Virus record (IMG/VR): IMGVR_UViG_3300036770_007495
Coordinates: 1-64,000 of that record
Length of the DNA stretch: 64,000 nt
DNA from: a virus
Strand: one strand, 5' to 3'
The notes under the pieces were generated by a model. It was not told the DNA's origin and ran no database searches. It saw only the letters and a program-made list of their open reading frames with translations. Shown here one piece after another: positions 1-64,000 of the stretch. Both the position numbers and the translations under genes were made by a program. The stretch's first letter is position 1. Each line of letters starts with the position of its first letter.

Positions 1-62
1 GTACCAACTCGACCTTTTTGTTCGTCAAGGTAGATGCTAATTACATGAGTCCAGTCTTGCAT
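1..62 (-). CDS. N-terminus of an unknown protein, cut by the window edge
   Basis: An ATG lies directly after the thyX stop on the minus strand (TAATATG junction, typical of this genome) and opens a frame reading M-Q-D-W-T-H-V-I-S-I-Y-L-D-E-Q that stays open to the window edge. Only about 20 residues are visible, so no function can be given. The junction suggests co-transcription with thyX. Confidence 0.5.
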   Translation of the reverse strand, partial: MQDWTHVISIYLDEQKGRVG

Positions 63-63
63 A

Positions 64-726
64 TTAATGTCCAAAAGCTTCAATGGTATACTTGAAAGGA
101 TTGCCTTCAATGTTTTTGACAAGATCAAGCATAGTTGCAGCAATGTCACGAATTTCTTTCTGTGCATCTGGCTTGTTGCGAAGCTCCAAGAAATGATGAA
201 AAGAGCGCCAGTTGAACATCACATCTGCCTGAATCTGAGAATTGTAGGTCTTGAAGAAACGAGCAGATTCTTTTGCGCGTTTGCGACCTAATACAGGTTC
301 AAGGTCTTTGAGACATTTGTGGTAAAGATTGTTGCCTAGTTCTGTATATTTTTTCAGAATATCACGCCAATATTCACAATCCCCTTCTTCCCAAATAGAA
401 GTTGAACTCTCTATACCTTCCCAATCATCAGGAATATAAAACTTATCTTCTTTCAGTTCTTTGTACCTAGCACTTTCGCCATTGATTGAAACGCCAATCC
501 GATGCTTAAGAAGGTGAATGTGAGAAGCAATGTCGCAATCCACAAGGAAATGCAGGCTGCTTTTTTCGAAAGGGGTATGGTGTCCATGTTGTGCTAGCAT
601 TTTGAGCAGCGCAGGAATGCGACTGCGTTTTTCTTCCGTGATGTCTCTGCTGGTGGATGTCCATGCAGAGCATGCATGCACTTCATCATTTCCGTAAAAT
701 CCAATGAGTTCAACTTTGTTTGTCAT
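64..726 (-). CDS. thyX: FAD-dependent thymidylate synthase ThyX
   Basis: The 220-residue protein converts dUMP to dTMP using methylene-tetrahydrofolate and FAD, supplying thymidylate for phage replication. The ThyX signature is visible as K-H-R-I-G-V-S-I-N-G-E-S-A-R-Y at about residues 74-88 (family form R-H-R-x7-S-x-R-Y), and H-H-T-P-F-E near residue 50 is the usual upstream motif. The first Arg of the RHR motif is Lys here. Length is normal for the family. It belongs to a minus-strand run with 3-nt gaps to its neighbours, so it is probably one operon member. Confidence 0.93.
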   Translation of the reverse strand: MTNKVELIGFYGNDEVHACSAWTSTSRDITEEKRSRIPALLKMLAQHGHHTPFEKSSLHFLVDCDIASHIHLLKHRIGVSINGESARYKELKEDKFYIPDDWEGIESSTSIWEEGDCEYWRDILKKYTELGNNLYHKCLKDLEPVLGRKRAKESARFFKTYNSQIQADVMFNWRSFHHFLELRNKPDAQKEIRDIAATMLDLVKNIEGNPFKYTIEAFGH

Positions 727-729
727 AAA

Positions 730-1326
730 TTAGGTCCACATGTATTCGCGATAGTCAATCATCTGCTTGATGATGTTTGTATCAGTTGCATCAATGAGAG
801 CTTCAATTCGATTGACCTCGCTGTACAATTCATCATAACTTTTGCCGCGAAGGCGTTCAGGAAGAGGATGAGGTGGATAAGCATTCATCATCAGTTCTAC
901 CAAATTGGGACGACCCTCTTTGATCCAAATTGCACTTGTGTCAAGCCAATTTTTGAACTTGCGATGATTATCAGTACCATCCCAATCAACACAAGATTCA
1001 TCAGCTTCTCTCTTAAAAGAAAGAATCATAGCAAAATTGACATCAATGATGAGATTGCTTACATCAGCCCATTGACGAGGAACAGCCTTGCGAATATCAG
1101 AATGATATGGCTTGAAGAAACACTTGATAGCATACTTGGTGTCACGATACATGTGACGGCAAGAGTATTGAAAATCACCAATTAGTTCACGCAAAAAATA
1201 TTGAACAGGGTAGTCCTTCTTTACTTGCTCACGCCAATCATGCCATGCATCCAGAGATGCAACACGAGGAATTTTGTACCAGAGAGGTTTCTTCATAGAA
1301 TCTTTACTATACAGTCTGTTGCTCAT
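730..1326 (-). CDS. hypothetical protein, 198 aa
   Basis: I do not recognise this protein. It is rich in Trp, Tyr, Arg and Lys, has no membrane segment or signal peptide, and carries a central region (residues about 85-135) with S-N-L-I-I-D-V-N-F-A-M followed by C-V-D-W-D-G. It sits 3 nt from both thyX and the HNH gene, so it is probably translated from the same transcript. A soluble protein is the most that can be said. Confidence 0.7.
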   Translation of the reverse strand: MSNRLYSKDSMKKPLWYKIPRVASLDAWHDWREQVKKDYPVQYFLRELIGDFQYSCRHMYRDTKYAIKCFFKPYHSDIRKAVPRQWADVSNLIIDVNFAMILSFKREADESCVDWDGTDNHRKFKNWLDTSAIWIKEGRPNLVELMMNAYPPHPLPERLRGKSYDELYSEVNRIEALIDATDTNIIKQMIDYREYMWT

Positions 1327-1329
1327 AAA

Positions 1330-1929
1330 TCAACCATGAAGAAACATTCCCCAGTCAGAACGCAAGGCTTCAAACACCATGCCATTGTTTGGCTTTTCAG
1401 GCTTCCACAACAGCCTCAACCCACATTCTTCAGGAGTCTTGTTGTCCTTGAAAGTGTTGACCTTCTTGTCACAAGTAATGAGATTTTCCCAAGTGTTTTT
1501 GCCACCACGGCTTTGCGGAAGAATATGATCAACAGACAGCTCATGCTTCTGAAGCTTTCTTCCAGTATAACCACAAGTGAATTTATCACGCTTGAAGATG
1601 TTTTGCTTGGTGGGAAAGACCACGTTCTTGTAGATGACCTTGTTGAACCGAGCACACACAACCACGCTGGGCAGACGTGCTGGTCCGCTGGTGGTATGAA
1701 CATAGTCATCACAAGTGCGGATTGGCAGTTTGCTCCATTCCTTCCAGTTTTTAACTACAGTGAATCCTTCAACAACATCTTCATTGTGGGTACCATCTTC
1801 ATTCTCTGCATAATAGATGTCCAGAGGATGTGCAGCACCTGAGAAAATGTTGACTACAGTATCTTCCCAGGTGCTAGTGCCAAGAGGGAAGAAGTTAGCG
1901 TTAAGTTTGAGAATGGGTCTCTTGTTCAT
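1330..1929 (-). CDS. HNH endonuclease
   Basis: An HNH nuclease core is visible in the C-terminal half: S-V-D-H-I-L-P-Q-S-R-G-G, then N-T-W-E-N-L, then C-D-K-K-V-N-T-F-K-D-N. The preceding F-K-R-D-K-F-T-C-G-Y-T-G keeps only one of the two usual zinc cysteines. The N-terminus (R-P-I-L-K-L-N-A-N-F-F-P-L) matches the common phage HNH type. I start at the Met that gives this N-terminus; an in-frame Met 11 codons upstream (1962) would overlap the previous gene by 62 nt. It could be a free-standing homing nuclease or a repair or packaging nuclease. Confidence 0.82.
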   Translation of the reverse strand: MNKRPILKLNANFFPLGTSTWEDTVVNIFSGAAHPLDIYYAENEDGTHNEDVVEGFTVVKNWKEWSKLPIRTCDDYVHTTSGPARLPSVVVCARFNKVIYKNVVFPTKQNIFKRDKFTCGYTGRKLQKHELSVDHILPQSRGGKNTWENLITCDKKVNTFKDNKTPEECGLRLLWKPEKPNNGMVFEALRSDWGMFLHG

Positions 1930-2458
1930 TCTGCACAATAGAGGTTTCCTGCGTTTGATCAACTACTTTGGGAAAGAATGTTCTTGCATCAGCAAGCCAC
2001 AGCATTTTTGCCTGATACACTTCAGGTGAGTTGTCTTTGTGGCGCAGTGCAATGTCTCTAAACCATCCCATTTGATAATCGTGTTTGCGCATTTTCAGCT
2101 TGGGGCGACTGGCATCATCAAACTTGATGTTGTCTTCTTTGTCGCGAGCAATGATGAGATGATGCAACTCATGATCAATGAGCGCAACGCGCTGCAATTC
2201 GTTCATTGCATTGTAAGCATCTCTGTCAATGGTGATTTCAGCATCCATTGCACCTTTGATGCGATTCTTCAATGAATTGATTTTGATGACAGCAAGTGCT
2301 GGGTAGCCACCAAACTTCACAGGATGATCTCCATTTTCATTGAAAGCAAATACTGCATCCACAGTGACGCCTGCTTCATGCAATTCATCATGGTAATCTT
2401 CCATGGTTTGCTTGATGAGATCCAAAACTTGTTGAGGTACGATGTCGTATGTTGTCAT
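1901..2458 (-). CDS. putative phage metallopeptidase-like protein
   Basis: The motif A-L-I-D-H-E-L-H-H-L contains an HExxH zinc site, followed by K-L-K-M-R-K-H-D-Y-Q-M-G-W-F-R-D-I, an arrangement known from phage-encoded putative metallopeptidases that often sit in early regions. The start is placed at M-T-T-Y-D-I-V; an upstream Met (2530) would overlap the preceding gene and adds residues that look like translated intergenic DNA. The tail is Gln/Thr/Glu-rich. The gene overlaps the HNH gene start by about 29 nt. The substrate is unknown. Confidence 0.7.
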   Translation of the reverse strand: MTTYDIVPQQVLDLIKQTMEDYHDELHEAGVTVDAVFAFNENGDHPVKFGGYPALAVIKINSLKNRIKGAMDAEITIDRDAYNAMNELQRVALIDHELHHLIIARDKEDNIKFDDASRPKLKMRKHDYQMGWFRDIALRHKDNSPEVYQAKMLWLADARTFFPKVVDQTQETSIVQNEQETHSQT

Positions 2459-2499
2459 AAAATAATGTATATTGAGTTGTTGCTTTTGCAATGCTTCGT

Positions 2500-2904
2500 T
2501 TAAAACAAACCACAATCTGTTGAGATGCATTCAATTTCACCATCAAGATTTTTGATGTGTGCATACAGTTCAGCCTCTCTTTTGTTTGCGCCTACAAAGT
2601 AAGCATCACCAATTTTAAAGAGTTTGTTTGTATGCGTCTCTGGCAGCATAATGGTGTAATAGATGCCTTCTTGCATGAAGCTGTTGGCACAAAAAATGAA
2701 CACAGCAAGCGCCAAGGACATAAAGAAGTATTCTTGTTTGTTGAAATGTCCTACAGCACTAATTCCTGCACACAGCACTCCAATGAAGTTGAATGCAGTT
2801 GCATAACCGTTTATGCGCTTGTATAGCCACAACTCATTGTTGTTTTGCATGTCTGAAACTTGCTTGGCAAGCTCGTTGGAGTCTTCTGCTGGGTTTGTTT
2901 TCAT
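2500..2904 (-). CDS. small membrane protein with two TM segments
   Basis: The 134-residue protein has two clear hydrophobic stretches (about residues 36-55 and 60-80) separated by a short N-K-Q-E-Y turn, so it is an inner-membrane hairpin with a charged N-terminus and a soluble C-terminal tail of about 45 residues ending C-I-S-T-D-C-G-L-F. Its start overlaps the end of the upstream gene by 4 nt (ATGA type), implying translational coupling. No family is recognised. Confidence 0.65.
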   Translation of the reverse strand: MKTNPAEDSNELAKQVSDMQNNNELWLYKRINGYATAFNFIGVLCAGISAVGHFNKQEYFFMSLALAVFIFCANSFMQEGIYYTIMLPETHTNKLFKIGDAYFVGANKREAELYAHIKNLDGEIECISTDCGLF

Positions 2905-3701
2905 AGAGGATAATTCTTTCTATACCAATGGACGCTTTCTACAAACTTTGCAATGGCTTCTTCTCTGCTATTTGCCGGGCTGGTTTGACTCTGCAATGCA
3001 CTCTCATCACAATTGTAGCATGTAGTACCTTTGCCTGGATGAGGCACACCGTCTTTGTCTTGAGTAGATACTTCGTAGCGCTTCAATGAATAAGGCTTCT
3101 TGAATCGCTTCCACGTCCAGGTGGAGATGAATTCTTTGCAATTGAGAACATACTCTTTGTCTGCATACTCTTTATTGCCTTTGATTGTTACAGTGTGTTG
3201 AGTAGTTCCATTGTCTTGTTCAGAGTAAGTGGCTCTACCACACAACACAACACGAGGATAGATGCTTGTGCTCAACCATTTTGGATCACTGGATTTCCAA
3301 CAATTGTCATATCGACCCAAATGAATGTTGAGATAACCACCATCAATGCAATCTGTATCTTTAACATATTTGATGCCCCAATCTCGTCCATCATATTTGC
3401 GATCTTCACTCAACCGCAAAATTTTGCGCCATGTATTGGAGTATCCCCATTTGGCTAAGTCAGCATGAACATACAGAGAGAAGAGGAACGGAACATTGAT
3501 GCTGAAGCCGATGGTGTGTTCATCATTAGCCTTGCCATATACATTAAAGCCTGGCATGTCTACATCAGTCCATGGATAGAATTCAATGCCAACATTAACT
3601 CGGTCATGGTGTGAGCCCAAGATGTTGGCGAAGGGATAAATCCAACAACGCCAGCCTTTGTGCTTGCCATAATTTGATTCAATGCAATGAAAGTGTCTCA
3701 T
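2901..3701 (-). CDS. hypothetical protein, 266 aa, Trp/Tyr-rich
   Basis: This soluble protein is rich in Trp, Tyr, His and Cys, with F-Y-P-W-T-D-V-D-M-P-G near residue 42 and a C-terminal region containing C-Y-N-C-D-E. It lies between the kinase-phosphatase gene (1-nt gap) and the membrane gene it overlaps. I cannot assign a function; an all-beta fold is plausible from the alternating polar/hydrophobic pattern, which is inference only. Confidence 0.7.
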   Translation of the reverse strand: MRHFHCIESNYGKHKGWRCWIYPFANILGSHHDRVNVGIEFYPWTDVDMPGFNVYGKANDEHTIGFSINVPFLFSLYVHADLAKWGYSNTWRKILRLSEDRKYDGRDWGIKYVKDTDCIDGGYLNIHLGRYDNCWKSSDPKWLSTSIYPRVVLCGRATYSEQDNGTTQHTVTIKGNKEYADKEYVLNCKEFISTWTWKRFKKPYSLKRYEVSTQDKDGVPHPGKGTTCYNCDESALQSQTSPANSREEAIAKFVESVHWYRKNYPL

Positions 3702-3702
3702 A

Positions 3703-4610
3703 TCAGAAATTTCCAGGAGCTACTTGAAGGCACTTGAGGCCGATTTCACGCCACATATCCACAACCTGCTGCCTATCGTCCAGAACAAATTCCACATCGA
3801 ATTTATCCTTGATGAGAGTATCATAGATTTCCTTCTTAACAATGGAGTCTCGACGATGATCACCTTCTTTGCGCATCATGAGATCGTAATAAGGAACCTT
3901 GTGTTTGTCAAGCCATGCAAGAGTCTTTTGACGGCAGACTTCGGTGCCTTCACGACCAGATACAATGAGAATAATATAACCTTTCTTTTGAAAAGCTTCA
4001 ACAATGCCATATACAGCAACATCCAAATGGTCTTGATCAACTTTGTCGTACTCAAACCAGTTGCGATCGCAACGATGCGCAAGAGTACCATCAATGTCTA
4101 CAATGATGGTGTTGCCTTTCTTGTTGACAAGTGGTACATCTTGCAGAGTTGGAAGAATATACCGCTGGTGCATGCCCTTGATGACCTTTTCACCAACAGG
4201 CTTGGCACGCAAAGAGTCGCGATGCAAACACTCGTCAAGAGACACATCCAAGAAGTCCTTGTACTCAACAGAGATGTTGGTGGTAAGATACTTGCACTCA
4301 TGCTTGTATCGCTGATCATCAGCAATCTGCTTCATGCGTTCAAAGTGCTTGTCTTCAAAGTTGGTGTCATCAACAATGATGGTTTCAATGCCACGAGCAA
4401 GCCACATGTCAACAAGAGCATAGCATCACGTGCATCAAGGATTAGCTGCTCATTGATCTTGGACCAAATGCCTGCATCAATCATGTCACGCAAGTCATCC
4501 TTGTTGACACGCTTCACCTTGCCATTGCTCTTGGCAACCTGCTCCTTGCTCCAAGTCGACTTGCCGCTCGCAGGCAGCCCGCGAGTCAAAATGATTTTCT
4601 GCTTCTTCAT
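3703..4610 (-). CDS. pnk: T4-type polynucleotide kinase / 3'-phosphatase, split by a frameshift
   Basis: The N-terminal kinase domain has the Walker A motif G-L-P-A-S-G-K-S-T (residues 11-19) and V-N-K-D-D-L-R-D as in T4 Pnk. The C-terminal domain is a HAD phosphatase with I-I-V-D-I-D-G-T-L-A, V-S-G-R-E and F-V-L-D-D-R-Q-Q-V-V-D-M-W. The two halves are in different frames: the kinase frame (4332-4610) and the phosphatase frame (3703 to about 4415) join if reading slips by -1 near 4410-4420, giving R-D-A-Y-A-L-V-D-M-W-L-A-R-G. No standard slippery heptamer is seen. With the RNA ligases in this window it would heal and seal cleaved RNA. A sequencing indel is an alternative. Confidence 0.85.
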
Positions 4611-4640
4611 GCACTCAGTTTAAGAGCGCATTGCAACAAA

Positions 4641-5417
4641 TCAACTCTTTTTTACAATTTGTTGCAGTTCAGACAAAGGTGCAATTGTTGCTTCTTGTGT
4701 TGCATCATACTTTGCACCTTCAAGCCAATCATTGCCAAAATAATAAAAGCCATCTGAACCTCGCTTGAGCAATGCATAAGCTTCAGAATCAGAATAACCC
4801 TTGTATGTAGTTACATATTTGATGACTGGCTGCATGCTGTTGCTTGCAACTGTTGAGCCGCATGTTGGACATTTGCATTCATTTGGTGCGGGTGTCTCGG
4901 CATTGATGAGTGACAACACCCAATCTTTGGTCACTTTGGTACCAGGGCATGTTTTGCTTGTCTGTGGATCATCTCTGTGAAACAACAAGTTGGAAGCATT
5001 GATGGGAACATTGAGCCATGTGAAAAGAGATTTTGTTACTTTTGCTGCCATCTGCCAGCACTGCAATCCTCTGCCTGTAGCATTGTTTTCACTATCATAA
5101 TCACCCAACACTTCAATGCCTATGGCTGTTGAATTGAAAGATACAGCATGTACACCTCGTTCATTCAAGGGAGTCATGCCCCAAACCTGATCTTCATCAA
5201 TGAACAGGTGCGGACCAGAACTCCAGCCCAAAGACTTGTAATAGTCTCTCATGTTGATGATGTGTTGAACAGTGAAGCCGCTGGGGCGCTGCGCCAGAGA
5301 AGGTGAAGATGTATGATGCAAGCACACTTTGGTGCACCAGCTTGGGCGCTGAAGTGTTTTTAAATATGCATCAAAAGAATCCGAAGTCCAGACTTGACCA
5401 ACATTGTTGTATGACAT
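4641..5417 (-). CDS. N-acetylmuramoyl-L-alanine amidase (endolysin)
   Basis: This is an amidase-2 (T7 lysozyme/PGRP-type) zinc enzyme that cuts the stem peptide from peptidoglycan during lysis. Zinc ligands are visible in C-L-H-H-T-S-S-P (residues about 32-39) and in F-H-R-D-D-P-Q-T-S-K-T-C-P-G, and G-I-E-V-L-G-D-Y is a typical core strand. After residue about 180 comes a C-K-C-P-T-C linker and a small C-terminal domain that may bind cell wall. There is no signal peptide, fitting a holin-released enzyme. It is the last gene of the minus-strand lysis cassette and has its own late-type promoter. Confidence 0.92.
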   Translation of the reverse strand: MSYNNVGQVWTSDSFDAYLKTLQRPSWCTKVCLHHTSSPSLAQRPSGFTVQHIINMRDYYKSLGWSSGPHLFIDEDQVWGMTPLNERGVHAVSFNSTAIGIEVLGDYDSENNATGRGLQCWQMAAKVTKSLFTWLNVPINASNLLFHRDDPQTSKTCPGTKVTKDWVLSLINAETPAPNECKCPTCGSTVASNSMQPVIKYVTTYKGYSDSEAYALLKRGSDGFYYFGNDWLEGAKYDATQEATIAPLSELQQIVKKS

Positions 5418-5422
5418 GCAAA

Positions 5423-5428
5423 TATTTA
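5423..5428 (-). promoter_or_regulatory. late-type promoter of the amidase gene
   Basis: TAAATA on the minus strand ends 5 nt before the amidase ATG. The same spacing recurs before other lysis and putative virion genes. Confidence 0.55.
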
Positions 5429-5456
5429 TGCATGAATCATAGACGCTGCAGGTCTA

Positions 5457-5768
5457 TCAGATCTTTTTGTTTCTCAGCTTTGCGTTGTTCTGAGATTTGC
5501 GTGTGGTTTTTTTAGAGCTTGTTTTCTTCTTTGGCTCTTGTGGAGCTTCTTCGTGCTTCACTACTCTTTTGACACATGCATCAGCTGTATCCACTACATC
5601 AACTTCAACGGGAGCATCTGCACCTTCGTCAATGATAGCTTGCTCAGTTGCTTTGAATTCAGGTGGTCTGCAAGATTCAATTTGATCAACAACCTTGTGG
5701 TTGAGATAATGGCTAGCAGCAGCAATTAATGCAAGTGATACAACGGTGATAGCAATGATGGTGTACAT
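5457..5768 (-). CDS. single-pass membrane protein with basic tail, lysis region
   Basis: Residues 3-20 form one N-terminal membrane segment (Y-T-I-I-A-I-T-V-V-S-L-A-L-I-A-A). The rest is an acidic middle and a Lys/Arg/Ser/Thr-rich tail (P-K-K-K-T-S-S-K-K-T-T-R). It lies between the spanin pair and the amidase, so a role in lysis or envelope binding is plausible but not shown. It has a TAAATA late motif before its ATG. Confidence 0.65.
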   Translation of the reverse strand: MYTIIAITVVSLALIAAASHYLNHKVVDQIESCRPPEFKATEQAIIDEGADAPVEVDVVDTADACVKRVVKHEEAPQEPKKKTSSKKTTRKSQNNAKLRNKKI

Positions 5769-5773
5769 GCCAT

Positions 5774-5779
5774 TATTTA
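5774..5779 (-). promoter_or_regulatory. late-type promoter
   Basis: TAAATA on the minus strand ends 5 nt before the ATG of the gene that starts at 5768. Confidence 0.55.
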
Positions 5780-6028
5780 TTTGCCATACACTTGTCTCTC
5801 CAGTTCTCTGAACCTTCTGTCAGAGTGCCACACCTCTTCACCACATTTGTTTTGCGGCACTTTGTAAATGCCATCGCAGGTTTTAATTTCCTGAGAGGGA
5901 AGTAATCGAAGAATAGGTGGTTGCGATATGCTTATAGAATCGCTTTTCTTCGAGCAATTGCATTCGCACGAGGTCAGCATCATCAGTAGCATCAGGGCTG
6001 CGGATAGCGCGAAGCCTTTCAATTTCAT
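5777..6028 (-). CDS. o-spanin-like lipoprotein (Rz1 type)
   Basis: The start M-K-L-K-G-F gives an 83-residue protein with a lipoprotein signal: a hydrophobic run ending L-M-M-L-T-S-C, with Cys as the likely lipidation site, so it would sit on the outer membrane. The mature part is short, with P-P-I-L-R-L-L-P early on and a charged C-terminus. It lies mostly inside the i-spanin-like gene in another frame, the classical Rz/Rz1 arrangement. Together they would bridge the envelope and fuse the membranes at the last step of lysis, which implies a Gram-negative host. Upstream in-frame Mets exist but would spoil the signal peptide. Confidence 0.72.
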   Translation of the reverse strand: MKLKGFALSAALMLLMMLTSCECNCSKKSDSISISQPPILRLLPSQEIKTCDGIYKVPQNKCGEEVWHSDRRFRELERQVYGK

Positions 6029-6152
6029 CAATGTATTGTTTTTGTTGTTGCCTTGATTTGTTGAGTACATCATAGTAGAAGCTTCTGTTTTTGAGTGCAA
6101 AATACAAGCCAATGGCCTTGAACAAGTTGGCTAATACTGCTGCCCAGTTCAT
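5883..6152 (-). CDS. i-spanin-like protein (Rz type)
   Basis: An N-terminal hydrophobic segment (residues about 3-20, W-A-A-V-L-A-N-L-F-K-A-I-G-L) anchors the 89-residue protein in the inner membrane. The rest is a charged helical region (Q-Q-Q-K-Q-Y-I-D-E-I-E-R-L-R), probably a coiled coil in the periplasm. It overlaps the o-spanin-like lipoprotein gene out of frame and starts within the last codons of the holin gene, so both fit a compact lysis cassette. Confidence 0.68.
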   Translation of the reverse strand: MNWAAVLANLFKAIGLYFALKNRSFYYDVLNKSRQQQKQYIDEIERLRAIRSPDATDDADLVRMQLLEEKRFYKHIATTYSSITSLSGN

Positions 6153-6373
6153 TGTGCAGCAATCTTAGATGCAAGTTTAGAAAGCAACAATTCCAAACCA
6201 CCAGAAATGCCTGCTGTCAAACCTGCTGCCAATGCAGCTGCACTATCAGGATCATATCCCTTGGCAACAAGCCATGTAGTCAATGCAGCAGATCCCATGG
6301 CAACATACTTGAGAACCTGGCGAACAACCCAACCTCTTTGAGTTGAAATGAGAGAGAATAACAATGATTTCAT
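6149..6373 (-). CDS. putative holin
   Basis: The 74-residue protein has a basic N-terminus and two hydrophobic segments (about residues 21-38 and 43-62, rich in Ala/Gly/Leu), the size and topology of a small holin. It would form the membrane lesion that releases the amidase. The ATG at 6373 is preferred over an upstream TTG. It lies directly upstream of the spanin pair and carries a late-type promoter. Confidence 0.68.
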   Translation of the reverse strand: MKSLLFSLISTQRGWVVRQVLKYVAMGSAALTTWLVAKGYDPDSAAALAAGLTAGISGGLELLLSKLASKIAAQ

Positions 6374-6380
6374 ACACAAT

Positions 6381-6386
6381 TATTTA
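6381..6386 (-). promoter_or_regulatory. late-type promoter of the holin gene
   Basis: TAAATA (minus strand) lies 7 nt before the holin ATG and probably starts the holin-spanin transcript. Confidence 0.55.
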
Positions 6387-6653
6387 TTCATCTGATGATG
6401 ATAACCATGAAATGATCCAAAATGGACCACGATCTTCATCAAAACGTTGATACACAACACTATACCCTTGTGTAATGAGCAAATGCACAATCTCTGGCGT
6501 AACATCAGCATTCACAACAATGGAATTGAGTCCTTTTTTGCATGCTTTGTGAATCTTTTTGTTGATGTAACTGATGATGGTGTCATGCGCTGTATCTGAC
6601 AATGCAGCAGCATCACTAGCATTCATGATGGAGATAAAAGAAGGAGCAGGCAT
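6384..6653 (-). CDS. small alpha/beta protein of unknown function
   Basis: The 89-residue protein resembles the plus-strand gene at 9780-10022: both have a helix with K-K-I-x-x-A, then x-V-V-x-x-D/L-T and L-I-x-x-G-Y-x-V, ending I-S-W. This pattern is common in small phage proteins of unknown role. The start M-P-A-P-S-F aligns with the paralogue; a TTG 13 codons upstream is possible but less likely. Confidence 0.6.
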   Translation of the reverse strand: MPAPSFISIMNASDAAALSDTAHDTIISYINKKIHKACKKGLNSIVVNADVTPEIVHLLITQGYSVVYQRFDEDRGPFWIISWLSSSDE

Positions 6654-6695
6654 ACAACGATTTATGCCTGCTCTTTCAAATGCAATGCACAACGC

Positions 6696-7442
6696 TTATT
6701 GTGCCATCTCTTGCTCGTTGGGTTCAGGATTCTCTATTGGCATAGGTGCACCTGATGCTTCCCAAATGGCTTTGCGCATTGGATCCAAATCTGTAATCAC
6801 ATAATCTTTGCCATTGATGTTGATTGCAGCAATGCTTGCAAGACTAATTTTACGAATTTGTCTGCCTTCTTGAACTCCCTGGTACAGACCCGGATCAACA
6901 TGCTTGATGTACTGCTGAACCTGCTGCCTATCAAGCACCTCAAAGTTTGTGTCACCACCTGTATTTTTCAGCAGCACTGGCTTGAAAGACTTTGCTACTG
7001 CACGAGGCTTGTAGCGAAGATACATCTGTCCATCCAGCATCACAAAAGCATTTGTGCCTTCCACAGGCTCATAATTGGTCTGCTTTGCAACAAAATCTGC
7101 AACACCGCCTTCGCGCTCACGCTGACGATTTACATCTTCTTCATAATTGTGACCATACATGCCATTCACCTGCGATACTTTGGCAATGTATGATTTGCCG
7201 TGCTTCAATCCAGTCAGTACAAATGGATTAAAGCCTGGAATTTTGTTGGTGTTCTCTTTGGTAATCTGTGTGACACTAAAGAAATTAGTGCCTGGTCCAC
7301 GACGCGCTTGCAGCTGCCTGGTGAGATCAACGAGCTCCTGTTGAGTGATGCGATGTTGACCTTGTGCATCTTTTGCGATTCCGAATGCCATCTCAGTGTA
7401 TAGGTTATAGATGTTGGTGTTGTCTAACAATAACGAGCTCAT
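6696..7442 (-). CDS. putative head protein with protease-type N-terminus
   Basis: The 248-residue protein begins M-S-S-L-L-L-D-N-T-N-I-Y-N-L-Y-T-E-M, which looks like the capsid-targeting/cleavage signal shared by late proteins in this window (predicted cut after Glu17). The body is soluble, with a Gln/Arg-rich helix early and an acidic Pro/Glu tail ending N-P-E-P-N-E-Q-E-M-A-Q. A late-type TAAATA lies 7 nt upstream. I cannot name the family; virion location is inferred from the N-terminus and promoter. Confidence 0.65.
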   Translation of the reverse strand: MSSLLLDNTNIYNLYTEMAFGIAKDAQGQHRITQQELVDLTRQLQARRGPGTNFFSVTQITKENTNKIPGFNPFVLTGLKHGKSYIAKVSQVNGMYGHNYEEDVNRQREREGGVADFVAKQTNYEPVEGTNAFVMLDGQMYLRYKPRAVAKSFKPVLLKNTGGDTNFEVLDRQQVQQYIKHVDPGLYQGVQEGRQIRKISLASIAAININGKDYVITDLDPMRKAIWEASGAPMPIENPEPNEQEMAQ

Positions 7443-7449
7443 ATGCTCT

Positions 7450-7455
7450 TATTTA
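7450..7455 (-). promoter_or_regulatory. late-type promoter at the strand switch
   Basis: TAAATA on the minus strand lies 7 nt before the ATG at 7442, in the short divergent gap before the RadA-like gene. Confidence 0.5.
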
Positions 7456-7546
7456 ATAATGCAAGCTGTTGAATGCAAAATCAACTATATTTTTATCTAA
7501 AAAAACATGTTGCACAAAACCAAAAACCAATGCATTGTGTGGTCTT

Positions 7547-8506
7547 ATGAATCTGCTCGCTGAATTCACTCAACTGTCCCGCGTCTCTGAAATTGATATT
7601 CCTGCTGAATATTACAATCGCATTCGCACCAATCATGCAAATGTTGATGCCATCTTTGGTGATGGTATTCTGCCAGGTAGTGTGTTTACCATTGCTGCTC
7701 CTGGCGGCACTGGCAAGTCTGTGTTCTTGCTGCAATTATGCGAAATGCTTGCCAATGATTATCGCATTGGCTACATGAGCGGCGAAGAAAACATTTACAT
7801 GGTGGCTCTTGCTGCTCGTCGTCTGCAGTGCCGAGATGTGCGCATTGCATCTGAAAGTCGCTTGTCCAAAATTCTTGAAGCCATTCAGGATCACGACTTG
7901 CTGATTCTGGATAGCTTTCCTTGCATTGTGTATGACTTGCCGGATGCTGATGAATACAGCAAACAAAAGCAGAGCACTCGCAATCTTGAGCTCATCATCA
8001 AAGCTGCCAAACAAAGCAAATGCTCCATTGGTTTTGTGCTGCACATGACCAAAGATGGCAAGTTCAAAGGCAGCACTGATCTCAATCATGCTGTGGAGTG
8101 CAATGTGTTCATCAACAAAGATCCAGAAGATGAAAGCATTCGCATCATTGAGACTCGCAAAAATCGACTGGGCCCGTGTGGCGAATGGCGCTTTGCATTT
8201 GGCTTTGCTGGCTACAACTTCAACAATGTGCTCATTAGTGAAGCTGATGCTGCTGCAGATGCTCATCAGACCACTCGCGGCAAAGCTCGCAACAAGCAAC
8301 TGCAGCAGATTATGGAACTGCGCGAGCCTCCGCACATCACTGTGGAGCGAGTGTGTGAGACTCTTGATGTTGATGCACAGCGTGCCAAGTATCTGCTGTG
8401 GCTGCTCACCAGCGAGAACAAGCTTGTCAAGTTTGGCCGCGGCAATGAATGTGTGTGGAAGCACAAAGATGTTGTAAAAAGTAGTTGCGAAACACAACCA
8501 GTCTAA
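7547..8506 (+). CDS. RadA/Sms-like RecA-fold ATPase
   Basis: The ATPase core shows Walker A A-P-G-G-T-G-K-S-V, a segment Y-M-S-G-E-E-N-I-Y-M-V-A-L-A-A-R-R-L like the RadA E-x-x-x-Q-V-x-x-R-A-x-R-L region, Walker B L-L-I-L-D-S-F, and T-R-K-N-R-L-G, equivalent to the RadA K-N-R-F-G motif. No N-terminal zinc finger and no C-terminal Lon-like domain are seen; a winged-helix-like tail follows instead. It probably acts in recombination or branch migration during replication. I start at the Met giving M-N-L-L-A-E-F; an upstream ATG (7469) would add 26 low-quality residues. Confidence 0.8.
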   Translation: MNLLAEFTQLSRVSEIDIPAEYYNRIRTNHANVDAIFGDGILPGSVFTIAAPGGTGKSVFLLQLCEMLANDYRIGYMSGEENIYMVALAARRLQCRDVRIASESRLSKILEAIQDHDLLILDSFPCIVYDLPDADEYSKQKQSTRNLELIIKAAKQSKCSIGFVLHMTKDGKFKGSTDLNHAVECNVFINKDPEDESIRIIETRKNRLGPCGEWRFAFGFAGYNFNNVLISEADAAADAHQTTRGKARNKQLQQIMELREPPHITVERVCETLDVDAQRAKYLLWLLTSENKLVKFGRGNECVWKHKDVVKSSCETQPV

Positions 8507-8530
8507 TACATACCAACATAAATTCACTAT

Positions 8531-8773
8531 ATGAGACTCAGCAAATTGTACACCATTGAGCTTACTGATGGCACATCTGTGGATGTAGAGGTCAATGTGG
8601 ATGTGGATGATAAGTTTTGTGAAAACAATGAACACTCTTACATGTTTGATGATGCAGGTTTGACAGATGAACAAATCTGTGAAGCAGAGAGCATTGTTGA
8701 TAACAGCATTGAAGAGTGGGCTGAAGCAATGTTGTTGGGTGAAGATGATGAAGACAACTTCGATGAAGATTAA
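8531..8773 (+). CDS. very acidic small protein
   Basis: Eighty residues with about one third Asp/Glu, ending G-E-D-D-E-D-N-F-D-E-D, no Pro and no membrane segment. Such proteins can act as DNA mimics or inhibitors, but nothing here proves that. It ends inside the first bases of a structured RNA element. Confidence 0.65.
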   Translation: MRLSKLYTIELTDGTSVDVEVNVDVDDKFCENNEHSYMFDDAGLTDEQICEAESIVDNSIEEWAEAMLLGEDDEDNFDED

Positions 8774-8851
8774 AAGGGTGCGATGCGGTTAGTGACGCAT
8801 ATGAGGCAACTCTGGCTTAGGCAAATTGGTGCAATTCCAATCACCCTTTTT
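8772..8851 (+). ncRNA. three-hairpin structured RNA with T-tail, tRNA-like outline
   Basis: The ends pair (AAGGGTG with CACCCTT) and enclose a hairpin ATGCG/CGCAT with loop GTTAGTGA, a small GAG-GCAA-CTC hairpin, and ATTGG/CCAAT with loop TGCAATT. The outline is tRNA-like (acceptor, D-like and T-like arms) but there is no normal anticodon arm and no CCA. Both arm loops resemble those of the RNA at 29425-29566. The T-run suggests it also works as a terminator. It could be a small functional RNA or a decorated terminator. Confidence 0.5.
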
Positions 8852-8853
8852 AG

Positions 8854-8882
8854 TTGATTTTGCCAATGTTCTAAGCTAATAT
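8854..8882 (+). promoter_or_regulatory. early-type promoter
   Basis: TTGATT, 17-nt spacer, TAATAT, then 5 nt to the ATG at 8888. The -35 box overlaps the T-tail of the preceding structured RNA. Confidence 0.6.
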
Positions 8883-8887
8883 GTGTC

Positions 8888-9445
8888 ATGAGCAAAACTC
8901 TCTTCATCCACATCAAAGATCCAACAACTGATTTCTTGGAGCGCATCTACAAAGATGCAAAGAGGTGCACCATTGTGCGCACCATACTTCCCAAAGATGT
9001 GATGAATGATCTCATCAGGAATCATGATCAAGTTGTGATGATGGGACATGGTTGTTCCAATGGTTTGTTTGGCGATTCAACTGCATACATCATTGATGAA
9101 CGCAATGTTGAAGCATTGTCAAGGAAAGACAACAATGTGTTCATTTGGTGTTATGCCAACAAGTTTGTAGAGAATCATCAGCTCAAAGGCTTTTCAACTG
9201 GAATGTTCATCTCTGAAGATGCAGAAGCTCAATGGGCTTTGGGCTCTGCACTCTATAGCAAGAGTGACGAGCACAGCATCATTGAGTCCAATTATTTGTT
9301 TGCTGGGCTTGTGCGCCGAAACTTGAACAAACCCATTGCTGAGTTTGCGCATTGCATCAAAGAAAACTATGCGCCAGAGAATCTGGTTGCAGCAAACAAG
9401 AACGCTCTCATTTACAACAGCGAAAAACTCAAACTCTTTATTTGA
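8888..9445 (+). CDS. unknown protein with a possible caspase/CHAT-like His-Cys pair
   Basis: The 185-residue soluble protein has V-V-M-M-G-H-G-C-S-N-G-L-F-G (about residues 49-62) followed 30 residues later by V-F-I-W-C-Y-A-N-K-F. A strand ending in x-G-H-G and a second ending in x-C-x-A/S is the catalytic layout of caspase-like (CHAT/gingipain) peptidases. The overall length is short for that fold, so it may be only fold-related. If real, it would be a phage cysteine peptidase or an inactive relative. Confidence 0.6.
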   Translation: MSKTLFIHIKDPTTDFLERIYKDAKRCTIVRTILPKDVMNDLIRNHDQVVMMGHGCSNGLFGDSTAYIIDERNVEALSRKDNNVFIWCYANKFVENHQLKGFSTGMFISEDAEAQWALGSALYSKSDEHSIIESNYLFAGLVRRNLNKPIAEFAHCIKENYAPENLVAANKNALIYNSEKLKLFI

Positions 9446-9446
9446 T

Positions 9447-9623
9447 ATGTCAGCAGGCAAAGGAGACAAACTACGCAAAGGTGCAGACTTACAGGCATAC
9501 TGGAACAATTATGACGAAATCTTTCGCAAGAAAACAGTTGAACAAAGTGCAATTGCCATGCATGATGAGCAACAATCCAACCCTACACCCAATGAAAAAC
9601 CATCCGAAGAATCTAGCCAATGA
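9447..9623 (+). CDS. conserved small phage protein, M-S-x-G-K-G-D-K-x-R type
   Basis: The 58-residue basic-then-polar protein starts M-S-A-G-K-G-D-K-L-R-K-G and continues Y-W-N-N-Y-D-E-I-F-R-K-K, the pattern of a small family seen in many phages and bacteria whose function is unknown. The start follows the previous stop by one base (TGATATG). Confidence 0.72.
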   Translation: MSAGKGDKLRKGADLQAYWNNYDEIFRKKTVEQSAIAMHDEQQSNPTPNEKPSEESSQ

Positions 9624-9780
9624 TGTGACCATGTGGCTTGTCAAGTACATGACGTGCTTGTATGGCTTGCTGTTTGCATTGCATTTCTTTGCAATCACTC
9701 AGCAGCAGGAGCCTGTGCCTCTTGTGATGCCATTTGAGTATGGCAACATCTACATGCTCAACATTACTCGCGTTGCTTGA
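9592..9780 (+). CDS. short single-pass membrane protein
   Basis: About 62 residues with one hydrophobic segment (Y-M-T-C-L-Y-G-L-L-F-A-L-H-F-F-A). It overlaps the end of the previous gene in another frame and its TGA overlaps the next ATG (TGATG). A start at 9562 is also possible. Confidence 0.5.
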   Translation: MKNHPKNLANDVTMWLVKYMTCLYGLLFALHFFAITQQQEPVPLVMPFEYGNIYMLNITRVA

Positions 9781-10022
9781 TGATGCTTTACCAACTCATT
9801 ACAGCTGCAGGTTGCAGACACATCTTAAAGAGCAATGATGTTGTTCGCAACAAAGTAGCCAAAGCCATCAATGAAGCAGTTGCAATGGGGCATTACAGTG
9901 TATGCCTCAAGATGACTCTGACTCATGATCTCATCAATGAATTGATCCACATGGGATACGATGTATCCACAGATCATGATGAACGAACTCAAACACTGAC
10001 TCACATTTCCTGGAAAGAATAA
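9780..10022 (+). CDS. small alpha/beta protein, paralogue of the gene at 6384
   Basis: Eighty residues with K-V-A-K-A-I-N-E-A then L-I-N-E-L-I-H-M-G-Y-D-V and a C-terminal H-I-S-W. This matches the layout of the minus-strand gene at 6384-6653. It is translationally coupled to the gene before it by a TGATG overlap. Function unknown. Confidence 0.65.
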   Translation: MMLYQLITAAGCRHILKSNDVVRNKVAKAINEAVAMGHYSVCLKMTLTHDLINELIHMGYDVSTDHDERTQTLTHISWKE

Positions 10023-10023
10023 C

Positions 10024-11094
10024 ATGGGCGGCAATCTTCTCAAAACCTGGAATCTACCAGAAAAGCGTATTCCTACTTCGGAATACAATCAAATCAAAGA
10101 CGAGCTCTGCAACAAGTTTCAAACAGACTTCTCTTGCAATCGTCCTGTGTGGGGCACGCGTGCGTATGTTGCTCCCAGCATTCGTGACAAAGAGACACAT
10201 GGCGACCTTGACATCATCATGGGTCGTTTCACTGATGTTGATGTTCACATGATGTGGAAAGGTGAGCAGGACTTTGGCAAATATCTTGAACAGGAATTTG
10301 GATACAAGCCATTCAAGAACAGCAATGTATATTCCTTCCCTTATCAAGGCTTTCAAGTGGATGTAACGTTTCATCCAATTGAGCATGTTAAGATGGCCAT
10401 TGATTACTCTTCTTGGGGAGATCTCGGCAACATCATGGGCCGAGTGTTTCACAAAATGGGTCTACATTTTGGTCATACAGGTCTTTCCTTTTGGATTCGT
10501 CAAGGATTGTTTGATGCCAATGTTCAGTGGAGTGATTCTGATCACATCTATCACAAAACTGTGTTGACTACCAACATGGAAGACATTTGTGAAGTTGGTG
10601 GATTTGATTACAAGCGCTGGAGCCAAGGCTTTGATACTGAAAAAGATGCTTTTGATTTTGTCATCAACTCCAAGCATTTCAACAAAGAGTTGTTTGCTTT
10701 GGAGAATCTCAATCACACCAACCGCACGCGCAATCGCAAGCGCGGCATGTACATGCGTTTTGTTGAGTATGTTGCCAATTGTGATAAAGTAGGCATTCCA
10801 TTTCGCAGCAAACATGAATACTCTTTGCTTATGCAATGCAGGTATTCTCAACTGCAGCGCGACATCAACAACTTTAGACTTGTTTATGAAATTGACAAAG
10901 TGGTCAAAGAAAAAGTCAATGGCAAGCTTGTCGCTGAATGGTGCAACTTGTCTGAAAATGATGGACCACTGATTGGCAAAATCATGAGCGAAGTTCGTGA
11001 CGTTGCCAAGTACATTCTTCTTGAAATGAGCCAAGAAGAAATTAAACAGTTTGTTGTTGATATGCATGCAAAATGTGTTAAAGTGAATAACTGA
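10024..11094 (+). CDS. nucleotidyltransferase-fold protein
   Basis: The 356-residue protein has T-H-G-D-L-D-I-I-M (residues about 59-67), the G-x-D-x-D metal site of Pol beta-type nucleotidyltransferases, preceded by V-A-P-S-I-R-D-K-E. The C-terminal part is helical and basic in the middle (R-T-R-N-R-K-R-G-M-Y). It could transfer nucleotides to RNA or a small molecule. It sits upstream of DNA ligase with no terminator between. Confidence 0.72.
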   Translation: MGGNLLKTWNLPEKRIPTSEYNQIKDELCNKFQTDFSCNRPVWGTRAYVAPSIRDKETHGDLDIIMGRFTDVDVHMMWKGEQDFGKYLEQEFGYKPFKNSNVYSFPYQGFQVDVTFHPIEHVKMAIDYSSWGDLGNIMGRVFHKMGLHFGHTGLSFWIRQGLFDANVQWSDSDHIYHKTVLTTNMEDICEVGGFDYKRWSQGFDTEKDAFDFVINSKHFNKELFALENLNHTNRTRNRKRGMYMRFVEYVANCDKVGIPFRSKHEYSLLMQCRYSQLQRDINNFRLVYEIDKVVKEKVNGKLVAEWCNLSENDGPLIGKIMSEVRDVAKYILLEMSQEEIKQFVVDMHAKCVKVNN

Positions 11095-11140
11095 AGACAA
11101 AATATTAAATCTGGCATTTATGCAGCATAATTCACCTAGC

Positions 11141-12238
11141 ATGACACTACCAACACTCTATTCTCGCACCAGCACAGGTGCCATTCAAAAATGGTTCATT
11201 GAAATCTGTGATGATGCATATCGCACCATTTATGGTCAAGTTGATGGCAAGTTGCAGTCAACAGAGTTCACCATTTGCAAGCCCAAGAACGAAGGCAAGG
11301 CAAATGCTACAACTGGTGCAGAGCAGGCTCTCAAAGAAGCCAAGGCTTTGTGGAAGAAAAAGAAAGACAGCGGATGTTTTGAAGACATCAACGACATTGA
11401 CAAAATGTTGTTTACAGAGCCCATGCTTGCCAAGAAGTATGAGGATTATGCAGATGAAATCGAATTTCCTGTCTATTCTCAGCCCAAGCTGGATGGCATT
11501 CGTTGCATTGCTCGCAAGGATGGTCTTTGGAGTCGCAATGGCAAGAAGTTTGTTAGTGTGCCTCACATTGAACAAGCACTCAAGCCAGTGTTTGAATTAC
11601 ATCCCAATCTAGTTTTGGATGGTGAATTGTATTGCGACAAGTTCAGCAATGACTTCAATGCCATTTGTTCTCTGGTCAAAAAGACCAAGCCAACGGAGCA
11701 AGATTTGAAAGACTCTGCAGCAAGCATTCAGTATTGGGTGTATGACTCTGATGTCAAAAACAAATTCCGTCTGCGGTTTTATGATGTTGTGCAAAGCACA
11801 ATTGACATGGTTGCAAGTGACTTTATTCGTGAAGTACCAACCGAGTTTGTGCAGAACAAACCTTATCTTGATTCATTATACGAGAAGTACATCAATGAAG
11901 GCTATGAGGGTCAGATGGTGCGCCTTGACAAGCCATATGAAAACAAACGCAGCAAAAGCCTGCTCAAGCGCAAAGAATTTCAGGACAAGGAATACACTAT
12001 CCTGGATGTCATTGAAGGTGAAGGCAACCGCTCTGGTGGCGCTGGTGCAATGACATTTGAGAACGAGCAAGGCACACGATTCAACAGCAACATCAAAGGC
12101 TCTCGTGAGTATTGTGCACAACTGCTGCGCGAAAAAGATCAGCTCATTGGCAAGCAGGCCACTGTCAAGTTTTTCAATCTGACACCTGACAATGTGCCCC
12201 GCTTCCCGTTTGTAACAGCAATCCGTGACTATGAGTGA
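11141..12238 (+). CDS. ATP-dependent DNA ligase
   Basis: Nucleotidyltransferase motifs are all visible: motif I Q-P-K-L-D-G-I-R (adenylated Lys about 116), motif III L-V-L-D-G-E-L-Y, motif IV E-G-Y-E-G-Q-M-V-R, motif V S-K-S-L-L-K-R-K. The N-terminal about 80 residues look like a WGR-type DNA-binding domain and the C-terminus is an OB fold. It seals nicks during replication. The start is M-T-L-P-T-L-Y; an ATG at 11120 would add seven residues. Confidence 0.92.
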   Translation: MTLPTLYSRTSTGAIQKWFIEICDDAYRTIYGQVDGKLQSTEFTICKPKNEGKANATTGAEQALKEAKALWKKKKDSGCFEDINDIDKMLFTEPMLAKKYEDYADEIEFPVYSQPKLDGIRCIARKDGLWSRNGKKFVSVPHIEQALKPVFELHPNLVLDGELYCDKFSNDFNAICSLVKKTKPTEQDLKDSAASIQYWVYDSDVKNKFRLRFYDVVQSTIDMVASDFIREVPTEFVQNKPYLDSLYEKYINEGYEGQMVRLDKPYENKRSKSLLKRKEFQDKEYTILDVIEGEGNRSGGAGAMTFENEQGTRFNSNIKGSREYCAQLLREKDQLIGKQATVKFFNLTPDNVPRFPFVTAIRDYE

Positions 12239-12563
12239 TAACAAAAATATGCAAGACCTCAAACTCGAATACACTGAACCTGACAAGGTCTATGAAACTG
12301 TGGAAACTAAACCACAAGAGCCTCAATATCGTTATTATGAAATTGAGGTGAGTCGCAGACAGACTGCTTTTGTGAATGTGCGAGTGCCACACAATGTGGA
12401 GCTCACTCACCGCAATGCTCTCGGCATTGCTGAAAAAGCAGTTGCTGATCTTATTCGCGGATATGATTGGGAGGAAGACTTCCCCATGGACATTGATGTG
12501 GAGCACTTCAAAGAGGTGACTGAATCAGAAGCAACAGCATACGACGTTTATGAGCACAACTGA
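12231..12563 (+). CDS. hypothetical acidic protein
   Basis: 110 residues, Glu-rich at the N-terminus, then Y-R-Y-Y-E-I-E-V-S-R-R-Q-T-A-F-V-N-V-R-V-P, suggesting a small beta domain. The ATG overlaps the last codons of the ligase gene (translational coupling). No family recognised. Confidence 0.65.
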   Translation: MSDNKNMQDLKLEYTEPDKVYETVETKPQEPQYRYYEIEVSRRQTAFVNVRVPHNVELTHRNALGIAEKAVADLIRGYDWEEDFPMDIDVEHFKEVTESEATAYDVYEHN

Positions 12564-12858
12564 AACTGATACTCGCTTCTCAACCATTGCGCTCAGCATG
12601 CTTGGTGGTGTTGCATTGTTTATCATCACTGCCTTTTTAAGTTCAGATGCAAAGCCAAAACACAATGCACTGACACCTGAAACAATGGCAGATTATGTCA
12701 TCAATGAAATGCCTGATAGTGTTTTGCGACGCAATCTTCTCATTGTGTTTGGTGCTGAATATGGTGAAGACTCACAAGAGCTCAATGATTTGCTCAGCAT
12801 GTTCTCTCAAATGAAGATTGATCAACTGCAAAAGCAACGTAGCAAAGATTCTCTGTAA
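12550..12858 (+). CDS. single-pass membrane protein
   Basis: 102 residues with one TM segment near the N-terminus (I-A-L-S-M-L-G-G-V-A-L-F-I-I-T-A-F-L) and a helical polar C-terminus. It overlaps the previous gene by 14 nt. Function unknown. Confidence 0.65.
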   Translation: MSTTETDTRFSTIALSMLGGVALFIITAFLSSDAKPKHNALTPETMADYVINEMPDSVLRRNLLIVFGAEYGEDSQELNDLLSMFSQMKIDQLQKQRSKDSL

Positions 12859-12863
12859 AACAG

Positions 12864-12891
12864 TTGACTGTCTGCAGATTTGCATTATAAT
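12864..12891 (+). promoter_or_regulatory. early-type promoter of the RNA ligase 1 gene
   Basis: TTGACT, 16-nt spacer, TATAAT, then exactly 6 nt to the ATG at 12898. This rules out the upstream in-frame ATG at 12880, which lies before the -10 box. Confidence 0.75.
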
Positions 12892-12897
12892 GAATGC

Positions 12898-14082
12898 ATG
12901 AACAATTATCTTGCTCAACACTTTTGGAACTACGAAACCAATTGCATTGATGGTCTGAAGCTGTGGAGTGCTCTGCAGCCGCACATTGCAAAAGGTGAAC
13001 TCATTGTCAACGAAGGCAAAGGTGATCGCGAAGGCCTCAAGCTTGTAACCTATTCCAAGACCTATCAGTACGAACACAATTCTGTTGCATGGGATCCTCT
13101 TGTGCAGCATTGCCGCGGCATCATCTTTGATGCAACTGATGACTACAAGATCGTAGCTCTTCCCTTCTCCAAGTTCTTCAACTATGGTGAAGGCGGCATT
13201 CATTATCCTTCCGCTGGTGCTGAGATTGAACAGGTTTGGACCAAATATGACGGTTCACTGTTCATCATCTTTCATTGGAAAGATAAGTGGCATGGAACTA
13301 CCCGCGGATCACTCAATTCAGATATTGGACAGGTGGGTCAGCAGATTCTGGATAGCTATGTGCACAATGGATTGGTTATGCATCGAGATTACACTTATCT
13401 TGCAGAGTTGATTTACAAGGAAAATCAAATTGTTGTAAATTATGGTGATGATCGCAAGCTTGTGCTGCTTGGTGTGCGTAATCGTTATGCAGGCCATGTT
13501 TATATGCCTGATTGGATCATTGATCGCTTTCATGGTGGATTGACAATTAAGCCGTTTGAAGTTGCTCGTCGTTGGAAATTTGCAAACAAAGAAGAAATGC
13601 TTGCATGGCTCAACCAAACCAAAGGTACTGAGTTTGAAGGCTTTGTGGTGCACTTCTCTGATGAAACTGTTTTCAAGTTCAAGTCTGAAGACTACATGCG
13701 TCTGCATCGCATCATTGCTCAGTTCACGTTCAAGCGTGTGCTGGAAGCTGTGCAGCTGCATCAAGAAGAAGAAATTCGCAAGGCATTGCCAGAAGAGCTC
13801 ATCCCTGAATTCGATCGTTACAAGTGGATGATTGAAGACAAAGTGGACAGCATCATTGCATATGTTGACAAGATTGTGCACAATGCTCCAAAAAGCTCTC
13901 GCAAAGAGTTTGCACTTTATTTGCAACAGTATTACAAAGGTACAGATGCAATGAAGTATGCATTCAAGTACATTGACTTTGAAATGAACGTTGACAAGCT
14001 TGGCGAGCACATTTTGCAAAGCTTGCGCCGCGATGACTTTGAAGTTGCAGAGGACAAAAACAAAGATGATATTGATTCATGA
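12898..14082 (+). CDS. rnlA: T4 RnlA-type RNA ligase 1
   Basis: The 394-residue protein has the ligase motif W-T-K-Y-D-G-S-L-F (Lys about 116) and the P-F-S-K-F-F-N-Y-G-E segment characteristic of T4 Rnl1, upstream of motif I. It joins 5'-phosphate to 3'-OH RNA ends; in T4 it repairs the anticodon loop cut by PrrC together with Pnk, which is also in this window. Length matches T4 Rnl1. It has its own early promoter and its TGA overlaps the next ATG. Confidence 0.92.
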   Translation: MNNYLAQHFWNYETNCIDGLKLWSALQPHIAKGELIVNEGKGDREGLKLVTYSKTYQYEHNSVAWDPLVQHCRGIIFDATDDYKIVALPFSKFFNYGEGGIHYPSAGAEIEQVWTKYDGSLFIIFHWKDKWHGTTRGSLNSDIGQVGQQILDSYVHNGLVMHRDYTYLAELIYKENQIVVNYGDDRKLVLLGVRNRYAGHVYMPDWIIDRFHGGLTIKPFEVARRWKFANKEEMLAWLNQTKGTEFEGFVVHFSDETVFKFKSEDYMRLHRIIAQFTFKRVLEAVQLHQEEEIRKALPEELIPEFDRYKWMIEDKVDSIIAYVDKIVHNAPKSSRKEFALYLQQYYKGTDAMKYAFKYIDFEMNVDKLGEHILQSLRRDDFEVAEDKNKDDIDS

Positions 14083-14432
14083 GAAACAACAGACCAGAAG
14101 TGTATCGGCTTCCAGCTAACAAAGAAGACTTCTTGCGCAAGTCCATGTCACTTGCATATGATGTTCGTGTCGATGAATTGGATTGCAGCAAAAGCATGTG
14201 CAGGACACAAACAGACCAAACCATTGAGCAGGTGCTGCAACATTGTCTTGCAGACAGCAAAACACATTACACCATGATTTTGCGTGATCGTAGAGATTAT
14301 GGCGGCAATTTGTATTTTGAAGTGGGAGCATCCACAATGATGAATACACCAGATTATTTTCTGTGGATTGACTTGACAGTAGAAAATGGTCGCAAGCTCA
14401 TTGAAGATTTTAATTTGGAACGTCTGCAGTAA
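14079..14432 (+). CDS. hypothetical protein
   Basis: 117 residues, soluble, with R-D-R-R-D-Y-G-G-N-L-Y-F-E-V in the centre. It is coupled to the RNA ligase gene by an ATGA overlap. No family recognised. Confidence 0.62.
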   Translation: MRNNRPEVYRLPANKEDFLRKSMSLAYDVRVDELDCSKSMCRTQTDQTIEQVLQHCLADSKTHYTMILRDRRDYGGNLYFEVGASTMMNTPDYFLWIDLTVENGRKLIEDFNLERLQ

Positions 14433-14436
14433 CTAG

Positions 14437-14465
14437 TTGCACAACACAAACTTATACACTATAAT
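14437..14465 (+). promoter_or_regulatory. early-type promoter of the PRPP-synthetase-like gene
   Basis: TTGCAC, 17-nt spacer, TATAAT, 5 nt to the ATG at 14471. Confidence 0.68.
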
Positions 14466-14470
14466 ACAAC

Positions 14471-15331
14471 ATGATCGAAATCATTGCACACAGTACAAAC
14501 AAGCCCATTGCTTACGAACATTTCTTCTTCGGTGGTGGTGAGCAACACATCAAGCTCAATCAGAAGGATCTTGCAGATGCTTATAGTGCAACCATTTGGC
14601 TTCATTATAGCCAGGATTCAGACATTTGGAAGTTGGCATTGATTGTTGATGCGCTGCGTCGTGCTGGTATTCACATTCTGCACCTCAATATTCCTTACTT
14701 CCCTGCTGCTCGTCAGGATCGTGTTTGTGTTGCTGGTGAGCCTCTGTCTGTCAAAGTGTTTGCAGACTTCATCAATGCCATGAAATTCAGCCGTGTGACC
14801 ATTTTTGATCCTCACAGCGAAGTCACTCCTGCTCTGCTTGAAAATGTCAAAGTCGTTGACAATGCGCAGTTTGTGGGTGCAGTCTTGGGTGAGCTCAATG
14901 CACTTGATGGCACTGGCAAAACTGTGCTGGTGTCTCCTGATGCAGGCAGCAACAAGAAAGTCGCCAATGTTGCCAAATACTTGTACAACATCAGCGGCAA
15001 AGAAGTTGCTGTTGTGCGTGCTGACAAGCTGCGCAATGTTGCTACAGGTCAAATCATTGAGACCACAGTTTATGCAGATGATTTGACTGGCAAGAATTGC
15101 TTCATCATTGATGACATTTGCAGCAAGGGCGGAACGTTCTGTGCATTGGCCAAAGTGCTCAAAGCCAAAGGTGCTGCACAAGTGACTCTTGTGGTGTCTC
15201 ACTTTGAAGGTACTGCTGATATGCGCATTCTCAAGGAGTCTGGCATTGATGAAGTCATTACCACTGACAGCAAGCCCTTTGTGACTCGCAACAACAACCT
15301 CATCATCAAGAGCATCAAAGCATTCATGTAA
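14471..15331 (+). CDS. prs: ribose-phosphate pyrophosphokinase-like protein (possible ADPR-PP synthetase)
   Basis: The 286-residue protein is a phosphoribosyltransferase-fold kinase: an R-Q-D-R-V motif (P-Y-F-P-A-A-R-Q-D-R-V), V-T-I-F-D-P-H-S, and the PRPP loop F-I-I-D-D-I-C-S-K-G-G-T. Canonical Prs makes PRPP from ribose-5-phosphate and ATP. It is followed directly by a NAMPT-like gene. Adjacent Prs-like and NAMPT-like genes are the layout of the phage NARP1 pathway, in which the first enzyme pyrophosphorylates ADP-ribose. Which substrate is used cannot be told from sequence. Confidence 0.88.
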   Translation: MIEIIAHSTNKPIAYEHFFFGGGEQHIKLNQKDLADAYSATIWLHYSQDSDIWKLALIVDALRRAGIHILHLNIPYFPAARQDRVCVAGEPLSVKVFADFINAMKFSRVTIFDPHSEVTPALLENVKVVDNAQFVGAVLGELNALDGTGKTVLVSPDAGSNKKVANVAKYLYNISGKEVAVVRADKLRNVATGQIIETTVYADDLTGKNCFIIDDICSKGGTFCALAKVLKAKGAAQVTLVVSHFEGTADMRILKESGIDEVITTDSKPFVTRNNNLIIKSIKAFM

Positions 15332-15336
15332 ATAAG

Positions 15337-15365
15337 TTGACTTCAATTGGGAAATACTGTATAAT
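15337..15365 (+). promoter_or_regulatory. early-type promoter of the NAMPT-like gene
   Basis: TTGACT, 17-nt spacer, TATAAT. Unlike most promoters here it leaves an A-rich leader of about 20 nt before the ATG at 15389. Confidence 0.7.
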
Positions 15366-15388
15366 AACAACGTAACAGAAAAACAAAC

Positions 15389-16855
15389 ATGAACATCAAT
15401 CCTGCATCTCTCATTGACGGCTACAAAGTCGGCCACATTCATCAGTATCCCAAGAATACTGAAATCATCTTCAGCAATTTGACAGCACGTTCCACCCGCC
15501 GTCTCAACACTGACAAGGTGGTTTTCGCAGGCCTGCAGTACTTCGTCAAAGAGTACCTCATCAAGCAGTGGAATGAAAACTTCTTCCACAAGCCCATTGA
15601 AGAAGTCGTTCACAAGTTCAATCGTCGCATCAACAATTACATTGTACCTAACAATGTTGGTGATCAGCACATTCGCGACCTGCACGAGCTTGGCTATCTG
15701 CCAATTGTAATTCTTGCTCTGCCAGAAGGCACTGAACATCCCATCAAGGTGCCAAGCCTTGTCATCTGGAATACAGATGAGCGCTTTGGTTGGCTCACCA
15801 ATTATCTGGAGACCATTCTGTCCACCAGCATCTGGGGCCCTTGCACCAGCGCCACTACTGCTCACCAGTACAAAAAGTTGCTCATGAAGTATGCTGCAGA
15901 GACTGTTGGTGATACCAGCTTTGTTCAGTGGCAGGGTCATGACTTCAGCTTCCGTGGCATGTATGGTCTTGAAGCTGCTTGCATGAGTGGCGCTACTCAC
16001 CTCTTCAGCTTCACGGGCACTGACACTGTTCCTGCTATCGACTTCCTTGAACAGTACTACAATGCTGACAGCGAGAAGGAACTTGTTGGTGGCAGCGTTG
16101 CTGCAACTGAACACAGCGTCATGTGCGCTGGTGGTGCTGACAATGAGATTGGCACTTTCCGTCGTCTGATTCATGATGTGTATCCGACTGGCATTGTGTC
16201 CATTGTGAGTGACACTTGGGACTACTGGAACACCATCACCAACATTGCTCGCGAGCTCAAGGATGAAATCATGCATCGTGATGGCAAGGTTGTCTTCCGC
16301 CCCGATACTGGGGATCCAGTCAGGGTTGTCATTGGTGATGAAGATGCTGCAAAAGATTCACCTGAATATAAAGGCTCCATTGAATGTCTTTGGGAGGTCT
16401 TTGGCGGCAAGGTGAACGCCAAGGGCTACAAGGAGCTTGATCCGCATGTGGGTCTCATCTATGGTGACAGCATCACGCTGGAACGTGCTCAGCAGATCTG
16501 TGAAGGTCTCAAGCGCAAGGGCTTTGCCAGCACCAACATTGTGTTTGGCGTTGGTAGCTACACTTACCAGTATGTGACTCGTGACACTGATGGCTATGCA
16601 GTCAAGGCAACCTATGCCAAGATTGATGGTCAGGATAAGGAAATCTTCAAGTCTCCCAAGGGTGCTGCATTCAAGAAGAGTGCCAAGGGTCTGACTGCTG
16701 TCTTCAAGGATGCTGATGGTGAGTTCTACCTCAAGGATCAGGCCACTTGGGATGAAGTTCACAACTGCGAATTCGTTGAAGTGTTTGCTGATGGTCATGT
16801 CGTCAAGGATTATACTCTGCAGGAAGTTCGCAACAACCTGGCTCAATACGTCTAA
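15389..16855 (+). CDS. nadV: nicotinamide phosphoribosyltransferase (NadV/NAMPT family)
   Basis: The 488-residue protein matches NAMPT in length and motifs: N-P-A-S-L-I-D-G-Y-K at the start, H-D-F-S-F-R-G-M, L-F-S-F-T-G-T-D-T, A-T-E-H-S-V-M, and the R-P-D-T-G-D-P loop. NAMPT joins nicotinamide and PRPP to NMN, feeding NAD synthesis. Many large phages carry it. Together with the PRPP-synthetase-like gene it would rebuild NAD, either as metabolism or against NAD-depleting defence. Codon use is more GC-rich than its neighbours, as for a well-expressed gene. Confidence 0.95.
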   Translation: MNINPASLIDGYKVGHIHQYPKNTEIIFSNLTARSTRRLNTDKVVFAGLQYFVKEYLIKQWNENFFHKPIEEVVHKFNRRINNYIVPNNVGDQHIRDLHELGYLPIVILALPEGTEHPIKVPSLVIWNTDERFGWLTNYLETILSTSIWGPCTSATTAHQYKKLLMKYAAETVGDTSFVQWQGHDFSFRGMYGLEAACMSGATHLFSFTGTDTVPAIDFLEQYYNADSEKELVGGSVAATEHSVMCAGGADNEIGTFRRLIHDVYPTGIVSIVSDTWDYWNTITNIARELKDEIMHRDGKVVFRPDTGDPVRVVIGDEDAAKDSPEYKGSIECLWEVFGGKVNAKGYKELDPHVGLIYGDSITLERAQQICEGLKRKGFASTNIVFGVGSYTYQYVTRDTDGYAVKATYAKIDGQDKEIFKSPKGAAFKKSAKGLTAVFKDADGEFYLKDQATWDEVHNCEFVEVFADGHVVKDYTLQEVRNNLAQYV

Positions 16856-16864
16856 TCAAAACAA

Positions 16865-17113
16865 ATGAAAAACAAAATCCTCAAAACTCTGTTTGTGTTC
16901 GGCTTGTGGAGCATTCCATTTGCATTCATCGAACGCACTGAACAAATCACTCGCAAGTATCTTGCACTGGGTCAAATGGAAAACTCTGAAGTCAATTATC
17001 AGATGTTCCAAATGGCCAGCAACATCAACTACGTCAATTCCTTTGTTGCTGTGTGTGCCATTGTAGCTCTTGTTGCAATCTGGAAACCCAAAAAAGCAGT
17101 TGAAACCAAGTAA
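16865..17113 (+). CDS. small membrane protein with two TM segments
   Basis: 82 residues with hydrophobic stretches at about 7-22 and 57-75 and a loop containing E-R-T-E-Q-I-T-R-K. It lies between the NAMPT-like and SPFH genes. Function unknown. Confidence 0.65.
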   Translation: MKNKILKTLFVFGLWSIPFAFIERTEQITRKYLALGQMENSEVNYQMFQMASNINYVNSFVAVCAIVALVAIWKPKKAVETK

Positions 17114-17155
17114 AAATCATCTACAATTAACTCGTTAAAGAAAGAAACAAACAAA

Positions 17156-18217
17156 ATGAAATACACCAAACTCGTTACTCTACTCGCTGTTGCCATCACC
17201 ATGCTGATGAGCTCTTGCCGTCCATACAATGTGCCTGACATTCAGCAGATTGCACCCAATGAAACTGCTTTCCTGGTGCCTCTGGAGGGTGAGCGCGACA
17301 AACAGGTCAAGTTTGACTCTGAAGAATTCCTGGAGAAGAACAAGATCAGCGTGGGCCGAATTGAGATCCCCAAGAAGTGGCGCCAGACTGGCCGACTTTG
17401 GATGGATGGTGAATACATTCCAGAACTGATCCTCATCAAAGTTGATCGTGCTCCTGTGACTGTTCAGTGGCAGAGTTCAGTTGATGCCAATGGCAGGCCC
17501 ATTCGACGTCAAGGTGATGATTCCATCTGGATTGAGAGTCAGGACTCTGTGGGCTTCAGCATTGGATTCAATGTGAGTGCATACATCGAAGCGCAGAATG
17601 CCAGCAAGTTCCTTTACATGTATGCTGGTCGAGCACTCAAGGATGTCATGGATACTGAAGTGCATGGTCGAGTCATGGAAGTGGCACAGACGTTTGCAGC
17701 CAAGCAGAAGATGGACAAGCTGCGTGAAATGAAGGGTGAGATGTCAGAATCCATTCAGACTGATGTCAAGAAGTTCTTCCTGGAGCGAGGCATCACCATC
17801 ACCAACATTGGTATGTTTGGAGGCTTTGTCTACGAGAACGAAGAAATTCAGAAGGCCATTGATGGTGTGTTTGTTGCACAGCAGGAGAAGAACAAGAACC
17901 AGGCTACGTTTGAAGCGCAGGATGCCATCAACCAGAAGATGCTGTCTGAAGCAGAAGCCAAGGCATCTGCCTTCCAGAAAGAAGCTGAAGGCAAGGCTGC
18001 TGCATACAAGCTGGAAGCTGCAGGCAAGGCTGAAGCCATTACACTAGAAGCCAAGGCTCTTCAGGAAGCACAGAGCAATCCACTCTACATTGAGATGCAG
18101 CGCCTGAATGTGACCAAGGAGTTCAATACTCGCTGGGATGGCAAGCTGCCGCAGAGCTACATTGGCACTGACAATGTGACGACTCTCATGGGCATTCCCG
18201 GACTCAAGGTTCAGTAA
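17156..18217 (+). CDS. SPFH/Band-7 domain lipoprotein
   Basis: The N-terminus is a lipoprotein signal (hydrophobic run ending I-T-M-L-M-S-S-C, lipid on Cys about 21). Residues about 60-240 form a prohibitin/stomatin-like Band-7 domain, followed by a long Ala/Glu/Lys coiled coil (A-E-A-K-A-S-A-F-Q-K-E-A-E-G-K). Such proteins form large membrane rings that protect or organise membrane proteins. A phage copy might shield the envelope or block superinfection, which is inference. The leader before the ATG is A-rich with AAAGAAAG, the closest thing to a Shine-Dalgarno in this stretch. Confidence 0.85.
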   Translation: MKYTKLVTLLAVAITMLMSSCRPYNVPDIQQIAPNETAFLVPLEGERDKQVKFDSEEFLEKNKISVGRIEIPKKWRQTGRLWMDGEYIPELILIKVDRAPVTVQWQSSVDANGRPIRRQGDDSIWIESQDSVGFSIGFNVSAYIEAQNASKFLYMYAGRALKDVMDTEVHGRVMEVAQTFAAKQKMDKLREMKGEMSESIQTDVKKFFLERGITITNIGMFGGFVYENEEIQKAIDGVFVAQQEKNKNQATFEAQDAINQKMLSEAEAKASAFQKEAEGKAAAYKLEAAGKAEAITLEAKALQEAQSNPLYIEMQRLNVTKEFNTRWDGKLPQSYIGTDNVTTLMGIPGLKVQ

Positions 18218-18308
18218 TCAACAATGCAACAAGAATAGCAAAATGCAGAGAAGGGGAAACTCTTCTCTGCAGTTGCATTTGCGTCAACAGGTATTATATT
18301 GTTTTGAT

Positions 18309-18527
18309 ATGTACTGCGTAGGAATTCAAGCTGATCATTTTACACACAAACAGATGCATGAACTTGGGCTGAAGACCAATCAGACCATTGTTTATGCAGC
18401 ATGGCACTCTTCACCAGAGTATCGCGTATTTCCAACAGGCAGCCTGTTGAGCCGCAATGAAGAATATCCTTGCGGTCTTGTCATTGTAGACGAAAAAGGA
18501 AAACCAACACCCTGGAAAGACAACTAA
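18309..18527 (+). CDS. hypothetical protein
   Basis: 72 residues, M-Y-C-V-G-I-Q-A-D-H-F start, with Y-A-A-W-H-S-S-P-E-Y-R-V-F-P. The start is placed at 18309; upstream in-frame codons are untypical. Its TAA overlaps the next ATG (TAATG). Confidence 0.6.
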   Translation: MYCVGIQADHFTHKQMHELGLKTNQTIVYAAWHSSPEYRVFPTGSLLSRNEEYPCGLVIVDEKGKPTPWKDN

Positions 18528-19087
18528 TGCATACAGATCCATTCACTAGCATCAGCAAATGCGTGCAGCGTTTGCATAAAGAATACAACAAACATCCTCG
18601 TCTCATCATTGCTGTAGACTTTGATGACACCGTTTATGACTTTCACAGCCAAGGTGCAGAGCATAAAAGAGTCATCAACGTTCTCAAGCAGTGCAAAGCA
18701 TTGAACTTCTATGTGGTGCTGTGGACAGCCAGCAAGCCAGAGCGATTTGAGTTCATGCGTGGATACATGCAAGCTCTAGGCATCACTGTAGATGCAATCA
18801 ATGAGAATCCCATTGTTCTCCCCTTTGGCAATCACAACAAGATCTATTACAATATTCTGCTAGACGACAGGGCAGGCTTGGGGCATTCATTGGAGACACT
18901 GGAGATTTTCATCAACGACATTGAACGCAGACAGACGCCGGAGACTAGTGCAGAAAGTGCTGATGTTGTTAATCCCATTGCTGCAAGTGAGCTGATGAAT
19001 TGTTGTGAAGCACTGCGAGTTCAAGGACTTGCATATCCACGCACCTGCCCAACATGCAAATTGGGTCCGTGCAAATATCAACTTTGA
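18527..19087 (+). CDS. HAD-superfamily hydrolase
   Basis: 186 residues. I-I-A-V-D-F-D-D-T-V is the HAD motif I (nucleophile Asp, D-x-D-x-T), V-V-L-W-T-A-S is motif II, and I-L-L-D-D-R-A-G-L-G is motif IV. Phage proteins of this kind are often 5'-nucleotidases or small phosphatases. The C-terminal tail has C-P-T-C-K-L-G-P-C, a possible zinc knuckle. It is coupled to the gene before it. Confidence 0.78.
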   Translation: MHTDPFTSISKCVQRLHKEYNKHPRLIIAVDFDDTVYDFHSQGAEHKRVINVLKQCKALNFYVVLWTASKPERFEFMRGYMQALGITVDAINENPIVLPFGNHNKIYYNILLDDRAGLGHSLETLEIFINDIERRQTPETSAESADVVNPIAASELMNCCEALRVQGLAYPRTCPTCKLGPCKYQL

Positions 19088-19097
19088 TAAAAAACAG

Positions 19098-19125
19098 TTG
19101 ACTGAAACGGGAACTGCACTATAAT
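19098..19125 (+). promoter_or_regulatory. early-type promoter
   Basis: TTGACT, 16-nt spacer containing GGGAAC, TATAAT, 7 nt to the ATG at 19133. Confidence 0.72.
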
Positions 19126-19132
19126 GTCTGCA

Positions 19133-19540
19133 ATGAGCAAGCCATTGATTCACGCACAATCGTCAGCACGCAAGTTTGGTGGAACTTGGGAGGACTACAT
19201 TGACATTCACGAGCTGATGGATTCATCCAAGGCTGTGACTTCTCTTCCCACTCACCGAGCACTCACTCACAACACTTGGTTCGTTGCAAGCATTTTGACT
19301 CGCATCTTTGGTGAAGTGTTTCACCGCAAGAGCGATGGCAAGCCTGTTTCGACCCGAGACATTGGCGAGCAGCACATTGCAGAAGATTATCGAGGATTCA
19401 TTCCAAGTGCTTCTGACTTCATTGACTGCCTCAATGTGGAAGATTGGATGATGAATGGCAAAGGCAAGCCACCTTCTCATGCTCTCATCATCAAGCAACA
19501 GCAAAAAAATCTCAAAGAAAAAACCGCAACTGTAGACTAA
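19133..19540 (+). CDS. DUF6915-like conserved protein
   Basis: 135 residues with H-A-Q-S-S-A-R-K-F-G-G, Y-I-D-I-H-E-L-M-D-S-S-K, T-H-R-A-L-T-H-N and I-G-E-Q-H-I-A-E-D-Y-R-G-F-I-P, a set of motifs I associate with DUF6915-type phage and bacterial proteins. The function is unknown. The promoter position excludes the ATG at 19124 and supports 19133. Confidence 0.75.
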   Translation: MSKPLIHAQSSARKFGGTWEDYIDIHELMDSSKAVTSLPTHRALTHNTWFVASILTRIFGEVFHRKSDGKPVSTRDIGEQHIAEDYRGFIPSASDFIDCLNVEDWMMNGKGKPPSHALIIKQQQKNLKEKTATVD

Positions 19541-19541
19541 C

Positions 19542-19724
19542 ATGCAAACAGAAACTACATTTACGTTCACCAGACAAGAAGTCATTGACATGCTGCGTGA
19601 TGCGCTCATGCACAAAGAAATTTATGGAGCTACAATTCGTTTCAACATTGGCAATGACCCAACATGGGACGGTCCAGGCACCCTCCCTGTGCTCAGTGGA
19701 ATGACTGTGACTGTCAAAGAATAA
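19542..19724 (+). CDS. small hypothetical protein
   Basis: 60 residues, F-T-F-T-R-Q-E-V-I-D-M-L-R-D-A-L then a short beta-rich end (M-T-V-T-V-K-E). Starts one base after the previous stop. No family recognised. Confidence 0.6.
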   Translation: MQTETTFTFTRQEVIDMLRDALMHKEIYGATIRFNIGNDPTWDGPGTLPVLSGMTVTVKE

Positions 19725-19745
19725 ATCTAAAAAAAAAACAAACAC

Positions 19746-20270
19746 ATGAAAATCGAACAACTCAAGAACCAAATTCAAGAACACACCAGCAAGATTGCTG
19801 CGCTCAAACAACAAATGATGGAAGAACTGCGCAAGGACTTTCATGGAGCTCTTGTGGAGCTCTTTGATACCTATCCATTTGTGCATGCAGTTCACTTCAC
19901 TGCATACACTCCATACTTCAATGATGGTGATGAATGCACCTTCAGCAGCCACCATGATGATTGCGGCTTCAATGGTTACGATGGTTATGGTGATGACAAA
20001 GACAAAAGTGTGAAGAATGCTTTTGGCAACATTGAAGGTGAAGACATCCTCCACACTTCTCGTGAAACCATTTATGTTAAAGGAGAAAACGGCAAGTGGG
20101 GAAGTGCCATCAACCCCAACTTCAATGCACTGAACAAAAAAGCAGTTGAAGACTTCCGCTCTGCTCTCAATGCAGTGAGTGATGAAGCATGGCAGGAACT
20201 GGTGGGTGATCATTGCATTGTGATGATTGACCGCAAAGGCATTCACGTCGAAGAATACAGCCACGATTGA
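19746..20270 (+). CDS. hypothetical protein, first of a paralogous pair
   Basis: 174 residues: an N-terminal coiled coil (I-E-Q-L-K-N-Q-I-Q-E-H), then H-F-T-A-Y-T-P-Y-F-N-D-G-D-E-C and a C-terminal V-G-D-H-C-I-V-M-I. The same order of motifs is in the next gene (20295-20693), with an extra acidic Gly/Tyr insert here. The pair probably arose by tandem duplication. Function unknown. Confidence 0.68.
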   Translation: MKIEQLKNQIQEHTSKIAALKQQMMEELRKDFHGALVELFDTYPFVHAVHFTAYTPYFNDGDECTFSSHHDDCGFNGYDGYGDDKDKSVKNAFGNIEGEDILHTSRETIYVKGENGKWGSAINPNFNALNKKAVEDFRSALNAVSDEAWQELVGDHCIVMIDRKGIHVEEYSHD

Positions 20271-20294
20271 TTCAAACCATCTACACAACAACAC

Positions 20295-20693
20295 ATGACT
20301 CCAAACGATAAACTCAAATTGCTTGTTGAAGAAATTCACAAGCTCAAACAAGAACTGACTCAAAAGGCTCGAGATGGGCTGATGCAATGCCTCAAGGAAT
20401 TGTTTGAGATGCATCCAGAAGTCAAAAAGCTTCAGTTCACTGCCTACACGCCTTACTGGAATGATGGTGAAGAGTGCACTTACTGGTGCAATGCTTCATG
20501 TCCAGACATCAACGTCAGTGATGATGAAGATGAGGATGAAGAATATCCCAAAGTCTCACGAAAGGTTGCCGATGTCTTCAGCAAAGCATTGAGCACGATT
20601 GATGATGATACTTGGTATGACATTGTTGGTGACCATGCATTGGTCATCATCACCCCGCAAGGCATTGATGTGCAGGAATACGAACACGAATAA
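20295..20693 (+). CDS. hypothetical protein, second of a paralogous pair
   Basis: 132 residues with the same order of motifs as the previous gene: coiled-coil start, Q-F-T-A-Y-T-P-Y-W-N-D-G-E-E-C, a run of acidic residues, then V-G-D-H-A-L-V-I-I and E-Y-E-H-E. The insert of the first copy is missing. Confidence 0.68.
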   Translation: MTPNDKLKLLVEEIHKLKQELTQKARDGLMQCLKELFEMHPEVKKLQFTAYTPYWNDGEECTYWCNASCPDINVSDDEDEDEEYPKVSRKVADVFSKALSTIDDDTWYDIVGDHALVIITPQGIDVQEYEHE

Positions 20694-20694
20694 T

Positions 20695-21087
20695 ATGAAA
20701 TTTGAACGTAAAATCATTGAAACTGTAGATGTCAAATACCTTGGCATCAATCTGCCAGTTCGCTATGGTGATGAGGACATTCCTTATGATGCTCCTCGGC
20801 GCATTGGAGATACATGGGAAGCTTTCATTGACATTGATGCTGGTGCAGTTCTAGACTGGCCTCAAGGCAAGACTCTTGACATGTACATGAAAGTGGTTGA
20901 TTCTGGCATCTATACACTCTACACAGAGCTGATGCAAGAAGTTGCTTGCCTTGAAGGTGAGTATGTACCACATGGATTGGTGCCTGGTGAATGGGGTGAT
21001 TATGTGCATCTCAAAATTGATGAGAACGGCAAGATCACCAATTGGCCTGCAAAAATTAGTCTTGAAGACTTTGAAGAAGAAGATTAA
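20695..21087 (+). CDS. hypothetical protein
   Basis: 130 residues, ATG in a TAATATG junction. Contains L-G-I-N-L-P-V-R-Y-G-D-E-D-I-P and an acidic C-terminus. Soluble, probably beta-rich. No family recognised. Confidence 0.65.
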   Translation: MKFERKIIETVDVKYLGINLPVRYGDEDIPYDAPRRIGDTWEAFIDIDAGAVLDWPQGKTLDMYMKVVDSGIYTLYTELMQEVACLEGEYVPHGLVPGEWGDYVHLKIDENGKITNWPAKISLEDFEEED

Positions 21088-21091
21088 CCAG

Positions 21092-21120
21092 TTGCAAGTT
21101 TTGACGTCTTCATGTATATT
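21092..21120 (+). promoter_or_regulatory. early-type promoter
   Basis: TTGCAA, 17-nt spacer, TATATT, 6 nt to the ATG at 21127. Confidence 0.6.
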
Positions 21121-21126
21121 GTGTGC

Positions 21127-21405
21127 ATGAAGACGTTCAAACGAACCAATTGGACAACCGAACAAGTAATTGAACTCATCAAAGGACAAAAAATCATCCG
21201 CGGCGATGGCGTTGAATGCGACATCTGCAAACAACACAATGCAGTCATTGACGAAATCACCGATTACTTCTACGATTTCATTCGCCCACTCACTGAACAT
21301 GGGGCGCTGGGCATGCGCAACCAAGACAAAGAGATCTGCCACATTGGCGGCATCCCCGAAGAACATGTAGAGCAGTGGACCAAACAACACATCAACAATG
21401 AATAA
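21127..21405 (+). CDS. hypothetical protein with C-x2-C motif
   Basis: 92 residues; R-G-D-G-V-E-C-D-I-C-K-Q-H-N suggests a partial zinc site. The promoter fixes the start at 21127 rather than the upstream ATG at 21112. It overlaps the next gene by 8 nt. Confidence 0.65.
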   Translation: MKTFKRTNWTTEQVIELIKGQKIIRGDGVECDICKQHNAVIDEITDYFYDFIRPLTEHGALGMRNQDKEICHIGGIPEEHVEQWTKQHINNE

Positions 21406-21679
21406 AATCAAAGCCTTCCTATTTCATTCAGCAGTGATGCTCATTGCAATTCCAATTGCAAGCATCATTGCAGCTGTACCTGCATCACTCGTCATTTGTT
21501 TTCTCAAAGAGTGGGTGTATGACATCATCCTTTTCAATGATGGTGAATTCACATTTGAGATTCAATCATTTCATTTGATGTTGTCTCGAGTGCTCATGGC
21601 GACGCTCGCCTTTGCATACTTGATGCTCACTACCAAATACAACAAGCAATTCCGCCAATGGCTAATCAAAGGCTTATGA
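21398..21679 (+). CDS. membrane protein with two TM segments
   Basis: 93 residues, hydrophobic segments at about 10-35 and 62-78, basic C-terminus (K-Y-N-K-Q-F-R-Q-W). Function unknown. Confidence 0.65.
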   Translation: MNKIKAFLFHSAVMLIAIPIASIIAAVPASLVICFLKEWVYDIILFNDGEFTFEIQSFHLMLSRVLMATLAFAYLMLTTKYNKQFRQWLIKGL

Positions 21680-21756
21680 ACATTCACCCTCTTTGTTACT
21701 TTGACATGACAGAAGAAGAACTGCAAGAGTTCTTGAAAAATAAAAACGGAAACTAG
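21676..21756 (+). CDS. 26-residue small protein
   Basis: A short frame, M-N-I-H-P-L-C-Y-F-D-M-T-E-E-E-L-Q-E-F-L, starts inside the stop of the previous gene (TTATGA) and ends at a TAG that overlaps the next promoter. The coupling and codon use match the genome, but its size keeps confidence low. Confidence 0.4.
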   Translation: MNIHPLCYFDMTEEELQEFLKNKNGN

Positions 21757-21784
21757 TTGACTGTTTCAAAAAATCCTATACAAT
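21757..21784 (+). promoter_or_regulatory. early-type promoter
   Basis: TTGACT, 16-nt spacer, TACAAT, 6 nt to the ATG at 21791. Confidence 0.7.
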
Positions 21785-21790
21785 ATCAAC

Positions 21791-22069
21791 ATGAACGAAC
21801 AAATTGTCTATTGTGGGTGCGGCAAGTGCGTTGAGAGTGAGCGTGTGACGCTACTCAATAGCCGCATTTGTGCTGCATGTGCTGCAGAGACGCAGAAGAA
21901 TTGGCAGAAGCCGCGCGGCGTCATGGTGTGGGAAGGCAAGACTGCTCCTACCATTCAAGTGCTGTCTGCTGATCAATTCAACAATCATCGCAAGTATAAT
22001 CCTTACGGACGTCATACTGGCCGTGGCTCTGGCTTGCATCGTGTGACCAAGACAACCTCCTGCATGTAA
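21791..22069 (+). CDS. small zinc-binding protein
   Basis: 92 residues. C-G-C-G-K-C and I-C-A-A-C-A give four cysteines in two pairs, a zinc-ribbon or treble-clef layout. The C-terminal half is basic and Gly/Arg-rich, suggesting nucleic-acid binding. More GC-rich than its neighbours. Confidence 0.65.
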   Translation: MNEQIVYCGCGKCVESERVTLLNSRICAACAAETQKNWQKPRGVMVWEGKTAPTIQVLSADQFNNHRKYNPYGRHTGRGSGLHRVTKTTSCM

Positions 22070-22073
22070 TTTT

Positions 22074-22469
22074 ATGAAACTACCATTTGAACTCAATCGC
22101 ACATATGCATATGATGAATTGCAAGAGCTTGTTGCAAGCATGTGCACCAGGGAGCCAATTCTCAGCTTCAGCATGTTTAAGACCAAGGAGTGCACCACTA
22201 GTGATGGTGCTTGGATGGTGAATGCACCTGACATTGAATCTTACCACCCAGTCATTGATGGTAAGGTGCAGTTCATGACTGATTACTGGCGTGTGTCCGA
22301 TGAGCCGCTCTACTCTCGTGTTGTTGAAAATCCTACTTGGCGAGTTATCATTGACATCTTCAATACCATGCTGCAAAACGGAGACAGGCAAGGCATTTAC
22401 CTAGAAGGATTGAACGTTGATGAGGTAAAAGATGATGTCAAAATTGTTCGATTCCAAATTGGAAGTTAA
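22074..22469 (+). CDS. hypothetical protein
   Basis: 131 residues, M-K-L-P-F-E-L-N start, with E-L-V-A-S-M-C-T-R-E-P and a mixed alpha/beta pattern. Followed within 3 nt by the next gene. No family recognised. Confidence 0.62.
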   Translation: MKLPFELNRTYAYDELQELVASMCTREPILSFSMFKTKECTTSDGAWMVNAPDIESYHPVIDGKVQFMTDYWRVSDEPLYSRVVENPTWRVIIDIFNTMLQNGDRQGIYLEGLNVDEVKDDVKIVRFQIGS

Positions 22470-22472
22470 TTT

Positions 22473-22727
22473 ATGAAACAATACAAACTAGAAATGAGAG
22501 TGATGGGCGGTGAAGATGATATTCGCCAATTCTTAAAGTTTTGCGGTATGCTTCAGTACTGTTGCAACATTGGAGCAAGCCGTGATTTGGTTTGCTCTGT
22601 TGATGGTGATGGTAGTGCAAGACTTGGTTTTGATGTCAAGTGGGGTGATAAAGATGAATATGAGCAATTGAAGTCTACCAAATTTGATACTGGAAAAAAG
22701 CCACCTACCATTTATATTGGAGAGTAG
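22473..22727 (+). CDS. hypothetical protein
   Basis: 84 residues with R-Q-F-L-K-F-C-G-M-L-Q-Y-C-C-N-I-G-A, then a charged C-terminal half. It ends with TAG just before the next ATG (TAGTATG). Function unknown. Confidence 0.6.
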   Translation: MKQYKLEMRVMGGEDDIRQFLKFCGMLQYCCNIGASRDLVCSVDGDGSARLGFDVKWGDKDEYEQLKSTKFDTGKKPPTIYIGE

Positions 22728-22728
22728 T

Positions 22729-22929
22729 ATGAAAAACCTCACAATCTTTATCGACATGGAGCATGTGCCTCTTGAAAAGGCGCTCAAAATCATGACTGAC
22801 GAATGGGTGGATGATGGCAACTATTGCGCTCAAACTGTCATTGATTTGAGAGATGCATTGAAGAAGTGCTTGAAAGAAATCAAAAACCTCAACAAGCAAA
22901 TTGACGCCGACTATTACCCAAACGCATAA
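22729..22929 (+). CDS. hypothetical protein, coiled-coil tail
   Basis: 66 residues, M-K-N-L-T-I-F-I-D-M-E-H start; the C-terminal half (L-K-K-C-L-K-E-I-K-N-L-N-K-Q) is predicted coiled coil. The start follows the previous stop by one base. Confidence 0.58.
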   Translation: MKNLTIFIDMEHVPLEKALKIMTDEWVDDGNYCAQTVIDLRDALKKCLKEIKNLNKQIDADYYPNA

Positions 22930-22933
22930 CACT

Positions 22934-23218
22934 ATGAACCCAATTAGCACTGAAACAAAATTCGCATATCGTCACAAGCCAACAAATCAGTGGTGTTGTT
23001 TTGAAACTCTCGGCTTTAATGTGGAAATGTACTTGCTTGATGAATTTGAATCAGAAATTCTCTACAGTGCTCGAAACATCATTGAAGAAGATTTGCTGCG
23101 TAGCACTATGAATGGCGAACGCTATGCTGCCCAAAACTTTCATGAATTTGAGCTTGTGGAAATTGAAATCGAGTATAAAGTCAAAGAAGACTCAAAGAAT
23201 TTGAGACATGGAATTTAA
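22934..23218 (+). CDS. hypothetical protein
   Basis: 94 residues, start M-N-P-I-S-T-E-T, Glu-rich second half ending D-S-K-N-L-R-H-G-I. Soluble; no family recognised. Confidence 0.6.
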   Translation: MNPISTETKFAYRHKPTNQWCCFETLGFNVEMYLLDEFESEILYSARNIIEEDLLRSTMNGERYAAQNFHEFELVEIEIEYKVKEDSKNLRHGI

Positions 23219-23233
23219 TTCACCTCAAACAGG

Positions 23234-23261
23234 TTGACAAGTAAAGGAAACTCTCTATAAT
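23234..23261 (+). promoter_or_regulatory. early-type promoter of the repeat protein gene
   Basis: TTGACA, 16-nt spacer with GGAAAC, TATAAT, 6 nt to the ATG at 23268. Confidence 0.74.
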
Positions 23262-23267
23262 AAAGAT

Positions 23268-23990
23268 ATGAAATACAAACTTACCGACAATACTAAAACC
23301 ATCGGTAGCACCACTCTTTATCAAATCCAAGCTCTCAAAGACTTCGGAAATGTCAAAAAAGGTGATCTTGGTGGTTGGATTGAAAAAGAAAACAATTTGA
23401 ACCAATATGGCCGTGCATGGGTGAGTGGCAATGCACAAGTGAGTGGTGATGCATGGGTGAGTGGTGATGCACAAGTGAGTGGCAATGCACGGGTGTTAGG
23501 CGCTGCACAAGTGAGTGGCAATGCACGGGTGGGTGATGATGCATGGGTGATTGGCAATGCATGGGTGTTAGGTGATGCACAAGTGAGTGGCAATGCACGG
23601 GTGAGTGATGATGCATGGGTGATTGGCAATGCACAGGTGAGTGGCGATGCACAGTTGAGTGATGACGCACAGGTGAGTGATGATGCACAGGTGAGTGGCA
23701 ATGCACAAGTGTTTGGCTGTGCATGGGTGAGTGATGATGCACAGGTGAGTGGCAATGCACGGGTGTTAGGCGCTGCACAAGTGGGTGGCAATGCACGGGT
23801 GAGTGGTAATTCTCAGGTGCGTGGCAATACACGGGTGGGTGGCAATACACGGGGGTCTGGTGATGTATACACAACCCCCAAAGAAGAAATCTTGCCTGAA
23901 ATCCTCTCCTCTCTTCCGAAAGAAGTTACTGCAATTACCATCGACGGTAAGAATTATAAATTGGAAACAAAGTGGGTGCTGGAAGAGTAA
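23268..23990 (+). CDS. hexapeptide-repeat (left-handed beta-helix) protein
   Basis: A conserved N-terminal cap (residues 1-45, K-K-G-D-L-G-G-W-I-E-K-E) leads into about 25 six-residue repeats of the type A-x-V-S-G-N/D, then a C-terminal domain (I-L-P-E-I-L-S-S-L-P-K-E-V) of about 40 residues. The repeats should stack as a left-handed beta-helix, as in bacterial polymer-forming and acyltransferase-type proteins. No catalytic residue is evident. Function in the phage is unknown; a surface or scaffold role is possible. Confidence 0.8.
   Translation: MKYKLTDNTKTIGSTTLYQIQALKDFGNVKKGDLGGWIEKENNLNQYGRAWVSGNAQVSGDAWVSGDAQVSGNARVLGAAQVSGNARVGDDAWVIGNAWVLGDAQVSGNARVSDDAWVIGNAQVSGDAQLSDDAQVSDDAQVSGNAQVFGCAWVSDDAQVSGNARVLGAAQVGGNARVSGNSQVRGNTRVGGNTRGSGDVYTTPKEEILPEILSSLPKEVTAITIDGKNYKLETKWVLEE
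23416..23855 (+). repeat. 18-bp tandem repeat array inside the beta-helix gene
   Basis: Units resemble GTGAGTGGCAATGCACAA, each coding six residues. Neighbouring units differ at a few fixed sites (GTGAGT/GTGTTA/GTGATT and AATGCA/GATGCA), and blocks of two to four units recur, so copy number probably changes by recombination or slippage. Confidence 0.8.
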
Positions 23991-23995
23991 ACAAG

Positions 23996-24023
23996 TTGGC
24001 TGCATCTGAAAATTCGCTATAGT
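23996..24023 (+). promoter_or_regulatory. early-type promoter
   Basis: TTGGCT, 16-nt spacer, TATAGT, 6 nt to the ATG at 24030. Confidence 0.65.
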
Positions 24024-24029
24024 AACAAC

Positions 24030-24209
24030 ATGAATCCAAAACTAATTTTCTTTCAAGATTTTTACATCAACATGAACCATGTGGTTTCTATTCTTTTGAA
24101 ACCCAGCAAGGTGACTCTTGTTTTTGCGGATGGTAGTTCTATGAAATTTGTAGATTTTGATGAGAGTGAATACAAAGACCTTCAAGAAAACCTTCAATCT
24201 CTAATGTAA
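24030..24209 (+). CDS. small hypothetical protein
   Basis: 59 residues: M-N-P-K-L-I-F-F-Q-D-F-Y start, then L-L-K-P-S-K-V-T-L-V-F-A-D-G, a likely small beta domain. A well-placed promoter lies 6 nt upstream and the next ATG follows its stop by one base, so it is probably real despite its size. Confidence 0.6.
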   Translation: MNPKLIFFQDFYINMNHVVSILLKPSKVTLVFADGSSMKFVDFDESEYKDLQENLQSLM

Positions 24210-24210
24210 T

Positions 24211-24396
24211 ATGAACGCTGCACAAAAACTTGCATACGAAACTTTTCGAGAGGTTTTAAATCCATATTTTAATCAAAATCCTGGCGCAATGTTTCCAATC
24301 TTTTTCGCCTTTGGAGACGCTATCAAGAAAGCGGGATTTTCGGAAGAGGAAATTCAAGCAGCGCGAAAAATGTACGACGAGAATAAAACTGTATGA
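24211..24396 (+). CDS. small hypothetical protein
   Basis: 61 residues, mostly helical (A-Q-K-L-A-Y-E-T-F-R-E-V-L-N, S-E-E-E-I-Q-A-A-R-K-M). It overlaps the following ATG (GTATGA). No family recognised. Confidence 0.58.
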   Translation: MNAAQKLAYETFREVLNPYFNQNPGAMFPIFFAFGDAIKKAGFSEEEIQAARKMYDENKTV

Positions 24397-24602
24397 TTAC
24401 AGGACTACCAGAACATCTTCGCAACTACTCCTTAGCAGTATTTGATTACTTTGCTACTGGTGAAGGAGTTACAGTTGAAGCACAGATTCTAAACGATAAA
24501 GATCATTTGCCAATGGATATTGGTTGGTGGGATAGAAATCTGATTCCTCGATACCCTTGCGTCATTGAGAAAGAATCTCATGGTGAGAAATATCTGGATT
24601 AG
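24393..24602 (+). CDS. hypothetical protein ending at TAG
   Basis: 69 residues, M-I-T-G-L-P-E-H-L-R-N-Y-S start, with D-I-G-W-W-D-R-N-L-I-P-R. It ends at an amber codon; the same frame then stays open for 42 more codons, into the next promoter. Coupled to the gene before it. Confidence 0.58.
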   Translation: MITGLPEHLRNYSLAVFDYFATGEGVTVEAQILNDKDHLPMDIGWWDRNLIPRYPCVIEKESHGEKYLD

Positions 24603-24693
24603 AATCCAGAATTCAAAATGCATTTCTATGAGTGCTTTGGAGTGAAGATGTGGAATGCATTTGTGCATTGTTGTGAGAGACGCAAAAGTGTGC

Positions 24694-24747
24694 TTGACTT
24701 GAAAGTAAAGATGCACTATAATTTGTCGTAAGGAAAGTAGATATAAT
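24694..24747 (+). promoter_or_regulatory. tandem early-type promoters of the hydrolase gene
   Basis: First: TTGACT, 17-nt spacer, TATAAT (24717-24722). Second: TATAAT at 24742-24747, 6 nt before the ATG at 24754, with only a weak -35 (TTGTCG, short spacing) and an AGGAAA box between. Two start points are possible. Confidence 0.6.
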
Positions 24748-24753
24748 AATTGT

Positions 24754-25254
24754 ATGAGTGAAATTCTTAGAGCCGCAATGTATGCGCAACAAAAACACGC
24801 TGGCCAGAAGCGCAAAGATGGTAAACCTTACTTTACGCATGTTGAAGCAGTAGCCAACATTGTCAACAGGGAATGGTTCGTGCTCATTCCGCGTGAAGCA
24901 CAAGACAATTGGAACAAATGCAAAGACCAAGTGGTTGCTGCTGCTTACCTGCATGATGTCATTGAAGATTGCGGAGTTACCAAACAGGACCTCATTGATG
25001 CTGGCTTCTCTGTGATGACTGCGGAAATCGTTGATGCTCTTTCCAAGAAGCTTGGTGAAAACTACTTCGACTTCATCATGCGCATTCACAATGGTGATCG
25101 GCCTGTATACGACTCTTGCGGTGCATTTCGAGTTGGCATGGTTGCAGTCAAGCTTGCTGACTTGCAGCACAACATGAGTGATCTTCAAGAGGGTTCACAG
25201 AAAGACAAATATCGTTTGGCGCATTACATCCTCAGTTATTTCAATCCCAAATGA
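24754..25254 (+). CDS. SpoT/MESH1-like HD hydrolase (putative alarmone hydrolase)
   Basis: The 166-residue protein is a stand-alone HD domain of the SpoT/MESH1 type: A-M-Y-A-Q-Q-K-H-A-G-Q-K-R-K-D-G-K-P-Y near the N-terminus, A-A-Y-L-H-D-V-I-E-D (metal-binding HD), a V-T-K-Q-D-L helix, and V-K-L-A-D-L-Q-H-N near the C-terminus. MESH1-class enzymes remove the 3'-pyrophosphate of (p)ppGpp. No synthetase domain is present. It would lower the stringent response during infection; hydrolysis of another nucleotide is possible. Confidence 0.8.
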   Translation: MSEILRAAMYAQQKHAGQKRKDGKPYFTHVEAVANIVNREWFVLIPREAQDNWNKCKDQVVAAAYLHDVIEDCGVTKQDLIDAGFSVMTAEIVDALSKKLGENYFDFIMRIHNGDRPVYDSCGAFRVGMVAVKLADLQHNMSDLQEGSQKDKYRLAHYILSYFNPK

Positions 25255-25619
25255 AAGACTCTAAGCATAAAAACTACATTTGGAAAATTGGCGACCACTA
25301 CATTGATTGTGGTTATATTCCACGTGTAGTAGTTGAGGTTCATTATGAAATGAGATATGTTGGTAAGCCAACTCCTGACAATTATGAGAAGTGCCAGCGA
25401 AGGCTGGTGCAAGAAGGGCTTGCAGGACGATCGTTGATTGATGGCACCATTGGAAATTGTTCTATATGGTATTGCGGCGTCAAATGGATGCATCCTGCCA
25501 TGGCAAAGCGTTGGGCTAAATTTGGTCCGTTTGATGATGGCATGCGCAAATATCTGGCTGCATTCTATGCAGGTGAATGGGGCAATGGCAGAAACATTTG
25601 GTGGGAAACAGTTGAATAA
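25251..25619 (+). CDS. hypothetical protein
   Basis: 122 residues, Trp/Tyr/Gly-rich, with C-G-Y-I-P-R-V-V-V-E-V-H-Y and W-Y-C-G-V-K-W-M-H-P. It starts within the stop of the hydrolase gene (ATGA overlap), so the two are co-translated. No family recognised. Confidence 0.62.
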   Translation: MKDSKHKNYIWKIGDHYIDCGYIPRVVVEVHYEMRYVGKPTPDNYEKCQRRLVQEGLAGRSLIDGTIGNCSIWYCGVKWMHPAMAKRWAKFGPFDDGMRKYLAAFYAGEWGNGRNIWWETVE

Positions 25620-25644
25620 ACACAAAACGACATTACTATACAAA

Positions 25645-25905
25645 ATGAAACAAACAATCTTCGCAATCGTCTTTGCACTTGTTGGTGCTTCTTGCACTGA
25701 GAATCAGATGGCCAAACAGTTTGGTGGCACCATGCGAGTGGAGTTGCCAGCCAACACCAAGTTTGTCAATGCCACTTGGAAGAATGATGAACTGTGGTAC
25801 ATCTATCGCAATCGCCGTGCTGATGAGAGCGCAGAGACTGTGACCATGCAAGAAGACTCCAACTTTGGCCTTGTGGAAGGCAAGGTTCTTTTCATCGAAA
25901 AATAA
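25645..25905 (+). CDS. small lipoprotein
   Basis: 86 residues. A signal peptide (I-F-A-I-V-F-A-L-V-G-A-S-C) ends in a lipobox, so the mature 70-residue beta-rich protein should be lipid-anchored in the envelope. Such phage lipoproteins sometimes block superinfection; no direct evidence here. Confidence 0.68.
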   Translation: MKQTIFAIVFALVGASCTENQMAKQFGGTMRVELPANTKFVNATWKNDELWYIYRNRRADESAETVTMQEDSNFGLVEGKVLFIEK

Positions 25906-25906
25906 T

Positions 25907-25981
25907 ATGAGTGAATCTACCAAACTCATTGCTGTAATCGTCGTCGGCATCGTTGTCGGATACTTCATCAGCTACATGTGA
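25907..25981 (+). CDS. 24-residue membrane miniprotein
   Basis: M-S-E-S-T-K-L-I-A-V-I-V-V-G-I-V-V-G-Y-F then four more residues: almost entirely one TM helix. It follows the lipoprotein gene by one base (TAATATG) and its TGA is followed by the next ATG after one base. Confidence 0.5.
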   Translation: MSESTKLIAVIVVGIVVGYFISYM

Positions 25982-25982
25982 T

Positions 25983-26378
25983 ATGATGCAAAAACTCCTC
26001 GATTTCTTCTGCAGCCTGCAGTTCATCTTTCGTCCCAGTTATTGGATCATGCTGGGCAAGTACAACAAAGCATGGGACAAACAGCTGCAACAGCTGGCCA
26101 AAGAACATGATTTTATGCCTATTCATGTCTTTGAAGACAGAGCTGCGCGATGCATGCTGAGTGACCATCACTTGTGGCTTGGCAATTACCCATACAGCTT
26201 CCTGGTGGAGGAAAAAGCTGTCAATGCCACTACTATGAATAGTGGTTGCACATATTTTAATTTTGCAACTCGCGATCTTGATCATCAACCTCGGCCCAGC
26301 CGCCTCACCATCATGCGCCTGCGCAAAAAAATCGTTGATGACTTTGCCAAGCATAACGTCATTCTCGACGACAAATAA
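25983..26378 (+). CDS. hypothetical protein
   Basis: 131 residues, start M-M-Q-K-L-L-D-F-F-C-S-L, an early hydrophobic part that may be a membrane anchor, then a soluble domain with C-T-Y-F-N-F-A-T-R-D-L-D-H and a basic helix near the C-terminus. Confidence 0.62.
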   Translation: MMQKLLDFFCSLQFIFRPSYWIMLGKYNKAWDKQLQQLAKEHDFMPIHVFEDRAARCMLSDHHLWLGNYPYSFLVEEKAVNATTMNSGCTYFNFATRDLDHQPRPSRLTIMRLRKKIVDDFAKHNVILDDK

Positions 26379-26395
26379 TACAAACCAACTGAAAT

Positions 26396-26887
26396 ATGAA
26401 CAAGATGTATCTGGTGCTGGGTGATTGGTCTAATGATGGCCATGGAAAGTATGACAAAGTTCTTGTGGAGAGCAACAAGACTGTCAGAGAGATTCAAGAT
26501 GCCTACAAAGCATCCTGCAAGCTGACTGGTGTCTCATTCAATCACAACGATGATTTTACGGGACGCACAAGGGATTACAGGGAAGCGCACAAGTATCACA
26601 TTGCCACAGATTATGAACGGGGGTTTGATGTCACTGATGAAGCAAAACAAGCTCTCAAAGATGCTGGCTTTGATGTAGAAAAGCATTTTGCTTTTGGCAT
26701 GGATCAAGATGGTGAACAAATTGAAGACAATGATGTCATCTTTCTGTATCTGTGGACTGAGTTTGTAAAGCTCAGCTTGCCTGATCTCATCATCAATAAA
26801 ATTCCTGAAGATGAATCCATTCCTGTCATCAATGGTTATTGGAATGGTAACCTCAATGTGCAGTTTGGATATGGTCTTTACTTTTAA
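26396..26887 (+). CDS. hypothetical protein
   Basis: 163 residues, M-Y-L-V-L-G-D-W-S-N-D-G-H-G-K-Y-D-K at the start, Asp-rich, soluble. A typical phage protein of unknown role with a strand-helix pattern in its N-terminal half. Confidence 0.65.
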   Translation: MNKMYLVLGDWSNDGHGKYDKVLVESNKTVREIQDAYKASCKLTGVSFNHNDDFTGRTRDYREAHKYHIATDYERGFDVTDEAKQALKDAGFDVEKHFAFGMDQDGEQIEDNDVIFLYLWTEFVKLSLPDLIINKIPEDESIPVINGYWNGNLNVQFGYGLYF

Positions 26888-26895
26888 AAAAAACT

Positions 26896-27312
26896 ATGTA
26901 CTTTCACGATAAAACTCTTGAAAACAAAATTCATGGTGCCAAGTTCCTTGGCTTCACTCGCAAGGATGAAAGCAACATTCTCATCACTACTGATCGTGGC
27001 AACATTAATGTGAATGTTTGTGGTGATTGTTGCTCTCATTCCATCTTCTATGATGTGGTGGTGCCTGAAGAATGCTTTGGTGCTGAAATCACCGGCTTTG
27101 ACACATGGGATCGTGAAAGTCAGGTGCCAACAGAAGAGCAGGTGATTGCAAAAGCAAAAGAAGTTGCAGGCTGGGAAGTTGACACTGCATATGAATGTCT
27201 CAGCATCTGGGATGTCAAGTTTCAAACCACCAATGGCACCATCTACCTGCGCCATGTCAATAGCTCCAATGGCTATTATGATGGCATGGTGAGCATCGAT
27301 TGTGATTTTTGA
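26896..27312 (+). CDS. hypothetical protein
   Basis: 138 residues; beta-rich, with V-N-V-C-G-D-C-C-S-H-S near the centre and a C-terminal I-Y-L-R-H-V-N-S-S-N-G-Y-Y-D-G. Function unknown. Confidence 0.65.
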   Translation: MYFHDKTLENKIHGAKFLGFTRKDESNILITTDRGNINVNVCGDCCSHSIFYDVVVPEECFGAEITGFDTWDRESQVPTEEQVIAKAKEVAGWEVDTAYECLSIWDVKFQTTNGTIYLRHVNSSNGYYDGMVSIDCDF

Positions 27313-27315
27313 TAT

Positions 27316-27669
27316 ATGAAATCGTATAAAATTGAACTACTCATCAACGACCACGATGAGGTGGGTGCAGAAGAAATCAAAACCATTCTGGAGAATCAGA
27401 AGTATCCCAATTGGTGCATTGCTCCTCTTGTTGCTGATGTCAAAGAAGCAGACATTGGTGAATGGAGTGATGATCATCCGTTCAACAAGCGTGATCAATT
27501 CAAAGCACACATGGACAAAGTATTCCCAAATGAATACAAAGAAGAATATGAAAAGCTTCGATCCATTTGCATCGGCATTTATTATGCACGCATTGCAATG
27601 AGAGAAGATCTCATCATCAAAGGTCTTGAAGAGATTGATGCATACTTTCGCGAACCCAACATGAACTAA
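27316..27669 (+). CDS. hypothetical protein
   Basis: 117 residues, starts M-K-S-Y-K-I-E-L-L-I-N-D-H-D-E-V, Lys/Glu-rich, helical C-terminus. Sits 3 nt after the previous gene and just before a tRNA. Confidence 0.62.
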   Translation: MKSYKIELLINDHDEVGAEEIKTILENQKYPNWCIAPLVADVKEADIGEWSDDHPFNKRDQFKAHMDKVFPNEYKEEYEKLRSICIGIYYARIAMREDLIIKGLEEIDAYFREPNMN

Positions 27670-27675
27670 CTTTTT

Positions 27676-27751
27676 GGCTGCATAGACCAACGGCAGAGTC
27701 ATGGGACTTAAAATCCTTGTAGTATGGGTTCGAATCCCATTGCAGCTACCA
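27676..27751 (+). tRNA. tRNA-Leu(TAA) with short variable loop
   Basis: Cloverleaf: acceptor GGCTGCA/TGCAGCT, D-stem GAC/GTC, anticodon loop CTTAAAA (anticodon TAA), T-arm ATGGG-TTCGAAT-CCCAT, encoded ACCA end. It reads UUA. The variable region is only 5 nt, whereas bacterial tRNA-Leu normally has a long variable arm, so charging identity is uncertain. Confidence 0.85.
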
Positions 27752-27756
27752 CTTTT

Positions 27757-28020
27757 ATGCTTGAACTCATTGGATGGATTGGCTCAATGCTGTTTGCATT
27801 CTGTGCATTGCCACAGTGCATCATGGTGTGCAAACAGAAACATGCTCAAGGATTGTCTTGGGGCTTTTTGCTCATGTGGATGATGGGTGAGGTGCTGTGC
27901 TTTTTCTATGTTGCACTGCAGCCCATGATTCAGGTGCCATTGTTGGCCAATTATGTTCTCAATTTTATAATGCTCCTCATCATCATTGCATATAAAATCA
28001 CAGGAAACAAGTTGAACTAA
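27757..28020 (+). CDS. PQ-loop (SemiSWEET-like) membrane protein
   Basis: 87 residues, three TM helices, with F-C-A-L-P-Q-C-I-M-V-C-K-Q-K near the start of the domain: the PQ-loop motif. Size and topology match bacterial SemiSWEETs, which dimerise to move sugars. A phage copy is unusual. It could alter host sugar flux or be a lipid- or membrane-modifying relative. It starts 5 nt after a tRNA. Confidence 0.68.
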   Translation: MLELIGWIGSMLFAFCALPQCIMVCKQKHAQGLSWGFLLMWMMGEVLCFFYVALQPMIQVPLLANYVLNFIMLLIIIAYKITGNKLN

Positions 28021-28039
28021 CTGCAAATTACTTTACATT
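28012..28039 (+). promoter_or_regulatory. early-type promoter
   Basis: TTGAAC, 16-nt spacer, TACATT, 5 nt to the ATG at 28045; overlaps the end of the PQ-loop gene. Confidence 0.58.
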
Positions 28040-28044
28040 GCAAC

Positions 28045-28356
28045 ATGAACAAAGACCAAATTCAACTGCGCATCAAAAACATTGAAGCTGAAATTCTCAA
28101 GCTGCGAAAAGAGCTTGATGCAATTGAAAAGGCTGAAAATCTTTTTGAAGATCGAGGCGCCGACGCCGACTACACATTTGAAGAAGTTAATGACATTGTG
28201 ACTGACCGCTTTCACCCTGCAGAGTTTGCAGTGCGCACTGGCGGCAAATATGCTTACAATGGCATCTTTTTGGGCGGTGTCGGCGGTGAATGTCCTTGGA
28301 AAATCATCAGAGATGAAGAAGACGCATGGGTGCTTGTATTGACATGCAACAAATAA
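28045..28356 (+). CDS. hypothetical protein with N-terminal coiled coil
   Basis: 103 residues; residues 1-35 are a heptad-like helix (I-E-A-E-I-L-K-L-R-K-E-L), then a small domain with F-L-G-G-V-G-G-E-C-P-W-K. Function unknown. Confidence 0.62.
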   Translation: MNKDQIQLRIKNIEAEILKLRKELDAIEKAENLFEDRGADADYTFEEVNDIVTDRFHPAEFAVRTGGKYAYNGIFLGGVGGECPWKIIRDEEDAWVLVLTCNK

Positions 28357-28357
28357 G

Positions 28358-28385
28358 TTGCATTCATCTCAAACAACATTACATT
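28358..28385 (+). promoter_or_regulatory. early-type promoter
   Basis: TTGCAT, 16-nt spacer, TACATT, 7 nt to the ATG at 28393. Confidence 0.55.
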
Positions 28386-28392
28386 ACAACAT

Positions 28393-28596
28393 ATGGCAAA
28401 CAACAAAAACGAACTCGCAATTGATGCTGAATTGGAGCCTTATCATCGTCGCTGGAGCGGCAATGGCTTTCACATGCACAGCAACCGCATTGGTGGTGCA
28501 TTTGGCTTGTCCAAGAAAGAATGGCATCGCATGATTGAAACGCGCAATCGCATCAACAAGCAGCGCAAACTCAAACAGAAAAACAACAACCGATAA
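28393..28596 (+). CDS. small basic protein
   Basis: 67 residues, His/Arg/Asn-rich with a Lys/Asn/Gln tail (K-Q-R-K-L-K-Q-K-N-N-N-R). Possibly nucleic-acid binding. No family recognised. Confidence 0.58.
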   Translation: MANNKNELAIDAELEPYHRRWSGNGFHMHSNRIGGAFGLSKKEWHRMIETRNRINKQRKLKQKNNNR

Positions 28597-28601
28597 ACAA
28601 T

Positions 28602-28787
28602 ATGCACCGCATTGCTGTATTCATTGCTGCCCTAGCAACAGCCATCATTGGCCATGAGATTCATAACTCCATCTTCTGGAGCATCATTGACTTCTTCTTC
28701 TGGCCATTTGCATGGATCAAATGGGCAATCTTTCACGAAGTCAATGTGAGCATCATCAAGAGTGCTTTTGAATTCTTTCTGCAATAG
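28602..28787 (+). CDS. small membrane protein
   Basis: 61 residues, aromatic-rich: R-I-A-V-F-I-A-A-L-A-T-A-I-I-G as first TM, W-S-I-I-D-F-F-F-W-P-F-A-W-I as second. Adjacent to another membrane gene. Confidence 0.58.
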   Translation: MHRIAVFIAALATAIIGHEIHNSIFWSIIDFFFWPFAWIKWAIFHEVNVSIIKSAFEFFLQ

Positions 28788-28789
28788 TC

Positions 28790-29005
28790 ATGGACATTCC
28801 TTTTTGGTTTTGGACCAGCATCATCACCAGCATCATTGTTCTTATTGTTGCTGTTGTAAATCTTGTGACATCACTTGATGGCATTGGCAGGCTCCAACTG
28901 TGGCGCGTCTGGGTGCACATTGCATGCTGCATTGCATGGTTGCTTTCAGTTTGGAGTACCATTGGCTTTGGCATTGCATGGATTGTGACAGTACTTAAAT
29001 CTTAA
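28790..29005 (+). CDS. small membrane protein with two TM segments
   Basis: 71 residues, TM segments at about 6-28 and 41-67. It follows the previous membrane gene by 2 nt, so the pair may work together. Ends just before the intron-containing tRNA. Confidence 0.58.
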   Translation: MDIPFWFWTSIITSIIVLIVAVVNLVTSLDGIGRLQLWRVWVHIACCIAWLLSVWSTIGFGIAWIVTVLKS

Positions 29006-29011
29006 ACATTT

Positions 29012-29418
29012 GCGCGGTTAGCTCAATGGTCAGAGCAGGGAACTCGATAGGGTCGGTGCATTGGAAACGATGCATTTGTAAGGTGTAAATTCGGTGAACG
29101 GTTTAATCTCCCAACGCCGAGCGAAGCGGGCACTGTAAAGGAATGAGAATCGTCGGGTAAGCCAAACTCGAAAGAGTGGAACCCCTGACAGCCCGAACGT
29201 GTAGAGACTATAATCACCTGCCTAAGTTTTGCGGATAAGTCTCACCTAACTGTGAACGTAAAATAAGGCAAAGGCATAGTCCAGACCACAAACAGAGTGA
29301 GAGACGTTGAAACGGAACGGTGCGTATTCTCATAAGTTATTCCGTAACTCTGGTAGTGAAAACTATAGTGGTAAGCATAATTCCTTGGTTGGGGGTTCGA
29401 ATCCCTCACTGCGCACCA
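29012..29418 (+). tRNA. tRNA(CAT) (Met or Ile2) interrupted by a group I intron
   Basis: Exon 1 is 29012-29044 and exon 2 is 29376-29418. Joined, they give acceptor GCGCGGT/ACTGCGC, D-arm GCTC/GAGC, anticodon arm GGGAA-CTCATAA-TTCCT, T-arm GGGGG-TTCGAAT-CCCTC and ACCA, 76 nt in all. The anticodon CAT fits elongator Met, or Ile2 if the C is modified to lysidine. The insertion lies between positions 33 and 34. Confidence 0.88.
29045..29375 (+). other. group I self-splicing intron in the tRNA anticodon loop
   Basis: The 331-nt insertion follows a T (5' exon) and ends with G, as group I introns do. The R element (GTGTAGAGACTATAA near 29200) and S element (GGCATAGTCC near 29273) are recognisable, and GACTA (29206-29210) pairs with TAGTC (29277-29281) to form P7, the guanosine-binding helix. 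No open reading frame is inside. Introns in tRNA anticodon loops are known from cyanobacteria and proteobacteria. Confidence 0.82.
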
Positions 29419-29424
29419 ATTTTT

Positions 29425-29566
29425 GACTCAGCGGCGTGGACAGTGACACGCGATGAAATGACTGGCCTGAATAAGATCGCAACTTATAACAGGAAAGAGT
29501 CCCAGCCTGAAAAGGTAATAGTAGTCTAATCCTAGGCAGCTGGTGCAATTCCAGCCTGAGTCATCA
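29425..29566 (+). ncRNA. oversized tRNA-like RNA, 142 nt
   Basis: Acceptor GACTCAG/CTGAGTC, a D-like hairpin GCGTG-GACAGTGA-CACGC and a T-like arm GCTGG-TGCAATT-CCAGC are all in tRNA order, but 3' of the acceptor comes A-TCA instead of ACCA. Between the arms lie about 80 nt containing CCTG...CAGG, which encloses ATAAG-ATCGCAA-CTTAT, a perfect 5-bp/7-nt anticodon-like arm (loop T33, triplet CGC). It may be an expanded tRNA or another structured RNA. Its arm loops match the element at 8772. Confidence 0.5.
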
Positions 29567-29569
29567 AAC

Positions 29570-29662
29570 GGGAGGATAGTTTAACATGCGAAAAACCAGA
29601 GTTGTATTGGCAACCGCCTTGAGTGGCATCTGATGCAGGTTCAAGGTCTGCTCCTCCTTCCA
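29570..29662 (+). tRNA. tRNA-like gene with unclear anticodon
   Basis: Acceptor GGGAGGA/TCCTCCT, D-arm GTTT/AAAC, T-arm GCAGG-TTCAAGG-TCTGC and TCCA end are clear. The anticodon domain is odd: GTTG-TATTGG-CAAC (6-nt loop) and CGCC/GGCA-type hairpins lie inside a CAGA/TCTG stem. It could be a class II tRNA, a degenerate tRNA or one with a small insertion. Confidence 0.5.
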
Positions 29663-29667
29663 ATTTT

Positions 29668-29841
29668 ATGAACGTCAAAGAAAAACTTCAAAAGCTCATT
29701 GAACTATATGAGCAAGACATTGAGCATTTGCAGAAAGGTAGTTATTACTTTCAAGAATGTGAATATGAATGCGACTACGCCAAAGCCTACAAGCTTGAAG
29801 AAGTTGTATCAGACTTGAAGGCAATTGTGGAAACCATTTGA
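29668..29841 (+). CDS. small hypothetical protein, helical
   Basis: 57 residues, M-N-V-K-E-K-L-Q-K-L-I-E-L-Y-E-Q-D start, C-E-Y-E-C-D-Y-A-K-A-Y in the middle; looks like a helical hairpin. Directly after the tRNA group. Confidence 0.58.
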   Translation: MNVKEKLQKLIELYEQDIEHLQKGSYYFQECEYECDYAKAYKLEEVVSDLKAIVETI

Positions 29842-29865
29842 TTAAAGCTTATCTTGTTGTATAGT
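29838..29865 (+). promoter_or_regulatory. early-type promoter
   Basis: TTGATT, 16-nt spacer, TATAGT, 5 nt to the ATG at 29871. Confidence 0.6.
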
Positions 29866-29870
29866 GTTGT

Positions 29871-30080
29871 ATGAGTATTGAAAAAACCTACGAAGCCGTT
29901 GCACAGGCTCATGCCATTCACAAAATGCATTTGCAAGCCATTGGTACTCTGGTTGTAAGACAGCTAGTGAAAGACAATGCCATCAACATTGAAAAGCTTC
30001 AAGATGCATGCATGGACTTGCGCCTTGTTGATGTAGACGATGATGGCAAATTCACAGCACTCCCCATTACAATCAAATAA
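29871..30080 (+). CDS. small hypothetical protein
   Basis: 69 residues with an N-terminal helix (Y-E-A-V-A-Q-A-H-A-I-H-K-M-H) and a short C-terminal beta hairpin (D-D-D-G-K-F-T-A-L-P). No family recognised. Confidence 0.58.
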   Translation: MSIEKTYEAVAQAHAIHKMHLQAIGTLVVRQLVKDNAINIEKLQDACMDLRLVDVDDDGKFTALPITIK

Positions 30081-30081
30081 T

Positions 30082-30345
30082 ATGATCACAGCAAAAGAAG
30101 CAAGAGAACTAGCAGGTCCGACCATTGAAGAGATGGCGGAATTTTTTGACAAGCCAATCCGCGAAGCTGCTGCCAAGAAAGAAAGAAGCATTACTGTTTA
30201 TCATGGCGCTTTAGAGAGTGAAGCATATAGCAATACCAAACGCTGGAAAGAATTTGTCGCCTATATGGCTAAGCTCGGCTTTGGTGCTGAGCTTTACTAC
30301 TACGAAGGCCAGTTTGTTGACATGAGAATCACAATCAAGTGGTAA
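30082..30345 (+). CDS. small alpha/beta phage protein
   Basis: 87 residues: M-I-T-A-K-E-A-R-E-L-A, then R-S-I-T-V-Y-H-G-A-L and M-A-K-L-G-F-G-A-E-L-Y. This helix-strand-helix-strand layout is common in tiny phage proteins and echoes the genes at 6384 and 9780. Start in a TAATATG junction. Confidence 0.62.
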   Translation: MITAKEARELAGPTIEEMAEFFDKPIREAAAKKERSITVYHGALESEAYSNTKRWKEFVAYMAKLGFGAELYYYEGQFVDMRITIKW

Positions 30346-30351
30346 TTGTGT

Positions 30352-30675
30352 ATGTGGCAGCAAGGCAGACAACAAGCAACCAAGCAATTGAGTAAATTGC
30401 TGCTTGCACATGGTAGCAATTGGGATTGCTATCTCATTCACATGCCAAAAGATTGCAACATTGATTGGCATTTGGATCCTGTTGAGAATAAACAGCATCA
30501 TCGCATCAACATTACACTCTGGGGACTGTGGAGATTTTGGCGAAAGAATGATGCTGGCACTGAACATTTTCTTTGGCAGTTTCCTTTTCATTGGACAAAA
30601 TTTCGTCCAGATATTGAACTGCACAAAGCAGAAACCTTTAAAAATACATTGATTCTTTCTATAGGCTGGGTATAA
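30352..30675 (+). CDS. possible 2OG-Fe(II) oxygenase-like small protein
   Basis: 107 residues with I-D-W-H-L-D-P-V (H-x-D), H-H-R-I-N-I-T-L-W-G and F-R-P-D-I-E-L-H-K-A-E, where the last His could be the third iron ligand and F-R-P-D is typical of small phage proteins of this type. Very short for a complete dioxygenase, so activity is doubtful. ATG at 30352 preferred to TTG at 30346. Confidence 0.5.
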   Translation: MWQQGRQQATKQLSKLLLAHGSNWDCYLIHMPKDCNIDWHLDPVENKQHHRINITLWGLWRFWRKNDAGTEHFLWQFPFHWTKFRPDIELHKAETFKNTLILSIGWV

Positions 30676-30676
30676 T
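30649..30676 (+). promoter_or_regulatory. early-type promoter of the phosphoesterase gene
   Basis: TTGATT, 16-nt spacer, TATAAT, 6 nt to the ATG at 30683. Confidence 0.7.
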
Positions 30677-30682
30677 AACAAC

Positions 30683-31282
30683 ATGAAAATTTTCTTTACA
30701 TCCGACACCCATTTTGGGCATGCCAACATCATCAAGTATTGCGATAGGCCTTTTGCTGATGCCAATGACATGAATGAGCAGCTCATTGCCAATTGGAACA
30801 ATGTTGTCTCTCCTGATGATGTTGTTTACCATCTTGGTGACTTTGCATTTGGTAGCATCTCTGATGTCAATCGTGTGATGCATCGTCTCAACTTTGCTCA
30901 CATGCACTTCATCAAAGGCAATCATGACAAGCCTTTTCTCAATTGGTACAATGATTATAAGTGCGGCAATGATGCGACCGCGCGGAAAGTGACCATCTAT
31001 CCTCACTTCCTGGAGACCAACATCAACAAGCAGAAGTTTGTGCTGTGCCATTACGCCATGCGTGTTTGGGATCAGAGCCATCGCGGAGCACTGCACCTGT
31101 ATGGACATTCTCATGGCACTCTGCCAGATGACCCCAACTCCAAGAGCTTTGATGTTGGTGTGGATTGCCACAACTATCACCCCATCAGCCTGGAACGTGT
31201 GCTGAAGATCATGGACAAGAAGAAGGTGGAGACTAATTTTGAGAATCTGCCTGGCGTCAAAGCTGGCATCATTCGAGAATAA
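30683..31282 (+). CDS. calcineurin-type metallophosphoesterase
   Basis: 199 residues with the full motif set: F-T-S-D-T-H-F-G-H, H-L-G-D-F-A, K-G-N-H-D-K, C-H-Y-A-M and Y-G-H-S-H-G. These bind two metal ions and hydrolyse phosphomonoesters, diesters or nucleotides. The family member type is the small bacterial/phage phosphoesterase; substrate unknown. Has its own promoter. Confidence 0.88.
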   Translation: MKIFFTSDTHFGHANIIKYCDRPFADANDMNEQLIANWNNVVSPDDVVYHLGDFAFGSISDVNRVMHRLNFAHMHFIKGNHDKPFLNWYNDYKCGNDATARKVTIYPHFLETNINKQKFVLCHYAMRVWDQSHRGALHLYGHSHGTLPDDPNSKSFDVGVDCHNYHPISLERVLKIMDKKKVETNFENLPGVKAGIIRE

Positions 31283-31285
31283 CAG

Positions 31286-31313
31286 TTGACTGAATTAGAA
31301 ACCGCATTATAGT
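31286..31313 (+). promoter_or_regulatory. early-type promoter
   Basis: TTGACT, 16-nt spacer, TATAGT, 6 nt to the ATG at 31320. Confidence 0.72.
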
Positions 31314-31319
31314 GATTGC

Positions 31320-31577
31320 ATGTCACAGACAACCACTAACAAGTCAGAATATTACATCAAAGGCAATCCACAAGTCATCAAGCTGCTTGAGAAGATTGCC
31401 AAAGAGGAATGCAACGTTGAAACGCTGCAGACTCGTTTCAGTGATGGTTTGGATTTCCATGACATTGGCGTAGCAAGCTTGCTGTCTGCTTTGCACGCTG
31501 CTTATTATGCAGGACTCAACAAAGGAATGCAAATCAGCCACAATCATTATGATGCAAGTTTCAACGATGACAACTGA
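31320..31577 (+). CDS. DUF6900-like small protein
   Basis: 85 residues with L-E-K-I-A-K-E-E-C-N-V-E-T-L-Q-T-R, S-D-G-L-D-F-H-D-I-G-V and L-H-A-A-Y-Y-A-G, the pattern I associate with DUF6900 proteins in phages and plasmids. Function unknown. The next gene starts inside its 3' end. Confidence 0.7.
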   Translation: MSQTTTNKSEYYIKGNPQVIKLLEKIAKEECNVETLQTRFSDGLDFHDIGVASLLSALHAAYYAGLNKGMQISHNHYDASFNDDN

Positions 31578-31764
31578 ACAAGCAAACCCCAAATCTGGTT
31601 CTCTTTGGCTGGTTGTTGTTGAATGCCGCTACAATGTAATTGCAGTATGTGCTTCTGGTCAAGGATTTTATATTCCTGGTCAGGAGCCTTGCTGGCATTT
31701 TAGCCACGTTGATGAGTGGATCAAAGAGATTGTTCCAGAAGAATGGGACACAGAAAACAGTTGA
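31567..31764 (+). CDS. small hypothetical protein
   Basis: 65 residues, M-T-T-E-Q-A-N-P start, beta-rich centre (L-W-L-V-V-V-E-C-R-Y-N-V-I-A-V), W-containing C-terminus. Overlaps the previous gene by 11 nt. Confidence 0.58.
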   Translation: MTTEQANPKSGSLWLVVVECRYNVIAVCASGQGFYIPGQEPCWHFSHVDEWIKEIVPEEWDTENS

Positions 31765-31788
31765 CTAGATTAGGAACCTCGCTATAAT
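31761..31788 (+). promoter_or_regulatory. early-type promoter, best consensus example
   Basis: TTGACT, 16-nt spacer containing AGGAAC, TATAAT, 6 nt to the ATG at 31795. Confidence 0.76.
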
Positions 31789-31794
31789 AATTGC

Positions 31795-31983
31795 ATGAAC
31801 GATCTTTCTAATCCGCTCAATCCGTTGAGCCCTCTCAATCCAATCTGGAGAGATGTATATTTTCCACAGCAAGAGACTGTCAATCACGTTTCTATTCAAG
31901 GTGATGGGCGTGCGTTTATTGTCATCTTGTTCATCTTGTTTCTTTGCTTTTGTGGCATGGTTGTAAATTCACAGAACTCTTGA
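31795..31983 (+). CDS. small single-pass membrane protein
   Basis: 62 residues; Pro/Leu/Asn-rich N-terminus (N-P-L-N-P-L-S-P-L-N-P) and a C-terminal TM segment (F-I-V-I-L-F-I-L-F-L-C-F-C-G-M). Confidence 0.6.
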   Translation: MNDLSNPLNPLSPLNPIWRDVYFPQQETVNHVSIQGDGRAFIVILFILFLCFCGMVVNSQNS

Positions 31984-31987
31984 TCAA

Positions 31988-32230
31988 ATGAACAAAGTTT
32001 ATCTGCTGCAATTTTTCTGCTACAGCTATTACGATTTGATCGTCATTGGAGTGTATAGCAGCGTTGAAAACATTCTGCAAATTGATACAGAAAAAGAATT
32101 TGAATTCTCTGATGGTGAATATCGCATTGTGGAATTTGAGATCAACAGCATACAATCCAAAACATTGAAAAATAAAATTGTTTGGAGCACCGGAAAGACT
32201 GACGGTTGGCAAGATAAAGTTGTTGATTGA
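31988..32230 (+). CDS. small hypothetical protein
   Basis: 80 residues, beta-rich (V-Y-L-L-Q-F-F-C-Y-S-Y-Y-D-L-I-V-I), with I-V-W-S-T-G-K-T-D-G-W near the end. Its stop overlaps the next promoter. Confidence 0.6.
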   Translation: MNKVYLLQFFCYSYYDLIVIGVYSSVENILQIDTEKEFEFSDGEYRIVEFEINSIQSKTLKNKIVWSTGKTDGWQDKVVD

Positions 32231-32250
32231 GTTAGGAAACTCGCTATAAT
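32223..32250 (+). promoter_or_regulatory. early-type promoter of RNA ligase 2
   Basis: TTGATT, 16-nt spacer with AGGAAA, TATAAT, 6 nt to the ATG at 32257. Confidence 0.75.
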
Positions 32251-32256
32251 AATTGT

Positions 32257-33249
32257 ATGAAATTAGCTTCTATTGAACTCATCTCTGACATTCAGCCTCA
32301 TCCCAATGCTGACAAACTGGACCTAGCCAAAGTGCTGGGCTACACATGCATCATTGAAAAGGGTAAATACAAAGTTGGTGATGCTGTTGTGCTCATTCAG
32401 CCTGATACTGTGCTGCCTGATGAATCTTGGGCTGAAGTCTTTAAGAAGAAGTCCAATAGGGTGAAGGCAATTCGCTTGCGTGGTTGTTGGTCATTTGGTA
32501 TTGTTATGCCTGTAGCCACATTCTTTGATGATGTGAAGTCTGTAATGGATTTTGCACCAGGCACTGAAGTATCTCATCTCATTGGCGTTACCAAGTACGA
32601 AGCTCCTCAGCCTCAGCAGCTGGACGCCAAAGGTCACTTGCCTTTTGGTCTGGGCAAGACTGATGAAGAACGTTATCAGAACATTCTTGACTTGCCATTT
32701 GGTGAGGTGGTTGATGTGACTCTCAAGATTGATGGTCAGAGTGCCACCTACTACTGCCACAAAGACAGGCAGACTGGTGAATGGACTACTGGCATCTGTT
32801 CTCGTTCCCTTGAAATGAAGCCAGAGTGCAGCAACAACTATACTAACATTGATCGCAAGTATGGTATTCTCAACAACCTGCAAGACTACTGCAAGTTCCA
32901 TGATGTGAGTTTGGCTCTGCGTGGTGAAATCTACGGCAATGGCATTCAGGGTCATGGCAACAACCCTCATGCCAAGATGCCTCTGAACTTCGCAGCGTTC
33001 AGTGTTTACAACTTTGATACCTTCCAGTATGAAAATGCTGGCGATGAACATTATTATGCCAATGTGTGCCATCGAATTGGCATTCCTGTTGTGGACCATG
33101 TTGAAAAGGCAGTTCTAACTCCAGAGCTCATCAAGCACTATGCTGAAGACATCTCTGAAATCAATGGTCGTGCCTTTGAAGGTGTGGTCATCAAGCACAG
33201 CACAGGGTCGTTTAAAATTATCAATATGAGCTACGATGAACGCAAATAA
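32257..33249 (+). CDS. RNA ligase of the DRB0094 (Rnl5) type
   Basis: 330 residues. Residues 1-115 form an N-terminal OB-like module (P-H-P-N-A-D-K-L-D near the start), then the ligase core with motif I V-T-L-K-I-D-G-Q-S-A, L-A-L-R-G-E-I-Y-G, F-E-G-V-V-I-K and F-K-I-I-N. The order (OB first, ligase second) is the Deinococcus DRB0094 layout, known to seal nicked RNA. It is unrelated in architecture to the Rnl1 gene at 12898, so the phage carries two RNA ligase types. Confidence 0.86.
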   Translation: MKLASIELISDIQPHPNADKLDLAKVLGYTCIIEKGKYKVGDAVVLIQPDTVLPDESWAEVFKKKSNRVKAIRLRGCWSFGIVMPVATFFDDVKSVMDFAPGTEVSHLIGVTKYEAPQPQQLDAKGHLPFGLGKTDEERYQNILDLPFGEVVDVTLKIDGQSATYYCHKDRQTGEWTTGICSRSLEMKPECSNNYTNIDRKYGILNNLQDYCKFHDVSLALRGEIYGNGIQGHGNNPHAKMPLNFAAFSVYNFDTFQYENAGDEHYYANVCHRIGIPVVDHVEKAVLTPELIKHYAEDISEINGRAFEGVVIKHSTGSFKIINMSYDERK

Positions 33250-33424
33250 CAACAATACCACGACAAAAGAAAAAGCCATTGAAATGCTCAGGCAGGAGCA
33301 GCAGAACTTTGATACAGAAGTTGCACATGCTAATGCAGATGCCATTCTCTGCAAACTACTCATTTCACTTGGATATACAGATGTGGTGGATGAATACAAC
33401 AAGGTGAAAAAATGGTATGCATAA
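33236..33424 (+). CDS. small hypothetical protein
   Basis: 62 residues, Asn/Thr-rich start (N-A-N-N-N-N-T-T-T-K) then one long helix. It overlaps the end of the RNA ligase gene by 14 nt. Confidence 0.55.
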   Translation: MNANNNNTTTKEKAIEMLRQEQQNFDTEVAHANADAILCKLLISLGYTDVVDEYNKVKKWYA

Positions 33425-33450
33425 CATCCTTGAGCAAATAAAAGACAACA

Positions 33451-33852
33451 ATGTTTGACAAAACCTATCACACAGACAACAGCGTCAACTTCCCTGATGA
33501 AGTTCGCATTGTGCATGAACGCCCCACCACCACCAAGCAGATCAAACTGCTGCGTGAAATGGAAGAGGACTTGCGCAAAGACATTTTGAGTCATGTCAGA
33601 ATTGACAACAATGATGTCAAGTTCAACTGCTTTCTTCGTCACAAATGTTTTGATGATTATGAGCTGGTAGCAGTGCTCAAGCTCAACAACAAAGAGCTGA
33701 CTGTTAAGCACGACATATACAGATTCAAATCATTCAAAGAGCAAACTCAAATGTTCTTTCGCAAAATTGCTGATCAAATTGTGCATGAAGTTTTGATTGC
33801 AAACTATCAAGAAGTTGAAAAGGTGTTCAAGTCATTAAAATCAGTTGTCTAA
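33451..33852 (+). CDS. hypothetical protein
   Basis: 133 residues, Lys/Asp/His-rich, with F-N-C-F-L-R-H-K-C-F-D-D-Y-E-L-V-A-V-L in the middle and a long C-terminal helix. No family recognised. Confidence 0.62.
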   Translation: MFDKTYHTDNSVNFPDEVRIVHERPTTTKQIKLLREMEEDLRKDILSHVRIDNNDVKFNCFLRHKCFDDYELVAVLKLNNKELTVKHDIYRFKSFKEQTQMFFRKIADQIVHEVLIANYQEVEKVFKSLKSVV

Positions 33853-33872
33853 ATTAGGAACCACTACATAAT
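33845..33872 (+). promoter_or_regulatory. early-type promoter
   Basis: TTGTCT, 16-nt spacer with AGGAAC, CATAAT, 6 nt to the ATG at 33879. Confidence 0.65.
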
Positions 33873-33878
33873 ACCAGC

Positions 33879-34106
33879 ATGAACGTTCTTCTTGTAATCT
33901 TTTTTGCCTATCTCTCAGGTGTCATCATCATGGCAATCATCACCCGATATGCCAATGCCAAAGAAAAAAGCAAACATGCATGCTTGGAACCTAGCTTCAG
34001 CTTGCTGTCTTGGCTTGGTGTTGTTTTGTACTTTATTTGTTCTTTGGATGAATCTGCCAAAGATGGCTTCATTGCCAAGTTGCTCAACTACACCAACAAA
34101 GAGTAA
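33879..34106 (+). CDS. membrane protein with two TM segments
   Basis: 75 residues; TM segments at about 3-21 and 42-57, basic loop K-E-K-S-K-H-A between. Its TAA overlaps the next ATG (TAATG). Confidence 0.58.
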   Translation: MNVLLVIFFAYLSGVIIMAIITRYANAKEKSKHACLEPSFSLLSWLGVVLYFICSLDESAKDGFIAKLLNYTNKE

Positions 34107-34198
34107 TGCAGGTGTGCATCATCATTGCATGCTGGCTCATTTTGAGCATGCTTGCGCTTTGTTTGTTTAATACCAAACCAGACAAAGATAACAGTTGA
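34106..34198 (+). CDS. 30-residue membrane miniprotein
   Basis: M-Q-V-C-I-I-I-A-C-W-L-I-L-S-M-L-A-L-C-L and a short polar tail: a single TM helix. Coupled by TAATG to the previous membrane gene; its TGA lies inside the next -35 box. Confidence 0.45.
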   Translation: MQVCIIIACWLILSMLALCLFNTKPDKDNS

Positions 34199-34223
34199 TT
34201 TGATAGAAGATCTACTCTACAAT
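34195..34223 (+). promoter_or_regulatory. early-type promoter
   Basis: TTGATT, 17-nt spacer, TACAAT, 6 nt to the ATG at 34230. Confidence 0.66.
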
Positions 34224-34229
34224 GACAAC

Positions 34230-34457
34230 ATGAATGCGCCACAATACAGTCTGAAACCTGAATACAAAGTCTGGGACGAAGAAAACAAAGAACACATCAG
34301 CATCAGCATTGATGCTGGAGGTTATAGTTGTGTTTGTGTTACTCAAAAAAGTTGCAGCATCACTGATCAAATTAGCATGCCACCTCAAATGGCTCTGCTG
34401 GTTGCTGAAGCCATCAAGCATGTTGCTGAACATCTGATCAAGGAATCTAGCCAATGA
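34230..34457 (+). CDS. small hypothetical protein
   Basis: 75 residues, M-N-A-P-Q-Y-S-L-K-P-E-Y start, beta-rich centre (I-S-I-S-I-D-A-G-G-Y-S-C-V-C-V) and a C-terminal helix. ATGA overlap with the sigma-like gene, so probably co-translated with it. Confidence 0.6.
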   Translation: MNAPQYSLKPEYKVWDEENKEHISISIDAGGYSCVCVTQKSCSITDQISMPPQMALLVAEAIKHVAEHLIKESSQ

Positions 34458-35038
34458 AATCCTCTGCGTATCAACGGTTGGACGACATTGACACTGTCAA
34501 CATCAATTGGCAGGAGTTCTATGCAGTTGCTCATGAAGCTCTCATGAATCTCGCACGTGCACAGTTTAATCTGTCACTGCATGATGCACAAGATGTGGTG
34601 CAGGAAGTGATCATTGCAATGCACAATCACATCATCTCCAATAGGTTTGATGCAAGCAAAGGCAAACTCAAAAGCTGGATGATTCATTTTGGCAAATGGC
34701 GCATCATTGACATCATTCGCCGCAACAAAAATCGCAATGCCCGCTTTGATGCACTTGAAGATGCACATGTTGAGTGTTGTGCAAGCAAAGATGCAGGTGT
34801 TGTGCATCATCTCATTGAGCAAGAAGATCATCAGCATCGCATGCAAGTGATCAAGCTTGCTCTCAAAGCAGTTCCTTCCAAGAAGTATCAAGCAATTTTT
34901 CTGGATTGGATTACAACTGGTGACTCACCGCAACAGTTGGCAGCAAAACATAAAGTTCCAATTTCACAGATTTATCTTGCAAAACACCGAGCCAAAGCCA
35001 TTGTACAACATCAAATTCAACAAATGAATCATGGCTAA
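34454..35038 (+). CDS. ECF-like RNA polymerase sigma factor
   Basis: 194 residues with sigma-70 region 2 (A-Q-D-V-V-Q-E-V-I-I-A-M-H, then L-K-S-W-M-I-H-F-G-K-W-R-I-I-D-I-I-R-R) and region 4 helix-turn-helix (S-P-Q-Q-L-A-A-K-H-K-V-P-I-S-Q-I-Y). Regions 1 and 3 are missing, as in ECF sigmas. It may direct host RNA polymerase to one of the phage promoter classes. It is coupled to its neighbours on both sides. Confidence 0.78.
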   Translation: MKSSAYQRLDDIDTVNINWQEFYAVAHEALMNLARAQFNLSLHDAQDVVQEVIIAMHNHIISNRFDASKGKLKSWMIHFGKWRIIDIIRRNKNRNARFDALEDAHVECCASKDAGVVHHLIEQEDHQHRMQVIKLALKAVPSKKYQAIFLDWITTGDSPQQLAAKHKVPISQIYLAKHRAKAIVQHQIQQMNHG

Positions 35039-35369
35039 GATTACACCCATCACACGCAAAAGCAATTTTCGCATCACCATTGAACCCAAAGGTCTTGGCA
35101 ACTATGGCTTTGCAACCATTTCACCTCGACTCATCTATGGAGATGGACCAGAAGCAGAAAAGCGCATGGAACGCGACATCCGCGAGAGGTGCGAAGAAAT
35201 CATTGAACAAGCCAAACGCCATGTAGACAACATTGGCTGGATGGGCATTGAATGTGATGAAGAACAGTTGTGTCCATTCTGTGGATGGAACTGGGAAAAT
35301 GCCTGCGATGGGACTGGCGCACCAGGATGCTGCCAGGCTGCAATTGACGAATACGAAAAACCAGAATAA
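35031..35369 (+). CDS. hypothetical protein with C-P-F-C zinc knuckle
   Basis: 112 residues, an N-terminal beta part and C-P-F-C-G-W-N-W-E-N-A-C with further Cys (G-C-C) near the end, likely binding zinc. ATG overlaps the end of the sigma-like gene by 8 nt. Confidence 0.62.
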   Translation: MAKITPITRKSNFRITIEPKGLGNYGFATISPRLIYGDGPEAEKRMERDIRERCEEIIEQAKRHVDNIGWMGIECDEEQLCPFCGWNWENACDGTGAPGCCQAAIDEYEKPE

Positions 35370-35389
35370 ATTCTCAATCAAAAAAACAT

Positions 35390-35866
35390 ATGGGACTCGA
35401 CATGTACATCTTCCACACCAATCGCACCAGTCATAGCATTGATGCATTGAATAAAATTGATTCAATTCGAGAGCTGAGTGCTGAAACGCCAGAAGCACAG
35501 CCGTTTCTGCCGCTGCGTGAATACAAACACCTCAAAGGAGTGTTCTCCATTTTCCATGAAGGTGCTTATTGGCGCAAAGCCAATGCCATTCATGGCTGGT
35601 TTGTTGACAAGGTGCAGAAAGGTGTCGATGATTGCGGATACTATGAACTAACCCGCAAGCATCTTGAACGGCTTCGCAAGGCTTGTGCAACCTCTTTCAG
35701 AACCAAGAAAGCTGGTTCGCTCAAGCCTCGCGGCGGGTTCTTCTTTGGTTCTACTGTGATCGATGAATGGTATTGGCGTGACATGTGCGACACCATCAAA
35801 CAGCTCGATGATCTGCTTGCAATGGATTGGGATGCTCGCCGCTTCTTCTATCATTCTTCTTGGTGA
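35390..35866 (+). CDS. conserved phage protein of the M-G-L-D-M-Y family
   Basis: 158 residues, starts M-G-L-D-M-Y-I and contains A-Y-W-R-K-A-N-A-I-H-G-W-F-V-D and G-G-F-F-F-G-S-T-V-I-D-E-W-Y, the typical pattern of a widespread phage and bacterial family with no agreed function. Confidence 0.78.
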   Translation: MGLDMYIFHTNRTSHSIDALNKIDSIRELSAETPEAQPFLPLREYKHLKGVFSIFHEGAYWRKANAIHGWFVDKVQKGVDDCGYYELTRKHLERLRKACATSFRTKKAGSLKPRGGFFFGSTVIDEWYWRDMCDTIKQLDDLLAMDWDARRFFYHSSW

Positions 35867-35867
35867 T

Positions 35868-36074
35868 ATGAGACATTTGCTGCATCATATCGTTCGTGGC
35901 TGTGGTGAGTTGCCCACTTTTGGACACCACCCAGGCACACCCATTGTAATAATGTTCATCATTGCATTCACCATTGCAACGGGATGGCATGGCTTGTTGG
36001 TGAGTTGTTTGCTGTTCTTGCCCATTTATTTGTGGGGTGCCTATCATCGCTCCATTGACGATCCTGAAAAATAA
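35868..36074 (+). CDS. small membrane protein
   Basis: 68 residues; start M-R-H-L-L-H-H-I-V-R-G-C-G, then two TM-like stretches (I-V-I-M-F-I-I-A-F-T-I-A and L-L-V-S-C-L-L-F-L-P-I-Y-L-W). One base after the previous stop. Confidence 0.58.
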   Translation: MRHLLHHIVRGCGELPTFGHHPGTPIVIMFIIAFTIATGWHGLLVSCLLFLPIYLWGAYHRSIDDPEK

Positions 36075-36077
36075 TGG

Positions 36078-36105
36078 TTGATTGTTGATGGAAACACTGC
36101 ATATT
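36078..36105 (+). promoter_or_regulatory. early-type promoter
   Basis: TTGATT, 16-nt spacer with GGAAAC, CATATT, 5 nt to the ATG at 36111. Confidence 0.6.
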
Positions 36106-36110
36106 ACAAC

Positions 36111-36326
36111 ATGAACGACAAAAATGAATTCATTGATGATGCACATGCATTGCGATTGATTCTTGCAGGCTTCTCTCTCATGGGCATTCGCTGCAATTCT
36201 CCAAATGCAAATGCAGAAACGGCAGCATCCATTGCACTTGATGATGCAGATGCAATTCTGCGCATGAGCAAGCAAAAGAACAAAAAGATCAAACAAAAAA
36301 ACAATGAATCTAAAGCTGATCAATGA
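36111..36326 (+). CDS. small hypothetical protein
   Basis: 71 residues, helical, with N-A-E-T-A-A-S-I-A-L-D-D-A-D-A-I-L and a Lys-rich tail. Overlaps the next gene by 23 nt. Confidence 0.58.
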   Translation: MNDKNEFIDDAHALRLILAGFSLMGIRCNSPNANAETAASIALDDADAILRMSKQKNKKIKQKNNESKADQ

Positions 36327-36531
36327 AGTGGCAACACTTGCCAAACACATGCAAGTGAAATATCCGCATTTGCGTCAAGGGCAGGCTCTCATGAATGCAT
36401 TGCACGAAGTTGATGCCAACATGTACAAGCAAATTGATCAAACTGATGCAGACTGCTTCTATCAAGATGCACGCATTGAGAAGTTCTGGAACATCATTGC
36501 ACATGCTGAGACTCAAGCTTTGAATCAATAA
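36304..36531 (+). CDS. small hypothetical protein
   Basis: 75 residues, helical throughout (L-I-N-E-V-A-T-L-A-K-H-M-Q-V-K). No family recognised. Confidence 0.58.
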   Translation: MNLKLINEVATLAKHMQVKYPHLRQGQALMNALHEVDANMYKQIDQTDADCFYQDARIEKFWNIIAHAETQALNQ

Positions 36532-36567
36532 TTTGCTTCATCATCAATGCAGCATCCATGTGTACAA

Positions 36568-36573
36568 TAAATA
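36568..36573 (+). promoter_or_regulatory. late-type promoter
   Basis: TAAATA, 5 nt before the ATG at 36579; marks the change from early-type genes to a group of putative virion genes. Confidence 0.5.
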
Positions 36574-36578
36574 TCCAC

Positions 36579-37715
36579 ATGGATGTTGTTGTATTAAATG
36601 AAATGAGCCGCACAGGAGAAATCATCAAAATGTGGCAAAGCACTGGTGCATGGGACCGCCTCAAAGAGCCCAAGCGTCAAGCAATTTTGGCATCACTCAA
36701 AAAAGTGATGCAAGCCACCAACAACAACCACAACATTGTCATGTGGATGGCACGTTGTGTGCAGAGAGGATTGCTGTTTGCCACCAACAAGACCACCAAG
36801 GTGAAGCAAATGCTCAATGATGAAAATCCTGCCAACAGAGTTTACAGCGATTTCAACTTCTTTGTGGGCAATGAAGCAGGTGCATTTGCTCAAATGTATC
36901 AAGACATTTTGCAAACAGCCAAAGAGCTGCAAAATGATCCAGTGTTTGTGGAGGTTCCTGACATCAGAAATGGTGAACAGCAAATGAATGCTGATGGAAC
37001 CCCCAAAATGAGACGTGAAAAGGTGGACTTGATCAAGTTGCTCAACAATGTTCAGTACACCAAAGATGTCAAGACAATGCAAGGCAGCAGGCAAATTGAT
37101 CGTTCCACATCAGATGTGTATCATGACATCAACAATGTGATGAAAAGCATTGGCGATGCTACAAAATTGCCCAGAGGAGAGCGCATTGTAGACATGAGCA
37201 AAGATGAACACTGGACATATGTGAGTGCAGGCAAATGCAAGATTGAAGGATCCATGATGGGCCATTGCGGCAATGCCACTCCCAAGCCAGGTGATGCCAT
37301 TGTTTCCTTGCGCATCAAATCATCTGGAATGTTTTTTGAACCAGTGGCAACATTCATCTACAACAAAAACAGCAATGCATTTGGTGAAATGAAAGGCCGC
37401 CACAATCAGAAGCCATCTGATTATCATGAACAAATTGTTGCATTGCTGTCTGCTCCAATGTATAATACATCAGAAGGTGAATTCAAGTTGCAATTGCTGC
37501 AAGGTGGTGGTTATGCTCCTGCCAGAAACTTTGCACTCAATGACTTGTCTGAACCATTGTTCAAGCAATTGTGTGATGCAAATGGTGAATTGATTAAAAA
37601 TCAAATGAAAAATGCAAACAAGGTGAGTCAGGAACAAAAACTTGATGAGCAACATCTCAAATGGGCAAATGAAGTTCTAGATGGTGGCACCATTAAATAC
37701 ATGCAACATCAATGA
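36579..37715 (+). CDS. putative internal virion protein, PcfJ-like core
   Basis: 378 residues. N-terminus M-D-V-V-V-L-N-E-M fits a prohead-protease site (cut after Glu8). The C-terminal half has S-M-M-G-H-C-G-N, I-V-S-L-R, A-T-F-I-Y-N-K-N-S-N-A-F-G-E-M-K-G-R-H-N-Q-K-P, a pattern like PcfJ-type proteins and partly shared with the large proteins at 51391 and 54615. Start chosen at 36579 because TAAATA lies 5 nt upstream; 36558 is the alternative. Role unknown. Confidence 0.62.
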   Translation: MDVVVLNEMSRTGEIIKMWQSTGAWDRLKEPKRQAILASLKKVMQATNNNHNIVMWMARCVQRGLLFATNKTTKVKQMLNDENPANRVYSDFNFFVGNEAGAFAQMYQDILQTAKELQNDPVFVEVPDIRNGEQQMNADGTPKMRREKVDLIKLLNNVQYTKDVKTMQGSRQIDRSTSDVYHDINNVMKSIGDATKLPRGERIVDMSKDEHWTYVSAGKCKIEGSMMGHCGNATPKPGDAIVSLRIKSSGMFFEPVATFIYNKNSNAFGEMKGRHNQKPSDYHEQIVALLSAPMYNTSEGEFKLQLLQGGGYAPARNFALNDLSEPLFKQLCDANGELIKNQMKNANKVSQEQKLDEQHLKWANEVLDGGTIKYMQHQ

Positions 37716-37972
37716 AAACAAGTGACTTACAACAAATGATGCAGCAATATCAATTGATTGCAGAAAACAATGGCGAGCAGCAAGATGGTTTGAATCTTGA
37801 AGCAAGATATGATGAGATTACTGAAAGAGTAAATGAAGCATATGGCCAACTAGCTGCAGCAATTGAGCAAATGCGTCAATTTCTTGCATATGCAGAAAAC
37901 TTTGACTTTGAAATAGATTTTGTTGCCTGGGCTGAAAACATGGAGGATGCATGCAGAGATTTGTTGAGATGA
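37712..37972 (+). CDS. small putative internal head protein
   Basis: 86 residues, N-terminus reaching Q-Y-Q-L-I-A-E-N (predicted cleavage after Glu18), then a helical Gln/Glu-rich body. ATGA overlap with the gene before and ATGA with the one after. Confidence 0.58.
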   Translation: MKTSDLQQMMQQYQLIAENNGEQQDGLNLEARYDEITERVNEAYGQLAAAIEQMRQFLAYAENFDFEIDFVAWAENMEDACRDLLR

Positions 37973-38220
37973 ATGATGCAAAACACATTTACAAATTGTA
38001 TGCAGAGAATGCTGAACAAGCATCTCCCATTCAGCAAACTTATGACAAATTCATGGATTTGCACATGGATTTGATGAATGCACATGATGAAATGAAGCAA
38101 TTCATGGAGTCTGATGAATTCAAATTTGCCATCAACAATGATTGGATGGGCTTGGAAGATGAAGATGCTGAAATGATTCCAAGTGACTTTCAATCTTACA
38201 AACACAGTTTGTTTGGCTAA
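37969..38220 (+). CDS. small putative internal head protein
   Basis: 83 residues, M-N-D-A-K-H-I-Y-K-L-Y-A-E-N start (cut predicted after Glu13), acidic and Met-rich helical body. Coupled to the previous gene. Confidence 0.58.
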   Translation: MNDAKHIYKLYAENAEQASPIQQTYDKFMDLHMDLMNAHDEMKQFMESDEFKFAINNDWMGLEDEDAEMIPSDFQSYKHSLFG

Positions 38221-38224
38221 TTTC

Positions 38225-38683
38225 ATGGATTCCATTGACATCAACAACATTCAATGGTTGGTGGCAGAAAATGCCATCAAACAAAATGATGATGAGCAAG
38301 GTGTGGAACAACCTTCTCCCATTGCAGGTGCAAGAGCATAGAAAGATTCACAAGGGCGATACCATCGCATCGGAGGACCTGCTTTTGTTGCATCTGATGG
38401 TTCACAGCAGTGGATTGTTCATGGTGTGACGCACAGAGAAGATGGACCTGCTTTGATATATGATGATGGTTCAATATGGTACTTGAATGGACAACGCCAT
38501 CGCATCAATGGACCTGCTGTACAACAGAAAAATGGTGAACAACACTGGTACATCAAGGGCAATAGATACAGCAACATCAATGCATGGGCCAAGGCAGCAT
38601 TGGAATTTGAAGGCAAGGAACCTACTCATGAAATGATTGAGCAAAAGGTTCAGCAAGTGATGCAGCAAGATCTTTTTGATTAA
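38225..38683 (+). CDS. WY-x-NG/HRxxGPA repeat protein with in-frame amber codon
   Basis: The frame starts M-D-S-I-D-I-N-N-I-Q-W-L-V-A-E-N, meets TAG at 38339-38341 (codon 39), and continues open for 114 codons with Y-H-R-I-G-G-P-A, T-H-R-E-D-G-P-A-L and I-W-Y-L-N-G-Q-R-H, ending V-M-Q-Q-D-L-F-D. The part after the TAG matches the next gene along its whole length, so the amber codon interrupts a real protein. Readthrough, suppression or a recent nonsense mutation are possible; a GTG at 38426 could give a shorter product. Confidence 0.65.
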
Positions 38684-38686
38684 ATA
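38681..38686 (+). promoter_or_regulatory. late-type promoter
   Basis: TAAATA, 5 nt before the ATG at 38692, overlapping the stop of the previous gene. Confidence 0.5.
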
Positions 38687-38691
38687 CAAAG

Positions 38692-39144
38692 ATGAATGAT
38701 GATGTCAACATCTTTGAATTGTATAAAGAGAATACTTCAAAAACTGCTGATGGTGGCAAGGTTCGTGCCATAGTTGATGAACATGGCAATAAACGATGGT
38801 ATGATGAGTATAATAGAATACACCGCGAAGATGGACCTGCTGTGGAATATGCATGTGGCGAAAAATACTGGATGAAACATGGCAAACTGCATCGCATTGG
38901 TGCACCAGCCATTGAATATGCTGATGGCAGCACTGAGTGGTTTTATAATGGTAGAATACATCGTGTTGATGGACCTGCTGGTGAGTATAGTGATGGCAGC
39001 AAATCATGGTATGTTAGCGGTATAATTTATACAGACATCAACAAATGGGCTGCAGCAGCGTTAAAATATGAAGGCAAAGAGCCCACAAAAGAGATGATTG
39101 AGCAAAAGATTCAAAGTGTGATGCAACAAGATCTTTTCAGTTGA
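38692..39144 (+). CDS. WY-x-NG/HRxxGPA repeat protein, second copy
   Basis: 150 residues. N-terminus M-N-D-D-V-N-I-F-E-L-Y-K-E-N resembles the late-protein leader. The body has four repeats of about 20 residues of the form I-H-R-x-D-G-P-A-x-E-Y-x-D-G-S-x-x-W-Y, as found in many phage and giant-virus repeat proteins (MORN-like). Ends E-M-I-E-Q-K-I-Q-S-V-M-Q-Q-D-L-F. Likely a virion or surface-binding module. Confidence 0.7.
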   Translation: MNDDVNIFELYKENTSKTADGGKVRAIVDEHGNKRWYDEYNRIHREDGPAVEYACGEKYWMKHGKLHRIGAPAIEYADGSTEWFYNGRIHRVDGPAGEYSDGSKSWYVSGIIYTDINKWAAAALKYEGKEPTKEMIEQKIQSVMQQDLFS

Positions 39145-39178
39145 TTGTGTTGCAAAAGCATGCACATTGCATGCACAC

Positions 39179-39478
39179 ATGGATGCAAAAGATTTGATGC
39201 AACTGTCAACATTGTATGATGATGTGCACTTGCGAGAGCCTCAAGTGCATCGTGATGAAAATGGCAATGTAGTGCACAAATTGTGGGGCAAACGTCATTG
39301 CACCAATGGTGCTGCTGTGCAATGGAATGATGGTGCAAAAGAGTTCTGGGTTAATGGCCGTAGATTTCGTGATGTTGATGCATGGGCACGAGCAGCATTG
39401 GCATGGGAATTCAAATGCATAAATCAAGAGAGCATCAATGAAAAGATTCAATGTGCGATGCAATGTGATCTGTTTTGA
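39179..39478 (+). CDS. WY-x-NG/HRxxGPA repeat protein, third short copy
   Basis: 99 residues, with G-K-R-H-C-T-N-G-A-A-V-Q-W-N-D-G-A-K-E-F-W-V-N-G-R split by one repeat and ending C-A-M-Q-C-D-L-F, matching the C-termini of the two genes before it. It has fewer repeats and a different N-terminus. Confidence 0.62.
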   Translation: MDAKDLMQLSTLYDDVHLREPQVHRDENGNVVHKLWGKRHCTNGAAVQWNDGAKEFWVNGRRFRDVDAWARAALAWEFKCINQESINEKIQCAMQCDLF

Positions 39479-40014
39479 TGATGCACAATGATGTGGTGGA
39501 GATGTAGGATGAAAATGATGTAAAAACATGTGAAAATCATGAAAAAGCAGCAGAATATGCATTGGCAAGCAAGTGCTGATTGTTGATGAATGTGCATGCA
39601 TAATGCATTGAGAATCAATGAAGTATGTTATGCATTGAATGTGAACGAGTTACATTGAAATGTTGAAATGTACGCCTCAATGGGGGTGCGAGTGTAGAAG
39701 GGGTTGGCAATGTGGGTATGAGGGTGAATGAAGGTGAATGGTTTGGAAATGAGTTGTGTGTTGCGCGCTCCTTACTCGGCACTTGCTGCCTTTGCGCACA
39801 CAATTTAGACATCGCTTACTTCAGTGCGAACATCAGATCACCACATCGAGAATATCCCCTTGTGGATCTGAGATGCGCACATCAAAACGAGAAGCGCATT
39901 TGCTCAATGCATGTCCCCGCGCCGCCATGCATGCGTTTCCAATGCCATTCAACAATTTTAAAAAACATTCATTTTGTGCATTGCAATACACGTTGTAGAG
40001 TCCACATTGCATAT
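39479..40014. other. 536-bp intergenic region
   Basis: I see no convincing gene. The left half is rich in ATG, TGA and TGCAT words; the right half is more GC-balanced. Open frames here have untypical codon use. It may hold regulatory sequence before the gene at 40015. Confidence 0.5.
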
Positions 40015-40239
40015 ATGACAAAAAACAAACGACTCAATATCAATCGCAACTGGTACTCCAACAAGAATGTGCGCCCCAAGCTGTTCAATGTGACGCTGGC
40101 TCGCGATTCTGATGGCACTTACCGCATTGTGGAAGGTGTGGTGGAAGCAGTGGTGAACCAGCATGAAGCTCGCATTCAGCGCGTGGATGCTCGTGACCTT
40201 GCTCGCGATCTCAATCGCGGCCGAGTCAAGGCTCTGTAA
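40015..40239 (+). CDS. small basic protein
   Basis: 74 residues, Arg/Asn/Lys-rich at the start (T-K-N-K-R-L-N-I-N-R-N-W-Y) and R-D-L-A-R-D-L-N-R-G-R near the end. Probably nucleic-acid binding. Ends before a strong terminator. Confidence 0.62.
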   Translation: MTKNKRLNINRNWYSNKNVRPKLFNVTLARDSDGTYRIVEGVVEAVVNQHEARIQRVDARDLARDLNRGRVKAL

Positions 40240-40275
40240 TGCACAAGCACAGAGCATAAAGACTGAGCATACAGT

Positions 40276-40322
40276 GAACGGAACTCATGGCTAATGTGCT
40301 GTGAGTTCCGTTCTCATTTTTA
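40276..40322 (+). terminator. rho-independent terminator
   Basis: GAACGGAACTCA pairs with TGAGTTCCGTTC around a short loop, followed by TCATTTTTAT. The symmetry may let it stop transcription from both sides. Confidence 0.8.
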
Positions 40323-40486
40323 TAGCATTTATAAGATAAAATGGCGCTTTTTGCAATCAACTGTATAATTGTGAGAGTGCTAGCGCGGCACGGGTTCACT
40401 TAGAATTTGTCGGCTGCTGAAGCATTGCTCCTATTTGGATGCTCCCATCGATGCATGCACATTACCCCTCTTTTGCATTTGTGCCA

Positions 40487-40921
40487 CTATTCTTTGAGAC
40501 GTTGGTACCAATAAACTTTGGCATTGCGCCACATGTTGCAAAAGGGAATGCGGGTTCCGTGATTGTTGACATCATACAGTCGGCCATTGCAAATGATGAT
40601 GATGTGTTGCGGCACCATCACAATGGCCCATTCATTGCGCTTCAATCGATGGCTCAATTCAAGCACCGTTGTTTTGCGTTGAGGATAGATGCAGCGAGTT
40701 TTGCACAGCCATTTGCGCAGTTCAAATCGAATCTCACTATCCCACATCATTTGAGTCTCACGCTGGGCGCGGCATGGTTTCCATTTGTTGACTTCAATGC
40801 GACGGCGCATCACACGCAAAGTGATTTGTTCATCTGGCTCACCGGTGAGCATGCTGATGACGCGGCTGGCACAGCTATACATGTGAAAAGGGGCTTGGCA
40901 GGTGGTGAGATGCAGTTTCAT
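40487..40921 (-). CDS. isolated minus-strand gene, unknown protein
   Basis: 144 residues, Arg/Trp/Cys-rich, ending with V-M-V-P-Q-H-I-I-I-I-C-N-G-R-L-Y-D-V-N-N-H-G, which resembles small phage proteins with a G/Q-H-x-x-x-V-x-x-G strand pattern. A canonical early promoter on the minus strand lies 9 nt upstream, which supports this frame over the long plus-strand frame. It is the only minus-strand gene between 7.5 and 51 kb. Confidence 0.65.
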   Translation of the reverse strand: MKLHLTTCQAPFHMYSCASRVISMLTGEPDEQITLRVMRRRIEVNKWKPCRAQRETQMMWDSEIRFELRKWLCKTRCIYPQRKTTVLELSHRLKRNEWAIVMVPQHIIIICNGRLYDVNNHGTRIPFCNMWRNAKVYWYQRLKE

Positions 40922-40930
40922 TGCAACGCC

Positions 40931-40958
40931 ATTATAATGATCAATGCAAATGCATCAA
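40931..40958 (-). promoter_or_regulatory. early-type promoter, minus strand
   Basis: TTGATG, 16-nt spacer, TATAAT on the minus strand, 9 nt before the ATG at 40921. Confidence 0.65.
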
Positions 40959-41118
40959 CTAAAATGTGCACAAATGCATCTTGGTTCCCTTTGAAACAAA
41001 AAATTCAAAAAAAGCATGGTGCAGAGTTGCACTAATTCAAAATGCATATACAATGAGGGTGTAAGGCAATTACGCCTTGTTAATCAAACTCAACAAACAC
41101 ACAAAAAGGACCAAACAT

Positions 41119-41529
41119 ATGCCCAACGAAAAGAATACCAAGTTCACCGCCGCCATGACCTTCAACACCGACAAGGTGGTGATTCAGGACCTGCGCGACA
41201 AGTGCAACCTCGGCGAGAAGGAGATGATGCGCGTCATCCTCAGCGTCGTCAACAACCATGAAGCGGAACTCATCGAGGCCGCCGCCAAGTTCATCGCTGA
41301 TGAGAAGGCTGGCATCGAGGCCGCCAAGCAGGCCAAGAAGGCGGAACGCGAGGCTGAGAAGCTCGAAGCCAAGCAGAAGCGCGAGGCTGAGCGTCTGGCC
41401 AAGAAGGCAGAACGCGAGCAGGAGAAGGCGCAGAAGGCTGCTGCCAAGGCCGCTGCCAAGGCGGAGAAGGAAGCTGCCAAGGCTGCGGAACTGGCTGCCA
41501 AGGCCAATGCTGAACCGGTGGAAGCCTAA
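41119..41529 (+). CDS. Ala/Lys/Glu-rich helical protein
   Basis: 136 residues. Residues 1-55 form a small domain (F-N-T-D-K-V-V-I-Q-D-L-R-D-K-C); the rest is a continuous A-K-A-E-x-E-A helix, alternating charge, probably a coiled coil or single alpha-helix, histone-H1-like in composition. The gene is clearly more GC-rich than its surroundings and is followed by a strong terminator, which suggests high expression. Confidence 0.72.
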   Translation: MPNEKNTKFTAAMTFNTDKVVIQDLRDKCNLGEKEMMRVILSVVNNHEAELIEAAAKFIADEKAGIEAAKQAKKAEREAEKLEAKQKREAERLAKKAEREQEKAQKAAAKAAAKAEKEAAKAAELAAKANAEPVEA

Positions 41530-41552
41530 TCCACAACCAACACCAACCATTG

Positions 41553-41583
41553 AAGGCTCCAAGGCAACTTGGAGCTTTCTTTG
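41553..41583 (+). terminator. rho-independent terminator
   Basis: GGCTCCAAG-GCAA-CTTGGAGC followed by TTTCTTT, directly after the Ala/Lys/Glu-rich gene. Confidence 0.85.
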
Positions 41584-41592
41584 TGTTTCTAT

Positions 41593-41621
41593 TTGCATTC
41601 AAGTGCTTTTGCATGTATATT
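41593..41621 (+). promoter_or_regulatory. early-type promoter
   Basis: TTGCAT, 17-nt spacer, TATATT, 5 nt to the ATG at 41627. Confidence 0.58.
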
Positions 41622-41626
41622 GTGTT

Positions 41627-42109
41627 ATGAATAAACCACTTAAGACGGCTTCTTTGGCTCAAGCACTTGAAGCTTATGCATCTGGAACCTTTGTTTACAA
41701 CAATCCATGCAGCATCTGCGGCAAGCAATGTTCCACACCCACCATGGAAATTTGGCTGCGACGCATTCGCGAGTTTCATGGCATTGAGCAAATGTATCGT
41801 GAATACAAATGTCGCAACTGCCGCAAAACGGAACCTTTGAACATCAAAGCTGCAGAGCCCATGCACAATGTTGCAGTGGAACCTCTCAAGGATGCTTGTG
41901 TGCCGGTGTTGCAGATGCAGGCCAAAAAGAAGCCACAACAGCCAACACCAGTGCATCAGGAACCGCCGCAACCCATTAAACGCACTCCTCGCCCCGGTGA
42001 TGCAGTCAAGCACCCCCCTGGTTGTGTGGGCATTTCCGTTTGGGAAACCAACATCAATGGTGAATTGGAATATCGTGGCACTCAATGGACAAAAATTTTG
42101 AAAGATTGA
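41627..42109 (+). CDS. hypothetical protein with N-terminal zinc finger
   Basis: 160 residues; C-S-I-C-G-K-Q-C and C-R-N-C-R-K form a zinc-binding pair, followed by a Pro/Gln/Lys-rich linker (P-Q-Q-P-T-P-V-H-Q-E-P-P-Q-P) and a short C-terminal domain. Probably nucleic-acid binding. Confidence 0.65.
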   Translation: MNKPLKTASLAQALEAYASGTFVYNNPCSICGKQCSTPTMEIWLRRIREFHGIEQMYREYKCRNCRKTEPLNIKAAEPMHNVAVEPLKDACVPVLQMQAKKKPQQPTPVHQEPPQPIKRTPRPGDAVKHPPGCVGISVWETNINGELEYRGTQWTKILKD

Positions 42110-42110
42110 G

Positions 42111-42139
42111 TTGCACAAAACACAAAAAGCATCCATGAT
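42111..42139 (+). promoter_or_regulatory. early-type promoter
   Basis: TTGCAC, 17-nt spacer, CATGAT, 6 nt to the ATG at 42146. Confidence 0.52.
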
Positions 42140-42145
42140 ACACAC

Positions 42146-42463
42146 ATGAACGTCCAAGACATCATCACCGAAATTGAGGCTGGCCATCACGATTCCCACC
42201 TCAATGACATGCTGCAGTGCATCACTCAGCGCATGCGCAACAAAAATCGTGAAGCTCAAATGCCACGCACTGGCATGAACTTCAATGTTGGAACGCCTGT
42301 GCGCTTCAACAACATGGCCAGCACCAGCTACATTCGTGGCCAGCGCGGCATCATTGTGGAAAAGCGTCGCAGTCGTGTGACTGTGCAGATGGATGCTGGT
42401 CCCATGGGTCGCTTCCAGACTGGCCGCATCACCTGCCCCACCAGCATCCTGGAAATCATCTAA
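42146..42463 (+). CDS. conserved small protein with KOW/SH3-like C-terminus
   Basis: 105 residues: helical N-terminus (M-N-V-Q-D-I-I-T-E-I-E-A-G), then F-N-V-G-T-P-V-R-F-N, R-G-Q-R-G-I-I-V-E-K-R-R-S-R-V-T-V, a beta-barrel pattern like KOW domains that bind RNA or protein. Confidence 0.65.
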   Translation: MNVQDIITEIEAGHHDSHLNDMLQCITQRMRNKNREAQMPRTGMNFNVGTPVRFNNMASTSYIRGQRGIIVEKRRSRVTVQMDAGPMGRFQTGRITCPTSILEII

Positions 42464-42479
42464 CTGATTACACCGCTAC

Positions 42480-42504
42480 AGCAGGTGGCCCTGCAACCTT
42501 TTTA
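42480..42504 (+). terminator. short terminator hairpin running into a promoter
   Basis: GCAGG-TGGC-CCTGC followed by AACCTTTTT; the T-run is contiguous with AGTTGAAC, the next -35 box. Confidence 0.6.
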
Positions 42505-42505
42505 G

Positions 42506-42533
42506 TTGAACTCTTTGCAAAAACATCTAATAT
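42506..42533 (+). promoter_or_regulatory. early-type promoter
   Basis: TTGAAC, 16-nt spacer, TAATAT, 7 nt to the ATG at 42541. Confidence 0.58.
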
Positions 42534-42540
42534 GATGACA

Positions 42541-42723
42541 ATGAATCAATTCTTTGCCACAATGAAAGCAGGCTTCTATGATCTGCTCATGAAGCCCAGA
42601 ACAGCACAACAAGACAATGATCGTGCAGTTTCTCCAGCAACAACTCGTGCTCTGCGCGCCGTGGCCTACCATCGGTGCAATGGCTACAACCCTGTGGTAA
42701 CTTATCAACGTCGCTTTGGATGA
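42541..42723 (+). CDS. small hypothetical protein
   Basis: 60 residues, M-N-Q-F-F-A-T-M-K-A-G-F start and a basic C-terminus (Y-H-R-C-N-G-Y-N-P-V-V-T-Y-Q-R-R). Two ATGs 6-9 nt upstream lie inside the -10 region, so 42541 is preferred. TGGATGA overlap with the next gene. Confidence 0.58.
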   Translation: MNQFFATMKAGFYDLLMKPRTAQQDNDRAVSPATTRALRAVAYHRCNGYNPVVTYQRRFG

Positions 42724-42884
42724 ACAAGTGGTGGCGCATTTGGTGCCGCACCATGGGGCACAAAATATCTGATGACAATGCAGAAGCTGATGCTGCAGCC
42801 ATCATCAGAACCATTTTTTGGGTGGTGAACCTAATCACGTGCTTGTTCATCATTGCTGGCATCATTCGACACTGGAACGACTAA
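42720..42884 (+). CDS. small single-pass membrane protein
   Basis: 54 residues, Trp-rich basic N-terminus (N-K-W-W-R-I-W-C-R) and a C-terminal TM segment (F-W-V-V-N-L-I-T-C-L-F-I-I-A-G). Coupled to the gene before. Confidence 0.56.
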   Translation: MNKWWRIWCRTMGHKISDDNAEADAAAIIRTIFWVVNLITCLFIIAGIIRHWND

Positions 42885-42892
42885 ACAATTTT

Positions 42893-42996
42893 GAGTGCAT
42901 GGTGAAATGGTAAACACAGCCGTTGGCGAGGAGGTCGCCATTACGCGGGGCCGCTGATTTAATCACAGCTTGTGGGTTCAAATCCTGCTGCACTCA
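42893..42996 (+). tRNA. expanded tRNA-Leu-like gene
   Basis: Acceptor GAGTGCA/TGCACTC, Leu/Ser-type D-arm GTG-AAATGGTAAA-CAC and T-arm GTGGG-TTCAAAT-CCTGC are clear; CCA is not encoded. The central 50 nt do not fold as a normal anticodon plus variable arm: a TGGCG/CGCCA hairpin comes first, and GCTG-ATTTAATCA-CAGC, which contains the triplet TAA after a T, sits where the variable arm should be. Either a rearranged tRNA-Leu(TAA) or a related RNA. Confidence 0.5.
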
Positions 42997-43014
42997 ATCA
43001 CCTTTCTTTTAATC

Positions 43015-43212
43015 ATGAACATCTCATTCGAACAGTTTATGCGCATGTGGGACAAACACTGCGAGCGTGTGTTTGGCATTGACGCTAGTTCCTTGCCAGA
43101 CATTTTGTGCATTGATGACTATTGGTATGAAGACATGAGCCAGCAAGAGGCAAAAGATGCTTTGTTGGACATGGAACAGGAACTGCGTGAGGAGTTGCAT
43201 TTTGATGCATAA
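43015..43212 (+). CDS. small acidic protein
   Basis: 65 residues, N-I-S-F-E-Q-F-M-R-M-W-D-K-H-C start, acidic C-terminus (M-E-Q-E-L-R-E-E-L). Follows the tRNA-like gene. Confidence 0.58.
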   Translation: MNISFEQFMRMWDKHCERVFGIDASSLPDILCIDDYWYEDMSQQEAKDALLDMEQELREELHFDA

Positions 43213-43217
43213 AGTTG

Positions 43218-43246
43218 TTGCACCATCACCAAAATGCGCCTATAAT
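43218..43246 (+). promoter_or_regulatory. early-type promoter
   Basis: TTGCAC, 17-nt spacer, TATAAT, 8 nt to the ATG at 43255. Confidence 0.62.
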
Positions 43247-43254
43247 GACGTCCT

Positions 43255-43677
43255 ATGAGCAACCTGCTTAAATCAACCAATCGCGGCATCATTGCCCGCG
43301 GCCACAAGTCCCGCAACATCGGCCTTCGCGCCCAACTGCTTCATCTCAAAGTGGGTGAAGTGTTGGTGTCTCGCGACAAAGATGCCAAAGGGCTGGCCAA
43401 TTCATTGAGCCGAACCACCAAGCGCACCTCTGGCACCCGCTTTGCTGTGAGTGACTTGGGCAATGGCGAAGTGGAAATCCAACTCGTTCGCCACATTGAA
43501 CGCAAGCGCATGACGCAGATGACGTTGCCCATGCCTGAGGTCAAAGTGGAAATCCTGCCCCCACCTGCGGCTCCTGTGAGCATCAAGCTCGATGACTCTG
43601 ATGTTGTTGAGCTCAATGCTCTGCGCGAGCTGTTCAACGGGTTCATGCAGCGCCTGGAAATGAAGAACGGCAAGTAA
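43255..43677 (+). CDS. hypothetical basic protein
   Basis: 140 residues; basic N-terminal half (R-G-H-K-S-R-N-I-G-L-R, S-R-T-T-K-R-T-S-G-T-R) with a strand pattern, a Pro-rich hinge (L-P-P-P-A-A-P) and a C-terminal helix. May bind nucleic acid. GC-rich; followed by a strong terminator. Confidence 0.66.
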   Translation: MSNLLKSTNRGIIARGHKSRNIGLRAQLLHLKVGEVLVSRDKDAKGLANSLSRTTKRTSGTRFAVSDLGNGEVEIQLVRHIERKRMTQMTLPMPEVKVEILPPPAAPVSIKLDDSDVVELNALRELFNGFMQRLEMKNGK

Positions 43678-43696
43678 CATCTCCTGCATGCCATTG

Positions 43697-43731
43697 GCGG
43701 TGCCATTCTTTTGAGTGGCACCGCTTTTTTT
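43697..43731 (+). terminator. rho-independent terminator
   Basis: GCGGTGCCA pairs with TGGCACCGC, followed by TTTTTTT. Confidence 0.9.
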
Positions 43732-43732
43732 G

Positions 43733-43760
43733 TTGCTTTGATCGCAAATGCTGCCATAAT
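43733..43760 (+). promoter_or_regulatory. early-type promoter
   Basis: TTGCTT directly after the terminator T-run, 16-nt spacer, CATAAT, 5 nt to the ATG at 43766. Confidence 0.52.
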
Positions 43761-43765
43761 GCAAT

Positions 43766-44074
43766 ATGGACAAACAACAAATCAAAGCACTGCTTAGCAT
43801 CAAAAGCATTGATGACATCAAATCGCTCGACATCACCCATGAGTATACAGATGATCATCAGCCGTGTGCGGAAGTGCAAATCAATGGCATCGCCGTTGAA
43901 TTCCTTTGGTATGATGATTTGGGCTTTCTGCAGTATTACGATGAATCGCCCAAAGCTGCTGCAAAGCTTCTGCAGAGCATCAAATTCGTTGCTTTTGCAG
44001 CTTTGGAAGAGTTGAGCGATGAATGGGATGAAGAAATGAAGCAGATGCATTCGGAACTCAGCAAAGAGTTTTAA
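43766..44074 (+). CDS. hypothetical protein, paralogue of 45507
   Basis: 102 residues: I-K-S-I-D-D-I-K-S-L-D-I, E-Y-T-D-D-H-Q-P-C-A-E-V, W-Y-D-D-L-G-F-L-Q-Y-Y-D-E-S-P-K and H-S-E-L-S-K-E-F at the end. The same motifs in the same order are in the gene at 45507-45932. Acidic, soluble, function unknown. Confidence 0.7.
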   Translation: MDKQQIKALLSIKSIDDIKSLDITHEYTDDHQPCAEVQINGIAVEFLWYDDLGFLQYYDESPKAAAKLLQSIKFVAFAALEELSDEWDEEMKQMHSELSKEF

Positions 44075-44091
44075 TCGCACAACAATGCATG

Positions 44092-44119
44092 GGGGCAGCA
44101 GAAATGCTGCCCTTTTTTT
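44092..44119 (+). terminator. rho-independent terminator
   Basis: GGGCAGCA-GAAA-TGCTGCCC followed by TTTTTTT. Confidence 0.92.
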
Positions 44120-44204
44120 GTGCACATGTGGAACCAAATGCCGAAGCATATATGCAAAAATAGACTATAGACTGAGATAGACCGAGGTAGACTGACAAGT
44201 GCAT

Positions 44205-44441
44205 GGTTCCAATTCTAATGGAACCCATTGATAGTCAATGCATTATGCACATTACAAAATAAAGATCTATATACAGACCTCTCGTGTACCCAGGTGACAC
44301 GAGCCGGCATCGGTTCCTAATGCAGATGGAACCGTTGAGACTCAATGACTTATGTCAAAATGTACACTAAAAGATGTCTATTAGATGTCTTGTGTCACCT
44401 GGGTACACGAGCCGGTATCGGTTCCTAGTGCAGTTGGAACC
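44205..44441 (+). repeat. three GGTTCC/GGAACC hairpins and a flipped inverted repeat
   Basis: Hairpins GGTTCC-N8/10-GGAACC occur at 44205-44225, 44312-44333 and 44420-44441. Between them, a near-duplicate unit (44282-44310 and 44390-44418) has stems TCGTGT/ACACGA followed by GCCGG-ATCGG; its 9-nt loop is ACCCAGGTG in the first copy and the reverse complement CACCTGGGT in the second. The rest of the 44120-44520 gap has no gene. Possibly RNA hairpins or protein-binding sites. Confidence 0.6.
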
Positions 44442-44524
44442 ATGGTGATGAGATCATCGTGTGGTGATCATGAATGCATCATCTTGAGTTCCCCTTGTTG
44501 ATTTGAGAAGTTTGCAAAGAGATG

Positions 44525-44552
44525 TTGATGTTGCGCGCGGAGCATGTATTGT
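44525..44552 (+). promoter_or_regulatory. early-type promoter
   Basis: TTGATG, 16-nt spacer, TATTGT, 6 nt to the ATG at 44559. Confidence 0.55.
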
Positions 44553-44558
44553 ATCAAC

Positions 44559-44750
44559 ATGGATAAGATCAAACTCGCCGCTGCTCTCTTGAAGTTCTTT
44601 GCAACGCAAGAGTGTGAGGAACTCTCCGACTTGGTTGGCTACTGCAATGCCAATTTTGATCCTGCAAGTCTCGATTACAAGGAACAGATGCAGGACCTGC
44701 AGCATCGGTTTGAGTTTGTGGCACAAGACATCATCAAAGAAATCTCATGA
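44559..44750 (+). CDS. small helical protein
   Basis: 63 residues, M-D-K-I-K-L-A-A-A-L-L-K-F-F-A start, all helical. The promoter supports this start. ATGA overlap with the next gene. Confidence 0.6.
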   Translation: MDKIKLAAALLKFFATQECEELSDLVGYCNANFDPASLDYKEQMQDLQHRFEFVAQDIIKEIS

Positions 44751-45022
44751 GCGCTCCCATCATCAAGATCCCTGTGCATGGAATGCACATTCACGAGTTG
44801 CTGCAGCGGCTTGGCGACCCTGCAGAGGGGTTCAAGTTTACGCTCAAGATCAAACGCAACAAGCGCTACAAGCTGCGTTCGTTCCGCATGCTGTCGACGT
44901 CGCAGCGGCATTGCGAATGCTGCGGCAATTATGTGATGACCGGCTTCAGGAACTCTCGTCGAAGCTTTCACTTTGATACACATTTTGGCATTGGCTACGT
45001 GAACCCACAAAGCATTTGCTAA
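44747..45022 (+). CDS. small basic protein with Cys cluster
   Basis: 91 residues, basic (K-I-K-R-N-K-R-Y-K-L-R-S-F-R), with H-C-E-C-C-G, a likely zinc site. Probably nucleic-acid binding. Confidence 0.6.
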   Translation: MSAPIIKIPVHGMHIHELLQRLGDPAEGFKFTLKIKRNKRYKLRSFRMLSTSQRHCECCGNYVMTGFRNSRRSFHFDTHFGIGYVNPQSIC

Positions 45023-45043
45023 TTTGCAGGAACCTGTTACATT
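45016..45043 (+). promoter_or_regulatory. early-type promoter
   Basis: TTGCTA, 16-nt spacer with AGGAAC, TACATT, 6 nt to the ATG at 45050. Confidence 0.55.
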
Positions 45044-45049
45044 GATGCT

Positions 45050-45331
45050 ATGCCCCTTGACAACGAATATCTGCCGGTGAAGTTGGAATACAGATACATG
45101 CGTGATGGCTGGTATCAGCTGCCGCTGTTTGATTGGGTTCAATCTCATGCTATTTATGGTCTTACTGTGTATGACTTGGATAGCGTAAAGAAAGAACTCA
45201 AAAGCAAAGGAGCTACCCATTTCCGAGTGGTTGGCAAGGCCAAGCATGGCGATGGTCGCATTCTTTGCTATCGCGGAACTCCCAACCCTGAATTCAAACA
45301 TCCTCACCCCAAGAAAAAGAAAAAGAAATGA
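45050..45331 (+). CDS. hypothetical protein with poly-Lys tail
   Basis: 93 residues, Tyr-rich N-terminal half, V-V-G-K-A-K-H-G-D-G-R in the middle and a Lys-only C-terminus (P-K-K-K-K-K-K). ATGA overlap with the next small gene. Confidence 0.6.
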   Translation: MPLDNEYLPVKLEYRYMRDGWYQLPLFDWVQSHAIYGLTVYDLDSVKKELKSKGATHFRVVGKAKHGDGRILCYRGTPNPEFKHPHPKKKKKK

Positions 45332-45480
45332 GCACTCTGTTCACCATTCGTCTGAGCAATGCCGCAATCAATGCCAAGGTTCGCCGCGGCGCTTGCGGAA
45401 AAGGCCGCACTGGCTTTGCGATGCGCGATCGCACCAAGTATGTGCGGCACAACAAGCACAAGAACAAAATGGTTGACTGA
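45328..45480 (+). CDS. 50-residue basic protein
   Basis: M-S-T-L-F-T-I-R-L-S-N-A-A-I-N-A-K-V-R-R, then Gly/Arg/Lys-rich to the end. It starts inside the previous stop (ATGA) and its TGA lies in the next -35 box. Codon use fits the genome. Confidence 0.55.
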   Translation: MSTLFTIRLSNAAINAKVRRGACGKGRTGFAMRDRTKYVRHNKHKNKMVD

Positions 45481-45500
45481 TTCAGGAACTGCTGCACATT
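45473..45500 (+). promoter_or_regulatory. early-type promoter
   Basis: TTGACT, 16-nt spacer with AGGAAC, CACATT, 6 nt to the ATG at 45507. Confidence 0.58.
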
Positions 45501-45506
45501 GCTGCC

Positions 45507-45932
45507 ATGAGTGCTAATGCAAACTATCGCAAGCTCAACGATCGCAGCTGCAACAGCTCCACCTACCACAAAAAGGATGGAACTGCTGTGCGCGCCAAGC
45601 TCAAGCAGCAGATGAATGATGATGTTGATGCTTGCACCAAAGAGGAACTGCTGCAGATCAAAAGTGCTGAGGACATCAAATCGGTGGAAATCGAAAATGA
45701 ATACATCGACGACCACCAACAATGCGCTGATGTCAAAATCAATGGCATCAAAATGGAAATGCTGTGGTATGATGATTTGGGCTTCCTTCAATATTGGGAT
45801 GAATCACCCAAAGCACTCAAGCGCCTCATCAAAGCCATTCGCCATTGCTGCTTTGTGGCAATGGATGATAGGGAAGATGCTGCATTTGAAGAAGTGGCTG
45901 AAATGCATGCGGAACTTGCAAAAGAGTTCTAA
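45507..45932 (+). CDS. hypothetical protein, paralogue of 43766
   Basis: 141 residues. A basic N-terminal extension of about 35 residues precedes the shared domain: I-K-S-A-E-D-I-K-S-V-E-I, E-Y-I-D-D-H-Q-Q-C-A-D-V, W-Y-D-D-L-G-F-L-Q-Y-W-D-E-S-P-K and H-A-E-L-A-K-E-F. The two copies are separated by about 1.4 kb. Confidence 0.7.
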   Translation: MSANANYRKLNDRSCNSSTYHKKDGTAVRAKLKQQMNDDVDACTKEELLQIKSAEDIKSVEIENEYIDDHQQCADVKINGIKMEMLWYDDLGFLQYWDESPKALKRLIKAIRHCCFVAMDDREDAAFEEVAEMHAELAKEF

Positions 45933-45950
45933 GTCAAAATCTTCATAAGA

Positions 45951-45984
45951 AGGCTGCACTCAAAAGGTGCAGCTTTCTTTTTTA
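45951..45984 (+). terminator. rho-independent terminator
   Basis: AAGGCTGCAC pairs with GTGCAGCTTT (one G-T pair), followed by CTTTTTT. Confidence 0.85.
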
Positions 45985-46008
45985 ATTGATGGTTAACAGA
46001 TTTTCCTG

Positions 46009-46037
46009 TTGCACACTTGAGAGAATCATTGTATAAT
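46009..46037 (+). promoter_or_regulatory. early-type promoter
   Basis: TTGCAC, 17-nt spacer, TATAAT, 5 nt to the ATG at 46043. Confidence 0.64.
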
Positions 46038-46042
46038 CTACT

Positions 46043-46354
46043 ATGATCAACACCAAGGCGTTTTGGGAAATTGTCAGAGATGAATATGAGCACCACAGCT
46101 CATGGGGCATATACATGTGTCTTGCATCTGAAGCATTCAAGAGTGCATGGAACAATTCACGCACCACATTGCAGCAATTGGGTGCAGAATTTCTTGCCGC
46201 AGTGCCTGAGTTTAATTTCATGCACACCACCAATGATGAAGATGGTGCAAGCGTGCTGTTCAAGCCCTCAAAAGATACACTCTACATCACCGACGAACAG
46301 CGCATTGAGGTGCGCAAAGCTTTCATCAACTGGAACCTTGAACGCTGCAAATAA
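46043..46354 (+). CDS. hypothetical protein
   Basis: 103 residues, M-I-N-T-K-A-F-W-E-I-V-R-D-E-Y start, Ala-rich centre, mostly helical. No family recognised. Confidence 0.62.
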   Translation: MINTKAFWEIVRDEYEHHSSWGIYMCLASEAFKSAWNNSRTTLQQLGAEFLAAVPEFNFMHTTNDEDGASVLFKPSKDTLYITDEQRIEVRKAFINWNLERCK

Positions 46355-46358
46355 CATC

Positions 46359-46637
46359 ATGACTACTGCCATCATCCTCTGCATCTTGTGGGTTGTATCC
46401 ATGGGAACCATTCTCAACATCGCCCTGCAACCCGCCAACTATACGTTTCCTCAATGGCGCAAGCGCATGCGCACCTGCTTTGCCATGTGCCTCATCATCA
46501 CATTGTTGTATGCTTGGGTCATTGTGCGCCTGAGCTCATCACAAGAACATCCCCATGAGGAACTGATCTTGCCACCAGCTTCTGATGAGCTCATTGGCTC
46601 AACATGTTTCCTCAATCAAACAATTGTTGATGTTTGA
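46359..46637 (+). CDS. membrane protein with two TM segments
   Basis: 92 residues; TM segments at about 3-22 and 42-60, a basic loop (R-K-R-M-R) between and an acidic C-terminal tail. Function unknown. Confidence 0.6.
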   Translation: MTTAIILCILWVVSMGTILNIALQPANYTFPQWRKRMRTCFAMCLIITLLYAWVIVRLSSSQEHPHEELILPPASDELIGSTCFLNQTIVDV

Positions 46638-46654
46638 GCAAATGAATGCATAAT
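46627..46654 (+). promoter_or_regulatory. early-type promoter
   Basis: TTGATG, 16-nt spacer, CATAAT, 6 nt to the ATG at 46661. Confidence 0.56.
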
Positions 46655-46660
46655 AACGTC

Positions 46661-46927
46661 ATGAAAAAGAAATACGACCTTATCATCTATTCTCGTCAGC
46701 AATTTGAATGCACATCCATGCAAGTGGAAGCCGCCAACAAAGAGGAGGCTGCTAGCATGATGGATGATGCTCTCATGAGGTATCATCTGGAACTTCTCGA
46801 AGGAGAGGATCCTGCTGACTACGATGCCGACACCCTTGAAGAGGTTGCGGAAGAGCAAATCGAAAACGAAGAATACTACCTCGTTTGTGTGGTGGCTTCT
46901 GATTCCGACTACGACTTGGTTTGGTAA
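46661..46927 (+). CDS. small acidic protein
   Basis: 88 residues, M-K-K-K-Y-D-L-I-I-Y-S-R start, then strongly acidic (E-G-E-D-P-A-D-Y-D-A-D-T-L-E-E). Strand-helix-strand pattern. Function unknown. Confidence 0.6.
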   Translation: MKKKYDLIIYSRQQFECTSMQVEAANKEEAASMMDDALMRYHLELLEGEDPADYDADTLEEVAEEQIENEEYYLVCVVASDSDYDLVW

Positions 46928-46931
46928 CATC

Positions 46932-47105
46932 ATGCACCAATTGCAATACAAATGCCCTCTTTCACATCAATGGATGGTGTTCAAGCGATTCAAATGCAAT
47001 GCGGAAGCAAATGAATACTTTCGGACATATCCTAAAAGAGGGCATTTGTTGTCGCAACTGATGCGAGAGGGGAAATGCCGAATTGCACCAACGCGCGTTT
47101 CCTAA
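46932..47105 (+). CDS. small basic protein
   Basis: 57 residues, M-H-Q-L-Q-Y-K-C-P-L-S-H start, Arg/Lys/Phe-rich. Follows the acidic protein by 4 nt; the pair could interact, which is inference. Confidence 0.52.
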   Translation: MHQLQYKCPLSHQWMVFKRFKCNAEANEYFRTYPKRGHLLSQLMREGKCRIAPTRVS

Positions 47106-47138
47106 AAAGAAGGCCGCAAAAAATATTTTAAGTTCCAG

Positions 47139-47166
47139 TTGATGCATCCTAAAATCCGCCTATATT
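47139..47166 (+). promoter_or_regulatory. early-type promoter
   Basis: TTGATG, 16-nt spacer, TATATT, 9 nt to the ATG at 47176. Confidence 0.55.
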
Positions 47167-47175
47167 GAGTTCGTT

Positions 47176-47370
47176 ATGAGAAAGCCATATTTCAACAATA
47201 CCGAAATTAAAAAAGGCGACATTCTGGATTTCACCATTCATAAAGTGGCGGAAGATGGAGTGGTTGTCAACATCAATTACGAATCGGAAGAAATCGATTT
47301 GTATGATGATGGAGAGGGGTGGACGATTAGCGCCAAAACGGAAAGTTTGGGGCTTATCGAGTGGAAATAA
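47176..47370 (+). CDS. small hypothetical protein
   Basis: 64 residues, beta-rich with E-I-K-K-G-D-I-L-D-F-T and D-G-E-G-W-T-I-S-A-K, likely a small barrel. Bounded by its own promoter and terminator. Confidence 0.62.
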   Translation: MRKPYFNNTEIKKGDILDFTIHKVAEDGVVVNINYESEEIDLYDDGEGWTISAKTESLGLIEWK

Positions 47371-47373
47371 ATT

Positions 47374-47417
47374 GGGAGGGGCGGCCAAAAAAAGGCCGCC
47401 CTTTCCTTTCTTTTTAG
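47374..47417 (+). terminator. rho-independent terminator running into the next promoter region
   Basis: GGGCGGCC-AAAAAAA-GGCCGCCC, then CTTTCCTTTCTTTTT and directly AGTTGATG. Confidence 0.88.
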
Positions 47418-47451
47418 TTGATGATTTGTTGGAACCAGCCACAGTACTCAC

Positions 47452-47889
47452 ATGCCCCACTCACAATATTCTCTCAAAGACCAATTGGAAGCCTTCAGCA
47501 AAGGCGAATGGCTTGATCGCTGCTTCTACTTCTATGATTGGTTCTGCAAAGATGCTTCTCTGGAACGCAAGGCTCGAGCATTGATGAGCAAAGTCAAGAA
47601 GTTCATCAAAGTTATGAAGGTGGATGTGGAGACAACTTACGTCTTCTTCAAAAACAACTGCCCTCTGCATGGAAGCCTGTATGATGACTTTCGCATTTGT
47701 GATGTGGAAACTGGTGATGTGCTGTGGACAGTGACGCCTGCATGCGGCCACAATTGCACCAAAGGAACTGCAGATGCATGGAGCCCATTGAATCAATTCA
47801 AAGAGCCACTCTACTCAGCACGCAACTGGAAAGCATTGCTGCAACATCTTCAAGAGTTTGAGTTGCAAAAGTCGCAAAAGCAGCCATGA
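47452..47889 (+). CDS. hypothetical protein
   Basis: 145 residues, Cys/His-containing second half (N-N-C-P-L-H-G, A-C-G-H-N-C-T-K-G), aromatic first half. Soluble; possibly zinc-binding. No family recognised. Confidence 0.62.
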   Translation: MPHSQYSLKDQLEAFSKGEWLDRCFYFYDWFCKDASLERKARALMSKVKKFIKVMKVDVETTYVFFKNNCPLHGSLYDDFRICDVETGDVLWTVTPACGHNCTKGTADAWSPLNQFKEPLYSARNWKALLQHLQEFELQKSQKQP

Positions 47890-47895
47890 TGTTGC

Positions 47896-48033
47896 ATGAC
47901 TGACGAACAATGCCCCACATGCGGATGCACCATTGGTGGTGGGTGCCCACAAAGCACTCAAGAGGAAATTGAAGCATACAAGCAACGCCATCCTGAAGAG
48001 CAAGATGATGAGGAACTCATTCTCTCTCATTAA
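47896..48033 (+). CDS. 45-residue zinc-knuckle protein
   Basis: M-T-D-E-Q-C-P-T-C-G-C-T-I-G-G-G-C-P-Q-S start with four clustered Cys, then an acidic helical tail. Too short for many gene finders but codon use and Cys spacing support it. Confidence 0.5.
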   Translation: MTDEQCPTCGCTIGGGCPQSTQEEIEAYKQRHPEEQDDEELILSH

Positions 48034-48080
48034 TCTGAATGATGATTTGAGAGACACTACCAAACATATTGGAAGGTAGA

Positions 48081-48132
48081 AGAGGAGCTCAAAATGAGCA
48101 GATGAGGTTGTGCATCTCATCTGCTCACCTCT
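48081..48132 (+). terminator. strong hairpin, probable terminator
   Basis: GAGCAGATGAG pairs perfectly with CTCATCTGCTC around a 9-nt loop, and AGAGG/CCTCT extends the stem. The 3' side is C/T-rich without a clean T-run. Confidence 0.6.
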
Positions 48133-48210
48133 TCAACATCCCCTTCTGGAAATGAGGAATGCATTTTGAGATGATGGCGCAAAATGGCGAGCTGGTTCCT
48201 TCTTTTTTAG

Positions 48211-48238
48211 TTGAATACTTCAAAATTGATGCTATTAT
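48211..48238 (+). promoter_or_regulatory. early-type promoter fused to a T-run
   Basis: TTCTTTTTTAG leads directly into TTGAAT, 16-nt spacer, TATTAT, 6 nt to the ATG at 48245. Confidence 0.58.
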
Positions 48239-48244
48239 AAGAGC

Positions 48245-48481
48245 ATGAAAGAAAAGATTATTGCATTCATTTTTGGGGATGGTGAGGTTGAAAGCAAGAT
48301 TTTTGGGCAGGAAGATGTGGAAGTGTGGGAGAGGGGTATGGGATGGGGATGTGTGAGTTTGGATGATGTGGAATTTCGAATTGTGGATGATGTGGTGATG
48401 GTAATGGGAGAGAGTGTGGAGAAGGTGAAGGAAGGGGTGAAGAAGGTGAAAGTGTATGATGCGGAACAAGATTATGGATGA
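48245..48481 (+). CDS. small protein encoded with very few cytosines
   Basis: 78 residues, M-K-E-K-I-I-A-F-I-F-G-D-G-E start, Val/Glu/Gly/Lys-rich. The coding strand is purine-rich with few C (only 1-2 per 60 nt in most of the gene). Same N-terminal M-K-E-K as the C-free gene at 48940, but no clear homology. Function unknown. Confidence 0.62.
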   Translation: MKEKIIAFIFGDGEVESKIFGQEDVEVWERGMGWGCVSLDDVEFRIVDDVVMVMGESVEKVKEGVKKVKVYDAEQDYG

Positions 48482-48667
48482 TGTGGCAAAATAGGAGCAT
48501 TAATGTGATGCATTAAGTGCATGAATGGAGTGAGTTTCCCATTCATGGGAAATGCATAATGCAGGCACACTCATCTTCATCATCACCCTTCATACTTCAA
48601 GTGGAACCTTTTTTGTGATGCTGGCATCTTGCTCGTTTCCGGCAGCATAAAATATTTTATTTTTAAG

Positions 48668-48695
48668 TTGATGATTCTCTATCAGCATCTATAAT
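48668..48695 (+). promoter_or_regulatory. early-type promoter
   Basis: TTGATG, 16-nt spacer, TATAAT, 6 nt to the ATG at 48702. Confidence 0.68.
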
Positions 48696-48701
48696 GTTGG
48701 T

Positions 48702-48848
48702 ATGGAGAACGAACTCAAAAATAAATTGAAAGAAGTGGAGCAACAAATTCAAAATGTCCAAAATTTTGGATATTGCCGGGAATGTCTCGACATTTTGGTG
48801 CAACAAAAAGAGTGGCTGGAGGGTCTGATCGCCAATTTTTGCGAATAA
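48702..48848 (+). CDS. 48-residue coiled-coil protein
   Basis: M-E-N-E-L-K-N-K-L-K-E-V-E-Q-Q-I-Q-N-V-Q then Y-C-R-E-C-L-D-I-L-V: a helical peptide with a C-x2-C pair. Perfectly placed promoter and a strong terminator frame it, so it is probably a real monocistronic gene. Its base composition is normal, unlike its neighbours. Confidence 0.6.
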   Translation: MENELKNKLKEVEQQIQNVQNFGYCRECLDILVQQKEWLEGLIANFCE

Positions 48849-48854
48849 AACTTG

Positions 48855-48904
48855 AAAGGGAAAGGCAGCTAAAAGGCTGCCTTTCCCCCCCCCCCTTTTT
48901 TTTA
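48855..48904 (+). terminator. rho-independent terminator with C11-T9 tract
   Basis: GGGAAAGGCAGC pairs with GCTGCCTTTCCC, then a run of 11 C (48885-48895) and 9 T. The T-run leads into the next -35 box. Confidence 0.85.
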
Positions 48905-48905
48905 T

Positions 48906-48933
48906 TTGATTAATTAGTGGGGTGAGGTATAGT
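48906..48933 (+). promoter_or_regulatory. early-type promoter of the cytosine-free gene
   Basis: TTGATT, 16-nt spacer, TATAGT, 6 nt to the ATG at 48940. The whole promoter contains no C. Confidence 0.66.
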
Positions 48934-48939
48934 GTGAGT

Positions 48940-49269
48940 ATGAAAGAAAAATTTAATTTTGAAGAGGATATGGATTTGGTGAAAGTGGAATTGATGGATG
49001 ATGGTGATTGGGAGTATTTGAGAATGGGAATTGGAGAGTGTGAGGGTAGGGTGTTTGTGGTTGATTTGGATGATAGTGGAGAAGAAGAAAGGGAAATGAA
49101 ATATGTGAAAGAAGGATTGAGTGTTGAGGATGTTTGTAAGATTGGAATTGAAGTGGGAGTGTTTGTTGATAGTAGTGAGTGGGGGTATGATGAAAGAGAT
49201 AAGGTGAGGGTGAAGATGGAGTGTGAGGAGAAGGATTGGGAGGAATTTTTTAGGAGGTTGAAGGAGTGA
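48940..49269 (+). CDS. cytosine-free gene for an acidic protein
   Basis: The 330-nt reading frame contains no cytosine on the coding strand. The 109-residue product therefore has no Ala, His, Pro, Gln or Thr and uses TTG for Leu, AGR for Arg, AGT for Ser and TGT for Cys. It is acidic (E-E-D-M-D, D-D-S-G-E-E-E) with a regular strand/helix pattern, a well-placed promoter and a normal stop, so it looks like a real gene. I recognise no family. Confidence 0.68.
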   Translation: MKEKFNFEEDMDLVKVELMDDGDWEYLRMGIGECEGRVFVVDLDDSGEEEREMKYVKEGLSVEDVCKIGIEVGVFVDSSEWGYDERDKVRVKMECEEKDWEEFFRRLKE

Positions 49270-49387
49270 AGGTGTGGTGGAACCTTCAAAAGAAGATGAG
49301 GAGGTGGTGATGAGAGTGTGAGGTTGGGAGGATGAGTGTGTGGTGATGATGGGGTGGTGTGGAAATGATGGGGGGAAGTGGTGATGG

Positions 49388-49417
49388 TGGCTGCATTTGC
49401 AGTTCCGCCTTTTTTTA
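49388..49417 (+). terminator. terminator running into a promoter
   Basis: GGTGGCTGCA-TT-TGCAGTTCCGCC followed by TTTTTTT and directly AGTTGATT, the next -35 box. The preceding 49270-49387 is G-rich with no gene seen. Confidence 0.7.
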
Positions 49418-49418
49418 G

Positions 49419-49446
49419 TTGATTACATCTCAAAAGAAGTTATGAT
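49419..49446 (+). promoter_or_regulatory. early-type promoter
   Basis: TTGATT, 16-nt spacer, TATGAT, 5 nt to the ATG at 49452. Confidence 0.56.
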
Positions 49447-49451
49447 GTTGT

Positions 49452-49652
49452 ATGGACATTAAATCTTATGACATCAACAAACAAGAATGTATCATCAACT
49501 TTCTTAATGTGGACAGAAAGGTGAGTTTTAGTGATAATGGGGATATTGATGTGGAACCCATTAATGATTTGAATGAACAGGAAGAGAAAGATTTGTTTGA
49601 TGAGATTTTGAATAGTGAAGAAATCAACAAACTCTTTCCTTACGACTCTTAA
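49452..49652 (+). CDS. small acidic protein
   Basis: 66 residues, M-D-I-K-S-Y-D-I-N-K-Q-E-C start and an acidic helical C-terminus (E-Q-E-E-K-D-L-F-D-E-I-L). Base composition is less skewed than the gene before. Confidence 0.6.
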   Translation: MDIKSYDINKQECIINFLNVDRKVSFSDNGDIDVEPINDLNEQEEKDLFDEILNSEEINKLFPYDS

Positions 49653-49732
49653 AGAAGAGTAAGAGATGAGATGAGAGGACATCTTAATGATGTCCTTTCT
49701 TTTTGTTTGCAAATGGAACCAAATAGAATGAA

Positions 49733-50417
49733 TGAGTGAGTGATGGAGTGGTGAGGAGGAGTGATGTAGAGGTGAGGTGAATGTGGAACCAAAAATGGAG
49801 GAGTGAAGGAGTGAATAGAGTGAATAAATGAAGGAGTGAATGAAGATGTTTCCTTTTGCAATTGGAACCAAAAATGTATGAGTGAATGAATGAATGAATG
49901 AATGAATGAATGAAGGAGAGGTGAGGAGGAGTGATGGAGTGAATGAAGATGTTTCCTTTTGCAATTGGAACCAAAAATGTATGAGTGAAGCTTTATGCTC
50001 AAATTATGCATAATGCAGATTAGATGTTGATGAGGATATGAGAAGCATTTATATTCATTCATGCACTCATTTCTGGAACATCTTTATGCCATCTGCTCAT
50101 CACTCATTATGTTGATGATGATGCTGGTGGAACAAATGAAGAGCATTAAGGTGAGCATTATGCTCATCATTCTCTTTTGCATCTGGAACCTTTCTTATCC
50201 TCTCTTTATCTCAATTGATGGTGAGGTGTGGATGAATGTTGTGATGAATGATGTGATGAATGATGAAATGGAACTCATGAATGATGGAGTGGTGATGAGT
50301 GAATGTGGTGAGGTGTGGATGAGTGATGTGATGAATGATGAAATGGAACTCATGAATGATGATGAGGTGATGAGTGGGAGGGTGAGTGGGAGGGTGAGTG
50401 AATGGCGTTCCGGATGA
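49733..50417 (+). repeat. low-complexity GAATGA/GATGGT region with nested duplications
   Basis: Contains (TGAA)n at about 49886-49916, two near-identical copies of a segment with TTTCCTTTTGCAATTGGAACC (about 49847-49880 and 49950-49984), and a duplicated GATGAATGATGAAATGGAAC unit (about 50256 and 50331). Open frames here are simple-repeat translations on both strands, so I annotate no gene. The strand is C-poor. Confidence 0.65.
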
Positions 50418-50592
50418 AGAGGAATTGATTAGACCATTTCTGAATATGAGGTGTGATTTCTAGACTACATCATGTCTAGAAACATCATCATGTCTAGAAT
50501 TATTAACACATCTTAAATTTTGTATTGTTTTGGATTTTGAGTGGTTCCATAGAAACACAAGCGTGAAAAAACGGAACTAACAAAACTTTTTT

Positions 50593-50733
50593 GGTCTATC
50601 TTTTAGACCGCATGCCAAAATTTTTTTGCGCAATTCACCACAGTTCTGTATATGGGTTTTCTTCACCACAGTTCTATATATGGCTCATTTTCAAAAATTT
50701 TTTTTGCGCAAAATTTCACCATTTCATATATGG
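50593..50733 (+). repeat. iteron-like block before the late genes
   Basis: After a hairpin GGTCTA-TCTTT-TAGACC come three direct repeats: two units TTCACCACAGTTCTnTATATGG (50634 and 50662) and one shorter TTCACCATTTCATATATGG (50715). AAAATTTTTTTGCGCAA precedes the first and third units. AT-rich, no gene. Could be an origin, a replication-protein site or an operator cluster. TCTAGA words repeat just upstream (50461-50498). Confidence 0.6.
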
Positions 50734-50744
50734 CCCTGATGCAT

Positions 50745-50750
50745 TAAATA
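50745..50750 (+). promoter_or_regulatory. late-type promoter
   Basis: TAAATA, 9 nt before the ATG at 50760. Confidence 0.5.
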
Positions 50751-50759
50751 ATTGCACTT

Positions 50760-51386
50760 ATGTCTTATCTTAACAAAGATGCACAAAGCATTTCATTGTT
50801 GTATGAACAGCTTGCACAAGCCCCAGCTCCTGTTGCTGCACCTGTTGCTGCACCTCCATCCATGGTGCAACAGCAACAACCGGCTGCTCCGCAGCAACAA
50901 CAACCAGTTGCCAATGCTGCCAAAGTACCAGCATTTGCTTTGCGTACTTTTGGAGACATCAAAGCCATCATCAACAGAGTCAAAAACAAACAGAAAGTTG
51001 CCGGCGTTGCTGCTGCAGGTGCAGATGCTGCCATTGATGCTGCATTGAATATGATTCCTGGGCTTGGTGCAGCCAAGTCTGCATTTGCATTTTTTAAAGC
51101 AGCCACCTCTCGCCCTGATACTCAAAAGACCAACACCTTCATCGATCAATTGGATGTGGATGATTCCATGAGCAAAATTGTGGATGATACTGTGGAGAAT
51201 GAATTTTTGCAAAACATTGAATCCATCATCAGCAAATATCCTGACAAAGAACCATTGCCAGCCAATTGGAACATGACCAATGAACTGGTGAAGTTTTTGC
51301 GCAACAAGTACAAAAACTCACCTGCAGTGCTGCAGCATCTCACAGACATTACCGCTCGCATGCAGCCTGCAGCACCCATCAGATGA
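50760..51386 (+). CDS. putative internal virion protein with Pro/Ala/Gln linker
   Basis: 208 residues. N-terminal leader M-S-Y-L-N-K-D-A-Q-S-I-S-L-L-Y-E-Q (cut predicted after Glu16), then a low-complexity linker (P-V-A-A-P-V-A-A-P, Q-Q-Q-Q-P), an Ala/Gly-rich hydrophobic segment around residues 85-120 (A-A-G-A-D-A-A-I-D-A-A-L-N-M-I-P-G-L-G-A) that could insert into membrane, and a helical C-terminus. Fits an ejected internal protein; no family name. Confidence 0.66.
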   Translation: MSYLNKDAQSISLLYEQLAQAPAPVAAPVAAPPSMVQQQQPAAPQQQQPVANAAKVPAFALRTFGDIKAIINRVKNKQKVAGVAAAGADAAIDAALNMIPGLGAAKSAFAFFKAATSRPDTQKTNTFIDQLDVDDSMSKIVDDTVENEFLQNIESIISKYPDKEPLPANWNMTNELVKFLRNKYKNSPAVLQHLTDITARMQPAAPIR

Positions 51387-51390
51387 CTAT

Positions 51391-53799
51391 TCACTCATTA
51401 TGGTGAATGTGATACAATGCATCTGTTGTTGACTGCTGCACACCAGTTGTTGCATTTATCAAGAATGACTGACCTGCACCTTGCGCATTGAATTCTTTGC
51501 GGCAATAGTAGATGGTTTCATCATCATCATTTTTGCCTTCAATGAAAAAGCTAAATGCCACACGAGTCAGCAATGGCTGAATAAAAATTCTGCTCCATGC
51601 AACATCCCATGCTTGTGCTATCTGTGTCAAGTTGTTCAATGTGGGCGTGGACAATACAGCAGATGTATCTGCAAAATTGCCAATGAACACTGCATTGTTG
51701 TTGATGATGGTTTTTCTGCCCACTTTGATTTCATTCTGCACTCCATGCTCTTGAATGTATGCATGATATTCTTGTGGATCCACTTCATCATTTCTGCCCA
51801 AGGCTTTGAGATGCAAATAATGTTTGGCAGCATCGCTCAATTCAGATGCTTTCATCTTTTTGCGATCTGATACATTGAGGCGCTTTTGTCTCAAATTTTC
51901 CACCACATCTGCCGCATCAAAGATTTGTTGCTTGCGCACACCAGCCCAATGAATTCTGATGTATTCTGGCACTGCATCATCATCCTGCATGCGTTTAAAA
52001 ACTGGCACATGTGGACTAAAACCAAATACTTTGCTCATATGTTTGTATTCAGCCAATGCTTTACCATTTGCATCAAATGCATACATGCTTTGTTTGAATG
52101 TTTCATCATCATACAAAGTTACCAAGTATGTTTGCGGCACTTGCATGAATGGCTTCAACATCAAAGGTGCTTTGTCAGGACGTTGCAGCAATTGTTTGAA
52201 CAACTGTGACTGTTGCAATTTTTTGAGTGCAGCATCAAAAGATTGTTTTGGCAGACGCAAATCTCCTGCATTTGCTGCCATGCGTTTCATGAATTTTTTG
52301 AAATGAGCATTTTTAATTTCTACATCATCAATGATGCAACGAGCAAACAAATTTGGTGCATATTCTGTCATTGCATCTTCCGACAATGCTTTAAACAATT
52401 GCGGCAATTTTTTATTCAATTCAACAGCATCATATGTTCCAAGCAATTGCACCATCTTTTGCATCTCATCAATGTTGGTGCCAAAATGCATGTTTGCATT
52501 GTGCCCAATTGCAAATTTAATGCTGCAGTTTTTTAATTCATCACCATTGAAGTTAAAATTCAAAAACACAGCTTTGTATTTGAACTGCAACTTAAATTCT
52601 TGCAACATCATGGTTTGTGCATTATACATGGCAATGAGCTGCCCCACGTTCAGTGCTTGATCCAATGGCATTGACACCACATGATCAATGGCCTGTCGCA
52701 CTTGTTCAGACAATCCATCCACAAGGTTTCTGGCCACTTCACCCCAATACAAGTCAAATTCATACACCTCTATACCATCAGCTGTTCTAATTGTGTTCTT
52801 GCCTTGTTCTTGATAATTCTCAGCAGCTCTTTTGGCATATCTTGCGGCCTCTTGTGGCAGATGCTGTTGCAACACCCGCACTGGGTCCATGTACGGCATA
52901 TTGAACTGCGGAGGATAGGCAAAAAAGTGATACACCGTTCTTGGTGCAGCAACATCTGCATATGTCTTTTTAAGATCACGCGGCAAATCCAACCAACTGT
53001 CCATGTAAATTGTTTTGCCCATGGCAATGTATGCTACTTTTTTCTCGTAGCTCAGCTCATCAAAAGTTTCAGCATCTGCATGCGCCAAATCTGCTTGCAT
53101 TTTTTCTTTGGCACTAAATTCATGATACTCAAACAAATGCTGCAGTCCTTGCAACTTGGGCTGCATCTTTACAACTTGCTGCCAATTCATTTGCTTTTGA
53201 AAATCATTGGTGGCATTGGTAACAATGTAATCATCATTTTGTACACCTGCTTGAATCACAAGCAAGTGGCGGGTATTGCTCTGCGGCAATGATTCATCAT
53301 ACACAAAATAGAACGAACGTTTTTTGAATCTGTATGAATCATACATGTTGCCACCCATGGGTCTTGACACACAAAATGTGTATGATTTGCCAAACTGATG
53401 ATGCCCCAGATGAATGCATGCTTGCTTGCTGGGTGCATCATAAATCTTCAATTGATTTTCATCATAAATGAGTCGTGATTCTGGTGGTGGTTCATCCACA
53501 TGCTCTCTCTTTGGTCGTGTTTCTGGTGCAGGCAATTGATCCACTGTGGTCTCCAATTGACTCCATGAATAGTTGAAAATGTCTGTGGGCTGACTAATTT
53601 TGTAAATGCGGCGCACAAAATTGATGATGCGCGGTGAATCTTTGATGGCATTGAAGCGATTGATGTACCACTCCATGACTTCATCAGTCAATGCAGCATC
53701 TTGTTTTTTGAATTTTTGTTTGAGCTGTTCAACGACGTTGGGCGCATATGCCTCAGCATACATCATGTACATTTCATGAAAGAGAGATGATTTCATCAT
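51391..53799 (-). CDS. large putative internal virion protein, 802 aa
   Basis: N-terminus reaches M-Y-M-M-Y-A-E-A (cut predicted after Glu16). Residues about 115-175 contain C-I-H-L-G-H-H-Q-F-G-K-S-Y-T-F-C-V-S-R and F-Y-F-V-Y-D-E, shared in part with the protein at 54615. The remaining 600 residues are soluble, mixed alpha/beta and Gln-rich. Late promoter 5 nt upstream on the minus strand. It faces the previous gene tail to tail with 4 nt between. No enzymatic motif recognised. Confidence 0.72.
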   Translation of the reverse strand: MMKSSLFHEMYMMYAEAYAPNVVEQLKQKFKKQDAALTDEVMEWYINRFNAIKDSPRIINFVRRIYKISQPTDIFNYSWSQLETTVDQLPAPETRPKREHVDEPPPESRLIYDENQLKIYDAPSKQACIHLGHHQFGKSYTFCVSRPMGGNMYDSYRFKKRSFYFVYDESLPQSNTRHLLVIQAGVQNDDYIVTNATNDFQKQMNWQQVVKMQPKLQGLQHLFEYHEFSAKEKMQADLAHADAETFDELSYEKKVAYIAMGKTIYMDSWLDLPRDLKKTYADVAAPRTVYHFFAYPPQFNMPYMDPVRVLQQHLPQEAARYAKRAAENYQEQGKNTIRTADGIEVYEFDLYWGEVARNLVDGLSEQVRQAIDHVVSMPLDQALNVGQLIAMYNAQTMMLQEFKLQFKYKAVFLNFNFNGDELKNCSIKFAIGHNANMHFGTNIDEMQKMVQLLGTYDAVELNKKLPQLFKALSEDAMTEYAPNLFARCIIDDVEIKNAHFKKFMKRMAANAGDLRLPKQSFDAALKKLQQSQLFKQLLQRPDKAPLMLKPFMQVPQTYLVTLYDDETFKQSMYAFDANGKALAEYKHMSKVFGFSPHVPVFKRMQDDDAVPEYIRIHWAGVRKQQIFDAADVVENLRQKRLNVSDRKKMKASELSDAAKHYLHLKALGRNDEVDPQEYHAYIQEHGVQNEIKVGRKTIINNNAVFIGNFADTSAVLSTPTLNNLTQIAQAWDVAWSRIFIQPLLTRVAFSFFIEGKNDDDETIYYCRKEFNAQGAGQSFLINATTGVQQSTTDALYHIHHNE

Positions 53800-53804
53800 G
53801 GCTT

Positions 53805-53810
53805 TATTTA
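53805..53810 (-). promoter_or_regulatory. late-type promoter
   Basis: TAAATA on the minus strand, 5 nt before the ATG at 53799. Confidence 0.55.
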
Positions 53811-53811
53811 A

Positions 53812-54618
53812 TTACACTTCATACTCTGGCAGCTCTTTGCCACAAACTCGGCGCCAAAATGCACCCAAAGAATACATGTTTCGTTGCTCTGCTGGTGCAA
53901 CACCTTCACGTGGCCAAGAAATTCTTCTGAAAATTTTGAGTGCTATTTCTCTTGGAGCATTGCATATGATTTCATCAATCCATGCACATGGCTTGTGCAT
54001 GGTTCTAACATAGTATGTGTAATATGCATTCAGCAATTCTATTGATGCATCATCAATGCTTTCAATTGCGGGCATAGTTTTTTTGATCAGAGGTTCAAAC
54101 TGGCCATCAAATTCTTTTAAACTTGACAAATATTTGTTGATGGAGGCGCTGGCAGCATCCCACTTATCAATCTTTTTAAATGCTTCAACGTTGTTGCTCT
54201 GCAACAATTGCAAAACAAGATGTTCAATGATGACTGGTTTTTTGTTGAAGCGTTTGCAATACTGCAAGTACTTTTCAACTGTTCCACTGTAGCCCCACCA
54301 GCTGATGAACTTGTTGTCAGCGCCTTCCTTCAAGCTATCAAGAGCTTTTTGAAAAACATCTTGAGCAGCAACATCAATGTTTTTGTATACTCTGAGTGCA
54401 TAGTTGCATGCATATTCCACTGTTGTGGTTGACATGTATGTTGATTCTGGCAGAGGTTCATCAGACAGCAATGCCAAAATGTCTGATGAATATCTATAAA
54501 ATATCCTGTTGACATTGTCCAAATTATCAACCATGGCCTGTTTGACATCATCAGGAATGCTTGCAGCTTCATTCAGCACTTGTTGCTGATAAATTTGTGT
54601 GAGGTAATGTGAGATCAT
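53812..54618 (-). CDS. putative internal virion protein, 268 aa
   Basis: N-terminus M-I-S-H-Y-L-T-Q-I-Y-Q-Q-Q-V-L-N-E-A is a near-ideal prohead-protease leader (cut after Glu17). The rest is helical with W-W-G-Y-S-G-T-V-E-K-Y in the middle. ATGA overlap with the upstream gene. Function unknown. Confidence 0.66.
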   Translation of the reverse strand: MISHYLTQIYQQQVLNEAASIPDDVKQAMVDNLDNVNRIFYRYSSDILALLSDEPLPESTYMSTTTVEYACNYALRVYKNIDVAAQDVFQKALDSLKEGADNKFISWWGYSGTVEKYLQYCKRFNKKPVIIEHLVLQLLQSNNVEAFKKIDKWDAASASINKYLSSLKEFDGQFEPLIKKTMPAIESIDDASIELLNAYYTYYVRTMHKPCAWIDEIICNAPREIALKIFRRISWPREGVAPAEQRNMYSLGAFWRRVCGKELPEYEV

Positions 54619-55778
54619 TGTGCGTCGTAGAATAAAATGGATAAGATGAGATTGCCATTGTCTGCTTCATCGCGCAAATGCAAATGCGGCAATGCAGTTA
54701 TTTTGGCCAACTTCAGGCGATCAGCAGGCTGCATGATGCTCCACAAAGATGCATCTACATTTCTGATGCGCTTGAACAATTCATTGCGCAGTGCACCATT
54801 GAGGTGTGGATATGTCTCCAATTCAAAAGGAATGCTGCCATTGGTTTTGATGTACAGCTCTTTTTGTTCTTTTGTTGCAGCATTGAATGCTTCTGCACTT
54901 TGCTTCAAATCATTGAGTGTGCGGTGCACAAAAATCTCTCGTTCTGAAAATGAAGATGCAGCAATGCCTTTGAAGTTGCCGCTGCCATTGAACACAGGAG
55001 CAAACTCTGGAAACTGCTCAAGCACTTGCTGCTGAGTTACTGATTCAGTGCCATGTCCTTGTGCACCATTGTCTGCCCAAGTCCATTTGAGACCCCCATC
55101 TTTGTCAATGTGCAGAACAATGAGATGCTCTGGTTGCTCCCATTTGTCTCCCTGTTTGGCATTGGATACAATGTCACCATTAAGGCGCTTCTTCAAACGA
55201 ATGAACCACGTTCCTACTGCAACATCTCCCGGCTTGGTGTATGGGCCAACCCTGCCCTTGTAGTTGTAAAACATGTTGGATGAACCTCTGCGAGAAATGC
55301 AGAAGGTGTAATCTTTGCCAAGCTCACATGCTTCTGCTGGGGTTTTGGCTTCATAAATGGCAATGTAGTCGTTCTCAAAAACTGGATCCACATGATCCAA
55401 TGTTTCATCATCAGCAACAGATTTCTTTGCCTCTTGACGAGCATCCACTTCATTTTCAAATTGCTGAAATGTTGCAAATGCATTGATTTGTGGGTTGATG
55501 CGACCACGTGTGCGCAAATTAACAAATGATGTATAGTAGTGTTGCAATTGCTGCATTGCTTCTTGTTGCGGTGCATCAATCTCTTTGTAGAATTTTGCAA
55601 GCTGCAATGCATCAGATTTGGATGGCGTCTGATCCATTTGAATGATTGATCGTGCAACATCTTCAGTGATGTCACGGGTTTGCATCAACTGCTGCACAGA
55701 AATAGCCTCAGCAAGAACGATGCGCTTGCTGTATACATTTGCAAGCTCATTCATTGCATTGTTACAAGTGAATATCAT
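54615..55778 (-). CDS. putative internal virion protein with C-I-S-R domain
   Basis: About 387 residues. The leader region ends R-I-V-L-A-E-A-I-S (protease-type site). A central domain has A-C-E-L-G-K-D-Y-T-F-C-I-S-R-R-G-S-S-N-M-F, H-L-I-V-L-H-I-D-K-D-G-G-L and W-A-D-N-G-A-Q-G-H-G, PcfJ-like and partly shared with the 802-residue protein. Start chosen at 55778 from the late promoter; 55754 would give a leader of usual length. Confidence 0.66.
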   Translation of the reverse strand: MIFTCNNAMNELANVYSKRIVLAEAISVQQLMQTRDITEDVARSIIQMDQTPSKSDALQLAKFYKEIDAPQQEAMQQLQHYYTSFVNLRTRGRINPQINAFATFQQFENEVDARQEAKKSVADDETLDHVDPVFENDYIAIYEAKTPAEACELGKDYTFCISRRGSSNMFYNYKGRVGPYTKPGDVAVGTWFIRLKKRLNGDIVSNAKQGDKWEQPEHLIVLHIDKDGGLKWTWADNGAQGHGTESVTQQQVLEQFPEFAPVFNGSGNFKGIAASSFSEREIFVHRTLNDLKQSAEAFNAATKEQKELYIKTNGSIPFELETYPHLNGALRNELFKRIRNVDASLWSIMQPADRLKLAKITALPHLHLRDEADNGNLILSILFYDAQ

Positions 55779-55788
55779 ATGATGCATT

Positions 55789-55794
55789 TATTTA
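55789..55794 (-). promoter_or_regulatory. late-type promoter, divergent pair (minus)
   Basis: TAAATA on the minus strand, 10 nt before the ATG at 55778. With the plus-strand copy at 55822 it forms a near-palindromic divergent promoter. Confidence 0.5.
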
Positions 55795-55821
55795 TCAACA
55801 TCAATACGTTGCATCAATGCA

Positions 55822-55827
55822 TAAATA
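55822..55827 (+). promoter_or_regulatory. late-type promoter, divergent pair (plus)
   Basis: TAAATA, 8 nt before the ATG at 55836; TCATATGATGC flanks both start codons. Confidence 0.52.
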
Positions 55828-55835
55828 AAAATCAT

Positions 55836-56444
55836 ATGATGCATTTTGAAACAATGTTGCTTGCACTAGAGGCAAGATTGCAACACAATGAACAAACCAA
55901 AGGATTGGATGCATTCATGAGCCAATTGAATGATGCATTTCCAGACAAGTGGCAATCATTTGCTGCATTGAGAAACATCATTCTTCAATCCAAGTGTCCA
56001 GAGATTCGATTTGAAAGCATTCGTGCACTAGGAATATCCATGGGCGACAAATGCATCATCAGCAACAGTGTATTGCGATCTTCTTTTGCACATGCTGTGT
56101 ATGTGATTTTGCATGAGATTGCTCATCAGATGCAATATACAAAATATGGCGAGGATTTTGCTGCGGCCATTTTTATGCATGATATACCAGATGCACAAAT
56201 GGTTCAAATGCTCAGAAAAATTGAATTGACTGCTGATCGTTATGCCATTGCCAAAGGCAAGCAGGTTCTTCGCAATGCAGGTGCAACAGATGTACCAGTG
56301 ACGCGCAGCATGTACAAATCAATGAGCGATGCATCTTTGCTCAGTCACATTCACAATGTGCGTGCAAATGCAAAGAAGCACAATCTCAACACCGTCATGG
56401 ACATCAATGAATGGATTTACAACTCCATCAAAAACGCTTTGTAA
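55836..56444 (+). CDS. zincin-like metallopeptidase with virion leader
   Basis: 202 residues. Leader M-M-H-F-E-T-M-L-L-A-L-E-A (cut predicted after Glu12). The catalytic motif V-I-L-H-E-I-A-H-Q-M (HExxH) is followed by I-E-L-T-A-D-R-Y-A, the E-x-x-A-D third-ligand motif of ImmA/IrrE-like zincins. If packaged in the head it could be injected and cleave host regulators. Its 3' end overlaps the convergent gene at 56428. Confidence 0.74.
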   Translation: MMHFETMLLALEARLQHNEQTKGLDAFMSQLNDAFPDKWQSFAALRNIILQSKCPEIRFESIRALGISMGDKCIISNSVLRSSFAHAVYVILHEIAHQMQYTKYGEDFAAAIFMHDIPDAQMVQMLRKIELTADRYAIAKGKQVLRNAGATDVPVTRSMYKSMSDASLLSHIHNVRANAKKHNLNTVMDINEWIYNSIKNAL

Positions 56445-58146
56445 TTTTATATATTCTATTACTACTATCTTTATACACTTGTAGTGTAGATAAATTGATG
56501 TTTATTCCTTTGTCTCTCAACCTGTTTATTGCTGTATAGAGTGTTTGCACGTGATATGGACTGTTTGAAAAATCGCCCACATCACCTTCTTTTGCATTTA
56601 CAAGAAAATTAGTTAGCGACTTCCATGCAACTTTTAATTGATCATCGGTCTTTCTTGTGATTGATGACACAATGTAGCTGTTGCTTTTATCACGATTTAT
56701 AGTAAACTTTTTGATAAAATCATTCTCACCAGCAAGCTTCATTGCAATTTTTAAATTTGCCATATTCATTGGGGTACCGCGGCTTGTAATATAATTTGTT
56801 AAATCAATGCTTTCTCCTGGCTTTAAGCTACGGATGCGATCTGTTAGTGTTTTTCTCTCTTCACCTTGTTTCAACTTTCTAATAGAAGTTACAAGTGTTT
56901 TTTCTTTGTTTGCAAATTGTATGTCGTATGAATTGAGGGGCTGCTTCAATCTAAAAATATTAGCCTCAAGAGAGGATCTCTTTGTAGGTGGATTAAACAC
57001 ATAAGCATCTCCACCAGGTTCAAGATTTATAACTATATCGCGAAGTGTGTGCAATTTGCGTCTATTAATTACATGCTCTTGTTGACCGAGTCGCCTAATT
57101 GCTGATATATGCATTTTATCGCTATCAACATATTTAAAATCAAATTGATTGATGCTCGTGCCCAGTCTGCTTGTGAATTGTCGAATAGAACTACGTTTTA
57201 TCGGGGATTTAAAAACATGCCAATCATCTCCCGGCTGTAAATTTGCAATAACGTTATATAGGTTTTGTATATAGGGTGTCTTTTTAAAGATAATGCGCAT
57301 CATCTCCACCGCTTGCGACTTATCACCACCTTTATAGGGGTTGACGTATATTGGCACCAGACCAAGGCCCTTCCCGAAATCATTTGCAATATAATCTGCG
57401 ACATTTGCTGCATAAGCAACGTATTTTTGTCGTTTTCGCATATTTAAACCATAGCTAACTTTAGGTGTGCTGCTATCTTCAGCTGGAGCAAGCTCATTAT
57501 ATGCTGGATTATTGAACACCGCCTCGTCTTTAGGATTAAAAGGTGGTATTATTCGCTCATCTGTTTTATATCCTGTCTTCTGTGTTCTAAAAGCTACTGT
57601 TACAAACAGCAGACCCTCCGCGCTCAAGAGTTTACTTGCAAGGTAAATATCCGTGAGCTTACTTTCATCAAGAACACCAATATAATCAAGGTCAATTACA
57701 TTAACAGATGCATCTTTGATGTTCTTTAATTCATTTGTTTTTATATTTTTTAGAGCTTGCTTGCCGTCAAGAACTCTGCTTATTGTACTTGTAACATACC
57801 TTTTGAATTTTTTACTATATGGCATCCAAACATTTACTTGTTGTTCTTTGATGAGATCAAATGCAGCAGGTAGTACCTCTTGTTTCAAGACATCCAACTT
57901 AAACTCAGCGCCGTATATATCTGTAACAGCAAAATTACGCTCTAAGAGTAATTTTTCAAAAGAAAATATATGCGGAAGTGATAAAATTTTCAAACCACCA
58001 CTATTACTCAATCTATCAAGTGATTGCTTGACACGGCCAACTGATAAATATGTATGCCTGTCATGTATTTTGTTGGCAAACTTATTAAAGCTATATCTTG
58101 TACTAGCCTCTACTGTCAATTTGAAATATTCATCAAACGTAATCAT
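56428..58146 (-). CDS. putative virion protein: methyltransferase-like domain plus tandem repeats
   Basis: 572 residues. Leader M-I-T-F-D-E-Y-F-K-L-T-V-E-A (cut after Glu13). Residues about 45-200 look like a Rossmann methyltransferase (I-L-S-L-P-H-I-F-S-F-E-K, V-I-D-L-D-Y-I-G-V-L, A-E-G-L-L-F-V-T-V-A-F-R). Residues about 300-570 have at least three repeats of about 65 residues of the type L-x-P-G-x-x-x-x-V-F-x-x-P-x-K-R-S-S. The gene is distinctly more AT-rich than its neighbours, suggesting recent transfer. Confidence 0.66.
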   Translation of the reverse strand: MITFDEYFKLTVEASTRYSFNKFANKIHDRHTYLSVGRVKQSLDRLSNSGGLKILSLPHIFSFEKLLLERNFAVTDIYGAEFKLDVLKQEVLPAAFDLIKEQQVNVWMPYSKKFKRYVTSTISRVLDGKQALKNIKTNELKNIKDASVNVIDLDYIGVLDESKLTDIYLASKLLSAEGLLFVTVAFRTQKTGYKTDERIIPPFNPKDEAVFNNPAYNELAPAEDSSTPKVSYGLNMRKRQKYVAYAANVADYIANDFGKGLGLVPIYVNPYKGGDKSQAVEMMRIIFKKTPYIQNLYNVIANLQPGDDWHVFKSPIKRSSIRQFTSRLGTSINQFDFKYVDSDKMHISAIRRLGQQEHVINRRKLHTLRDIVINLEPGGDAYVFNPPTKRSSLEANIFRLKQPLNSYDIQFANKEKTLVTSIRKLKQGEERKTLTDRIRSLKPGESIDLTNYITSRGTPMNMANLKIAMKLAGENDFIKKFTINRDKSNSYIVSSITRKTDDQLKVAWKSLTNFLVNAKEGDVGDFSNSPYHVQTLYTAINRLRDKGININLSTLQVYKDSSNRIYKITKRF

Positions 58147-58151
58147 ATGAT

Positions 58152-58157
58152 TATTTA
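58152..58157 (-). promoter_or_regulatory. late-type promoter
   Basis: TAAATA on the minus strand, 5 nt before the ATG at 58146. Confidence 0.55.
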
Positions 58158-58508
58158 CTGCATTTTGATGATGAGCTCGCCCAGCACTTCAATGAGTCCC
58201 ACTTTCTTCTGAAACTCAATTTGCTGCATTTTTACAGAAGAATTGATGCTTGAATTCAACTCTTTGGTGAGTTGTTTGAGCTGTTTTTTTGCTGCATCAA
58301 CATCAAATTTACCATTTGCGGCCTTTTTGTAATGCGGCAATTTAACATTGAAGTGATGATATGTAAGCATTGCTGCACCACCTTTTTCTTTGGCTGCTTT
58401 GGCAATTTTTTCAGCACCAATGAGTCTTTTGTTTGCAAACTCCTCAAAAGAAGTTGATGATGTTGCTTGTTCATACAAGAGAAATATTTTTTCACTATCG
58501 TGCTGCAT
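58155..58508 (-). CDS. small putative internal head protein
   Basis: 117 residues, leader M-Q-H-D-S-E-K-I-F-L-L-Y-E-Q (cut after Glu13), then L-T-Y-H-H-F-N-V-K-L-P-H-Y-K-K-A and a long C-terminal helix. Late promoter 6 nt upstream. Function unknown. Confidence 0.66.
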   Translation of the reverse strand: MQHDSEKIFLLYEQATSSTSFEEFANKRLIGAEKIAKAAKEKGGAAMLTYHHFNVKLPHYKKAANGKFDVDAAKKQLKQLTKELNSSINSSVKMQQIEFQKKVGLIEVLGELIIKMQ

Positions 58509-58514
58509 ATCATT

Positions 58515-58520
58515 TATTTA
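58515..58520 (-). promoter_or_regulatory. late-type promoter
   Basis: TAAATA on the minus strand, 6 nt before the ATG at 58508. Confidence 0.55.
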
Positions 58521-58531
58521 CTTAAATTCAG

Positions 58532-58567
58532 TTGATTTGCATCTTTATGATGTTATTATTATAAATA
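58532..58567 (+). promoter_or_regulatory. overlapping early- and late-type promoters of the tmRNA
   Basis: TTGATT, 16-nt spacer, TATTAT gives an early-type promoter; TATAAATA at 58560-58567 is a perfect T4-type late box. Either would start transcription about 40 nt before the mature tmRNA. Confidence 0.58.
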
Positions 58568-58612
58568 AACAGCTGATGAATCAGCAAAATTTGATCTTTG
58601 ATATTTATAAAT

Positions 58613-59056
58613 GGGGGCGAACTGGCTTCGACTCAATTGGTTGATTCAGATTCGCATGCAGAGGTAGACTAGCTGGCCTCTATAAAAGCAAGTCAAAAAA
58701 CATAAACGCAGAAGACACTGAAGTCGATGCCCTCTTGGCGCAAGCTGAGTACATCTTCAACAATGCTGACGAATTCCTCGTCAACGAAGTTGAAATGGCA
58801 CTCGCTGCCTAAGCAAAAACAATGTTGGATCCTATTAAAAACATTGAGGCAAGCAATAGGTGGAGCTGAACAATGTATGCTCTTAAATCAAACATTGGGG
58901 TGATGTCAGACTCTTCACTGACATAGGTAGGCTCTAAAACTCAGGTTGATGCGCCATGCAAACCTTTTGCCAATGAAATTGCAAATGCATCCAAGCATGT
59001 AGACGGTTTGATGATGTTGATTGAACACAGGGGTTCGACTCCCCTCGCCTCCACCA
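58613..59056 (+). ncRNA. ssrA: tmRNA (transfer-messenger RNA)
   Basis: The ends fold as an alanyl tRNA-like domain: GGGGGCG pairs with CGCCTCC, T-arm AGGGG-TTCGACT-CCCCT, discriminator A and encoded CCA. Conserved tmRNA words are present (CTGGCTTCGAC, ATGCAGAGG, TGGCCTCTATAAAAGCAAGTC). The resume codon is probably GCA at 58708; the tag frame runs 58708-58809 and ends at TAA, giving about 34 residues that start A-E-D-T-E-V-D and end M-A-L-A-A. This rescues stalled ribosomes and tags the protein for proteolysis. Confidence 0.93.
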
Positions 59057-59062
59057 TAAATA
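59057..59062 (+). promoter_or_regulatory. late-type promoter
   Basis: TAAATA begins directly after the tmRNA CCA end and lies 5 nt before the ATG at 59068. Confidence 0.52.
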
Positions 59063-59067
59063 ACAAG

Positions 59068-60084
59068 ATGATTGCATTTGAAAAATTTTACAATATTCGC
59101 GTCGTAAATGAATCAACAAGACGCAGCTTTTTAAAACAGTTAATGGGTACTGTTGCTGCAGCAATAGGGTCACCAGCTACAGCAACAAAAGCATTGGCTG
59201 CGCAGCCTTCTAAATTTTCTTATGATTTGACTAATGCAATGAGCATTGACTCCATTGCAAATTACATTGTTGACTTCGGAAACGGTAGCAGGCTTTCTGA
59301 GGAAGCACTGCTTAAAAAAGCAAAAAAAATACATGATGAATTTGCTGCAGGTAAAATAAATGCTAAAACTATCAAACAACTGATTGCATATGATAATAGT
59401 TGGATTGATGTTTTACAAACAGTTGAGCGTGAAGCATTAGAAAACTTTATAGAACAGAACCAACAAAAGCTATCACCATACATGGGCGATGAGAACAATG
59501 GGCTGTTCTTGGATGCGTTGCATGGTGTGTTGGACGATTTATCTAACACAGACGCATTGGAGGAGTTGCGACAAGGATTTTTGGCAGGTGACAGCCACGA
59601 TGTTTTTAAATATATCGTACCCGGCGACATAAAAATAAATGGTAAAGTTATCATGACGCAGCAGCAAGCCATTGACAAGGGCATCTTTGAGACAATGAAT
59701 AATGTCATTTCAGCTACTGTTGAGTATGTTAACGAAACTGCTGATTATTTCATGGAAACAAATCTTGATAATAAATCTGTAGATGATGCAGATGAATATG
59801 CGGATGAATATGCAATCGATGATGCTGGTCATCAAGATATTGAGTACTCACCAGCAGATTACAAAGGTAGTTGGGAAAATGATCCTGATTATCAATCATT
59901 GTCCATGGGCGAGAGCATTGTTGCTGAAAAAAGCATTCACGATCCAGTGAGACCCGGCATTCTCAAACGTCAAGTCAAGGGCAAAATGACTTGCAGCAAA
60001 GCCCGCTCACTCAAATCCAAACAAAAGAACAAGGGCAACAACACAGCAAAAGCTGCACAGCGGTATCTAAATTATCACTGCTGA
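59068..60084 (+). CDS. putative internal virion protein with twin-arginine motif
   Basis: 338 residues. Leader M-I-A-F-E-K-F-Y-N-I-R-V-V-N-E-S (cut predicted after Glu15). Directly behind it comes S-T-R-R-S-F-L-K, a perfect Tat consensus, a hydrophobic run (L-M-G-T-V-A-A-A-I-G) and a possible A-x-A signal peptidase site (K-A-L-A-A). The mature part is acidic and ends with a basic Lys/Arg tail and Cys. The start at 59008 would lie inside the tmRNA and is rejected. Confidence 0.68.
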   Translation: MIAFEKFYNIRVVNESTRRSFLKQLMGTVAAAIGSPATATKALAAQPSKFSYDLTNAMSIDSIANYIVDFGNGSRLSEEALLKKAKKIHDEFAAGKINAKTIKQLIAYDNSWIDVLQTVEREALENFIEQNQQKLSPYMGDENNGLFLDALHGVLDDLSNTDALEELRQGFLAGDSHDVFKYIVPGDIKINGKVIMTQQQAIDKGIFETMNNVISATVEYVNETADYFMETNLDNKSVDDADEYADEYAIDDAGHQDIEYSPADYKGSWENDPDYQSLSMGESIVAEKSIHDPVRPGILKRQVKGKMTCSKARSLKSKQKNKGNNTAKAAQRYLNYHC

Positions 60085-60087
60085 ACA

Positions 60088-60093
60088 TAAATA
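60088..60093 (+). promoter_or_regulatory. late-type promoter
   Basis: TAAATA, 5 nt before the ATG at 60099. Confidence 0.55.
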
Positions 60094-60098
60094 AACAT

Positions 60099-60371
60099 AT
60101 GCAATTTGATGATTTGTTTCAAAAAATCTTGGAAGCTCCTGCTACAGCACCAGTGCGAACACCAGCACCTGTAAGAACACCAGCACCAGCCAGACCAACA
60201 CCTGCAAAACCAAGTCGTCCAAGTTGGTTGCCAGATCCAGGCACCAAAACTCGTCCCAAGGCAATGCGTGATGAAGAAAATGAGGATGTTGCAATTGATC
60301 CAAGCATTGAACAACATGATAAAAAGGTTCTTCAAAAGAGACTTGAACGCCGCCGCAACTTTTTAAAATAA
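60099..60371 (+). CDS. small putative internal virion protein, Pro/Ala/Arg/Thr repeats
   Basis: 90 residues: leader M-Q-F-D-D-L-F-Q-K-I-L-E-A (ideal site, cut after Glu12), then P-V-R-T-P-A-P-V-R-T-P-A-P-A-R-P basic low-complexity linker and a charged helical C-terminus. Its stop overlaps the next ATG (TAATG). Confidence 0.64.
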   Translation: MQFDDLFQKILEAPATAPVRTPAPVRTPAPARPTPAKPSRPSWLPDPGTKTRPKAMRDEENEDVAIDPSIEQHDKKVLQKRLERRRNFLK

Positions 60372-61585
60372 TGAATCCCATTGTACAACTCGCCCTGGAA
60401 GCACTCAACACTGGTGATGTGCCCAAGAAATATTTTGATGCATCCAAGCAACAACTTGCAACTGGAGAGCATCCTGTGGAAGAAATTTTACCATCATCTG
60501 GTGAGCAGGATCGATTCATTGAGCAAATCACAAGCGAAGGATACAAGCTGGTGGTCACAAAGCTTGCATCTTATCTCAACATGCCCATTGCAGACATGAT
60601 GCGCAGATATCCAAATGCATATTCATTTTCTGCTGTTGTAATGCAGACATTGACTGAAGTGATGCAGTTGGAAGCTAACAACAAGCAAATGCTTGAGCAA
60701 CTTGCACTTGATGCTGTTTTTAAATTGCCTGAATTTGCACAATTCAAGAAGCTTCATGAAAGAGGCATTCTCAAGCTTGACATCAAACTTGGTCCGCCTG
60801 AACTGGGTAATGCCAAAACCAAAGATGACATTGAAGAGGAAATTGAAGAAGATCAGGAAAACATCATTGAAGAAATTGAACCTCTCATTGAAGACAACAC
60901 TGATGCCAAGCTCAAGAGAGTTCTTCACAATTACATCACACAAGGCAATGCTGTTCACAAGAGCTTTTTGTTCAACATGGTGAATGAAGAATTGGAGACC
61001 ATTGATGAAAAATTGCCGGTCAAATATGGTTTGATCATGTCCATTGTACACATGCTGTATTATGGAACACCTTACATGAGTGGATCAATTCTCAAAAGTC
61101 CTCAAGCTGGGTTGGGAAGTGCAGAAGCAGGTGCAGATGATACCATCATTGTGCGCGGCTTGGTATTTCCTGTGCTTGTGCACGAACTTGTCAAGGGATT
61201 GTTTGAATATCTTGGCAAAGACATCTCACCAGAAGGTGCTGAAGGAGAAACTCTTGAAGATGAATACATGCAACTCATGGCTGGTCCAGAGTTGTACAAA
61301 AAGCTCAATTCAATGATTCCAAACAACAAAATTGAATTGCTGCCCATCATTTATAGACTTCTCATGAAGCGTGATGTTGAAGAAATCAAACAAGTAATTG
61401 CACGTACACCTCAAGGCAGACAAGTCATTGATGAACTTGCAATTGAAGCTCAGCGCTTGGCCGATGAAATGGATCAAGAACCAGAAGATGATTTTGGTGG
61501 TGAAGAAGACTTCGACTTTGGCGGAGAAGATGAAGGTGATGATGGCGAAGGTGCTGATCCATACAACCTCTACAGCGGCTTCTAA
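60371..61585 (+). CDS. putative virion protein with acidic tail, 404 aa
   Basis: Leader M-N-P-I-V-Q-L-A-L-E-A (possible cut after Glu10). Helical body with acidic segments (D-D-I-E-E-E-I-E-E-D-Q-E) and a very acidic Gly/Asp/Glu C-terminus (F-G-G-E-E-D-F-D-F-G-G-E-D-E). Acidic helical proteins are typical of phage head cores. Coupled to the gene before. Function is inferred from context only. Confidence 0.66.
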   Translation: MNPIVQLALEALNTGDVPKKYFDASKQQLATGEHPVEEILPSSGEQDRFIEQITSEGYKLVVTKLASYLNMPIADMMRRYPNAYSFSAVVMQTLTEVMQLEANNKQMLEQLALDAVFKLPEFAQFKKLHERGILKLDIKLGPPELGNAKTKDDIEEEIEEDQENIIEEIEPLIEDNTDAKLKRVLHNYITQGNAVHKSFLFNMVNEELETIDEKLPVKYGLIMSIVHMLYYGTPYMSGSILKSPQAGLGSAEAGADDTIIVRGLVFPVLVHELVKGLFEYLGKDISPEGAEGETLEDEYMQLMAGPELYKKLNSMIPNNKIELLPIIYRLLMKRDVEEIKQVIARTPQGRQVIDELAIEAQRLADEMDQEPEDDFGGEEDFDFGGEDEGDDGEGADPYNLYSGF

Positions 61586-61614
61586 AAAAGCAAAAAAAAG
61601 TTGTTGAATAACAG

Positions 61615-61642
61615 TTGAGTGTACATAAATAGACTGTACATT
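61615..61642 (+). promoter_or_regulatory. promoter of the tRNA array, early- and late-type overlapped
   Basis: TTGAGT, 16-nt spacer, TACATT is an early-type promoter; TAAATA at 61626-61631 is a late-type box in the same stretch. Confidence 0.52.
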
Positions 61643-61649
61643 CAAAAAA

Positions 61650-61983
61650 CATGAACGTTGATCTCACATGCAGCAAACCAATTAGCGAGGGGCACCAAGT
61701 GTCCGCGCTCGGTTGCATGTGGCCTGATTATCCGTCCTTGCAACGAAATCGATTTTCAAGATAATTGAAAAAAGAAGTTGAAGGAACAGAGATAGAGGGT
61801 ATTGTAGATACATAACAACAACGGTTCATGACGAGGGATGACCACAACAGCCCAAGAGTTCGCAGAATGCGACGTTCAGCCAAAAGCTGCCAGTGTAGTA
61901 AAGTATTGAAATGAAGCAAAGTGGGTTAGTAGTGCACAAGCACGAGGCTTCCCGGGTAGCCCCAAAAGCCACGATTTTCAAAA
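61650..61983 (+). ncRNA. structured RNA at the head of the tRNA array
   Basis: CACATGCA (61665) pairs with TGCATGTG (61714) and encloses a nested AGCG/CGCT, GCAC/GTGT stem, giving a long hairpin. Further short hairpins follow to 61975. No open frame is convincing. It may be a large phage ncRNA (GOLLD- or ROOL-like RNAs occur beside phage tRNAs) or the processed leader of the array; I cannot assign a family. Confidence 0.45.
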
Positions 61984-62058
61984 GGCTGCTTAGCTGAGAT
62001 AGATTAGCGTCTGCCTGAAGAGCAGAAAAGACTGGAGCGTTACCAGTAGCAGCCACCA
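61984..62058 (+). tRNA. tRNA-Phe(GAA), non-standard T-loop
   Basis: Acceptor GGCTGCT/AGCAGCC, D-stem GCT/AGC, anticodon arm TCTGC-CTGAAGA-GCAGA, T-arm ACTGG-AGCGTTA-CCAGT, ACCA. The T-loop lacks the usual TTC-R-A. Confidence 0.85.
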
Positions 62059-62062
62059 TTTC

Positions 62063-62151
62063 GGGACCTGCCCCCATCAGCGGACTGTAAATCCGTTGCC
62101 ATTAATAAGATGGGAAGTTGGCAAGTGGTGCGTTACCACCAGGGCCCACCA
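62063..62151 (+). tRNA. tRNA-Tyr(GTA)-like gene without a normal D-arm
   Basis: Acceptor GGGACCT/AGGGCCC (one A-G mismatch), anticodon arm GCGGA-CTGTAAA-TCCGT, T-arm AGTGG-TGCGTTA-CCACC, ACCA. Only about 10 nt lie between acceptor and anticodon stem, so no D-arm forms; CCCATC (62073) can instead pair with GATGGG (62109), enclosing the anticodon arm. TTGCCA/TGGCAA offers a competing variable arm. Confidence 0.6.
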
Positions 62152-62306
62152 TTTCAAGTTGGAGATGACGCGCTGTGTTGTCTTTAAAACGCTAACCAAC
62201 AAGAACAAACTAGTAATGCCGCTAGTATATACAAAGGCAGTCCTCATCACCTTATGGTGCTGATATGGCTTCTTTTTCCGTGAGCCCGTTAATCACGGAA
62301 TATTTT
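62152..62306 (+). other. 155-nt structured spacer in the tRNA array
   Basis: GTTGG...CCAAC encloses one domain, CTAG/CTAG a small hairpin, and TTCCGTGA-GCCCGTTAA-TCACGGAA is a strong 8-bp hairpin near the 3' end. No gene or recognisable tRNA. Possibly a small RNA or processing signals. Confidence 0.45.
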
Positions 62307-62397
62307 GGAGAGAGCCCGGCTAGACGAGGAGCAATCTTGGAAAGATTGTAACACTTCGAAAGAGGTGTTAAGGGTGCGAGTCCCTTTCTCTCCTCCA
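62307..62397 (+). tRNA. tRNA-Ser(GGA)
   Basis: Acceptor GGAGAGA/TCTCTCC, anticodon arm CAATC-TTGGAAA-GATTG, long variable arm AACAC/GTGTT, T-arm AAGGG-TGCGAGT-CCCTT, TCCA. T-loop has G at position 55. Confidence 0.87.
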
Positions 62398-62403
62398 TTT
62401 TAT

Positions 62404-62493
62404 GGGCAGTTAACTAGACAAGCGCGCTGGGACCGACTTGAAATCGGATCGAGGTCGAAAGGCCTTGGGGTGCAAGCCCTCAGCTGCCCGCCA
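62404..62493 (+). tRNA. tRNA-Ser(TGA)
   Basis: Acceptor GGGCAGT/GCTGCCC, anticodon loop CTTGAAA within CCGA/TCGG, long variable arm, T-arm TGGGG-TGCAAGC-CCTCA, GCCA. T-loop has G at position 55. Confidence 0.87.
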
Positions 62494-62499
62494 TTTTAT

Positions 62500-62574
62500 G
62501 CGGATATAATTCAGTGGTAGAATATCTCGTTGCCAACGAGAGTGTCGTCGGTTCAAATCCGACTATCCGCTCCA
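62500..62574 (+). tRNA. tRNA-Gly(GCC)
   Basis: Acceptor GCGGATA/TATCCGC, anticodon arm TCTCG-TTGCCAA-CGAGA, canonical T-arm GTCGG-TTCAAAT-CCGAC, TCCA. Confidence 0.92.
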
Positions 62575-62655
62575 ATTAACCGTAGTGGAGAATCTACGGC
62601 ATAACAAAATCTCTTAGATTGCAGAAACCTAACAAAACGCTGCGCCTATTTCAAA

Positions 62656-62732
62656 CGGGATGTAGCTCAGCCTGGTAGAGCGCTTGCTTTGGGAGCAAGA
62701 TGTCGTCGGTTCGAATCCGGCTATCCCGACCA
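62656..62732 (+). tRNA. tRNA-Pro(TGG)
   Basis: Acceptor CGGGATG/TATCCCG, D-arm GCTC/GAGC, anticodon arm CTTGC-TTTGGGA-GCAAG, T-arm GTCGG-TTCGAAT-CCGGC, ACCA. Fully canonical, unlike the second tRNA-Pro at 63809. A CCGTAG/CTACGG hairpin lies in the gap before it (62580-62601). Confidence 0.92.
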
Positions 62733-62934
62733 ATTTTGCGGAGCAGAAATGCTAGTGTGCGGCCGAAAGACTGATGATGCGGCGTTTCGGGTAAAACCTC
62801 GCGATCATCTCGCAAATTTAGATGTGGGTGAAAGTCCCAGAAGCATCACAGATGCTTGTTCCACGACGGGCTCTAAAGACTTGAACTGACAAGTGCAAGG
62901 GTGAGTGTAAAGGTACTCCCCACAAATTTCAAAT
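62733..62934 (+). other. 202-nt structured spacer in the tRNA array
   Basis: Several stems are visible: AGCA/TGCT, GCGA/TCGC, GGG-TGAAAGT-CCC and AAGCATC-ACA-GATGCTT. The short open frame across it shows no codon bias. Not recognised; may be another array-associated RNA. Confidence 0.45.
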
Positions 62935-63009
62935 GCGGTGTAGATGTTAATGGCTGCACACCTGACTTCCAATCAGAAGGAGGGGGTTCGATTCCCCCAC
63001 ACCGCACCA
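62935..63009 (+). tRNA. tRNA-Gly(TCC)
   Basis: Acceptor GCGGTGT/ACACCGC, anticodon loop CTTCCAA within CTGA/TCAG, T-arm GGGGG-TTCGATT-CCCCC, ACCA. Confidence 0.92.
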
Positions 63010-63013
63010 ATTT

Positions 63014-63234
63014 TATCAGAAGGAAGTTGGCTTAGAAGCAGCCATCTATAATGAGTGAAGCGAAGTACGAGTCTCCAACATCAACGGCCTAGTAAGGTGA
63101 CTGTGATAATGCATGATGTATCAGAGTCAGATATTGGCTCATGCGTTGGATATCGTCTGACTGCGGATAGTAAAAGAGCACCCCGTAAATGGTAAGGCTT
63201 AATTCTTCTTAGGCGTAACAGCACACCTCTGATA
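63014..63234 (+). ncRNA. RNA mimic of the 23S rRNA GTPase-associated centre
   Basis: TTGGCTTAGAAGCAGCCATC (63027-63046) is identical to the universal 23S helix-43 sequence (E. coli about 1060-1079, includes A1067). GCGTAACAGC (63213-63222) then ACAC matches helix 44 (about 1091-1104, includes A1095). The outer stem TATCAGA/TCTGATA replaces helix 42. Where 23S has about 11 nt between the two elements, this RNA has an insertion of about 165 nt. In the ribosome this region binds protein L11 and touches EF-G and RelA. It lies between two tRNA genes. Confidence 0.75.
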
Positions 63235-63242
63235 TATTTTAA

Positions 63243-63336
63243 GGATCCATGACAGAGCCTGGTATTGTACGTCCCTGCTAAGGACAGGTCAGCCCCTAAA
63301 AAGGCTGCGTAGGTTCAAATCCTACTGGATCCGCCA
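63243..63336 (+). tRNA. tRNA-Ser(GCT)
   Basis: Acceptor GGATCCA/TGGATCC, anticodon loop CTGCTAA within GTCC/GGAC, long variable arm CAGCC/GGCTG, canonical T-arm GTAGG-TTCAAAT-CCTAC, GCCA. Confidence 0.9.
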
Positions 63337-63374
63337 TTTTGTTGCTTTAAATCGTTCATGAGATAAATCACGTT

Positions 63375-63800
63375 ATGAATGAAATTGAACAACTTAAATC
63401 AGAGTTTGAAGAACTCAAAAATGCACAACAAGAAACAATCTTTGAAGACCACAACATTGTGGGTGATGCAGAATCATATGTTGGTTCATTGAACAGTGGT
63501 CTAAAAGAGCTAGTTAATCACTACGTGATGGATTATCTCATCATCATGAATGCGTTAAAGTTCATGACTGGCCCAGTTGCTTGCTATCAAGGCAAAGCAA
63601 TTGAGGCACAAACAATCAAGTTTGAAACAATGAAAGAGTTGAGAGACTTTCTCAAAGACAAACAATATTTGCTGTATGTAATTGTTGCACATGCAAGTGT
63701 TACATATGAAGAAGTGGAATGGACTAAAACAATGGCACCTAATGCTAAAACAATTGGTGCAAAAATTTCATACCTCTTTAGAGGTCATATTCTAGAGTAA
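63375..63800 (+). CDS. hypothetical protein
   Basis: 141 residues, N-terminal coiled coil (I-E-Q-L-K-S-E-F-E-E-L-K), central L-I-I-M-N-A-L-K-F-M-T and a C-terminal part ending F-R-G-H-I-L-E. It lies inside the tRNA region. No family recognised. Confidence 0.62.
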   Translation: MNEIEQLKSEFEELKNAQQETIFEDHNIVGDAESYVGSLNSGLKELVNHYVMDYLIIMNALKFMTGPVACYQGKAIEAQTIKFETMKELRDFLKDKQYLLYVIVAHASVTYEEVEWTKTMAPNAKTIGAKISYLFRGHILE

Positions 63801-63808
63801 TTTCAATT

Positions 63809-63885
63809 CGGGTGGTGTCTGGACAAGTAAACGAACTCGGTTTGGAGTCGAGTAAATGTGGGAGCGTTACCCACTCACCCGACCA
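63809..63885 (+). tRNA. tRNA-Pro(TGG), second copy with non-standard T-loop
   Basis: Acceptor CGGGTGG/TCACCCG, anticodon arm CTCGG-TTTGGAG-TCGAG, T-arm GTGGG-AGCGTTA-CCCAC, ACCA. The D-arm is weak and lacks the usual GG. It duplicates the anticodon of 62656 but shares the odd T-loop with tRNA-Phe. Confidence 0.78.
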
Positions 63886-63889
63886 ATTT

Positions 63890-64000
63890 ATGAGTACAAA
63901 GCATCAAGGGGATATCTCTGAAGCTTATGCAATAGCAAAATTCTTAGAGTTAGGATTTGTAGTAGCAAAGCCAGTAGGAGACAATCAGAGATATGATCTT
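63890..64000 (+). CDS. N-terminus of a PD-(D/E)XK endonuclease-like protein, cut by the window edge
   Basis: The visible 37 residues read M-S-T-K-H-Q-G-D-I-S-E-A-Y-A-I-A-K, then L-E-L-G-F-V-V-A-K-P-V-G-D-N-Q-R-Y-D-L, the start of group I intron-type PD-(D/E)XK endonucleases (first Glu in G-D-x-x-E, then P-x-G-D-N-x-x-Y-D-L). Such enzymes home introns into tRNA genes. Here it is free-standing, 4 nt after a tRNA, and may mobilise the tRNA intron or itself. Confidence 0.62.
   Translation, partial: MSTKHQGDISEAYAIAKFLELGFVVAKPVGDNQRYDL

Follow-up and report, generated by a model that had tools for sequence, protein, structure and literature searches.

A phage RNA family that resembles the L11-binding domain of 23S rRNA

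Results

The DNA analyzed here (the window) comprises positions 1–64,000 of the virus record IMGVR_UViG_3300036770_007495, which is 224,703 bp long. A tRNA array begins near position 61980 of the window and includes, on the plus strand, tRNA-Gly (TCC) at 62935–63009 and tRNA-Ser (GCT) at 63243–63336. Between these two genes, and on the same strand, lies the sequence of an RNA at 63014–63234, where a sequence-only reading had placed it. Other parts of the array were seen as well. The stretch 61984–62152 holds a tRNA-Phe gene found by Rfam only and a tRNA-Tyr-like gene recognized by eye; both have divergent T-arms and were missed by ARAGORN. Another tRNA-like stretch ends near 63885. Approximately 200 nt between tRNA-Pro and tRNA-Gly (62733–62934) have no Rfam match, and the first 57–87 nt of this stretch recur with 88–94% identity in loci L078 (twice), L022 and L029; it is possibly a further RNA of the same array without a name. 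The window also encodes a tmRNA (58613–59056) with the tag peptide GAEQCMLLNQTLG, a phage-encoded gene type common in large tRNA-bearing phages generally, and a nicotinamide phosphoribosyltransferase of NAD salvage (PHROG 448; 15389–16855).

From 5' to 3', the RNA consists of TATCAGA, AGGAA, GTTGGCTTAGAAGCAGCCATC, TATAATGAGT, a 152-nt insert, TTAG, GCGTAACAGCACAC, C and TCTGATA. The 5' strand of the closing stem P1 (63014–63023) comprises TATCAGA at 63014–63020 and the equivalents of G1055 and G1056 at 63022–63023. Its partner is TCTGATA at 63228–63234, within the 3' strand (63227–63234); the 7-bp stem proposed earlier is thus present, and the equivalent columns covary strongly among 125 non-redundant copies. 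The helix 43 equivalent (1057–1079; 63024–63046) carries the thiostrepton-loop equivalent UUAGAAGC. Within it, GTTGGCTTAGAAGCAGCCATC (63026–63046) is identical to 1059–1079 of E. coli-type 23S rRNA over 21 nt, one more than the 20 nt first reported. The equivalent of the junction of the GTPase-associated centre (GAC), TATAATGAGT (1082–1090; 63047–63056), includes the A1082-U1086 pair, A1085 and G1087-A1088-G1089-U1090. The helix 44 apical loop and 3' strand equivalent, GCGTAACAGCACAC (1091–1104; 63213–63226), contains a family-specific A1101. It matches the E. coli form at 12 of 14 positions and 23S genes with C1097 at 13 of 14, so that the 13-of-14 copy described previously holds for the latter and not for the former. 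Both the A1067 and A1095 equivalents are A. Since TATAATGAGT, which the sequence-only reading overlooked, belongs to the GAC junction, the true insert is 63057–63208, between positions 1090 and 1091; an insert does exist, and its length is approximately 152 nt, not 165 nt. It is closed by GAAG (63057–63060) and CTTC (63205–63208). The window RNA therefore contains the complete L11-binding domain of 23S rRNA, beyond the two motifs. The 3' motif occurs a single time in the virus record. The single-sequence fold is unremarkable (z = -0.86) and uninformative, so support for the structure is comparative.

IMG/VR was scanned three times, with the 5' motif, the 3' motif and a variant, and more than 200 distinct copies were parsed altogether. 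The 5'-motif and 3'-motif scans, which are independent, converge on one two-part RNA. The exact helix-43 18-mer was found in 117 IMG/VR stretches. A complete 23S gene accounted for just one of the matches read; almost all others were the GAC-mimic RNA, with GGnnG-18mer-UCnn(U)UUAANGAGU as the usual context. The helix-44 part follows 73–370 nt downstream of the 18-mer in nearly all non-23S matches. Seven 18-mer matches (L027, L045, L046, L061, L012, L003 and L111) have no second half and are probably chance or partial occurrences, and matches in Paenibacillus phage Pd_22F and several short named "phage" records are owed to true 23S content. The 3'-motif-only scan of IMG/VR returned at least 120 viral stretches, and the helix-43 part lies upstream of the motif in nearly all of the viral matches listed. 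Bacterial and archaeal genomes totaling 257 Gb contain the 3' motif in just 35 stretches, about half of which are members, mostly from metagenome bins. Isolate contigs with members are those of Flintibacter muris (L229) and strain D16-76 (L234), and phage-type genes adjoin the RNA in both.

Named phages with both halves, cultured phages among them, are Cronobacter GAP32, Pectobacterium CBB, Erwinia SNUABM_12 and Kaldavass, Acinetobacter ME3, Xanthomonas XacN1 and XaC1, Pseudomonas pf16, UNO-G1W1 and Milchi, and Aeromonas 4_4572; in Vibrio 2.275.O the 3' half is divergent. The RNA sits in an annotation gap in most named phages, which in pf16 is the one separating tRNA-Asn from tRNA-Pro, and short hypothetical ORFs have been called across it in Milchi, Kaldavass and UNO-G1W1. 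The exact 3' motif is absent from all 25 control large tRNA-bearing phages, indicating that the RNA is widespread, yet not universal. As judged from the independent scans and not from a formal E-value, the matches occur far beyond chance. The window RNA is a member of a widespread phage RNA family, without earlier annotation, in phages of several bacterial phyla.

Covariation was assessed in 125 non-redundant copies (differing by more than 15%) from 159 parsed copies, and every varying helix of the GAC (E. coli 1051–1108) covaries. The variable columns of P1 (1047–1055 with 1104–1112) are 75–96% paired, with all pair types, compared to approximately 40% in shuffles; shuffles ignore kinship, a concern lessened by filtering at 85% identity, by counting all four pair types and by a register test. 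The outer H43 pair 1058-1080 covaries (GC 47, TA 37, AT 26, CG 4), as does the unusual 1082-1086 pair (TA 62, CG 32, AT 17), and pairing as in 23S is also seen at 1057-1081, 1062-1076 and 1064-1074. At the base of the insert, the first three pairs are standard in 125, 122 and 112 of the 125 copies, with full covariation, and pairing vanishes once the register slides by one column. Corrected mutual information over all column pairs ranks P1, H43, 1082-1086 and the insert base highest, followed by a coordinated 1056-(1082-1086) change; it revealed no tertiary covariation among loop bases 1061, 1068, 1070 and 1096. The H44 pairs 1089–1092/1099–1102 are almost invariant, so support for H44 comes mainly from a switch at 1092-1099. 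A1085 and GAGU are invariant in all 159 parsed copies, although GAGU is itself part of the parsing pattern. U1060, A1085, A1088, G1093 and A1098 are invariant both in the phage copies and in a 23S panel of 39 distinct GACs from three phyla and a few others.

Conn, Gutell and Draper are said to have described, in 1998, rRNA positions 1072, 1092 and 1099 as a base triple with two isoforms. One copy, L195, combines U1092-A1099 with U1072, which prompted the prediction that U1092-A1099 copies carry U1072. After the prediction was set down, such copies were sought by the 3' half only. U1072 was present in 54 of 56 unique two-part matches and C in two, one of which (L362) is a false alignment, giving 54 of 55. 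C1072 was present in 157 of 158 copies with C1092-G1099. The concordance has a Fisher p of ~2e-48, where the counts are sequences and not independent events. The first 18-mer scan fixed C1072, whereas the 3'-motif scan left C1072 free and had the same outcome. Two close relatives, Kaldavass of Erwinia and an IMG/VR phage of 371 kb, have near-identical RNAs except for the triple switch and a few loop bases. The concordant isoforms indicate that the fold includes GAC tertiary structure; judged by these comparisons of sequence, the phage RNA keeps GAC tertiary constraints. The proposal that this is a phage RNA copying the L11/GTPase-associated centre is thus upheld by more than 200 copies in which the helices and one tertiary triple covary. 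The conserved pairing that the sequence-only reading had named as a check is found in related phages, and the random or decaying rRNA scrap that it had held against itself is contradicted by the same data.

The phage RNA shares with the 23S GAC (H43-H44, E. coli 1051–1108) the three-way junction, invariant core bases, the 1072.(1092-1099) triple and the 1082-1086 pair. Unlike the 23S GAC, it is free-standing, with a private closing stem, an insert at 1090/1091 and A1101 in place of U1101. A1101 is found in 159 of 159 phage copies, and the insert is present in all, so that H44 is not continuous. The phage RNA is relaxed at 1056, 1061, 1067, 1068, 1070 and 1096. Of 159 copies, 15 (9%) have a changed A1067, 21 a changed G1068 and 29 a changed A1070, whereas 1068 and 1070 are invariant in the 23S panel. 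The kept A1067 and A1095 of the sequence-only reading therefore hold for the window and, across the family, for A1095 (158 of 159) better than for A1067 (144 of 159; G in 11). A1067 contacts the elbow of the A/R-tRNA and determines thiostrepton resistance (PMC5829649). Its variation in 9% of copies means that the conserved part fits an L11-bound core better than a decoy of factor or drug contacts. G1089-U1090 is found even in enterobacterial phages, while enterobacterial 23S has A1089-A1090, indicating that the phage copies were not taken recently from the host.

Each phage has a P1 of its own, and in nearly all copies this stem replaces helix 42, the L10-binding helix. When members were compared to 23S by blast, the core alone matched, except in three copies that extend into H42 only. 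L017, L375 and L388 retain 23S H42 strands (AAGACARCCAGG / CACTGGYCGA), a hint of origin from 23S, and by sequence these copies are possible evolutionary intermediates. Since H42 beyond the junction, the L10 site, is normally uncopied, the mimicry is L11-specific.

The insert ranges from 36 to 364 nt. Among 131 non-redundant inserts, no domain is common to all and motifs are confined to sub-groups. GGTAAGG is present in 28 of the 131, compared to a maximum of 10 for any 7-mer in shuffled sequences. GGCACCCCGUAANUGGUAAGGCU is found in about one-sixth of inserts, including that of the window, where the corresponding sub-motif GCACCCCGTAAATGGTAAGGCT spans 63178–63199; other inserts share CCUUAGAG. 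L078, a relative, has the tRNA-Ser flank and P1 5' strand of the window RNA with a different insert and an unchanged core, indicating a constant core and a modular insert.

Where a tRNA gene lies within 500 nt, the copy is always on the strand of that gene (106 of 106); 58 of 194 loci lack a tRNA, frequently on account of their short length. Beside the RNA in 11 named phages are tRNAs or genes of other kinds, none of them for an r-protein. A terminator of its own is not a family trait, since 15 of 210 downstream regions have one compared to 12 of 210 random stretches; in L017 and L388 the RNA is followed by a hairpin and a run of T, which by eye look like a terminator. The lack of terminator enrichment, together with the shared strand in 106 of 106 copies, suggests that most copies are probably processed from tRNA-array transcripts. 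A phage-encoded partner was considered and rejected, as no L11 or RelA/SpoT is encoded in 41 carrier records. The synthetic lethality of uL11 depletion and ssrA loss (PMC8373112) had suggested a link to phage tmRNA, which was rejected because tmRNA scores over the cut-off in 13 of 41 carriers, yet also in 10 of 25 controls that lack the RNA. Carrier loci have further features of their own. ARAGORN calls a tRNA-Pyl (CTA anticodon) in L009, L034 and L112, a probable amber suppressor that hints at recoded phages. RNA ligase/polynucleotide kinase and 2'-5' RNA ligase genes adjoin the RNA in L229 (2522–4714) and L243 (828–1478), two unrelated phages, which may be a coincidence. L016 has a GOLLD RNA (685–1176, minus strand) in the same tRNA-rich locus as its copy.

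Discussion

To our knowledge, uL11 is the only protein conserved across bacteria that recognizes the GAC core. Because the partner of the RNA must be present bacteria-wide and recognize this core, uL11 is the expected partner, and we consider it probable that the RNA binds uL11. The explanation that best accounts for the sequence data, and to which we give about equal belief and doubt, is that the RNA is an autonomous L11-binding domain, rebuilt as a free-standing phage RNA, that binds and withholds or redirects host uL11. The RNA would in most cases probably be co-transcribed with phage tRNAs, and it folds like the GAC, as the helix and tertiary covariation shows. Host uL11 would be bound by the GAC-like RNA and then withheld or redirected, leaving translation during infection to ribosomes in which uL11 function is depleted or altered. 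Judging from the known roles of uL11, the likeliest gain would be weaker uL11-dependent signaling, such as RelA activation and RqcH recruitment. The variable insert could add a phage-specific function or stabilize the complex. Passages of PMC7058999 that cite Parker 1976, Wendrich 2002 and Shyp 2012 describe uL11 as essential for RelA activation in E. coli, RqcH is recruited by uL11 (PMC8373112), and RNA decoys are a known phage strategy, as in the Racrs (PMC10651486). That sequestration of uL11 is the purpose of the RNA is a somewhat weaker proposition, held at a little less than even weight. The universal U1101A and the insert at 1090/1091 could change how uL11 binds or prevent it from binding, sequestration must require an amount of RNA approaching that of free uL11, and the ever-present variable insert suggests a role beyond that of a uL11 sponge.

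The alternative that survives best, although considerably less probable than a uL11-withholding RNA, is that the GAC core acts as a handle by which uL11 or the ribosomal stalk is docked onto a ribonucleoprotein in which the variable insert does the work. The constant presence, broad size range and high diversity of the insert are consistent with such a scaffold, as are the exchange of the insert in L078 while the core stays and the co-occurrence with GOLLD in the array of L016, ribosome binding by GOLLD having been reported from pull-downs (PMC12286853). The inserts, however, have no universal motif. Slightly less probable is a decoy for another agent that acts at the GAC: RelA, EF-G or another translational GTPase, a thiopeptide, or a defense enzyme that modifies or cleaves rRNA. 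Most copies retain A at the loop positions equivalent to 1067 and 1095, as such a decoy would have it, and EF-G binds isolated thiostrepton-domain RNA (Munishkin and Wool 1997, in the citing statement of PMC5829649). However, it is the tertiary core that is kept, whereas A1067, G1068 and A1070 are altered at the frequencies given above. We also know of no nuclease that cleaves the GAC, which counts against this alternative.

It is very unlikely that the RNA is a cis-regulatory element of a neighboring gene or of tRNA processing. Its frequent position within tRNA operons, on the same strand, would suit this role, but the neighbors vary among phages with no constant downstream gene, and the conserved part is a protein-binding rRNA domain, not a switch. 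Scarcely more credit, and if anything a little less, can be given to an exchangeable piece of a phage-modified ribosome, the altered-ribosome building block also raised by the sequence-only reading. The rRNA-like H42 strands of L017, L375 and L388 are in its favor, but it is otherwise without support, since private closing stems replace H42 in nearly all copies, all have the insert, and a separate GAC would need to replace a covalent part of 23S. Finally, an rRNA fragment caught by chance and now decaying, as the 21-nt identity to 23S might suggest, is refuted by the covariation of every variable helix and the tertiary triple, and is further opposed by G1089-U1090 in enterobacterial phages despite A1089-A1090 in host 23S and by A1101 in all copies where 23S has U.

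The sequence-only reading knew of no named phage RNA of this kind, and none emerged here: no Rfam 15 family scored above its gathering cut-off for the window RNA and 20 further loci, and no such RNA was found in the open-access literature, although it may have been mentioned elsewhere. The nearest known systems each share one aspect. Leader RNAs of r-protein mRNAs that mimic rRNA (e.g., the L10 leader, RF00557) are likewise RNA copies of a ribosomal-protein site, but they are bacterial and act in cis on r-protein mRNAs, whereas the GAC-mimic RNA is found in phages and outside r-protein operons. The ornate phage RNAs GOLLD and ROOL are also structured and often near tRNA islands (PMC12286853); their fold and size are unrelated, and the Rfam GOLLD match in L016 is a separate element. 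OLE RNA, proposed to sequester the ribosomal protein RpsU (PMC12286853), is similar in that respect, but is bacterial and large and lacks a GAC core. Racr RNA anti-CRISPRs (PMC10651486) are phage-encoded decoys that mimic a host RNA, but their target is CRISPR-Cas and not the ribosome, and their sequence and fold are unrelated. The RNA is categorically new in that no viral or cellular RNA is recorded as a free-standing rebuilt GAC; it would be less novel if any phage RNA decoy were counted as the same kind. We know of no earlier viral RNA family that rebuilds a ribosomal functional centre as a separate molecule.

The family adds a defined member to the unexplained RNAs of phage tRNA arrays, provides a natural series of GAC variants for work on RNA tertiary structure, and makes it possible to test directly what phages do with the stringent response and with translation factors. 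RNA-based control of RelA is also suggested, provided that the partner is uL11. In its most far-reaching form, which we put forward tentatively as a doubtful proposition, large phages would deprive their hosts of uL11 by means of a GAC-shaped RNA whose effector domain can be exchanged, and both the stringent response and ribosome quality control would be weakened during infection as a result. If true, the RNA would be a weapon against a ribosomal protein that works by mimicry of a functional centre of 23S rRNA.
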